DNA of 35,114 nucleotides, from NCBI RefSeq assembly GCF_014697375.1, contig NZ_JACJRS010000055.1:1-35114 (forward strand), read 5' to 3'. The stretch is from Phormidium sp. FACHB-1136. GTDB taxonomy: Bacteria > Cyanobacteriota > Cyanobacteriia > Phormidesmidales > Phormidesmidaceae. Each line of letters starts with the position of its first letter. The first letter of the stretch is position 1. This document shows, piece by piece, positions 1 through 35,114 of the stretch. The notes under the pieces are model-generated. The model ran no database searches, was not told where the DNA came from, and saw nothing but the letters and a program-made list of their open reading frames with translations. A program made the position numbers and the translations under genes.

Positions 1-61
1 AAATCTTAGCCTCTCGGGCCTGCTGAGGACTCAGCACCTGTTGACCAAAGCCTTGGGCCAT
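1..61 (-). CDS. 5' end of an unidentified gene running off the left edge
   Basis: On the minus strand an ATG at 61-59 opens a frame that stays open to the window edge and reads MAQGFGQQVLSPQQAREAKI. An in-frame TGA lies 12 bases upstream of the ATG, so this is the first possible start. Only 20 residues are visible and I do not recognise the family. The frame could be chance. Confidence 0.3.
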   Translation of the reverse strand, partial: MAQGFGQQVLSPQQAREAKI

Positions 62-354
62 GGGGTCGCTTCACTTTGATGAGGGAAATGCTTTCCCATT
101 AACCCTCCGCCATTACTCTTCCGCTGTCTCAAGGGCAACGAATCCTCAAACTTCTATCCCTGCTATTCTGTCAAGTACAATTTATACCAAATTAGATGCG
201 ATTACCCTGGGGTGTTCATGGAACTTCAACTGCTTCTGAAGCTCTTGCTTTTCCTCTGACGTTAGATAGTTCCTGACTCCCATGCCTTATTCCAGAATTT
301 TAATGTATTATACGCTCGTTAGATGACTAACAGCTTACCCAGTAGCCTAATCGC

Positions 355-388
355 AAAAAACGCAGACCAGAGAGATCCGAATCTGCGT
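355..388 (-). terminator. intrinsic terminator of ileS
   Basis: On the minus strand, ACGCAGA (388-382) and TCTGCGT (366-360) form a 7-bp stem around a 15-nt loop. The stem runs straight into T residues (the A run at 355-360 on the plus strand). It lies about 50 bases past the ileS stop, as expected for a Rho-independent terminator. Confidence 0.7.
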
Positions 389-434
389 CTGAGCGGTTAC
401 AGCGATATCGTTAGAAACCGGGGTCCTGTTGCCA

Positions 435-3317
435 CTAGAACGTCCCCGCTAGAGCCTCCACGCAACGGTCACAAATCGTTGGGTCTTCAGCCGCTTCCCC
501 AACGTGAGTGGAGTAGTTCCAGCAGCGATCACACTTTTGCCCATCGGCATCCACCACGCCAATGCCCAGGGCATCGGATTCAGTGCAGTACTTCAGCCCC
601 GCCAGCTTCTCAGCGGAATCCAGCACCTCCACCTGGGAGACCAGGAACAGGTAGCGCAGTTCATCGACGTGGTTATTCCCGGCGGCAACGGCATCACTGG
701 GGTTCAAGCCGATCAGCGCTTTTCGCAGATCCTCATCGGCCACGTAGAGCAGGACTTTGGCCTCTAGGGAAGAACCGATGTCCTTAGCGGTGCGGGCCTG
801 TTCTAGGACTTTGTTCACTTCCTGGCGGATGGTGCGGAGTTGGCTCCAACGCTCCACGAGTTCGGGCTGCGACCATTGGGGATCGAGCTTCACCCAGCCG
901 GATTGGAACACAGACTTGTGTTCGGTGGGGTAGGGCAGGTTTTGCCAGATGTCCTCCGCCATGTGGGAGAGCACCGGGGCAATGGCCTTGGCGAGGGCTT
1001 CGATGGCCGCCGCTAGGACGGTTTGGCAACTGCGCCGCCGCTGGGAATCCGCTGCGCTGATGTACAGCCGATCCTTGGCCACATCCAGATAGAAGTTGGA
1101 CAGATCCACCACGCAGAAGTTTTGCACCGTTTGGAAGAAGCGGAAGAACTGGAAGGTCTCGAAGGCGTCGGTGATGTCCGCGAACACCTCGGTCATGCGG
1201 TGCAGCATGTAGCGATCCAGTTCCGGCAGTTGTTCGTAGGGAACGGCATCCTGGGCGGGGTCGAAGTCGTGCAGGTTGCCCAGCAGGAATCGCGCCGTGT
1301 TGCGGATCTTGCGGTACACGTCTGCCATTTGCTTGAGGATGTTGCCGCCCAGGGGCACGTCGGAGGAATAGTCCACTGAGGACACCCACAGCCGCAGCAC
1401 ATCGGCTCCGTAGGGGGGATCTTGCTTTTGGTTTTTGCCGCCGTTGATCACCACGTAGGGATCGACTACGTTGCCCATGGACTTGCTCATTTTGCGGCCC
1501 TGTTCATCGAGGGTGAAGCCGTGGGTGAGCACGGTTTTGTAGGGGGCGTGGCCGTTCACAGCAACGCTGGTCAGCAGGCTGCTTTGGAACCAGCCCCGGT
1601 GTTGGTCGGAGCCTTCTAGGTACATTTCCACGGGGTATTTGAGTTCGTCCCGCTGTTGGGCCACCGCCGCCCAGGAGGAGCCGGAGTCGAACCACACGTC
1701 CATGGTGTCGGTGCCTTTGCGGTAGGTGCGCCCGTTGCTGCGGTAGGGTTCGGGCAGCAGATCGGCTTCGGAAAGCTCCCACCAGGCATCGGAGCCTTTT
1801 TCGGCAAAGAGGGCTTTGATGTGGGCCAGGGTGTCGGCGTTGATCAGGGGTTCCCCGGTTTCCTCGTCGTAGAACACCGGAATCGGCACGCCCCAGGTGC
1901 GCTGGCGCGAAATGCACCAGTCGGAGCGGTCAGCCACCATGGCGGTGATCCGGTTTTCTCCGGTGGCGGGAATCCAGGTCACTTCCTGAATCGCCTTCAG
2001 CGCTTCGTCGCGGAAGCCTTCGACGGAGGCGAACCACTGCTCGGTAGCGCGGTAGATGGTGGGCTTTTTGGTGCGCCAGTCGTAGGGATATTTGTGGACG
2101 TAGGGTTCGTGCTTTAGCAGAGAACCCGCTTCCTCCAGGGCTTTGATCACCGCTGGGTTGGCATCTTTGAGCACGTTTAACCCGGCAAAGGGGCCAGCTT
2201 CTTCGGTCATGTCGCCCTTTTCATCCACGGGGCAGAGAACGGGTAGGCCGTAGCGCTGACCAACCTTAAAGTCCTCATCCCCATGGCCGGGGGCGGTGTG
2301 GACGAGGCCCGTGCCGGATTCCGTGGTCACATAGTCGCCGCCGATCAGGATGGGGCTTTCCCGGTCGAACAGGGGATGGCGATAGGTGGAATGCTCCAGC
2401 GCCGCCCCCTGGATTTCTGACTTCACGACCAGCTCAGACTCTAGTACCTGGGTCATCCGCTCCACCAGGTCTTTGGCGATGATTAAGTACTGGAACGGCT
2501 CCCCAGAGGCCACTTCCACCACGGCATAGGTGAGGTCGGCATTCACCGCCACGCCCAGGTTCGCAGGAATCGTCCAGGGAGTCGTCGTCCAGATCGCCAC
2601 GCCCAATTGGCTCAAGTAAGGTTCCAGGGCGGCTCTGGCATCGGGGGAGGCGCTCACCATTGGGAAGGCGGCATAGATGCTGGGCGAGGTGTGGCCTTCG
2701 GGATACTCTAGTTCCGCCTCCGCCAGGGCCGTTTGGGAACTAGGACTCCAGTGGACGGACTTGAGCCCTCGGTAGATGTAGCCCTTCAGGTACATTTGGC
2801 CAAACACTTCGATTTGCGCCGCTTCGTATTCGGGGGTGAGGGTCATGTAGGGCTGATCCCAGTTACCCCACACGCCGTAGCGCTTAAAGCCCTCCCGCTG
2901 GCGTTCGATGGTTTTGAGGGCAAAGTCCCGCGCCTTGTAGCGCAGTTTAATCGGGGTGAGCTTGGCCCGCGCCTCGTCGTTCATGGCTTGCAGCACTTTC
3001 AGCTCGATGGGCAGACCGTGGCAATCCCAGCCGGGGACGTAGCGTACCTTGCGGCCCTTCAGCAGTTGGTACTTATTAATCGTGTCCTTCAGAATCTTAT
3101 TTAGGGCGTGGCCAATGTGCAGGTCGCCATTGGCGTAGGGCGGCCCATCATGCAGCACAAACACCTCGCCCGGATTGCGGGTAGACAGGGTTTCGTAAAT
3201 CTGCTCCGCCGCCCAAAAGGCTTGAATCTCCGGCTCGCGCTTAGTGGCGTTGGCCCGCATATCAAAGCGGGTTTGGGGCAGCAGAATAGTTTCTTTGTAG
3301 CTTTTAGAGTCTGTCAC
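435..3317 (-). CDS. ileS: isoleucyl-tRNA synthetase
   Basis: Class I aminoacyl-tRNA synthetase that charges tRNA-Ile with isoleucine in the cytoplasm and edits misactivated valine. The 960 residues match the usual bacterial length. The HIGH signature is at residues 67-70 (GDLHIGHALNK) and the KMSKS loop is at about residue 610 (GRKMSKSMGN). The editing domain shows the Thr-rich stretch WTTTPWTIPAN and the motif HTAPGHGDEDF. The C-terminus has a zinc knuckle with Cys929, Cys932, Cys949 and Cys952, typical of the bacterial form without the mupirocin-resistant eukaryote-like architecture. The start is a GTG at 3317; the next Met is residue 20, which would cut into the conserved N-terminal region. 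The gene stands alone and a hairpin terminator follows it. Confidence 0.98.
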   Translation of the reverse strand: MTDSKSYKETILLPQTRFDMRANATKREPEIQAFWAAEQIYETLSTRNPGEVFVLHDGPPYANGDLHIGHALNKILKDTINKYQLLKGRKVRYVPGWDCHGLPIELKVLQAMNDEARAKLTPIKLRYKARDFALKTIERQREGFKRYGVWGNWDQPYMTLTPEYEAAQIEVFGQMYLKGYIYRGLKSVHWSPSSQTALAEAELEYPEGHTSPSIYAAFPMVSASPDARAALEPYLSQLGVAIWTTTPWTIPANLGVAVNADLTYAVVEVASGEPFQYLIIAKDLVERMTQVLESELVVKSEIQGAALEHSTYRHPLFDRESPILIGGDYVTTESGTGLVHTAPGHGDEDFKVGQRYGLPVLCPVDEKGDMTEEAGPFAGLNVLKDANPAVIKALEEAGSLLKHEPYVHKYPYDWRTKKPTIYRATEQWFASVEGFRDEALKAIQEVTWIPATGENRITAMVADRSDWCISRQRTWGVPIPVFYDEETGEPLINADTLAHIKALFAEKGSDAWWELSEADLLPEPYRSNGRTYRKGTDTMDVWFDSGSSWAAVAQQRDELKYPVEMYLEGSDQHRGWFQSSLLTSVAVNGHAPYKTVLTHGFTLDEQGRKMSKSMGNVVDPYVVINGGKNQKQDPPYGADVLRLWVSSVDYSSDVPLGGNILKQMADVYRKIRNTARFLLGNLHDFDPAQDAVPYEQLPELDRYMLHRMTEVFADITDAFETFQFFRFFQTVQNFCVVDLSNFYLDVAKDRLYISAADSQRRRSCQTVLAAAIEALAKAIAPVLSHMAEDIWQNLPYPTEHKSVFQSGWVKLDPQWSQPELVERWSQLRTIRQEVNKVLEQARTAKDIGSSLEAKVLLYVADEDLRKALIGLNPSDAVAAGNNHVDELRYLFLVSQVEVLDSAEKLAGLKYCTESDALGIGVVDADGQKCDRCWNYSTHVGEAAEDPTICDRCVEALAGTF

Positions 3318-3537
3318 AGCCGCAGATTACAGATGAAGGATGGAGATCTCAACCATGATCGCAGATTTGGCCCCGGAACACCCGCTAATCGGCCAAACCC
3401 ATGCAGATCATTCCTATACCTTAGGTCAGGTTGCGGGCAATTGCAGCAGGGCCAGGGCGGATATCGCGGCTTTTCAGGGAGGTTGGTATCCGTTTAGAAA
3501 ATTGGCACAGGGACGGCGGTATACTACTTTCAGGTTA

Positions 3538-3543
3538 TATAAT
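3538..3543 (+). promoter_or_regulatory. possible -10 box of the ArsR-type gene
   Basis: A perfect TATAAT lies 42 bases before the first in-frame ATG (3585) and 108 before the preferred ATG (3651). I see no convincing -35 hexamer 16-18 bases upstream. The ileS-to-regulator gap (3318-3650) holds nothing else I can support. Confidence 0.35.
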
Positions 3544-3650
3544 AAACTCTTAATCTTTAGCCTTGACTTAACCCCCACCTCTCTATGGTTTCTTCCTTCC
3601 TGACCCATTCCTCGTCCTCCGCAGGTCGCCTCTCTAGCGACTGTCGGTTC

Positions 3651-3998
3651 ATGCAGCTCTCGCCGGAAACCCTGCAATTGGTGGCGGACTTCTTTAAAGT
3701 CCTATCCGAGTCCAGTCGTCTGCAAATTATGTGTGCCCTCAAGGCTGGTCCCAAAAACGTTTCAGAGATTATTGAAGCCACCGGACTAGGGCAGGCCAAT
3801 GTATCTAAGCACCTGAAAATTCTAGCCCAGGCTGGCGTGGTCACCCGGCAACAACAGGGGGTGTGCGTCTACTACCAAATCGCCAACGCTTTTGTTTTTG
3901 ACCTCTGCGAACTGGTGTGCAATTCGCTGTCGGTGCAGGTACAGCGGCAATCGGAGAAAATTGCGGGACTAGAGGCCTTTCGCCAGCCTTCAGTCTAG
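3651..3998 (+). CDS. ArsR/SmtB-type winged-helix transcriptional regulator
   Basis: Small dimeric DNA-binding repressor of the ArsR superfamily. The 115 residues start MQLSPETLQLVADFFKVL. The recognition region is SEIIEATGLGQANVSKHLK, followed by the beta-wing VVTRQQQGVCVYYQI. The classic metal motif ELCVCDL is missing, and so is the alpha-5 His-rich metal site. There are cysteines in alpha-2 (RLQIMCAL), in the wing and in the last helix (LCELVCNSL). This layout resembles the thiol/persulfide-sensing SqrR/BigR branch more than metal sensors, which is an inference. A longer start at 3585 is possible but adds a low-complexity Ser-rich leader. The gene converges on pilC with a 5-base gap, so its target is not obvious from context. 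Confidence 0.85.
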   Translation: MQLSPETLQLVADFFKVLSESSRLQIMCALKAGPKNVSEIIEATGLGQANVSKHLKILAQAGVVTRQQQGVCVYYQIANAFVFDLCELVCNSLSVQVQRQSEKIAGLEAFRQPSV

Positions 3999-4003
3999 GC
4001 AGG

Positions 4004-5224
4004 CTACTGCACCACTTCCATCACCTTGAACATGGGCAGGTACATGGATAGGAGAATTGACCCCACCATACCCCCCAGCACCACGATCATGATTGGCTCC
4101 ATGATGCTGGTGAGGGATTTCACGGCCTGCTCCACCTCATCCTCGTAGAAGTCGGCCACCTTCATCAACATGCCATCCAGTTCCCCGGTTTCTTCCCCAA
4201 TGCTGATCATCTGAATGGCCATGGTAGGGAAGACGCCGTATTTTTGCAGAGCGATGCTAATCATGCCGCCACTCTGCACGTCCTTACGGGCCTCATCCAC
4301 GGCCTCAGAAATGACTTGATTGCCAGCGGTATCTCGCACAATTTCTAGGGCGGTCAGAATGGGCACCCCCGCCTTAGAGAGGGAACCAAAGGTGCGGCAG
4401 AAACGGGCGGTGGCGGTTTTTTGAATCAGGTCACCAAACAGGGGCATCTTCAGGGACAAGCGATCTACGGTGCGGCGACCGCTGAGAGTAGCGTAGTAGC
4501 GCTTGAAGGCAAAGCTACCGGACACAAAGACGGCCACCATCATCACCCAGTTCAGGGGGGTGCGCAAGAACTTGCTAATCAGCAGCATGAGTTGGGTAAA
4601 GGCTGGCAAATCCGCCCCTAAGTCCTCAAAGATAGTGGCGAAAATGGGTAGCAGGAAGACCGTCATGGCCACAAAGATGGTGACGGCCAGAATGCCCACA
4701 ACCACCGGGTAGGTGAGGGCGGATTTGATCTGGTTCTGCAAACGGTTAAGGTCTTCCAGAAGCTTGGCCAGACGGTTGAGCACCTCGTCCAGCACCCCGC
4801 CCACTTCTCCGGCCTGAATCAGGGCCACATAGAGGTTGTCGAAGCAGGCCGGGTGTTTGCGCATGGCGTCCGAGAGGTTGGTGCCCTGCTGCACGTCGGC
4901 ATTGATGGCCATCAGCGCCTGTTTTAACTTAGGGTTGGTACAGTCGTCGGCTAGCACCCCTAGCCCCCGCACTAGGGCTACCCCCGCGTTGACTAGTGCC
5001 GCAAACTGTCGAGAAAAAATCGCCTTGTCTTTGACCGTTACCTTGGTCATGGACGTGGAGATGTCCTCCAGGTTGAAGCTGAAGCCCTTCTCCTCTTTGA
5101 TTTCCATGACGAACAGCCCCTGCTCCTTGAGCCGGGTACGGGCGTCGTTGGGGGTTTCGGCGGAAATGCGCTCTTTCCGCTGGCTTCCGGTGGCATCACG
5201 ACCAATGGCAACGTAGGTAGGCAT
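4004..5224 (-). CDS. pilC: type IV pilus inner-membrane platform protein PilC
   Basis: Polytopic inner-membrane platform that couples the PilB and PilT motors to pilin assembly. The 406 residues match the family length. The N-terminus MPTYVAIGRDATG is a typical PilC/GspF opening. Two T2SF domains follow, at about residues 70-190 and 275-395; the second contains the conserved MISIGEETGELDGML. Hydrophobic segments lie at about 170-195, 215-240 and 375-400. It is the last gene of a pilB-pilT-pilC unit, 91 bases after pilT. The cytoplasmic N-terminal domain, where the motor binds, is intact. Type IV pili in cyanobacteria drive phototactic motility and DNA uptake. Confidence 0.96.
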   Translation of the reverse strand: MPTYVAIGRDATGSQRKERISAETPNDARTRLKEQGLFVMEIKEEKGFSFNLEDISTSMTKVTVKDKAIFSRQFAALVNAGVALVRGLGVLADDCTNPKLKQALMAINADVQQGTNLSDAMRKHPACFDNLYVALIQAGEVGGVLDEVLNRLAKLLEDLNRLQNQIKSALTYPVVVGILAVTIFVAMTVFLLPIFATIFEDLGADLPAFTQLMLLISKFLRTPLNWVMMVAVFVSGSFAFKRYYATLSGRRTVDRLSLKMPLFGDLIQKTATARFCRTFGSLSKAGVPILTALEIVRDTAGNQVISEAVDEARKDVQSGGMISIALQKYGVFPTMAIQMISIGEETGELDGMLMKVADFYEDEVEQAVKSLTSIMEPIMIVVLGGMVGSILLSMYLPMFKVMEVVQ

Positions 5225-5315
5225 GGCTCAAGAACTCTACGATTTTCAGCAATTATAGCGATTGCCCCTGATAGCTGAAGAGGAATTCCCCGCCAGCCAT
5301 CAAGGGGACTGAGGT

Positions 5316-6416
5316 CTAGCGGCGAGCTCCGGCGGCGGCAGGGGCTGGCCCTAGGAGACGCTGGAGTTCATCGGGCTTGGAGGTTTTGGACATGGCGGCT
5401 TCAAAGGAGATGGTGCCCGACTTGTAGAGGTCGGACAGCACCTTCTCAAGGGTCTGCATTCCCACCTTGCCCCCGGTTTGGATGGCCCCGTAGATCTGGG
5501 CGGTTTTACCCTCCCGGATCATGTTGGCGATAGCGGGGGTAATCACCATGATTTCCTGAGCCATCACCCGACCATACTCGCCGGGTTTGACGTTGGCCTT
5601 GGGCACCAGGGTTTGGCTCAGCACCGCCACCAGGGAACCGGAAAGCTGCACCCGCACCTGCTGCTGCTGTTCCGGCGGGAACACGTCGATCATCCGGTCT
5701 ACGGTTTGGGCGGCGGAACTGGTGTGCAGGGTACCGAAGACTAAGTGGCCCGTTTCTGCGGCGGAGATGGCTAGGGAGATGGTTTCCAGGTCGCGCATTT
5801 CCCCCACCAGAATCACGTCGGGGTCTTCCCGCAGGGCGGCCCGTAGGGCATTGGCAAAACTCTTGGTGTCTTCCCCAATTTGGCGCTGGTGAATCAGGCT
5901 TTTAACGGGCTCGTAGACGAACTCAATCGGATCCTCAACGGTCAGAATGTGCTCTGGCCGAGTGAGGTTGATGTTGTTGATCATCGAAGCCAGGGTGGTG
6001 GATTTCCCGGAACCCGTTGGCCCAGTCACCAGGACTAGACCACGGGGCTTCTCGGCGAGTTCGTGGACGATGGGTGGCAGACCCAAGACATCCATGCTAG
6101 GAATTTTGGAACTCAAAGCCCGCAGACAGGCGGCGTAGGTGCCCCGGTCCTTATAGACGTTGACCCGGAAGCGGGCCAGCCCCTTCACGCCATAGGAACA
6201 GTCCAATTCCCAGGTTTGCTCGAGCTGTTTACGCTGGGTATTGTTCAACATGCTGAAGATCAGCCGCTGGCAAGACTCCGAGGTCATGGGCTCATGTTCG
6301 GTGGGGGTGAGCTTGCCGCTAATCCGAATGTAGGGGGGTAATCCAGCGGAGAGGTGCAGGTCAGACCCGCCCCGCTCAATGACCTCTTCCATCAAATCTT
6401 CGATCATCAATTCCAT
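5316..6416 (-). CDS. pilT: type IV pilus retraction ATPase PilT
   Basis: Hexameric cytoplasmic ATPase that powers pilus retraction. The 366 residues carry an N-terminal PAS-like domain (SDLHLSAGLPPYIRISG), Walker A GPTGSGKS at 132-139, the PilT-diagnostic AxRxxxREDPD stretch (ALRAALREDPD, 190-200), Walker B DVILVGEM and the His box HLVFGTLHTSSA. The usual C-terminal AIRNLIRE-like motif is not obvious. The C-terminus ends in an Ala-rich tail (GPAPAAAGARR). It sits between pilB and pilC on the same strand, and the conserved order supports the assignment. Confidence 0.97.
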   Translation of the reverse strand: MELMIEDLMEEVIERGGSDLHLSAGLPPYIRISGKLTPTEHEPMTSESCQRLIFSMLNNTQRKQLEQTWELDCSYGVKGLARFRVNVYKDRGTYAACLRALSSKIPSMDVLGLPPIVHELAEKPRGLVLVTGPTGSGKSTTLASMINNINLTRPEHILTVEDPIEFVYEPVKSLIHQRQIGEDTKSFANALRAALREDPDVILVGEMRDLETISLAISAAETGHLVFGTLHTSSAAQTVDRMIDVFPPEQQQQVRVQLSGSLVAVLSQTLVPKANVKPGEYGRVMAQEIMVITPAIANMIREGKTAQIYGAIQTGGKVGMQTLEKVLSDLYKSGTISFEAAMSKTSKPDELQRLLGPAPAAAGARR

Positions 6417-6547
6417 GGACTTACCTCTGTCTGGAGAGAAGGGTGGGGAAAGGAAATCATGACAGACAACCTATCAGTGCTGATTCCCTGAATGTTGTTA
6501 TCAGGATGCCCAAAGGAGCGGGCGATATGGTCATAGCCCCATAAAAC

Positions 6548-6573
6548 TTATCGAATCGCATTATCGAATCGCA
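6548..6573. repeat. 13-bp exact tandem duplication
   Basis: TTATCGAATCGCA occurs twice without a spacer, at 6548-6560 and 6561-6573, in the pilB-pilT gap (6417-6641). No other feature is clear in that gap. Confidence 0.9.
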
Positions 6574-6627
6574 ACTCTGAGACGCCCTTGAAACCTGTGG
6601 ATAATCTTGCCCACGCTGGGCCTAAAT

Positions 6628-6655
6628 CTACTCCGAAAAACCTACTCCGAAAAAC
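6628..6655. repeat. 14-bp exact tandem duplication across the pilB stop
   Basis: CTACTCCGAAAAAC occurs at 6628-6641 and again at 6642-6655. On the minus strand the second copy encodes the last pilB codons and its TAG stop. The first copy lies after the stop and repeats it, so the protein is unchanged. Confidence 0.9.
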
Positions 6656-8648
6656 GGGGAGTGAGACAGTAGGGGCAGTCGAGCCATTCCTGTTGTAGCT
6701 CGGCGCTACAGCAGGCACAGGTGAGGGAAGCCTTGCGCTTGGCCTTGAGTTCCGCCTCTAGCCCCGTGTCGGTAAAGGTCACCCGTTCCACCTCGTCTAG
6801 GGTGGTATATCCCTGGCGAACGAGCGAAAGGCTGTAGGCCAGTAGCGTTTGCATCCCCTCCTCTACGGCGGCCTCCTTAATCACCTCCGTGGGCGCACCC
6901 TCAGAGATAAGCTTTTGGATGCGTTCCGTCACCCGCAACACCTCATAGACCCCAACCCGACCCTTATAGCCACCGCCCTGACAGGTTGGGCACAGGGTGT
7001 TCTTAGCCTTGGCCTCGGCCACTTGTTCCACGGAAAGGGTGTTGGCCTTGTAAAAGGTAACTTCGCCGTCAGCGGAGGCACTGAGGCCAAAGTGGGCCAG
7101 TTCATCCACGCTGGGCTGATAGGCGATGCGACAATCAACACAGACCCGTCGCAGCAAACGCTGGGCCAGCACCCCAATCAAGGCGCTAGACACCATGAAG
7201 GACTCCACGCCCATCTCATCCAGACGGGCGATGGCCCCAGCGGCATCGTTGGTGTGCAGGGTGGTGAGCACCATGTGCCCGGTTAGGGCCGCTTCAATCG
7301 CCGTTTTTGCCGTTTCTCGGTCGCGGGTTTCCCCCACCAGAATCACATCTGGGTCTTGGCGCAGGAAGGCCCGCAGAATGGCGGAAAAGTCCATCCCCTT
7401 TTCCCGAATCACCTGCACCTGGGTCAGCCCCTCCAGGGTGTATTCAATCGGGTCTTCGGCGGTGCTGATGTTGATGCCGGGGTCGTTCCGTTCTGATAGT
7501 ACTGAATAGAGGGTGGTGGTTTTACCCGATCCCGTTGGCCCCGTCACCAGCAGCAAGCCAAAGGGTCGAGCCGCCATTTCCTGCACAATTTTCAGGGATG
7601 GCTGGTCGGTGATCAGTTTATCGAGGCCCAGTTGGGTGACGGAGTTATCGAGGATCCGTAGCACCACCTTTTCGCCGCAGCGGCTCGGCAGGGTGTTGAC
7701 CCGGAAGTCTACCTTGCGACCCTGGAAAATGCGGCGAATCCGACCATCCTGGGGTGCCCGTCGTTCGGCAATATCGAGGTCGGAGATAATTTTGAAACGG
7801 GCCGTCACCGCCGGGATAATTTTCTTGGGCATTCGGGGTAGCGCTTCCTTGAGCACCCCGTCCTTCCGGAAACGCACCCGCAGAAATTCCTCCTGGGGCT
7901 CAATGTGAATGTCGGAAACACCCTCTTGCAGCGCCTTCACCAGGATTTTGTTGACCAGGGCAATTACTGGAGCCGCCCCCGCATCCTTGAGGGCTTCGCC
8001 GAGGTCGGCCTCTTGATCAATGACGTCCTCTAGGTCGCCACCATAATCCAGTTCCTCTAGGCTGGTGCGCACATCAACGGCGGCATCCAGGTCTTCCTTT
8101 TTCTGCTTGGCCACCGCCTCATCTAGGTAGGTGGACATCAGCCGCTGGAAGTCTTCGACGGTGATCACCATGCGGCGCAGGCCCAAGTTGCGGGCGCGCA
8201 GAATCCGGTTCAGGTCGTCCTGGGCCTCCAGGTTTTCTGGATCTACCATGGCCACCAGTGCGGAGGGCTGGTCGCCCTCTTCCAGGGAGAGGGGCACGAG
8301 GCGATGGCGGCGGCACACATCCACTGGAATTAGGGTGTCGATGAGCGTACTCACCTGAGCCGCTGAAATGTCGTTGAGTTCCGGATCGAGGGATTCAACC
8401 CCGTAGAGAATCTTGAGTTCAAAGAGTTGCTGTTTCTTGTATTGGCGCAACAACTCAGGGGCTAGTTGCTGCCCCGTCAAAGCCTCCAGTACATCGGTCA
8501 AGGCTTGCCCCGTCTTCCGGCTCTCCGCCAGAGCCTTTTGCATCTGCTCTGAATCGACGTAGCCAGCTTGGATCAGCTTATTGCCAAAGGGCGAAAAACT
8601 CCGTTGTAGAACGAGAGCCTGCCGACGAGACGAAGAAGAGTTAGTCAT
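6642..8648 (-). CDS. pilB: type IV pilus extension ATPase PilB
   Basis: Hexameric ATPase that powers pilus extension (GspE/PilB family); 668 residues. An N-terminal MshEN-like region (about 15-190) includes FGNKLIQAGYVDSEQMQKAL, a fold that binds c-di-GMP in some homologues. The ATPase core has Walker A GPTGSGKT at 370-377, Walker B DVILVGE at 434-440 and TTLHTNDA. A four-Cys zinc site (Cys503, Cys506, Cys553, Cys556) is standard for the family. There is also a second CxxC...CxxC cluster at the extreme C-terminus (Cys644, Cys647, Cys658, Cys661), a zinc-ribbon tail. First gene of the pilB-pilT-pilC unit. Confidence 0.97.
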   Translation of the reverse strand: MTNSSSSRRQALVLQRSFSPFGNKLIQAGYVDSEQMQKALAESRKTGQALTDVLEALTGQQLAPELLRQYKKQQLFELKILYGVESLDPELNDISAAQVSTLIDTLIPVDVCRRHRLVPLSLEEGDQPSALVAMVDPENLEAQDDLNRILRARNLGLRRMVITVEDFQRLMSTYLDEAVAKQKKEDLDAAVDVRTSLEELDYGGDLEDVIDQEADLGEALKDAGAAPVIALVNKILVKALQEGVSDIHIEPQEEFLRVRFRKDGVLKEALPRMPKKIIPAVTARFKIISDLDIAERRAPQDGRIRRIFQGRKVDFRVNTLPSRCGEKVVLRILDNSVTQLGLDKLITDQPSLKIVQEMAARPFGLLLVTGPTGSGKTTTLYSVLSERNDPGINISTAEDPIEYTLEGLTQVQVIREKGMDFSAILRAFLRQDPDVILVGETRDRETAKTAIEAALTGHMVLTTLHTNDAAGAIARLDEMGVESFMVSSALIGVLAQRLLRRVCVDCRIAYQPSVDELAHFGLSASADGEVTFYKANTLSVEQVAEAKAKNTLCPTCQGGGYKGRVGVYEVLRVTERIQKLISEGAPTEVIKEAAVEEGMQTLLAYSLSLVRQGYTTLDEVERVTFTDTGLEAELKAKRKASLTCACCSAELQQEWLDCPYCLTPRFSE

Positions 8649-9292
8649 AGTGCCGATGCCAACACAGAAGAATCGTAAACATATCGGTCAAAGGCGTCTC
8701 CGGTGCGACCGAACCAATGCGACCGACTCTCCTACCGAAGTAGCTGTCCCAGGGAGGCCACCACCATCAACGGCGTCCTCTGGAACAGGGTCGTTCTATC
8801 GCCGAGCCAACACCCTAGCTTCCACGCTGAAATTACCCTCAGACTCAGGATGCGGAGAACATCCCAAAGTACACCCCTGTAGTCTCGATGATACCCCCAT
8901 CCTTTTTATCTGCGCCATAGCAACCTGCCTAGCCGCCAGAGGTATGAGGGCATTCCCCAAACCTGGAAACATGGTCAGAACATTGGCCTTAACTTGCCCC
9001 TGCTCTCTTAATAGAGCCCTGGAAGGCCGTGAATAGCCTCTGATCGTTACGTAACTTAATCATGGAGGGAATTGGGGTCAAGTTGCTGTGGGGTTATGGA
9101 CGCGCTCCGGTGAACCCAGGCTTTCGGCCCATTAAGACCTTTCCCCAGATCAGGCCAAGGGGGGAAAGGGGGAAAGCGCAGGGGGGAGACTGTGCTGTTT
9201 GCGGCCTCCTTGAGTAAGATAGGCTTGAGCCTAACACTGGGTCATGTTTATAGTCGTGTTTATAACTAACGTAGTCGGGTTACGAGATTGGC
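8649..9292. other. divergent pilB/grpE intergenic region
   Basis: This 644-base gap separates the diverging pilB and grpE genes. I see no convincing gene. It has a 10-bp perfect palindrome GTTACGTAAC (9046-9055), a short dyad AGGCT-TG-AGCCT near 9221, and a 12-bp near-tandem repeat just before grpE. No CIRCE element (TTAGCACTC-N9-GAGTGCTAA) is visible, so HrcA control of grpE is not supported. Confidence 0.6.
9241..9264. repeat. 12-bp near-exact tandem repeat upstream of grpE
   Basis: GTCATGTTTATA (9241-9252) is followed at once by GTCGTGTTTATA (9253-9264), an 11 of 12 match, ending 28 bases before the grpE ATG. Its place in the likely promoter region makes a regulatory site possible. It also fits the small tandem duplications seen elsewhere in the window. 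Confidence 0.8.
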
Positions 9293-9985
9293 ATGGTTGA
9301 CGAACAGCATCAAGCGGATTCCCCCTCAGTGACGCCTGTCACTGAAGGCACGGAAGAACTCCACGAAGAAGACGCCGTCCTTGACATTGACTTGGATCAA
9401 GCCCTTGATGGTCTAGAGGAAGAACTCAAGGCCGAAGAATCGGGGGGCGGTGGATCCGCTGGGGTATCTGGGATAGAGGTGGCCCGCCTAGAGCAGCAGA
9501 TGGCCGATCTCAAGGCCCAGCTTGAGGATCAGTCCGGTCAAGCCCTGCGGATTGCGGCGGACTTTGAGAATTACCGCAAGCGCACGATGCGGGAGAAAGA
9601 AGAACTGGAGAGCCAGGTTAAGGGGAACACGGTCATCGAACTGCTGCCCGTGGTCGATAATTTTGAGCGGGCGCGGTCTCAAATTAAGCCCCAGACCGAG
9701 GCCGAAATGACCATCCACAAGAGCTATCAAAGCGTCTACAAACAACTGGTGGAAACCCTGAAGCGGTTGGGGGTTTCAGCGCTGCGGGCCGAGGGCCAAG
9801 AATTCGACCCCCAACTGCATGAAGCGGTGATGCGGGAACCCACCGCTGACTATGCCGAAGGTATCGTCATTGAAGAATTTGTGCGGGGATACCAGTTGGG
9901 AGACCGGGTGCTGCGCTACGCCATGGTGAAGGTGGCGGCTCCCCCAGAGGAAACCGCAGAGGCCAATCCAGAGGTCGCCGAATAG
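9293..9985 (+). CDS. grpE: nucleotide exchange factor GrpE
   Basis: Co-chaperone that releases ADP from DnaK. The 230 residues show a strongly acidic N-terminal tail (residues 1-60), a long coiled coil (about 65-130), the conserved DFENYRKRTMREKEE and LLPVVDNFERA, and a C-terminal beta-wing that contacts DnaK (AVMREPTADYAEGIVIEEF, VLRYAMVKVA). It lies 192 bases before dnaK on the same strand; that gap (9986-10177) shows no clear second promoter. It probably forms the start of a heat-shock cluster. Confidence 0.97.
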   Translation: MVDEQHQADSPSVTPVTEGTEELHEEDAVLDIDLDQALDGLEEELKAEESGGGGSAGVSGIEVARLEQQMADLKAQLEDQSGQALRIAADFENYRKRTMREKEELESQVKGNTVIELLPVVDNFERARSQIKPQTEAEMTIHKSYQSVYKQLVETLKRLGVSALRAEGQEFDPQLHEAVMREPTADYAEGIVIEEFVRGYQLGDRVLRYAMVKVAAPPEETAEANPEVAE

Positions 9986-10177
9986 CCTTGACCGAGGGTA
10001 TCTGGCGAACGGTACCTGACACAGCGGTTGTCCACCCTGTACCTAGCAATTTTTGATCGCACGATACCTTAACTTTAGTCAGGGGGCATATTAACAACAG
10101 TTGATCCAAGCTAACGCCGTCCTCGATGGGCTAGCGGGTCAGGGGCTACACAGTCACTTTGTTCAACACCACGGGCT

Positions 10178-12151
10178 ATGGGAAAAGTAATCGGCATCGA
10201 TTTAGGAACCACGAATAGCTGTGTTGCTGTGCTTGAGGGCGGCAAACCTGTCGTCATCACCAGCACCGAGGGAGGGCGCACGGTGCCCAGCATTGTGGGC
10301 TTTGGCAAAGGCAACGAACGCCTGGTGGGGCAGTTGGCCAAGCGACAGGCGGTCACCAATGCCGAAAATACGGTCTACAGCATCAAGCGCTTCATCGGAC
10401 GACGCTGGGAGGATACCGAATCCGAACGGAGCCGAGTTCCCTACGTCTGTGTGAATGGGCGGGATCAAACCGTCGATGTCCAAATTCGGGGTAATGTCTA
10501 CACCCCCCAGGAAGTCTCGGCCATGATCCTGCAAAAGCTGAAGCAGGATGCCGAAGCCTACCTCGGCACCGAGGTGACCCAAGCCGTGATTACGGTTCCA
10601 GCCTACTTCACCGACGCCCAGCGGCAGGCCACCAAGGATGCGGGCACCATTGCGGGCCTAGAGGTATTGCGCATCATCAACGAGCCCACCGCCGCCGCCC
10701 TCTCCTACGGTCTCGATAAACAGGATCAAGATCAAACTGTGCTGGTCTTTGACCTAGGGGGCGGCACCTTCGATGTTTCTATCCTTCAGTTGGGGGATGG
10801 GGTGTTTGAGGTGAAGGCCACGGCGGGCAACAACCACCTAGGCGGCGATGACTTTGACAACTGCATCGTGGATTGGCTGCTAGCATCTTTCCGGGATCAG
10901 GAGGGGATCGACCTTTCCACCGACCGCATGGCCCTGCAACGCATCCGCGAAGCCGCCGAGAAGGCCAAAATCGAGTTGTCAAACATGGCCTCGACCTCCA
11001 TCAACCTGCCCTTCATCACAGCGGACGAAACTGGGCCGAAGCATTTAGAAATGGGCTTGACCCGATCTCACTTTGAGCAGTTGGCCGCTACCATGATCGC
11101 GGCGACCCTGGAACCCGTGAAACAGGCTCTAAAGGATGCCGCCCTGGCCCCAGAGGCCATTGATCGAATTTTGCTCGTGGGTGGATCCACTCGTATTCCA
11201 GCGGTGCAGCAGGCGATTAGTAAATTTTTCAATGGCCAGACTCCCGACCGCTCCGTCAACCCCGACGAAGCCGTGGCCCTAGGCGCGTCGATCCAGGCGG
11301 GGGTGCTGGGGGGAGAGGTCAAAGATCTCCTGCTGCTAGACGTGACCCCATTATCTCTGGGGATTGAGACCCTAGGGGAAGTGTTCACCAAGGTGATTGA
11401 ACGCAACACCACCATTCCCACCAGCAAATCCCAAACCTTCTCCACTGCCACCGACGGCCAGACCTCCGTGGAAATTCACGTTCTCCAAGGGGAGCGGGCC
11501 ATGGCCAAGGACAACAAGAGCCTCGGCAAATTCCAGCTTACGGGTATTCCCCCTGCTCCCCGTGGGGTGCCCCAAATTGAGGTTTCCTTTGAGATCGATG
11601 CCGACGGCATTTTGCAGGTATCGGCCCTCGATAAGGGCACCGGACGCGCCCAGAGCATTCGGATTACCAATACCGGGGGGCTCAGTGCCAGCGAAGTGGA
11701 GCAGATGCGCCAGGATGCTGAAGTCTTCGCCGATGAAGATATTCGCCGCCGCCAGGTGGTCGAGCTCACGAACCAGGCCGATACCCTATTCTATAGCTAC
11801 GATTCCACCCTGCGGGAGCACGGAGCCGCGATGGACGAGGCTGCCAAGGCCAACCTAGAGGCCAAGGCGGCCCACCTGCGTCAGGCCGTCAACGATCCCA
11901 CCATTCAGCCTGCGGCCCTGCAAACCTGTCTGGACGAACTTCAGTCTGCGCTCTTTGCCGTTGGGGCTAGCCTCTACAGCGATAGCGGCACCAACCCCGG
12001 AGACGGGGGCTTCGCTAGCTATGAGCCCACTGGGGACGGTGGAGGAGGCGAGGATGTTGCGGGCGATGCGTATGAACCCGACGCCCCAGCCTCAGACTAC
12101 GATGACGACCTCGATGCCACCGTTACCGCTGACTACGAAGCCATTGACTAG
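10178..12151 (+). CDS. dnaK: Hsp70 chaperone DnaK
   Basis: ATP-driven folding chaperone. The 657 residues open [18 protein letters not shown] (phosphate-1 loop). The nucleotide domain contains [14 protein letters not shown] and [12 protein letters not shown]. The interdomain linker is [18 protein letters not shown], and a full substrate-binding domain follows. The tail is acidic and Asp/Tyr-rich ([17 protein letters not shown]) and differs from the usual EEVK-like ending. Cyanobacteria carry several DnaK paralogues; grpE adjacency points to the DnaK1-type copy, as in Synechocystis, but this is from memory of gene order. DnaJ follows after 181 bases. Confidence 0.97.
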
Positions 12152-12332
12152 CCCCTCGACTCAGCCATGCTCGATAGGGCTTCGGCAGGCTCGGTCTAAG
12201 CAGTTTTATCCATGCTCAAACGGCAACATAGGAATGGCCTAGGGCGGGTATCCCACCTAGGCAAAGCGGTCAAAGCTGCTTAAGATGGTTCAATCTTGAA
12301 TGATGTTGCTGGAGTTGTCTAGGTAGCCCCCT

Positions 12333-13460
12333 ATGGCCCGTGATTACTATGACCTGCTTGGTGTTTCGCGCAGTGCCGATCAAGACGAGATTAAGCGGGC
12401 CTATCGCCGTTTAGCTCGTAAGTATCACCCAGATGTCAACAAAGATCCCGGTGCTGAAGACACCTTTAAGGAGATCAACCGGGCCTACGAAGTCTTGTCT
12501 GAGCCAGAAATGCGGGCGCGTTACGACCGTTTTGGCGAGGCTGGAGTGGGCAACGCGGCGGGGGGCGGCTACCAAGACATGGGCGACATGGGCGGCTTTG
12601 CCGACATTTTTGAAAGCTTTTTTAGTGGATTTTCGGGCGGCGGTATGGGCCAGGGGCCACGTCGTCGCAGCCCCAGCCGAGGGGATGACCTCCGCCTTGA
12701 CCTGAAGCTGGACTTCAAGGAAGCGGTATTTGGCGGCGAAAAGGAAATTAAAATTAGCCATCTAGAAACCTGCGGCACCTGTAGCGGTAGTGGGGCCAAA
12801 CCGGGCACCCGTCCCACCACCTGCGGCACCTGTAGCGGCACCGGGCAAGTTCGGCGGGCCACCCGCACCCCCTTTGGTAGCTTCACCCAAGTCTCGGCCT
12901 GTCCCACCTGTGGCGGCACGGGCGAGGTGATTGAAGACCGCTGTGAAGTTTGTGGTGGCAGTGGCCAAACCCAGGAAACCAAGAAGCTGAAAATTACTGT
13001 GCCAGCGGGGGTGGATAACGGCACTCGACTGCGGGTCTCTGGGGAGGGCGACGCCGGACTGCGAGGTGGTCCCGCTGGGGATCTATACGTCTATCTCTTT
13101 GTGAGCGAAGATGCCGCCTTTAAGCGCGATGGCATCAACATCCTCTCCGACCTGCGCGTGAGCTACTTGCAAGCCATTCTGGGTTGCAAGCTTCAGGTAG
13201 AGACCGTGGATGGCCCCGTAGAATTGGACATCCCGGCGGGCACCCAACCGGGCACCGTGCTGACCCTGGAGGATCGCGGTGTGCCCAAGCTGGGTAATCC
13301 CGTCAGCCGAGGCAACCATCTAATCACCGTACAGGTAGACATCCCGACTCGGCTCAAAACGGAGGAGCGGGAGTTGATTGAGAAGCTAGCGGAAATTCGC
13401 GGCGACAAGGTGAACCGGGGCGGCATTGAAGGCTTTTTAGGGGGATTATTTCGCGGATGA
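12333..13460 (+). CDS. dnaJ: Hsp40 co-chaperone DnaJ (type I)
   Basis: Delivers unfolded proteins to DnaK and stimulates its ATPase. The 375 residues have all type I parts: a J domain with HPD at 32-34, a Gly/Phe-rich segment at about 70-110 ([18 protein letters not shown]), a zinc domain with four CxxCxGxG repeats at about 145-210 ([32 protein letters not shown]) and the C-terminal substrate domains. Its last codon and stop overlap the start of the TusA-like gene by four bases (ATGA), so the two are translationally coupled. Confidence 0.97.
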
Positions 13461-13735
13461 GCAGCATTGACGGGTCGCCCATGGCCCCATCCCCACCTCC
13501 GGATCACTCCCTCGACCTGCGAGGTACCCCCTGCCCAATCAATTTTGTGCGCACTAAGCTTCAGCTTGAAAAAATGGAGCCAGGAGCCTTGTTAGAGGTG
13601 TGGCTAGATCTAGGGGAACCCGTGGAGCAGGTACCCGATAGTCTGCGCATGGAGGGCTACGGGATTGAAACGCTGAATACCCAGGGCGACTACTGTGTGC
13701 TCCAAGTGCGGCGACCCTGGCTGCGACCGGAATGA
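13457..13735 (+). CDS. TusA/SirA-like sulfurtransferase-family protein
   Basis: Small protein of 92 residues with the TusA/SirA fold. The signature [16 protein letters not shown] carries the putative persulfide-bearing Cys at residue 26; the classic CPxP motif reads CPIN here. The rest keeps the family's short beta-alpha-beta pattern ([21 protein letters not shown]). True TusA relays sulfur for tRNA thiolation and cofactor synthesis; whether this one does is unknown. It overlaps dnaJ by 4 bases upstream and rsgA by 4 bases downstream, an arrangement I recall in many cyanobacteria, including reduced marine genomes. That suggests a conserved link with chaperone or ribosome biogenesis, but this is inference. 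Confidence 0.88.
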
Positions 13736-14883
13736 ATGGCCCCCTAGCCATGGATGATCCCCCCTGCCCCCAACCTGAGCCCGACCTTACCCTATGGGGC
13801 GTGGTTACCGCCGTGCAGGCCAACTACTACTGGGTCAGCTTAGATCGGCCAGAGGGCGAGCCACGCCCCTGTGCCGCGCTGCTCTGTATCCGGCGGGCAA
13901 GACTGAAGAAAACGGGCCAGCGGGTGATGGTGGGGGATCGGGTGCAGGTGGCAGACCCGGACTGGGAAGGACAGCGGGGAGCCATTGCCGCCGTAGATCC
14001 TCGGCAGACGGTGTTAGATCGGCCCCCCATGGCCAATGCCGATCAGATGCTGCTGGTGTTTGCTATGGCCGAACCGGATCTCGATCCGCACCAGCTCAGT
14101 CGTTTTTTGGTGAAGGCCGAATCCACCGGACTGGAGGTGCTGCTGTGCCTGAACAAGCAGGATCTCGTCACCGATCAAACCCGGCGTATTTGGCAACATC
14201 GCCTGCGCCAGTGGGGCTACGATCCCCTGCTGATCAGTCTGCGCCAGGAGGGCTCCTGGGCTGATCTGCAATCTCGCCTTCAGCACCGCATAACCGTGAT
14301 CTCTGGCCCCTCTGGGGTGGGCAAATCCAGCCTGATCAACTGCCTTGTGCCGGAGGCTGAACTTCGCACCAGCGCCGTTTCTGGCAAATTGGGCCGGGGC
14401 CGCCATACCACCCGCCATGTGGAACTGTTTGCCCTACCCCAGGGGGGGCTGCTGGCCGACACCCCCGGCTTTAACCAACCCGACCTCACCCTCACCCCCG
14501 CCGACCTAGGCCGCTGTTTTCCAGAAATTCGGCGGCGGCTAGCCCAGGATAGCTGCCAGTTTAAAGACTGCCTCCACCGCGATGAACCGGGCTGTGCCGT
14601 GGGGATCGATTGGGATCGCTACGACCTCTACACCACCATGGTGACCGAGGCCGAAGCCCTACAGAACAGCCAACCGTCCCGCCGTTCCGGCCAGAGCGCC
14701 ATGAAGCACAAGGTGGGTGAAGGGGGCGAAGTTCACCAGGAGCCCCTGCTTCAAGCCAAGAAATACCGCCGGGTCTCTCGCCGTCGCCAGCGGCAAGCTC
14801 TGGAAGATTTCCACTACACCACCCTCGATACCGCCATCGATCTGGATCATCTCGATGACGACAGCCACGAACAACGGCGGTAA
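13732..14883 (+). CDS. rsgA: ribosome small-subunit-dependent GTPase RsgA
   Basis: Late-stage 30S maturation GTPase (YjeQ/EngC). The 383 residues show an N-terminal OB-fold (about 20-100) and the circularly permuted G-domain order G4-G1-G3: NKQD (141-144), GPSGVGKS (192-199), DTPG (243-246). The C-terminal zinc finger uses Cys275, Cys280, His282 and Cys288. The C-terminus extends about 70 residues beyond the finger and contains a very basic stretch (AKKYRRVSRRRQRQ), longer than minimal homologues. The start overlaps the TusA-like stop by four bases; a second in-frame ATG at 13750 is possible. Confidence 0.96.
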   Translation: MNGPLAMDDPPCPQPEPDLTLWGVVTAVQANYYWVSLDRPEGEPRPCAALLCIRRARLKKTGQRVMVGDRVQVADPDWEGQRGAIAAVDPRQTVLDRPPMANADQMLLVFAMAEPDLDPHQLSRFLVKAESTGLEVLLCLNKQDLVTDQTRRIWQHRLRQWGYDPLLISLRQEGSWADLQSRLQHRITVISGPSGVGKSSLINCLVPEAELRTSAVSGKLGRGRHTTRHVELFALPQGGLLADTPGFNQPDLTLTPADLGRCFPEIRRRLAQDSCQFKDCLHRDEPGCAVGIDWDRYDLYTTMVTEAEALQNSQPSRRSGQSAMKHKVGEGGEVHQEPLLQAKKYRRVSRRRQRQALEDFHYTTLDTAIDLDHLDDDSHEQRR

Positions 14884-14997
14884 AACCGATCCCTCGCCAA
14901 GGCCACGATGGTCTCCATTGCGATCCGTCGATTCTGTTGAAAGGCTCCCGTCAGCCCGTAAAATACAGTGTCGAATGTTTTTCCTGGATGTAGCCGT

Positions 14998-15510
14998 ATG
15001 GTGGATCTTTCTCGTATTCCGGCCCAGCCTGAGCCTGGGGTGATCAACGTCCTGATCGAAATTCCGGCGGGCAGCAAGAATAAGTATGAATTTGACAAGG
15101 ACATGAACGCCTTCGCCCTGGATCGGGTGCTGTTTTCCTCGGTGCATTACCCCCTCGACTACGGCTTTGTGCCCAACACCCTCGCCGACGATGGCGACCC
15201 CCTTGATGGCATGGTGATGATGGATCAGCCCACTTTCCCCGGCTGTGTGATTGCGGCCCGCCCCATTGGCATGTTGGAAATGATCGACGGCGGCGACCGC
15301 GACGAGAAAATTCTCTGTGTGCCCGTGGCCGATCCCCGCTACGCCAATGTGCGATCCTTGGATGATGTCGCCCCCCACCGTTTGGACGAAATCGCCGAAT
15401 TCTTCCGCACCTACAAAAACCTAGAAAAGAAAGTCACCGAAATCCTCGGCTGGCAGAACGTAGACAAGGTGCAAGCCCTGGTCAGCCAGTGCATCGCGGC
15501 TTATAAATAG
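14998..15510 (+). CDS. ppa: inorganic pyrophosphatase (family I)
   Basis: Soluble Mg-dependent enzyme that hydrolyses pyrophosphate and drives biosynthetic reactions forward. The 170 residues start [14 protein letters not shown], the usual cyanobacterial N-terminus; an upstream ATG at 14968 would add ten unrelated residues. Active-site motifs are [11 protein letters not shown], the metal-binding [11 protein letters not shown] and the later acidic motif GDRDEKIL. It follows rsgA after 114 bases on the same strand and probably has its own promoter. Confidence 0.96.
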
Positions 15511-15536
15511 AGGGTGCTCTGGCCCGTTGCCCTGGG

Positions 15537-15815
15537 TTGGCCCTCACCCCCAGCCCCTCTCCCAGGGGGGAGAGGGGAGCCGGACAACCTTTCAAAGTCC
15601 CTCTTCCAAAATGGGCTACTAAGTACACACATCTCGCGAACCGTCCCCTTTTGTCGGTTTTGGCCCCCCTAGCCCCCCGATTTCGGGGGGGATCGAACCT
15701 CAAAGTCCCCCAGAATTGGGGGATTTAGGGGGCCGAAACGTGGGGAGATGAGTCAAACAGGACTTATGTGTACGCAGTAGCCCAAAATGGGAGAGGGATT
15801 TAGGGTGAGGGCCAA
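15537..15815. mobile_element. MITE-like element with terminal inverted repeats
   Basis: The ends are inverted copies: TTGGCCCTCACCC at 15537-15549 and its reverse complement at 15803-15815. The similarity continues inward: the left arm has CCCTCTTCCAAAATGGGCTA near 15600, and the right arm read in reverse has CCCTCTCCCATTTTGGGCTA, then a GTACACA tract on both sides. No transposase is inside, so it would be non-autonomous. A second palindromic repeat sits in its centre. A partial copy of one end recurs at 34977. Confidence 0.65.
15655..15739. repeat. GC-rich palindromic repeat nested in the element
   Basis: Inverted arms CGGTTTTGGCCCCCCTAG and, reading the other strand from 15739, CGTTTCGGCCCCCTAAA enclose two smaller hairpins (CCCCCCGATTTCGGGGGG and TCCCCCAGAATTGGGGGA). 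This dispersed type of C-run/G-run palindrome is common between cyanobacterial genes. Confidence 0.75.
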
Positions 15816-15856
15816 GGTTCGCGATTCGTTGCCCATTCCCCATCCACACCTTTGCC

Positions 15857-17149
15857 GTGGCCTACGTCGCAATTGAAAACGTCTATAAAACCTTTCCGAA
15901 GTCTCGGTCGTCCCGTGGTTCGGAGGGGGCCGAGGCCGAAGCTGAGTCGGCGGTGCTGAAGCGCATCAACCTGACAGTGGAGGATGGCGAATTTATGGTG
16001 TTGGTGGGGCCATCGGGCTGCGGTAAAAGTACGCTGCTGCGGCTGATCTCCGGCCTGGAAACCCTCACCGCTGGCAATATTTGGGTGGGTGACCGCAAGG
16101 TGAACAACCTGCCCCCCAAGCAGCGGGATACCGCTATGGTGTTCCAGAGCTACGCCCTCTATCCGCACCTGTCGGTGTACGACAACCTCGCCTTTGGCCT
16201 GCGCCGCATGGGGGCAGATCTGGAAAAATCCCTGCCGGATCTGGAACCCGGACAAAAGCCCCTGCCCGTGAGTGACTCTCTGGCCAATCAAGAACTGGAA
16301 CGCCTGCTGACCGAGAGCCGCTGGTGGGAAAAGCCCTTGGTTTCTGTTACCCGACGATTGCCCCCCAACCTGCGCTACGTCTCCGACGCCGAGCGCCTGA
16401 TTGACGAACGGGTGCGAGCGGTGGCCAGAATGCTGCAAATGGACACGCTACTAAGCCGCTATCCGCGCCAGCTTTCCGGTGGGCAAAAACAGCGGGTGGC
16501 GTTGGGTCGGGCCATGGCCCGCAACCCCCAGGTGTTTTTGATGGATGAACCCCTCTCGAATCTGGATGCCAAACTGCGGATGGAAACCCGCGCCCAGATT
16601 GTCAACCTGCAACGGCAACTGGGCATCACCACCATCTACGTCACCCACGACCAGGTGGAGGCCATGACCATGGGCCATCGGATTGCCGTAATGTACCAGG
16701 GCCAAATTCAGCAGGTGGCCCCGCCCCTGGAGTTGTACAATCGTCCCGCCAACCGCTTTGTGGCGGAATTCATTGGCTCACCACCGATGAACTTCATCCC
16801 CGTTCAGGTGCAGGCTCCCTATCTGCTGATTCACCCCGAATTCCGCCTTTCCCTGCTGGGGGATTGGGAAGATCGCCTATGGGCCTACGATGGTCAATCC
16901 CTCCTCCTTGGTATTCGGCCCGAACACCTGAGCTTGGCCCTACCCGCCCCCAAAAATATCCGTGGCCAGGTCACCCACCTAGAAGCCCTGGGCAGCGAAA
17001 CCTACCTAACGGTGCAGAACGACCACCTCACCCTACAGGCCAAAGTCCCCCCCGACCAACCCGTCCGTATGGGGGACGAAGTGTGGCTGGGCATCGCCCC
17101 GGAAAAGGTACATCTCTTCGACCCCGCCACCGAGCAATCGCTGCTATAG
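15857..17149 (+). CDS. MalK/UgpC-type ABC transporter ATP-binding protein
   Basis: Nucleotide-binding subunit of a carbohydrate-type importer; 430 residues against about 360-380 for the family. Walker A is GPSGCGKST at 51-59, the Q-loop Gln is 97, the signature LSGGQ is 206-210, Walker B is VFLMDEP with Glu231, and the switch His is 264. A C-terminal TOBE/OB region follows (GIRPEHLSL). The extra length lies mainly between the Q-loop and the signature, at about residues 116-183, where MalK has a short helix; this insert is polar and Pro-rich. The start is GTG at 15857. No permease or binding protein is nearby, so the ATPase may serve several unlinked systems. The substrate is unknown. Confidence 0.9.
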   Translation: MAYVAIENVYKTFPKSRSSRGSEGAEAEAESAVLKRINLTVEDGEFMVLVGPSGCGKSTLLRLISGLETLTAGNIWVGDRKVNNLPPKQRDTAMVFQSYALYPHLSVYDNLAFGLRRMGADLEKSLPDLEPGQKPLPVSDSLANQELERLLTESRWWEKPLVSVTRRLPPNLRYVSDAERLIDERVRAVARMLQMDTLLSRYPRQLSGGQKQRVALGRAMARNPQVFLMDEPLSNLDAKLRMETRAQIVNLQRQLGITTIYVTHDQVEAMTMGHRIAVMYQGQIQQVAPPLELYNRPANRFVAEFIGSPPMNFIPVQVQAPYLLIHPEFRLSLLGDWEDRLWAYDGQSLLLGIRPEHLSLALPAPKNIRGQVTHLEALGSETYLTVQNDHLTLQAKVPPDQPVRMGDEVWLGIAPEKVHLFDPATEQSLL

Positions 17150-17163
17150 CGTGTTGACTTACC

Positions 17164-17178
17164 CCGTCCGGCGGACGG
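17164..17178. terminator. short GC hairpin after the ABC ATPase gene
   Basis: CCGTCC-GGC-GGACGG forms a 6-bp stem with a 3-nt loop 15 bases past the stop. It has no following T run, so it is a weak terminator candidate. Confidence 0.35.
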
Positions 17179-17227
17179 CCCTTCGAGGCTCGCTAAAATT
17201 GGGGTGGTTTTTACAGCAGGCTGAGCG

Positions 17228-17534
17228 ATGGCGTCCCCTTTCCCAGGCATGGATCCCTACCTAGAACAGGCGACCCTTTGGCCAGAGTTCCATAGCCGTT
17301 GGATTGTGGCTCTGGCCGATGTCCTTGCTCCTAGTTTGCTACCTAAATACTTTGCTACCCAAATACTATGTGGCAGTGGAAACCCGCACCTATTTAGACG
17401 GCGGCGAACCAGCATCTAGCCCAGATGTACTGGTCGGCATTCCCGATGCGGTGGTGCTATCTACCCAAACGCGATTATCTCCTATGCCATCGGAAGATGT
17501 GGCGACAGGAGTAGCAACGGTTATCCGTGGCTGA
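17228..17534 (+). pseudogene. DUF4058-family pseudogene, frameshifted and truncated
   Basis: The first frame begins MASPFPGMDPYLEQ, the hallmark N-terminus of DUF4058 proteins, and runs ALADVLAPSLLPKY before leaving frame. The next frame continues the family sequence (KYYVAVETRTYLDGG, DVLVGIPDAVVL). The break coincides with a 16-bp tandem near-duplication (17339-17354 and 17355-17370); removing one copy joins the two halves in frame. The product still ends after about 97 residues at a TGA near 17532, well short of the roughly 240 usual for this family. The function of DUF4058 is unknown; it is often multicopy in cyanobacteria. Confidence 0.85.
17339..17370. repeat. 16-bp tandem near-duplication inside the DUF4058 pseudogene
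   Basis: CTACCTAAATACTTTG is followed directly by CTACCCAAATACTATG (14 of 16 identical). Sixteen bases is not a multiple of three, so the duplication shifts the frame. Confidence 0.9.
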
Positions 17535-17777
17535 ATTACTAAACTCCGGTGCCAGCCCCGGATCTCTCCACGGCAGATCAAATCTGGGTCACAACAATGC
17601 TGAACCGGGCCAACGCGGGAACAGACTGTTCTGGGTGAACGATTTTGTGAGACATTAGCCTAATTGAGGGATGATATCCAGCACCGACCGACGGTTCTGT
17701 GCCCGCTGGTATACCCAGGTGGCGCAGGGTGTTGATGTCGCTCAGAACATTGAAGTATTGCAAGGGGGAGTGCCGCC

Positions 17778-18665
17778 ATGGCCAAAGCAGCGTGGGTTTT
17801 TCCGGGGCAGGGGTCTCAATCCGTGGGGATGGGGATGGATTTAGCCGATTTACCCCAGACCCAGGCCCGATTTGCGGCGGCGGAAGCGGTGCTGGGGTGG
17901 TCGGTGCCGGAGGTGATTCAGGATGCCGAGGATAAGGTATCCAACACCCGTTATACCCAACCCTGCCTGTACGTGCTGGAAAGCCTGCTGGTGGACTTAC
18001 TGAAAGAACGGGGCCAAACCCCGGATGTCGTGGCGGGACACAGCCTGGGGGAATATGTCGCCCTCTATGCGGCTGGGGTGTTTGATTTTGCCACCGGGCT
18101 TTCCCTTGTGAAGCAGCGGTCGGAGCTGATGGCGGCGGCTAGTGATGGCATGATGGCGGCGCTGTTGGGGTTTGATCGAGACGATCTCCAGGCTCAATTA
18201 GCGGCCAACCCTGGGGCGGTGCTGGCCAACGATAACAACCCTGGCCAGGTGGTGATCTCCGGTACTCCGGCGGCGGTGGAGGCGGTGATGGGTAGCGTTA
18301 AGGCGAAGCGGGCGGTCAAACTCAACGTCAGCGGAGCCTTTCACTCGCCTCTGATGGCCTCGGCGGCGGAAACCTTTGCGGCGGTGTTGGCACCCGTTGA
18401 TTTCCAGGAATCCCAAGTACCCGTACTGTCTAACGTAGATCCCACCCCCGCCACCGAAGGATCCGTGCTCAAACAGCGCCTGGTGCAGCAAATGACCGGA
18501 TCGGTGCGCTGGCGAGAAATCAGCCTTGCCCTGCCCAGCCTGGGGATTGATACCGTGGTAGAAGTGGGGCCAGGAAATGTGCTCACGGGCCTGATTAAAC
18601 GCACCTGCAAGGAATTGGCCCTAGTCAATGTGGGTACCCTAGCCCAGCTAGAGTCCCAGGGCTAG
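17778..18665 (+). CDS. fabD: malonyl-CoA:ACP transacylase FabD
   Basis: Loads malonyl groups from CoA onto acyl carrier protein for fatty-acid synthesis. The 295 residues match the family. It has the oxyanion-hole motif FPGQGSQ at 8-14, the catalytic Ser89 in GHSLGE, and the catalytic His189 in GAFHSPLM; VEVGPGNVLTGL lies near the C-terminus. A purine-rich AAGGGGGAG about 6 bases before the ATG serves as a ribosome-binding site. plsC follows 57 bases later. In many cyanobacteria plsX and fabH precede fabD; here the upstream neighbour is a DUF4058 pseudogene and a 243-base stretch with no clear feature. Confidence 0.97.
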   Translation: MAKAAWVFPGQGSQSVGMGMDLADLPQTQARFAAAEAVLGWSVPEVIQDAEDKVSNTRYTQPCLYVLESLLVDLLKERGQTPDVVAGHSLGEYVALYAAGVFDFATGLSLVKQRSELMAAASDGMMAALLGFDRDDLQAQLAANPGAVLANDNNPGQVVISGTPAAVEAVMGSVKAKRAVKLNVSGAFHSPLMASAAETFAAVLAPVDFQESQVPVLSNVDPTPATEGSVLKQRLVQQMTGSVRWREISLALPSLGIDTVVEVGPGNVLTGLIKRTCKELALVNVGTLAQLESQG

Positions 18666-18678
18666 CCCTCGCCTTCCC

Positions 18679-18706
18679 ATCGGCCCCCTGCCATCGGCCC
18701 CCTATC
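18679..18706. repeat. 14-bp near-exact tandem repeat between fabD and plsC
   Basis: CATCGGCCCCCTGC and CATCGGCCCCCTAT are adjacent, followed by a third partial CATCGG. It lies in the 57-base spacer. Confidence 0.8.
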
Positions 18707-18722
18707 ATCGGAGATCCCCCAG

Positions 18723-19412
18723 ATGACCCCTGGCCCCCCCCAGCCCCCCCAACTCGTCTCCCAGGCAGATTCCCTAACCCGCGACCGCGAACCTGCCGTT
18801 AATCTACTGCTCTACCATCTGTTCAAGTGGTCGGTGGTAAGTCCGCTGTTCCACACCTACTTTCGGGGGCGGGTCTATGGGGTCGAGAATGTGCCCAAAA
18901 CCGGGAAACTCTTGGTGGTGGCTAACCACGCCAGCGACTTCGATCCCCCCTTCCTCTCCGCCGCCGTGCGCCGCCCGGTGTCCTACATGGCCAAGGAAGA
19001 GCTGTTCAAGGTGCCCGTCCTCAAGCAGGCGATTACCCTCTACGGAGCCTATCCCGTCAAGCGGGGCAGTGCCGACCGCAGTGCCATTCGCGAAGCCCTG
19101 AATCAACTGGATCTGGGCTGGGCCGTGGGGATTTTCCTAGAGGGCACCCGCACCGCCGATGGTCGCATCCCTAACCCCAAAATTGGAGCCGCCATGATTG
19201 CCGCCAAGGCCGGGGCGGATCTCTTGCCCGTCAGCCTTTGGGGCAACCACTGCATTACTCCAAACCAATCGGCCCTGCCGCGTCCAGTTCCCCTCACCAT
19301 TCGCATTGGGGAGCCCATTGCCCCCCCCGCCACCACCAAGCGCGACGCCCTAGAAGCCGTCACCGCCCAATGCGCCGAGGCCATTCACCAACTCCATGAT
19401 CTAGGCCGCTGA
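18723..19412 (+). CDS. plsC: 1-acyl-sn-glycerol-3-phosphate acyltransferase (PlsC family)
   Basis: Membrane-associated acyltransferase that adds the second acyl chain in phosphatidic-acid synthesis. The 229 residues show the HX4D catalytic box in NHASDFDPP and the substrate-binding motif FLEGTRTADGR; YPVKRG and a late hydrophobic segment also fit the family. The N-terminal 25 residues (MTPGPPQPPQLV...) are low-complexity, so the true start may lie downstream. Its position right after fabD is a common cyanobacterial arrangement that pairs acyl-ACP supply with lipid assembly. Confidence 0.92.
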   Translation: MTPGPPQPPQLVSQADSLTRDREPAVNLLLYHLFKWSVVSPLFHTYFRGRVYGVENVPKTGKLLVVANHASDFDPPFLSAAVRRPVSYMAKEELFKVPVLKQAITLYGAYPVKRGSADRSAIREALNQLDLGWAVGIFLEGTRTADGRIPNPKIGAAMIAAKAGADLLPVSLWGNHCITPNQSALPRPVPLTIRIGEPIAPPATTKRDALEAVTAQCAEAIHQLHDLGR

Positions 19413-19420
19413 ATGTCCCC

Positions 19421-19468
19421 CAAACTGAGGTTCCCCATGGGTTTGCCAAGGGGATGTTTCCCAGTTTG
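19421..19468. terminator. hairpin between convergent plsC and antiporter genes
   Basis: CAAACTG (19421-19427) pairs with CAGTTTG (19462-19468), and an inner TCCCC/GGGGA pair lengthens the structure. There is no strong T run on either side. The position between two convergent stops suits a bidirectional terminator. Confidence 0.45.
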
Positions 19469-19498
19469 CAAGGGCTAGGTCACCGAGTAGCCCAAGGC

Positions 19499-21604
19499 TT
19501 AGCTATGGGGTTCGCCAAACAGAATCAGGGAGCAATCCGCTTCATCGATGACGCGGTGGGTGACATCGCTCACGGCCAGCCCGCCTACGGTACGGCGACG
19601 CATAGAACGCAGCACCACGAGGTCGTAGTCCTGGGCGGCGTGGAGGAGGATGTCGGCGGGATCTTTTCCGGCCAGGGTTTGAATTTCCCAGGGAATGGGG
19701 GGGCCATCGGTCATCACCTTGGTCAGCTCGGATTTGAAGGCGTCAATGGCAGCGGCGGGGGTGTAGGGATCGTGGACATGGAGCAGGGTAACCGAGGCGG
19801 TGTGGGTATCGGCAAACAGTTGGGCGAAGCGGGCGGTACGCACAGCTTGGGGGGTAATCGCCTTCATCGGCACCAGAATGCGGTGAATATCAATGGGTTC
19901 CGCCAAGAGACGAGCCACCGCCACCGGACAGTGAGACGACCAAAACACATCGTCAATCAAGGTGCCAAACAGGCGGGCACGAAAGCCCCGCCGACTCCAG
20001 CCCATCAGGATGAGGTTGGCATTTTGTTCACGGGCAGCACGGGTGATGCCCTCGGAAACATCATCATCAATGCGCAGGATAGGGAAAGCCGGGGCATTGA
20101 ACTCCTGGCTGAGGCGCTCTGCCTTTTGCAGCATTTTGCGCCCCTGGCCAATGGCAGATACCAAGTCTGGCTCGTCCATATGCACCTGGGCACGGGTAAT
20201 GGTCACTGGGATGACATGGCCCCCCTCATGGCTGGCCAGCAGGGCCGCCATTTCAATTAAATACCGCTGGGTGATCGGGTTATAGATCGGCACCACTACA
20301 GTAAAGGGATTGGCGGGGGCCAGGGTCGGGGTGAATCCAGCGCCCTCGGATCCCGCCGGAGAGGTCGGGGTATCGTTGGACTCTAGGGAATCTAGGGTCG
20401 ATGCCTCGGCTTTAAAGACGGGGGCCACCACCAATTTCCCGGCAAAGCGAGCCGTAAGTAGGGGGCCAATCACCGATGTAACCAGCATCATCACAATCAC
20501 GGCATTGAACTCCAGGGCTGTGAGAATCCCCTGTTCCAGACCTACCAGTGCTGCCGCCAGGGTCGCCGCCACCTGGGGCATCGACAGCGACCACATGGTC
20601 AAGGTTTGCTGCCAGCGGTAGCGGTAAAAGGGTTTCACGGCCAGGGCTGCTAAAAACTTGCTGGTAATTAGGGCGACGGTCAGCCCCACGGTGAACGCTA
20701 AATTGGTAGTTATCGACTCCATAAATAGGTCGAGGTCGATGAGCAGCCCCATGCACACAAAGAAGAAGGGGATAAATAGCACCCCCCCCACAAACTCCAC
20801 CTTCTCCTTCACGGGGCCATTGCCCACCACATCGTTGACGGCCAACCCCGCCAAAAAAGCCCCGACAATTTTATCGACATTGACAATCTCCGACCCCACC
20901 GCCGCCAGAAACACCGCCGCCAGCACAAATAAAAATTGATTGCCTTCCTTGTCGCCGTTGCGCTGAAAGTAGCGCTTGCCAGCTCGATCTAGCCCCACCA
21001 ACACCACTAGGGCAAAGACCGCCAGCATAAACACTTGGTTGACCACGGTTTGGGCCGAGAAATCCCCGGCCTGAGCCGCCACACACATGGCCAGCACCAT
21101 CAGCGCCCCAATGTCGGTAAAAATGGTGGCCCCCACCGTGGCCCCCACTGAAACCTCCTTGGCAATGCCCAGCCGCATGATGATGGGATAGGCCAGCAGG
21201 GTGTGGGAGGCCAGCAGCGACCCCACCAAAATTGCCTTCACCCAGCCAAAGCCAAAGGCCAAGCTCAGTAGAATTCCCGCCGTGAGTGGAACGGCAAAGG
21301 TAGTAAAGCCAAAGCCTAGGGAACGGTTGCGGGTACTTTTGAAATCCCGCAGGTCAATTTCCATCCCGGCCACAAACATCAGATAAATTTTGCCGATGTC
21401 CGAGAGGAGTTTTTCCACCTCACCATCGGGGCTCAACAACCCCGCCACACTTGGCCCCAACAGCACCCCCGCCGCCAGCAAACCCACCAAACCGGGTAAC
21501 CGCAACCGCTCAAACAAGGGGGGCACCGTCAGGGTCACCAACAGCAAAATGGTGAAACCAATGATAGGCGTATCGGGTAATAGACTGAACCAACTTTGCA
21601 TCAC
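19499..21604 (-). CDS. CPA2-type cation/proton antiporter with two USP-like domains
   Basis: Large 701-residue membrane protein. Residues about 1-390 form a Na+/H+ exchanger domain with about a dozen hydrophobic helices; conserved pieces include PGLVGLLAAGVLLGPSVAG, FVAGMEIDLRDF and VGAFLAGLAVNDVVGNG. The soluble C-terminus holds two universal-stress-protein-like repeats, about 415-560 (ANLILMGWSRRGFRARLFG) and about 563-700 (HRILVPMKAI, LVVLRSMRRRTVGGLAVSDV). The likely role is Na+ or K+ and pH balance at the cytoplasmic or thylakoid membrane, with the USP part possibly sensing nucleotides; the ion and regulator are inferred. It stands alone between plsC and the MOSC gene. Confidence 0.9.
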   Translation of the reverse strand: MMQSWFSLLPDTPIIGFTILLLVTLTVPPLFERLRLPGLVGLLAAGVLLGPSVAGLLSPDGEVEKLLSDIGKIYLMFVAGMEIDLRDFKSTRNRSLGFGFTTFAVPLTAGILLSLAFGFGWVKAILVGSLLASHTLLAYPIIMRLGIAKEVSVGATVGATIFTDIGALMVLAMCVAAQAGDFSAQTVVNQVFMLAVFALVVLVGLDRAGKRYFQRNGDKEGNQFLFVLAAVFLAAVGSEIVNVDKIVGAFLAGLAVNDVVGNGPVKEKVEFVGGVLFIPFFFVCMGLLIDLDLFMESITTNLAFTVGLTVALITSKFLAALAVKPFYRYRWQQTLTMWSLSMPQVAATLAAALVGLEQGILTALEFNAVIVMMLVTSVIGPLLTARFAGKLVVAPVFKAEASTLDSLESNDTPTSPAGSEGAGFTPTLAPANPFTVVVPIYNPITQRYLIEMAALLASHEGGHVIPVTITRAQVHMDEPDLVSAIGQGRKMLQKAERLSQEFNAPAFPILRIDDDVSEGITRAAREQNANLILMGWSRRGFRARLFGTLIDDVFWSSHCPVAVARLLAEPIDIHRILVPMKAITPQAVRTARFAQLFADTHTASVTLLHVHDPYTPAAAIDAFKSELTKVMTDGPPIPWEIQTLAGKDPADILLHAAQDYDLVVLRSMRRRTVGGLAVSDVTHRVIDEADCSLILFGEPHS

Positions 21605-22081
21605 ACCGCCTCAACGAAGGTAGACCCTAGGGCTAAGGCTAGCGTATTGCTAGACTGTCCTCTAGCCAACGCGTTGTCATCGGAGGTGATCTGCGACATC
21701 CCCCAAAGCCTGAACATCGATCCCCATCGATGGGATAGCCCCCCAAAAAGACCCCAAAAAAAGGGACGAGCCGAGGCCCGTCCACAGGTACAGGAGATTA
21801 CAAGGAGATTACGACTACAACCAAAAGCTTCAATCACTAACCCTGCGGCCCCGCCCCTAGCCGTCAGATAGCCTCAGCTACCCGTTGGACAAAGAAATCA
21901 GAACATTGCAGCTAGTCAATGGTTAAAACTTCATCGATATAGCCATTTCAATGACATATTGGAGCAGAAAATCGCTAAAAAGGCAACCCCTTTTTTACAA
22001 TTTTCATGGTTCCCCGGCATGATGCCCCATTTTCCCTGGAGCTTCCGTTCGCCCTGAACCTGTCGTACCCGCTGTTCTCCC
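21605..22081. other. intergenic region with possible minus-strand transcript
   Basis: This 477-base gap between the divergent antiporter and MOSC genes has no convincing gene. It contains an 11-bp tandem repeat (AGGAGATTACA/AGGAGATTACG, 21792-21813), a minus-strand hairpin with a T run (21756-21783), and an upstream minus-strand promoter-like pair: TTGAAA (21951-21946), 17-bp spacer, TTTTAA (21928-21923). Together these could bound a small RNA of about 160 nt. Confidence 0.4.
21756..21783 (-). terminator. minus-strand intrinsic terminator with no known gene upstream
   Basis: Read on the minus strand, GGACG pairs with CGTCC (21783-21779 with 21668-type spacing, plus-strand 21764-21768), an extra GC pair lies inside, and seven T residues follow (A run 21756-21762). 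No minus-strand protein gene ends here; the antiporter begins downstream at 21604. Confidence 0.4.
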
Positions 22082-22858
22082 ATGACTCCCTATCTCGCCC
22101 ACATCAATCTTTTCCCCATCAAGTCCCTGGATGGCGTAGCGGTGCCGGAGGCGGCGGTCTTAGCCAGCGGTGCCCTGCAAGGGGATCGCACCTACGCCCT
22201 GTTTGATACCCAAGGTCGATTTATCCATGCCAAGCGAACGGCGGCTATCCATCGTCTGCGGGCCAGCTACAGCGAAGATCTGACCACCGTCACCTGTGCC
22301 GCCGATCCCCTTGACGCGGCCTCCTTTCAGCTACCAGGCGATCTAGAAGCCCTAGCCGCTTGGCTCGGACAGGCGCTTCAGCAGCCCGTCACCGTGAAAA
22401 CCAACGCTGACCTGGGTTTCCCCGACGACACCGCCGCCGCTGGCCCCACGGTGATCAGCACCGCCACCCTAGAAACCGTCGCGAGTTGGTATCCCGGCTT
22501 GACCCTGGAGGAGGTGCGGCGTCGATTTCGCAGCAATCTCGAAATGGGTGGGGTGCCGCCATTTTGGGAAGATCGCCTCTTCAGTGCCAGCGGCGACCCA
22601 GTGCCCTTCACCCTGGGCGAGGTGGTGCTAGAGGGGATCAACCCCTGCCAGCGCTGCCCCGTGCCCACCCGCGACGCCCTCACCGGAGAAACCACACCAG
22701 ATTTTCAGCGCATGTTTACCGAACAACGACGGGCGACTCTGCCCCCCTGGGTGGCCGTGAATCGGTTTAACCACTTCTATCGCCTTGGGGTGAATACCGT
22801 CATTCGCCAGCAGGGGGGAAAGCGGCTACGGGTGGGGGATGGGGTGAGGGTAGGGTAG
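22082..22858 (+). CDS. MOSC domain-containing protein (YcbX-like)
   Basis: The 258 residues combine an N-terminal MOSC-N beta-barrel (LAHINLFPIKSLDGVAV, GDRTYALFD) with a MOSC domain at about 125-255. The conserved Cys motif GINPCQRCPVPTRD is present, along with RFRSNLEMGG. MOSC proteins handle molybdenum-cofactor-bound sulfur; YcbX-type members reduce N-hydroxylated compounds. The exact substrate cannot be read from the sequence. No molybdenum-cofactor genes are nearby. It runs towards hisC, 106 bases downstream on the same strand; that spacer holds a heptamer repeat, GGAGTGGGGAGTGGGGAG (22871-22888). Confidence 0.9.
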   Translation: MTPYLAHINLFPIKSLDGVAVPEAAVLASGALQGDRTYALFDTQGRFIHAKRTAAIHRLRASYSEDLTTVTCAADPLDAASFQLPGDLEALAAWLGQALQQPVTVKTNADLGFPDDTAAAGPTVISTATLETVASWYPGLTLEEVRRRFRSNLEMGGVPPFWEDRLFSASGDPVPFTLGEVVLEGINPCQRCPVPTRDALTGETTPDFQRMFTEQRRATLPPWVAVNRFNHFYRLGVNTVIRQQGGKRLRVGDGVRVG

Positions 22859-22870
22859 GCAAAGGCGTTA

Positions 22871-22888
22871 GGAGTGGGGAGTGGGGAG
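22871..22888. repeat. short heptanucleotide repeat (STRR-like)
   Basis: GGAGTGGGGAGTGGGGAG is about two and a half copies of the heptamer GGGGAGT. Short tandemly repeated heptamers are a known feature of cyanobacterial intergenic DNA. Confidence 0.6.
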
Positions 22889-22964
22889 CAGCGAATTTAT
22901 GGGAAGCCTGCAATAATGGGAACTTGGCAACAGTCTTGGCAACCGTAAACGAGGGTTTTGGGGT

Positions 22965-24080
22965 ATGGCGCTGGCGTTTTTGCGGTCGGATGTGGTGAAT
23001 CTCGCGGCCTATCAGCCCCATCCTGGCACCCCCGACGAGGTGGCGGCGGTGACGCTGGATCCCCTCGACACCAACGAATGCCCTTACGATCTGCCCACCC
23101 CCCTGAAGGAAAAACTGGCCTGGGCGGTGCAGCACACCATCGCCGCCAACCGCTACCCCGACGGGGGCCACGCCGACCTCAAGGCCAGCATTGCCGCCTA
23201 CGTGGCCGAAGCCGCTCCCGGCATTGCCGCCCAGCACCTCTCAGTGGGCAATGGATCCGATGAACTGATCCGTTCCCTACTAATTGCCACCTGTGTCGGC
23301 GGTGAGGGGGCGGTGCTGGTGGCCAATCCCACCTTTTCGATGTACGCCATTTTGGCCCGCACCCTGGGCATTCCGGTGGTGACGGTGGGGCGCGATGAGG
23401 AGAGCTTTGCTGTGGATTTGGAGGCTGCCCAGCAGGCCATCGACCAACCCGCAGGGCCACCGATTCGGCTGGTGTTTATGGTGCACCCCAACTCACCCAC
23501 GGGCAACGCCCTCACCAAGGCGGAACTGGCTTGGCTGCGACAACTGCCGCAGGACATTCTGGTGGTGGTGGATGAAGCCTATTTTGAATTTAGCCAACAC
23601 ACCACCGTTTCTGATGTGCTGCAACGTCCTAACTGGGTCGTGCTGCGGACGTTTTCTAAGGCGTTCCGCTTAGCGGCGTTTCGGGTGGGCTATGCCGTGG
23701 CCCATCCTGCCCTCACCGAGGCACTGGAAAAGGTGCGTCTACCCTACAATTTGCCCAGTATCACCCAAACCGCTGCCGCCTTGGCCCTGGCCCATCGCCA
23801 GGAGTTGCTGAGCATCATTCCCGAGATCCAGGCTCAACGAGACTGGCTATCCACCGCCCTATCCACCCAAACGTTGCTTCAGCCTTGGCCCAGTACCGCC
23901 AACTTTATCTATGCCCGCCCCAGCCTGCCGCAACGGTCGATGGGGGAGGAACTTGCCGATTGGTTTCACCAGCTCAAGGCCCAGGGTACGTTGATTCGCC
24001 ATGCGGGCGGTGGCCTTCGCATCACCATCGGTAGCCCCGCCGAAAATCAGCGCACCCTGCGGCACATCGCCCAGGTGTGA
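22965..24080 (+). CDS. hisC: histidinol-phosphate aminotransferase
   Basis: PLP enzyme of fold type I that transaminates imidazole-acetol phosphate in histidine synthesis. The 371 residues have the HisC-style LDTNECP start of the conserved core, NGSDELI, the N-SPTG motif (HPNSPTGN), Asp203 in VVDEAYFEF and the PLP-binding Lys232 in [17 protein letters not shown]. Most related aminotransferases cannot be fully separated by eye, so a broader specificity (for example for aromatic amino acids) is possible. No other his gene is in the window, which is normal in cyanobacteria, where his genes are scattered. Confidence 0.88.
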
Positions 24081-24088
24081 GGAGCAAC

Positions 24089-24652
24089 CTAGACTAAATC
24101 CCTGGCCCGACGCACGGTGTAGGGCAGCACCCCCACCAGCAGCGCAAAGGCTTCGTCCGGCACCTGATCCACGATGCTAGGGTCAAAGTAACTCTTAAAT
24201 TGCTCTAGAATCATGCGCGCCCGGTCGATGGCCGCAGGTTTGTCTGTGAAGTTTTGGGTGAGGCGTACCCATTGCAGGCGAATTTTCAGCGCCTTTTGCT
24301 GCTCCTCTGGGGAGGTGGAGGGCAACAACGAGAGACTGCCCAAGGGGATGATCCCTCGGCAATCGTCATCTAGGCCACCCCCCACCGCAGCACCAGGGCC
24401 AGCAAACTCGGTATAAAACTCCTTGTGGATGATTAACCCGTTGCGGCGACGACTGTTGACAATCCATAGATCCGGGCTGCGAATCTTGGTCAGAATGTCA
24501 TCATTTTCAGCAGATGACACGCTCTGCCCCTCCATTAGTGTGGCTTGATGTCGCGTGGCCATGGAAAAGCACAGGTCATTGAGGTCATATTTTAAAGCAG
24601 CTATACCCAACTTTTGGCGGAAAGCGTCAGGTTCTGATAAAGGATGCATCAA
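24089..24652 (-). CDS. conserved-looking protein of unknown function (187 aa)
   Basis: I do not recognise the family. The frame is long, uses codons like its neighbours and has no overlapping competitor. It appears soluble, with no signal peptide or membrane segment. Features are a Gly-rich turn FAGPGAAVGGGLDDDCRG in the middle, flanked by HKEFYTEF and IIPLGSLSLL, then an amphipathic C-terminal half (RARMILEQFKSYFDPSIVDQ). Two Met codons (24652, 24649) could start it. It ends 8 bases from the hisC stop, so the genes converge. Confidence 0.7.
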   Translation of the reverse strand: MMHPLSEPDAFRQKLGIAALKYDLNDLCFSMATRHQATLMEGQSVSSAENDDILTKIRSPDLWIVNSRRRNGLIIHKEFYTEFAGPGAAVGGGLDDDCRGIIPLGSLSLLPSTSPEEQQKALKIRLQWVRLTQNFTDKPAAIDRARMILEQFKSYFDPSIVDQVPDEAFALLVGVLPYTVRRARDLV

Positions 24653-24811
24653 TTCCTAGGGCCAAAATATAAACATTTCATAAATTTCGATAAACTTTTT
24701 TAACAAAAACCTTGAACAAAACGTCCTGACGATTATTGGCCATCATCCGGCTCTGCCATCTATACCCCCCTGGCTCCGGTTTGTTTGCCGCCAGCGCCAT
24801 CGGAGAATGGG

Positions 24812-25495
24812 CTAGGCCATGCCATCCCTAGGCGTTGACAAAAGGGTTTTCTGGAGTAGCAGACGACGGGGCTGAAGCCCTAACCACACGGCCAGGGTTT
24901 CCTCCGTTTGAAAGACCTCAAACCCCGCCCGCCGATAGAGCCGCCGTGCCCCTGGATTATCTTCCATCACATGGAGGTAGAGGTGGTCAAGTTGCCAGGT
25001 CAGCGCTAGGGTTTCGCAAGCCGTCAGCAGTTGGGTCGCCAAGCCCCGCCGCCGACTGCCCGGAGCCACCGCTAAATTAGAAATGTAGGCATACCTCGCA
25101 TGGGTGCCCTGCCAAGGCCAAGACTGCCTTTGGGCCACCTCCACCGTGCCCACAATCTGTCCTCGATCAACCTCTGGGTCAGCCTTTTCTCCGGGGAGAT
25201 CTGCCGCATCCACCGTCACGATGGCCAGGCAGGCATAGTGGGGGCGATTTAGCTTCAGGCGTTGCTTCAAGTCTTCCTGAATGCCTAGTTTAGCCAGGGG
25301 GTAGAGCCAAGCCAACCAGCCAGTGCGATCATAGAAACTACTCGCTAGCACCTCCGTCAGTTGTTCTAAATCCCCTAGCTTGGCTATCCGAATGTGCGGC
25401 GTGGGCCAATCCTCAGTCGCAGCCCAGTTTGCCGCTGGGCTAGGTGGCGATGGAGCCTTGGCCCGCAAAGACGCATCGAAGGTAGATTCAGCCAT
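24812..25495 (-). CDS. GNAT-family N-acetyltransferase
   Basis: Acetyl-CoA-dependent acyltransferase of the GNAT fold; 227 residues from the chosen start MAESTFDASLR. The core region has YISNLAVAPGSRRRGLATQLL (strand 4 and the pyrophosphate-binding Q/RxxGxG/A loop), then LYLHVMEDNPGARRLYRRAGFEVF, the usual motif B. The first 45 residues are Pro/Ala/Ser-rich and not part of the fold. A start at 25543 is possible but overlaps the promoter region shared with the divergent TonB-like gene. The substrate is unknown; the Trp-rich N-terminal half resembles cyanobacterial members of unassigned function. Confidence 0.87.
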   Translation of the reverse strand: MAESTFDASLRAKAPSPPSPAANWAATEDWPTPHIRIAKLGDLEQLTEVLASSFYDRTGWLAWLYPLAKLGIQEDLKQRLKLNRPHYACLAIVTVDAADLPGEKADPEVDRGQIVGTVEVAQRQSWPWQGTHARYAYISNLAVAPGSRRRGLATQLLTACETLALTWQLDHLYLHVMEDNPGARRLYRRAGFEVFQTEETLAVWLGLQPRRLLLQKTLLSTPRDGMA

Positions 25496-25580
25496 GACAC
25501 CTAAAAGTACGCCACTATGCCAATCGGGGAAGCTACGGGACAACTATAGCGTTTCCTTCCCTCGCTTAGGCTAGTATCCC

Positions 25581-26519
25581 ATGACAGCCTCGCCCTTTCT
25601 CACTCGATTGGAGGTCTATCGTGACCCCAAACCCCTTTGGCCCCTAGCCGCAGGGTTGTCTGTTCTGGCCCATGGTGTCTTGCTGCTGGGCCTATCCCCC
25701 TGGGCCAAGGTTGCCCCCGCCTCGGATCCCAATCGTCCCCAGGCTATTCCCATCCAGATCCTAGCCCTGTCATCCCCTTCAGCCTCCCCCGCCCCAGGGG
25801 CTATCCAAGAAGACGCTACCCCAGTCTATGAGGAGCCCCCACCTGCCCTGGAGAGCCCCCCATCCGCACCGCCGGATCGGCCCCTGCCTGATCTCCCGTC
25901 ACCCCAGGCGTCTCAATCCCCATCCTCAGCCTCCCCAACGACACCGCCCCCTGCCCCTGCCCCTATCCCTATCCCTGCCCCTATCCCTGCCCCTATCCCT
26001 GCCCCTATCCCTACCCCGACACCTGTCCCCATCTCCCCGACCGTGACGCCATCGCCAGCCGTGACGCCATCGCCAGCCGTGACGCCATCACCAACCGTGA
26101 CGCCACCCCCGACCGTTACACCACCGTCCACTGTTACACCTAGTCCTCGTCCTACCGGAGGTCAACTTTGGCCCTTGGGCGTTAGTCCTACCGCCTACGG
26201 TCGTGATTGGCCAGATACCCCGCCCCAGTTGTTGAACACAGCGGCCATTGCCGTAGATCCTTGGTTAGGCCCATGCGGCGTGGCTGACGTGGGGGCCATG
26301 GCCAGTCCGGGGACTACCGTGCAGATACCGCTACGGGTACGGGTAGAAGCCGATGGCCATATCTCCGCCGCCTATGTGGATGTCAGCAGCGGTAACCCTG
26401 CCCTAGACAACCTGGTAATCTGCATAGGACAGCGGCAACTGCGATTAACCCCGGCCTCGGTGAATGGGCAACCCCACGTGACCGATGCCTATCAAGTCGA
26501 AATGCAGGTGCAGTTTTAG
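25581..26519 (+). CDS. TonB-like proline-rich energy-transducer-type protein
   Basis: The 312 residues show a short cytoplasmic N-terminus, one hydrophobic anchor (LAAGLSVLAHGVLLLGLSPW, about 22-41), a very Pro-rich periplasmic spacer (about 65-195), and a C-terminal globular part (about 225-312) that ends in a TonB-like pattern (VQIPLRVRVEADGHISAAYVDVSSGN...AYQVEMQVQF). TonB proteins transmit inner-membrane energy to outer-membrane receptors. The C-terminal domain is divergent, and ExbB/ExbD or a receptor is not nearby, so the function is inferred. The spacer holds DNA-level tandem repeats. Its stop overlaps the ribosome-binding site of the next gene, which suggests co-transcription. Confidence 0.75.
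   Translation: MTASPFLTRLEVYRDPKPLWPLAAGLSVLAHGVLLLGLSPWAKVAPASDPNRPQAIPIQILALSSPSASPAPGAIQEDATPVYEEPPPALESPPSAPPDRPLPDLPSPQASQSPSSASPTTPPPAPAPIPIPAPIPAPIPAPIPTPTPVPISPTVTPSPAVTPSPAVTPSPTVTPPPTVTPPSTVTPSPRPTGGQLWPLGVSPTAYGRDWPDTPPQLLNTAAIAVDPWLGPCGVADVGAMASPGTTVQIPLRVRVEADGHISAAYVDVSSGNPALDNLVICIGQRQLRLTPASVNGQPHVTDAYQVEMQVQF
25963..26015. repeat. 12-bp tandem repeat encoding Pro-Ile-Pro-Ala
   Basis: The unit CCCCTATCCCTG and close variants occur about four times in a row within the Pro-rich spacer of the TonB-like gene, giving PIPAPIPAPIPAPIP. Confidence 0.85.
26040..26147. repeat. six 18-bp repeats encoding T/A-V-T-P-x-P
   Basis: Six units of 18 bp, based on GCCGTGACGCCATCGCCA, encode TVTPSP, AVTPSP, AVTPSP, TVTPPP, TVTPPS and TVTPSP. 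The second and third units are nearly identical at DNA level, while later units have drifted. Confidence 0.9.
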
Positions 26520-26525
26520 GAGGAG
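26518..26525 (+). promoter_or_regulatory. strong Shine-Dalgarno before the flavoprotein gene
   Basis: AGGAGGAG lies 8 bases before the ATG at 26534 and overlaps the stop codon of the TonB-like gene. Such a perfect site is uncommon in this window and supports translational linkage. Confidence 0.8.
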
Positions 26526-26533
26526 CGACCAGA

Positions 26534-27664
26534 ATGTGGGATGTGATTGTAGTCGGTGCGGGGATGAGTGGCATCACCGCCGCGCAACGGCTGTCCCAGG
26601 CGGGGCATCGAGTATTGGTGCTAGACAAGTCGCGAGGGCTAGGGGGACGCATGGCCACGCGCCGGGTGGCTTGGCCCCAGGGTTCCAGCGAAACGGTGGT
26701 GGTGGATCATGGCTGTCCGTTGATTCAGTCACCCACCCACCTGGGCGAATCCTGGCTCAGGAATTGGGTCGATCAAGGCATCCTACAACCCTGGACACCC
26801 GCTGAATTGATCCTGGCGGCCAATGAACCGTGGGCTTCCCGCCCTGATCAGAGGGACGTTGGAAATCGGTACTACATCTCTCCCCTGGGGATGAATGCCC
26901 TAGCTAAGGCGATGGCAACAGGGTTGACCATTCAACGCCAGAGCCGAGTCACCCAGGTTTTGCCCATAGCGCACGGATGGCGGGTAGATTGGGTCAATGA
27001 TGCGGCGGATGCTGGCCTTGAAGCGGCGACCCCCTTAGAGGCACGGGCGCTAGTGTTGGCTCTGCCAGCGGCGCAAATTATCCCCATCCTGGCTCCATCC
27101 GTGGGCCAAAATGCGGCTCTGGCGTCTTTGGTTACTGCCGCTGAGGCGGTGACCTTTGACCCAGTGATTACCGTGATGGCAGGCTATTCCCCAGACAGCC
27201 CAGCTAATATCGGGGTAACGGGCAACGACTTAACGGTTAACCGCGCACCCTCAGCAGGGTGGATAGTTCGGGGAGAAGGCCATCCCGTGCTGCGTTGGCT
27301 GGCCCTCGATAGCCGTAAGCGCCCCCAATCGCCCTATCCGGTGGTGGTGGCCCACAGCACGGATTCCTTTGCCAGTGATTATTTTGACGCGACGGATCTT
27401 CTCCCTGTGGGGCAAGCCATGTTAGCTCAAGCGGCTGAATCCCTAGGCAACGGGTTAGATCAGCCTGTCTGGATGCAGGTTCATCGCTGGCGCTACGGCT
27501 TTGTCCACAAAAGTCACCCTGCCAAAGCACTGTACACCGAAGCGGTGCCGACCTTGGCAGGGTGTGGCGATTGGTGTGATGGGAAAGGCATGGAAGAGGC
27601 GTGTCTCTCTGGAGAGGCCGCTGCTCGCCACATTCTTGAGGGACTTGACGCGATAACAGCCTAA
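26534..27664 (+). CDS. renalase-like NAD(P)/FAD-dependent oxidoreductase
   Basis: The 376-residue flavoprotein starts with a Rossmann FAD loop (VIVVGAGMSGITAAQRL, Gly8-x-Gly10-xx-Gly13), then LDKSRGLGGRMATRR, the signature shared with renalase and related amine-oxidase-fold proteins. The C-terminus has a second FAD-contact motif (AGCGDWCDGKGMEEACLSGEAAA). Renalases oxidise aberrant dihydro-nicotinamides; whether this protein does so is an inference. Cyanobacterial homologues are widespread and uncharacterised. It lies 14 bases after the TonB-like gene, and its 3' end meets the small basic-protein gene with a 2-base gap. Confidence 0.88.
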   Translation: MWDVIVVGAGMSGITAAQRLSQAGHRVLVLDKSRGLGGRMATRRVAWPQGSSETVVVDHGCPLIQSPTHLGESWLRNWVDQGILQPWTPAELILAANEPWASRPDQRDVGNRYYISPLGMNALAKAMATGLTIQRQSRVTQVLPIAHGWRVDWVNDAADAGLEAATPLEARALVLALPAAQIIPILAPSVGQNAALASLVTAAEAVTFDPVITVMAGYSPDSPANIGVTGNDLTVNRAPSAGWIVRGEGHPVLRWLALDSRKRPQSPYPVVVAHSTDSFASDYFDATDLLPVGQAMLAQAAESLGNGLDQPVWMQVHRWRYGFVHKSHPAKALYTEAVPTLAGCGDWCDGKGMEEACLSGEAAARHILEGLDAITA

Positions 27665-27666
27665 GC

Positions 27667-27849
27667 CTACATAGCCGCAGAGTAATCGTTCCCCTCTTTA
27701 TTGGCATTCTCGCTGTTGCCTTCTTCGTCGGCCCCACGGTTATTCCGTTTGAAGAAACGCTGCCCCCCAGAGCGCTTTTTGCGGAACTTACGGGCATAGG
27801 CTTGGTTGCGCAGTGCTTTTTCTTTCTTGGGATTGCGACGCTTCGACAT
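27667..27849 (-). CDS. small highly basic protein of unknown function (60 aa)
   Basis: The first 35 residues are rich in Lys and Arg (MSKRRNPKKEKALRNQAYAR, then KFRKKRSGGQRFFKRNN). The tail is acidic and Asn/Glu-rich (ADEEGNSENANKEGND). No membrane segment is present. The sharp basic-then-acidic division suggests an RNA- or ribosome-binding peptide. I have an impression of similar small proteins in other cyanobacteria but cannot name the family. It could be mistaken for a ribosomal protein, but it matches none I know. Confidence 0.65.
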   Translation of the reverse strand: MSKRRNPKKEKALRNQAYARKFRKKRSGGQRFFKRNNRGADEEGNSENANKEGNDYSAAM

Positions 27850-28806
27850 TAGATAACCTCAGACAATAGGGCAGCCGTGATCAGAATCAAGGGCTAGGCA
27901 CTCAAGGAAAGAAGTCTGTAGCCAGACTACAAAACGCCGAAAGAGTGAAAGGGCGGCATTTTGCCGAAACGTTGGCTGTAACAACAGCGTCTGGACGATC
28001 TGCCCGAGTAGAAACCAGTGAATCAATCATCACATGACCAGAGGTTCACTCTAGCACATCTATGCAAGCCCCTAGGCAATTCACGGAAATCTCGCAGCAA
28101 TTCTCGTTTTGGCTTAACGGGTAATAACCTGGCTAGCTGGTTAGTTGACAAAACTAATCGGCAGCATGGTAGTACGTGTGTATTTTAGAGTCAATTCAAT
28201 AGGTGCATTGCTTGTGCGGCTTCCGTGATGCCCTGGTGAACTCAGGATCGCGATTATGGGTAAAACGGATGTGACGGATAAGTGGTCATCCGTTGTCTGA
28301 GGCTGCTTTCGGTCAATCCCTGTCCATGCAAAGCGAGCGATTACCCCGAAACCAATGGGGGGCAACCCACCGACGTTTAGCCTTCGCGACAACCCTCAGC
28401 GCCTTAGACAATGACATAGAGGTTCGCGACGGCCAAACCGCCTTCCAAAAGGCCTGCCACTTGGAGAGTGCCCCCTAGACAGCGGCCTAATCTGATAGCG
28501 GGTTTCACTCGAATGAAGTACACCGCTAAGATCCCCCAGCCCCTTATTCAGGGGGAAGGTGAATCTTCCACAGCAATATAGCGGATTTCAACCGAATGAC
28601 GTACATTGCGACGATCCCCCCTGCCCCCCTTCATAAAGGGGATACAGAGTGAAACTTAGGCAGCTAGGTACTGGACGATCTCAAGCCTAGAAAAGGCGTA
28701 CCTCACTCTACTAAGAACCGCTATAAACTGGGGGATCTGAAGCTAAACAGACCTGTACCTCACTGGAGCGAGAACCGCTATAGATCTAGATGATCTCTTA
28801 ATGTCC
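27850..28806. other. 957-base gap with repeats and no supported gene
   Basis: The left part (27850-28480) has a short dyad AGTCTG-TAGC-CAGACT near 27918 and several small frames that overlap one another and do not look coding. The right part (28495-28782) is the nested inverted-repeat element. No tRNA-like cloverleaf was found by eye. Confidence 0.55.
28495..28782. mobile_element. nested MITE-like element with two pairs of inverted ends
   Basis: Four related ends are present. Two face right: ATAGCGGGTTTCACTCGAAT at 28495 and TATAGCGGATTTCAACCGAA at 28577. Two face left, read on the other strand: TATAGCGGTTCTTAGTAGAG ending at 28725 and TATAGCGGTTCTCGCTCCAG ending at 28782. Each leads into a GTAC tract about 22-28 bases in. 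The order is right, right, left, left, as if one element had inserted into another. TA at the ends and absence of coding sequence suit a MITE mobilised by an IS630-type transposase, which is inference. Confidence 0.6.
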
Positions 28807-29799
28807 TTAATGTCGTTTTTGGTGCCAGTTCCAGGCGTGTTGGATAATGTCAAACAGACTAGGATAATTAACTTGCCATCCTAGATTCTGCTTGGCTTTC
28901 TCCTGGCTCCCGATCAATACAGGTGGGTCTCCAGGCCGACGCGGACAATATTCCACTGGAATCGGTTTTCCGGTGACTTCACGGGCCGTTTGAATGACTT
29001 CCTGGACAGAAAAGCCATTGCCGTTACTCAGATTAAAGATGTCACTCTGCTCACCCTGAAGAAGGTATTCCACCCCCAACACATGGGCTTGGGCTAAATC
29101 CATAACATGAATATAGTCTCTAATACAGGTGCCGTCCGAGGTAGGATAATCAGTGCCAAATACCGAGATAGAGTCCCTGTGACCCAACGCTGTTTGCAGA
29201 ACAAGCGGAATCAGATGCGTCTCAGGTAAATGATCCTCCCCTAACAGAGAATCAGGGTGAGCACCCGCCGCATTGAAATACCGAAAGATAACATATTGCA
29301 AACCATAGGCCTGATCGAAGTCAGCTAGAATACGCTCAACCATGAGCTTACTTGCCCCATAGGGGTTAATCGGCTTTTGAGCCTGATTTTCAGTGATAGG
29401 TACACTTTCAGGGATGCCATAGGTTGCACAAGTCGAGGAAAAGACAATGGATCTGACCCCCGCATCAACCATGGCTTCCAGTAAAGTTAGCGTCCCTACA
29501 ACATTATTTCGGTAGTATTTCCTAGGCTCCGTGACCGACTCCCCTACATACGCAAATGCAGCGAAATGAATGACGGCATCGATGGAATATTTTTGAAAGA
29601 TACTATCCAAGAGTTGACGATCACTAATATCACCAACAATCAACTCGGCTTTTAATGTAGATTCAACTAAGTCTCGGTGTCCGTAGACGAGATTATCAAT
29701 AATGACAACATTATACCCAGCTTTCTCAAGAAGAAAAACGGTATGTGAACCAATATAACCTGCTCCACCAGTAACCAGAATAGTAGAGGGCTGTATCAT
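28807..29799 (-). CDS. galE: UDP-glucose 4-epimerase
   Basis: Short-chain dehydrogenase/reductase-type epimerase that interconverts UDP-glucose and UDP-galactose for polysaccharide synthesis. The 330 residues have the NAD-binding loop GGAGYIGSH (11-19), DNLVYGH, catalytic SST at 121-123, the YxxxK pair Tyr147/Lys151 (PYGASK), and DYIHVMDLAQAH. A GGAG sits about 8 bases before the ATG. The DNA is visibly richer in A/T, with more ATA and TTA, than the flanking housekeeping genes, and the gene is bordered by repeat and transposase debris; horizontal transfer is plausible. Other NDP-sugar epimerases are close relatives, but the motifs fit GalE well. Confidence 0.93.
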   Translation of the reverse strand: MIQPSTILVTGGAGYIGSHTVFLLEKAGYNVVIIDNLVYGHRDLVESTLKAELIVGDISDRQLLDSIFQKYSIDAVIHFAAFAYVGESVTEPRKYYRNNVVGTLTLLEAMVDAGVRSIVFSSTCATYGIPESVPITENQAQKPINPYGASKLMVERILADFDQAYGLQYVIFRYFNAAGAHPDSLLGEDHLPETHLIPLVLQTALGHRDSISVFGTDYPTSDGTCIRDYIHVMDLAQAHVLGVEYLLQGEQSDIFNLSNGNGFSVQEVIQTAREVTGKPIPVEYCPRRPGDPPVLIGSQEKAKQNLGWQVNYPSLFDIIQHAWNWHQKRH

Positions 29800-29932
29800 C
29801 AGTAACTCCGTAGTGATGGATTTTTGAACTTGGACACGAATTAAAAGTCTTGGTCAGTTTAGTAATCTAGAAACGCTAATTCAAATTTCAGATGAGATTA
29901 TATGATACCAGACTAGATGTCATTAGACAGGG

Positions 29933-30200
29933 CTATTTCATTCTAAAAATGGTCTTGAGGGTATCCAGTCCAAATTTGCAGAGACGTTCAGCTTGCGCCA
30001 TATTGGAGAAGGCATTGCAGCGGGCAAGATTAATCGCGAAGTTACGGGCGACCGCGAAAATCTGCGGGAACTGGTGTATGCGGATGCGCGACGCATCTTC
30101 TCCCTAGGTCACACCGCGAACGGGTGCACCTTGTTTTCGACGCCCCAATAGCCCCGAATGCGCTGGGCAAAGGATTCCGCCGATGCGGCACTGATCTGCT
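29933..30200 (-). pseudogene. 3' remnant of an ISAs1-family transposase
   Basis: The minus strand reads SAASAESFAQRIRGYWGVEN-KVH, the conserved RxHWxxEN-xxH segment of ISAs1/H-repeat transposases. After a one-base frame change and an in-frame TAG, it continues GEDASRIRIHQFPQIFAVAR, then NFAINLARCNAFSNMAQAER and ends TLKTIFRMK at the TAG at 29935-29933. The matching family pattern is WGVENxxHWVLDVxFGEDASRIR. Only about 85 codons of the C-terminus survive. No inverted terminal repeats of an intact IS are visible. Confidence 0.75.
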
Positions 30201-30301
30201 AAAGTGGGATGCCTTGTAGGGCGCTTGCTATATGAGGGCTCTAGGCAACCAGAAATCAAGGATCATACTTTTGAAACCAGTGCCACCATTAACACCCTAA
30301 A

Positions 30302-30318
30302 ACGCTGCTAATTCAGCA
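30302..30318. repeat. short hairpin
   Basis: GCTGC and GCAGC flank a 7-nt loop (TAATTCA) just before a small plus-strand frame (30323-30562, MPISAIAQRLHAFANYV...). I do not recognise that frame and, because it lies in decayed sequence, do not call it as a gene. Confidence 0.35.
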
Positions 30319-30477
30319 GCCTATGCCTATCTCCGCCATTGCCCAACGTCTCCACGCCTTCGCGAACTACGTGGTCGAATACCTGAAGGGAGACGAAATT
30401 AGCAAAACGTCATCCATACTGGGCAAGAATTTGATGCGTCTCGCTATCACTAACACATCCTACGAACTAGGGGATTC

Positions 30478-30625
30478 CTACCACGCAGTCGGCTGGAACC
30501 TGAGGTCATTGGCTAGAGTGACCGTGTTCCCGGTTTGCTTCATCACAAACAGCCCTTGTTGATAGGCATAGCGGTCTATCCCCTCATCCATTTCAATCCC
30601 CGCCACCGCACCGTGGATTGGGTAA
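30478..30625 (-). pseudogene. C-terminal fragment of a cyanobacterial multicopy hypothetical protein
   Basis: In one minus-strand frame the DNA encodes HGAVAGIEMDEGIDRYAYQQ followed by GLFVMKQTGNTVTLANDLRF and QPTAW, then TAG at 30480-30478. This is the characteristic tail of a large family of cyanobacterial DUF3782-like hypothetical proteins (family name from memory). No upstream part is present; instead trpF occupies the adjacent DNA, and about 33 bases overlap the trpF 3' end in another frame. Confidence 0.65.
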
Positions 30626-31258
30626 GCACCGTAGTTGATGAAATAACTGTTGGACTAGGGCGAGATCTTTAATGCCGGGGCGGGTTTCTACGCCACTAGA
30701 GAGATCGATGCCGTGGGGGTGGAGGTTAGCGAGGGCTTGATGAATGTTGTCAGGGCGCAGCCCTCCGGCTAGGAACCAGGGACAGGGGGGGGCAAAGGTT
30801 TGTAGGGCTGACCAGTCTAGGGTGAGGCCCGTGCCGCCGAGGTGGTCGGGGTGGTAGGCATCCAGCAGCAGGGCATCCACAGTGGGGGCGTAGGTCAGGG
30901 CTTGGTCAAGATCCGCCGTGGTACGGACGCGGATGGCTTTAATGAGGCGGTGGTGGGGTAGGGCTTGGCGGAGGTGTTGACATTGTGCTAGGGTTTCGGC
31001 CCCATGGAGTTGCACTGTGTTGAGGCCCGTTTGCTGGACGACCGCGAGGAGGGGGTCTAGATCGGCGTTGGCAAAAACGCCCACGCTACCTCCCCGCCAG
31101 TCATGCTCGGCCAGGGTTGTCAGGATGGCGGCAATCTGGGCCGGGGCCACGTAGCGGGGAGATTGGGCCACGCAGATGAAACCGAGGTCGGTGGCTCCCA
31201 TGTGGGTGATGGCTAGAGCCTGTTCCGCCTGGGTGATACCGCAAATTTTCACCTGCAT
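30593..31258 (-). CDS. trpF: phosphoribosylanthranilate isomerase
   Basis: TIM-barrel enzyme of tryptophan synthesis that converts phosphoribosyl-anthranilate to CdRP. The 221 residues have the family start MQVKICGIT (Cys6 is the likely base), LGFICVAQSPRYV, VQLHGAE, LLLDAYHPDHLGGTG, FLAGGLRPDNI and the phosphate site GIDLSSGVETRPGIKD. The expected end is near VQQLFHQLR; the last about ten residues (CLPNPRCGGGD) are read through DNA of a decayed foreign gene fragment. The catalytic core is intact, so the enzyme is probably active. No other trp gene is nearby. Confidence 0.93.
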   Translation of the reverse strand: MQVKICGITQAEQALAITHMGATDLGFICVAQSPRYVAPAQIAAILTTLAEHDWRGGSVGVFANADLDPLLAVVQQTGLNTVQLHGAETLAQCQHLRQALPHHRLIKAIRVRTTADLDQALTYAPTVDALLLDAYHPDHLGGTGLTLDWSALQTFAPPCPWFLAGGLRPDNIHQALANLHPHGIDLSSGVETRPGIKDLALVQQLFHQLRCLPNPRCGGGD

Positions 31259-31315
31259 ATTAGACCTGCATGTTAACTCTATTGAACATTCCGCCAGTTC
31301 GATTCTACGGCTTCC

Positions 31316-31321
31316 TATAAT
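31316..31321 (+). promoter_or_regulatory. putative -10 element of psaK
   Basis: A perfect TATAAT lies 40 bases before the proposed psaK start, with an upstream TTGAAC (31282-31287) too far away to be a standard -35. Many light-regulated cyanobacterial promoters lack a clear -35 box. Confidence 0.45.
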
Positions 31322-31361
31322 CCAGAATGATTCAAAACTGCTTTAGTTGGGAGACATAACA

Positions 31362-31634
31362 TTGCTGAATACCTCACTGCTGATGGCCTTCACCACCCCC
31401 ACCACCCCCGAATGGTCCTTTAAGGTGGCGCTGATTATGATCACCTGCAATTTGTTTGTGCTGGCCATTGGCAAATACGCCATCCAGCGGCCTGGGGTGG
31501 GGCCAGCCCTACCCGCCAACCTGCCCATGGTGTTTGAGGGCTTTGGTTTGCCAGAACTGCTAGCCATTGGCAGCTTTGGCCATATTCTGGGCGCTGGAAT
31601 GATTTTGGGCCTAGGAAACGCTGGGTTGCTGTAG
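31362..31634 (+). CDS. psaK: photosystem I reaction-centre subunit PsaK
   Basis: Small thylakoid membrane subunit at the edge of photosystem I that binds chlorophyll and helps couple antenna complexes. The chosen TTG start gives 91 residues (MLNTSLLMAFTTPTTPEWS...). A GGGAG at 31349-31353 is 8 bases upstream, and the leader resembles that of known PsaK proteins. Two hydrophobic helices (FKVALIMITCNLFVLAIGKYA and LLAIGSFGHILGAGMILGLG) flank the stromal loop RPGVGPALPANLPMVFEGFG. The C-terminal FGHILGAGMILGL is the PsaK signature. Starts at 31383 (ATG) or 31347 (TTG) are alternatives. Confidence 0.93.
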   Translation: MLNTSLLMAFTTPTTPEWSFKVALIMITCNLFVLAIGKYAIQRPGVGPALPANLPMVFEGFGLPELLAIGSFGHILGAGMILGLGNAGLL

Positions 31635-31670
31635 TTCTCCCCCAGCCAGTTGTCTAGAATAGGGGCATCT

Positions 31671-31710
31671 CCCCCGGCCTTAGCCCATCCTTCAGGGGTA
31701 AGGCCGGGGG
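31671..31710. terminator. strong hairpin between psaK and the M50 protease gene
   Basis: CCCCCGGCCTTA (31671-31682) and TAAGGCCGGGGG (31699-31710) form a perfect 12-bp stem, and CCC/GGG inside the loop may extend it. It lies 36 bases after the psaK stop and 22 before the next ATG. With no long T run it may be a terminator, an RNA-stabilising 3' structure, or both. Confidence 0.55.
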
Positions 31711-31732
31711 ATGTTCTTCAGAGGGTTTGGCG

Positions 31733-32935
31733 ATGCAATCTGGCTGGCGCGTGGGGTCTATTCTGGGTATTCCCCTATTTATTGACCGTTCTTGGTTCAT
31801 TATCCTGGTGCTGATTACCCTGGCCAATGGCCTCAATCCCGATTGGCAAATGCAGTGGGGCGAGTTGGCGTGGGTGATGGGCTTTGCCATGGCGCTGCTG
31901 CTGTTTGGGTCGGTGCTGCTCCACGAACTGGGCCATAGCGTTGCGGCTAAATTACAGGGCATTGGGGTCAATTCCATCACCCTGTTTTTGTTTGGTGGCA
32001 TTGCCTCCATTGATCGCGAATCCAAAACCCCTTGGAATGCCCTCAAGGTAGCCATTGCGGGGCCATTGGTGAGCTTTGGCCTATTTTTGTTATTGTCGGG
32101 GTTGGTGCAGGTTTCGCCCCTGCCTGCCCCAATACGCCTGGTGTTGGTCAACGTTGCCTACATCAACTTGGTGTTAACCCTGTTTAACCTTATCCCTGGA
32201 CTTCCCCTTGATGGCGGCCAAGTGCTGAAGGCTCTGGTGTGGAAGGTGACCGATAGCCGCATTCAAGGCATTCGCTGGGCGGCGCGGTCGGGGCAAATTT
32301 TGGGCTGGCTGGCCATTGCCCTGGGCCTAGGCAGAATTTTGTTCAACCAAGACTACTCTGGCCTGTGGATTGCTGCCATTGGCTGGTTTGCCCTGCGCAA
32401 TGCTGCCGCCTACCAGCAGGTAACCAGCCTCCAAGAGGCGATGCTCGCCCTCACCGCCGCCGATGCCATGGTGCGCGATTTTCGGGTGGTGGATGCCCAC
32501 ACCAGCCTACGCAGCTTTGCCGAAGCCTACCTCCTAGAGGATCACCATCCCCCCGCCTACTTTGCGGCGTCGGAAGGGCGCTACCGAGGGCTCGTTAGCA
32601 TCGACGCCATTCGCACCATCGAGCGCGGCCAGTGGGATCAGCGCACCCTCCAAGACATTGCCCAACCCCTGCTTACCATTCCCTCCGTGCGAGAGAATAC
32701 ACCCCTCGTGGAAGCCATCGCCAAGCTGGAGGATTTAGCCCTGTCCAGTCTCACCGTGCTCACCCCCGCCGATGCAGTGGCGGGCGTCCTCGACCGGGGG
32801 GATATTGTCCGCGCCATTGCCGACCGCCTGGGGCTGGGGGTGGCTCCGGCTATGATTCAACGCATTAAGGAAGAGGGGGAATATCCCCCTGGGTTTCAAT
32901 TACCCGCCATTGCCCGATCCGTGGCTGAGGATTAA
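31733..32935 (+). CDS. site-2 protease family (M50) metalloprotease with CBS region
   Basis: Intramembrane zinc protease; 400 residues from the ATG at 31733. Transmembrane helices fill residues about 20-215. The zinc motif HELGH is at 64-68 and the third ligand is in NLIPGLPLDGG (Asp160). A soluble C-terminal region (about 230-395) has two CBS-like repeats (TAADAMVRDFRVVDAHTSL; SVRENTPLVEAIAKLEDLA), typical of the SpoIVFB-like group that senses nucleotides. In cyanobacteria such proteases cut membrane-bound regulators, but the target here is not indicated. psaK lies just upstream, separated by a hairpin. Confidence 0.94.
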   Translation: MQSGWRVGSILGIPLFIDRSWFIILVLITLANGLNPDWQMQWGELAWVMGFAMALLLFGSVLLHELGHSVAAKLQGIGVNSITLFLFGGIASIDRESKTPWNALKVAIAGPLVSFGLFLLLSGLVQVSPLPAPIRLVLVNVAYINLVLTLFNLIPGLPLDGGQVLKALVWKVTDSRIQGIRWAARSGQILGWLAIALGLGRILFNQDYSGLWIAAIGWFALRNAAAYQQVTSLQEAMLALTAADAMVRDFRVVDAHTSLRSFAEAYLLEDHHPPAYFAASEGRYRGLVSIDAIRTIERGQWDQRTLQDIAQPLLTIPSVRENTPLVEAIAKLEDLALSSLTVLTPADAVAGVLDRGDIVRAIADRLGLGVAPAMIQRIKEEGEYPPGFQLPAIARSVAED

Positions 32936-32964
32936 CGCTGGAGGGTGAACGCGAACCATCAGCC

Positions 32965-33429
32965 CTAGCCAAATTCCGCCTGGAGGGCGTCGTCGGAGTC
33001 ATCGGCAATGGTGGCCACGATGGTCATCAGTCGGGAAATTTCGGCGGCGGAAATATCTTGCAGAATACGGCTGGAAATCACGATCACCTGGTTTCCCGAC
33101 AGGCCAAAACGGGCCTCTAGGGTATCGTAACAGTTTTTCTCCAGCAGAGACTTCATCAGCCCAGGCTCATCCTTGGTGGGAAGGGTCAGCACTGGGGACC
33201 AGATGGTGAGGGTATCCGAGTCGGTTTCCCCGGTAAGTTGAACATAGACATCGACGCTGCCGTATTTAAAGGTCCATAGGTGCCCTTCGGCATTTTTTTG
33301 CACAAGGGGGCCATCCCCCTGATCCAGGCTCGTCAGCACGGCCTCAATGGTCTGAATATAGGAGGTGCTTTCCATCGCATCATCGGAAGTAGGGGCCGAC
33401 AGATCGAGATCTACGGTGTTGGCAGTCAT
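32965..33429 (-). CDS. YbjN-domain protein
   Basis: The 154-residue soluble acidic protein starts MTANTVDLDLSAPTSD. The YbjN-like part (about 22-145) includes SYIQTIEAVLTSL, TLTIWSPVLTLP, LMKSLLEKNCYDTLEARFGL and VIVISSRILQDISAAEI, a chaperone-like fold related to type III secretion chaperones. YbjN proteins are implicated in stress and motility regulation in enterobacteria; the cyanobacterial role is unknown. A start at 33444 adds five residues. It is divergently oriented from the rhomboid gene 188 bases away and converges on the M50 gene. Confidence 0.82.
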   Translation of the reverse strand: MTANTVDLDLSAPTSDDAMESTSYIQTIEAVLTSLDQGDGPLVQKNAEGHLWTFKYGSVDVYVQLTGETDSDTLTIWSPVLTLPTKDEPGLMKSLLEKNCYDTLEARFGLSGNQVIVISSRILQDISAAEISRLMTIVATIADDSDDALQAEFG

Positions 33430-33617
33430 CACACAAAGTTCCATCTAGGCAGTCACAAGCCGATAATAGCGCCCCCACCCCAACCCCCGACACCATCCTG
33501 AATTAAATTGAGACAGAACCACTGGCCCCCCTCGCCCCTAGGGGTGTACCCACTCACCCCGATCAACGGCAATGTGCCTAGAATGAAGACCTCAGACTAA
33601 TGTGACTTTCCTCTGCC

Positions 33618-34310
33618 GTGGTTCCTCTCCGCGACGACAACCCCACCGACCTCACCCCCATCGTCGTCTATGGGATTATTGGCCTCAACTTGGCGGTATT
33701 TGGAGTACAGCTTAGCCTTTCCCCCCAGGGGCTAAACCAGTTTTTTGTCGATTGGGGGGTGGTGCCCGCCCAACTGAGCGCCAGTCTGCGGGGACAACTT
33801 GAAGCCCCCCTTTACGAATGGATCACCCTGCTGTCGTCGCAGTTTCTCCACGGCGGCTTTTTCCACATCGGCGGTAACTTGCTCTATCTGTGGATTTTTG
33901 GCAACAACATTGAAGATCAGCTCGGCCACGTCAAATTTCTGATTTTTTACCTGTGCTGTGGGGTGATGGCTGGGCTCACCCAATGGGCCTTCGACCCCGC
34001 CTCCACCGTGCCCACCGTGGGAGCCAGCGGGGCCATCGCCGGAGTGATGGGAGCCTACGTGCTGCGCTTTCCCAGGGCGCAAATCCTCACTTTGCTGCCG
34101 TTGATCATCGTCTTCACCACTGTCCGCATTCCCGCCATCTTTTTCCTCGGTATCTGGTTTGCCCAGCAGGCAATCTTCAGCCTTGCCACCCTCAGCGACC
34201 AGGTGAACCTCGGATCCTCTGGTGTGGCCTACTGGGCCCATTCCGGCGGCTTTGTCTTTGGGATCATTCTGGGGCCAATGCTGGGTCTCATGAAACCCCA
34301 ACGCCCCTAA
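33618..34310 (+). CDS. rhomboid-family intramembrane serine protease
   Basis: The 230-residue polytopic membrane protease begins (GTG at 33618) VPLRDDNPTDLTPIV, the usual opening of bacterial rhomboids. The catalytic dyad is Ser137 in GASGAIAG and His208 in WAHSGGFVFG; the oxyanion-loop residues His83 and Asn87 lie in FFHIGGNLLYLW. Six hydrophobic helices are apparent. Rhomboids cleave single-pass membrane proteins within the bilayer. The substrate is unknown. The M50 protease only 0.7 kb away is another intramembrane protease, separated by the YbjN-like gene. Confidence 0.95.
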   Translation: MVPLRDDNPTDLTPIVVYGIIGLNLAVFGVQLSLSPQGLNQFFVDWGVVPAQLSASLRGQLEAPLYEWITLLSSQFLHGGFFHIGGNLLYLWIFGNNIEDQLGHVKFLIFYLCCGVMAGLTQWAFDPASTVPTVGASGAIAGVMGAYVLRFPRAQILTLLPLIIVFTTVRIPAIFFLGIWFAQQAIFSLATLSDQVNLGSSGVAYWAHSGGFVFGIILGPMLGLMKPQRP

Positions 34311-34318
34311 GTCCAGTA

Positions 34319-34537
34319 TCAGCCCTGGGCCAGATACGCGAGGATAGCGATCTTGGTAGCCGACATTCCGCAGGTTGACAGGGGTTCATTTCGGAGGTAG
34401 CACTGGCAGGCGGGAAAGCCCATAGGGCGAGTGATTTTGCGGCGCTCATCCGAGAGGTTGCTAACCTGCTGGGATGAGCCGATAGAGACCAAGTGAGTGG
34501 CCTGAAACGTCGGGCAATGCCCACTCCCCAGCCTCAA
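34319..34537 (-). CDS. small Cys-containing hypothetical protein (72 aa)
   Basis: The frame reads HCPTFQATHLVSIGSSQQVS, then DERRKITRPMGFPACQCYLR and NEPLSTCGMSATKIAILAYL. It uses codons like real genes here and has a plausible beta/alpha pattern with four Cys. It begins with TTG two codons after the methyltransferase-remnant stop and in the same frame. I cannot assign a family. It might be a real small gene, or an extension of the upstream reading frame past a stop. Confidence 0.4.
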   Translation of the reverse strand: MRLGSGHCPTFQATHLVSIGSSQQVSNLSDERRKITRPMGFPACQCYLRNEPLSTCGMSATKIAILAYLAQG

Positions 34538-34540
34538 AGA

Positions 34541-34976
34541 TTAAGCGGCAATAGTTTCCGTGTGGTGCCAGTGGAGGATGCCGTTATGTTCGTCGCAAAT
34601 TACTAAGCCAAACCATTCTAGGCGTTCCAAGTTTTCGGTGATGGTATCGAGTTTTTTCTTAGTGTTTTTTCCGGTGAATTGGGCGGCAATTTGAGGCACT
34701 GTCCATTCTCCGCTGCTGGTGCGGAGCAAGTCTCGAATGGCGGCGAGTTGAGCTTTGGGCTGGGTGGGCCACTTGCGCTGTTCTACGGGTTCTACGATGG
34801 TTTCGGTTTCGGTGCCGATGCCGTCTAGGGTGGCTTGGACGGGCTGGGCTTGCTCTGGGGCTTGATACTCTGGCCGCAGCCAGATTGCGTTCTTCTTCGG
34901 CGCGTTGGGCGTTGAGGGCAACGAGGCGTTCGAGGATGAGGTCGTTGAGGTTGGCCTGTGGCCCCAGACCCTCGGC
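34541..34976 (-). pseudogene. C-terminal remnant of a DNA methyltransferase, frameshifted
   Basis: One minus-strand frame reads ANLNDLILERLVALNAQRAE; near 34890 the frame shifts and continues IWLRPEYQAPEQAQP, then a linker and a small helical tail (LAAIRDLLRTSSGEWTVPQI). The phrase ILERLVALNxxRAxEE followed by IRWLRPEYQ is, from memory, a typical tail of large Eco57I/PglX-type adenine-N6 methyltransferases in cyanobacteria. The catalytic part is absent; the 5' side ends at a copy of the intergenic repeat (34977 onward). Non-functional. Confidence 0.55.
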
Positions 34977-35010
34977 CCTCACCCCCGGCCCCTCTCCCAG
35001 GGCGGGCTAC
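34977..35010. repeat. partial copy of the 15537-15815 repeat end
   Basis: GGCCCTCACCCCCGGCCCCT (34977 on) matches GGCCCTCACCCCCAGCCCCT at the left end of the ppa-side element (19 of 20), and both continue CTCCCAGG. A GGGCTACT follows, as it does inside the first element. Confidence 0.75.
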
Positions 35011-35088
35011 TTAGGAACGTGGATTGAATAAGATGCAATCCTGAGGGCTGAGCTTCTATCCTAGAGAGGCGGCGAAAAGAACCGAGAG

Positions 35089-35114
35089 ATGACCACCCCC
35101 TACCCCACCTCCGT
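35089..35114 (+). CDS. possible start of a gene running off the right edge
   Basis: An ATG at 35089, preceded by GAGAG, opens MTTPYPTS before the window ends. Too short to identify. Confidence 0.2.

Follow-up and report, generated by a model that had tools for sequence, protein, structure and literature searches.

The window, by which we mean the whole stretch of 35,114 bases analyzed here, is the entire contig C212 of an assembly of 260 contigs (G000) and carries trpF, the gene of phosphoribosylanthranilate isomerase, followed by the end of a truncated nuclease-like gene and, further toward galE, by a transposase remnant and an interspersed repeat. trpF lies on the minus strand (30593-31258) and encodes a protein of 221 aa, which covers positions 1-192 of the 193 of Pfam profile PF00697 (E 2e-44), exceeds the curated cut-off of NF002298 (247.8 vs 215 bits) and is the sole trpF match in a genome-wide search of G000. 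A trpF match was found in 54 of the 57 genomes, the window's own included, which leaves 53 relatives; the closest of those searched belong to the same genus.

The conserved core of TrpF is encoded at 30632-31258 (minus strand) and reaches to the last conserved leucine (residue 209) of ...LFHQL, as delimited by alignment with 29 relatives and by DNA matches to the trpF genes of relatives G014 and G021. Cysteine of the KICG motif and aspartate of LLLD, which we take to be the catalytic residues, align with the same letters in 1lbm and 1nsj. Solved structures align to residue 203 (1lbm, 1dl3), 211 (1pii), or 212 (4wui, 1v5x) of the window protein, so the barrel is essentially complete at the point where the core ends. 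Because of this, and because no second trpF match occurs in the genome, the protein is predicted to keep its enzyme activity, and probably does.

The C-terminal tail of TrpF

The C-terminal residues of the window TrpF are ...QQLFHQLRCLPNPRCGGGD (ORF 30593-31258, minus strand; also given as ...LFHQLRCLPNPRCGGGD). Past the last conserved leucine, 12 codons follow (30596-30631) before the TGA stop (30593-30595), and this new tail, RCLPNPRCGGGD with its stop (30593-30631, minus strand), derives, according to its translation and the alignments, from nuclease-like gene sequence read out of frame. The frame one base later encodes NYGAYPIHGAVAGIEMDEGIDRYAYQQGLFVMKQTGNTVTLANDLRFQPTAW*, with its stop at 30478-30480. 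Reading both frames upheld the observation made from the sequence alone that the same DNA encodes the TrpF tail (CLPNPRCGGGD) and, in another frame, the tail of a multicopy family. The TGA that ends trpF is composed of the last base of an ATT codon (Ile) and the first two bases of a GAA codon (Glu) in the GIE motif of the fragment. The same out-of-frame TGA was found in all seven intact orthologs read (in G015, a further stop precedes it in the same frame), and any fusion in that frame would therefore terminate here at the latest.

The sequence-only reading had proposed that about ten residues were added to a working enzyme, which the tail lengths do not support. Past the last conserved leucine, the window protein has 12 residues, whereas the 29 relatives compared (of the 53 with a trpF match) have from 1 to 22, namely 1, 1, 2, 3, 4, 5, 5, 7, 8 (six relatives), 9, 10 (nine relatives), 12, 13, 14, 16, and 22. 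The tail was thus exchanged rather than lengthened: its sequence is new, and its length falls within the usual range. Among the 29 tails read, none combined the tail of the window with absence of the downstream fragment, the finding that would have spoken against the proposed link between the two.

A truncated nuclease-like gene and its relatives

The truncated gene occupies 30478-30636 on the minus strand and, as protein and DNA matches indicate, comprises the last ~52 codons and the stop codon of a gene that, measured against the 199-aa G014 protein, has lost ~147 codons from its 5' part. Neither a stop codon nor a frameshift occurs inside the 52 codons. Aligned to the multicopy family, the fragment peptide matches 13 other places in its own genome (E 1.5e-18 to 2.8e-10; a 14th at E 0.33), and these matches, together with that to the G014 gene, are far beyond chance, which confirms the family membership first seen in the downstream frame. 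When a 130-residue core was used as a query against the same genome, 13 copies spanned all 130 positions, the window fragment covered positions 75-130 only, one copy had positions 1-56 only, and two further matches were divergent (25-27% identity). The C-terminal segment of the family, GAVAGIE...DRYAY..GLFV...N...F.P..W, is present in the window fragment, which lacks the predicted nuclease core (EID...VEVKS) and the N-terminal coiled part and is a remnant, not a working family member. Full-length members resemble nuclease-fold proteins of the PD-(D/E)XK type, specifically DUF3782, a family label that is tentative because, of the three members tested, just one exceeds a Pfam cut-off by a narrow margin (PDDEXK_10, 21.4 vs 21.2 bits). 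For DUF3782, with a cut-off of 24.4, the best of the three scored 22.5 and none passed; no full-length member tested reached an NCBIfam cut-off, and a literature search on DUF3782 in cyanobacteria found nothing relevant.

Family matches at E values up to 1e-6 occur in 28 of the 56 relatives. Searched against the 57 genomes, the fragment has its best match in G014, to an intact 204-codon open frame with 80% identity at the protein level (E 3.1e-25) and 76% at the DNA level. The DNA match runs past the stop codon to 30398, and the 3' flank of the truncated gene (30398-30477, minus strand) is thereby colinear, apart from gaps, with that of the intact gene in G014. Of its 52 residues, the fragment has 41 in common with the G014 gene, 37-39 with those of ten other relatives, and 24-31 with the 13 own-genome copies. 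In a tree of 21 tails, it pairs with the G014 gene (support 92/91), although the bootstrap is a rough one that had not converged; the tree took in nine of the 13 own-genome tails and the 52-residue comparison all 13, the match at E 0.33 entering neither. Since the fragment is closest to the intact G014 gene and its 3' flank, and not to any own-genome copy, it is the 3' end, with flank, of a resident ortholog that is intact in relatives, and the description of it as foreign, made from the sequence alone, finds no support.

Over 78 positions of the N-terminal part of the G014 gene, the 13 own-genome copies agree with it at 36-58, vs 60-67 for the ten other relatives. Because the copies resemble it less than the genes of the relatives do, no 5' part of the ortholog was seen among these 13 copies; a 5' part may nevertheless survive as a short piece or in DNA missing from the assembly. 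A candidate for the reciprocal half, the truncated copy at G000:C217:61937-62104, was rejected, as its DNA identity to the G014 ortholog is 66% vs 76% for the window fragment, and core positions 57-74 are found neither in this copy (core 1-56) nor in the fragment. As a separate observation, the family copy at G000:C217:61737-62107 (L148 4238-4608) is damaged: it has an early in-frame stop, and its frame ends just past the IEVK motif. The gene downstream of it is presumably transaldolase-like.

The junction and the surroundings of trpF

The similarity of trpF to its relatives fades where the nuclease-like similarity becomes strong, around 30631-30643, and this narrow interval on the minus strand is the junction zone. 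Similarity to the G021 trpF ends at 30641 of the window in both DNA comparisons; that to the G014 trpF ends at 30631 in the stricter search, and looser scoring extends it to 30624 with seven poorly matching bases at the end. From the other side, similarity to the G014 nuclease-like gene begins weakly, with gaps, at 30661 and becomes strong at about CTACGG. The extent of 30478-30660 originally assigned to the fragment therefore needs trimming: it stands from 30478 to about 30636, whereas the DNA from 30644 to 30660 is trpF, reached by the nuclease-gene alignment only as a weak, gapped extension. The exchange of similarities, together with the position of the TGA inside the fragment, supports the earlier proposal that the fragment supplied the new trpF stop.

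The bases ACTAC (30631-30635) fit both parent genes, and the exact join cannot be placed within the junction zone for this reason. Five of the seven intact nuclease-like genes read carry ACTAC at the matching place and that of G014 carries AATAC; the G014 trpF has CTAC at the place matching the window ACTAC. Judging by the relatives' sequences, 3-5 bases of microhomology at the join are possible. The ortholog counts for the stop, ACTAC, and base substitutions cover seven of the ten orthologs (G003, G009, and G010 were left out).

On its 5' side, trpF is accompanied by psaK and a site-2-protease-like gene in all eight genus members for which longer stretches were available. The gene on its 3' side differs among these eight, the neighbors presumably including a methyltransferase, ilvC, htpX, a sensor, and others. 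The nuclease-like family is absent from the ~1.5-kb flanks of trpF in all 29 relatives and from 17 longer trpF loci (several of which are the same contig taken twice), and blocks of the window lying left of trpF have their counterparts at dispersed positions of the G014 genome. Between galE and trpF lies a decayed C-terminal remnant of an ISAs1-family transposase (29935-30103, minus strand), recognized by its matches: four plasmid records match it at 50-56% identity, three of them annotated as ISAs1 family transposase, and neither Pfam nor NCBIfam gave a match for this stretch. The same gap contains an interspersed repeat of ~100 bp (30186-30284), with ten further copies of almost full length elsewhere in the genome (75-89% identity), which resemble one another, and three short matches; a search of 29700-30750, and thus of the repeat as well, against Rfam gave nothing up to E 0.1. 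Given the differing 3' neighbors and the scattered G014 blocks, gene order beyond the 3' end of trpF changes from relative to relative, and in the window this stretch is filled with debris.

Other dispersed sequences were seen in passing. In G021 (L062), a short GC-rich repeat lies between trpF and a methyltransferase-like gene and has at least 37 matches in the window's genome. A repeat of ~80 bp at about 15530-15615 of the window has dozens of copies among the matches listed in the two relatives searched, and the dispersed repeat at 34360-34511 also occurs ~300 bp downstream of the intact G014 nuclease-like gene and at further places in the window's genome.

Two arrangements in relatives were considered as models of an earlier state and set aside. 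The gene beside trpF in G021, which we take to be a methyltransferase, lies in the window's genome on contig C23 near a contig edge, and no family match was found on C23. In G001, a single contig carries both the ortholog and trpF, convergently oriented and separated by ~19 kb. This layout is compatible with an inversion but, coming from one genome with 70% trpF identity, was given no weight.

Probable origin of the new trpF end and comparison with known systems

We consider it highly probable that an illegitimate chromosomal join fused the 3' end of trpF to the inside of a resident nuclease-like gene. Such a join would have placed the trpF 3' end against an internal point of a co-directional PD-(D/E)XK/DUF3782-like gene, about at the last conserved TrpF codon. 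The ribosome would then read the essentially complete barrel and 12 nuclease-gene codons out of frame and end at the TGA, and the original trpF tail and the ~147 5' codons of the nuclease-like gene would have been lost from the locus. The rearrangement may have been a deletion, an inversion, or of another kind; no genome among the relatives compared shows the locus as it was before the join, so deletion, inversion, and translocation are not told apart.

Regarding age, the fragment differs from the G014 gene at 6, 3, and 15 sites in codon positions 1, 2, and 3, respectively, and the third-position share of changes (15/24, 63%) is similar to that in intact pairs with G014 (60-71%; 5, 5, and 25 changes in the G014-G008 pair). 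Because this share is typical, and because the 52 codons are free of frameshifts and stops, the gene was probably still whole when much of this divergence arose. Relaxed constraint may already be visible, since 11 residues changed per 24 base changes in the fragment vs 10 per 35 in the G014-G008 pair, although these numbers are small. Our guess, from the same small numbers, is that the join is fairly recent.

Alternatively, a family copy of foreign or mobile origin could have been inserted into the trpF 3' end and later have lost its 5' part. The multicopy nature of the family, with 13 other copies spanning the whole core query, would suit such an insertion, as would the ISAs1 remnant and the repeat within the same galE-trpF gap; we nevertheless regard it as improbable, because the fragment is closest to the intact G014 gene with its 3' flank and not to an own-genome copy, and no sign of the old trpF tail was noticed beyond the fragment in searches not aimed at it. 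An assembly artefact, in which unrelated stretches were joined at a short match and trpF really ends elsewhere, seems less probable still. The assembly is a draft of 260 contigs with an estimated contamination of 3.02%, and there is short shared sequence at the join, but the junction lies 4.5 kb inside the contig, the trpF frame is open across it with a tail of usual length, and a break at this place is not unusual given that the 3' neighbor of trpF varies in the eight genus members.

The proposal we find hardest to credit is that the fragment is still translated, by a restart at TGAAATG after trpF that would yield a 37-aa nuclease-like C-terminal peptide. TGA and ATG are one base apart, a GGGG lies six bases upstream of the ATG, and the 52 codons are free of stops and frameshifts, an open frame that recent truncation would explain equally well; moreover, the peptide would be without the predicted PD-(D/E)XK core, and the same join occurs in none of the 29 relatives read. 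That such a peptide might interfere with the full-length copies in the cell, as the product of a newly arisen small gene tied to tryptophan synthesis, seems to us just as improbable.

With the illegitimate join as the preferred explanation, the locus suggests that within the genus both the sequence and the length of the TrpF tail can vary freely, and that what is left of another gene can act as a new gene end. It offers a clear but ordinary case of a conserved enzyme whose C-terminal tail was exchanged by rearrangement and leaves the broader picture unchanged. In the work by Fonseca et al. (2013; PMC3887535), loss of a stop codon with 3' elongation into the neighbor is described as giving rise to unidirectional overlapping genes. 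Like the overlaps described there, trpF has lost its own stop (deletion is one of the causes named) and uses an in-frame stop within a co-directional downstream gene. Unlike them, the downstream gene in the window has lost its 5' part, and the overlap is with a remnant and not between two working genes. A unidirectional overlapping pair has an intact downstream gene, and the nuclease-like gene here is truncated; the trpF/fragment arrangement thus works like a stop-loss overlap but is not one. The accessible portion of PMC4161906, a paper that cites Vakhrusheva et al. (2011), treats the movement of stop codons as routine in the evolution of bacterial genes, and here too the end of a coding gene moves, although the cases in that portion arise by mutation of start or stop codons and the change at the window trpF is a rearrangement joint. 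The excerpt available from PMC4494051 deals with the de novo origin of protein C-termini; residues previously untranslated in that frame become a C-terminus in both situations, but the source described there is noncoding, whereas the tail in the window comes from out-of-frame coding DNA of a truncated gene. On these comparisons, the window case would best be placed with the known loss of a stop codon followed by 3' elongation into downstream coding DNA.
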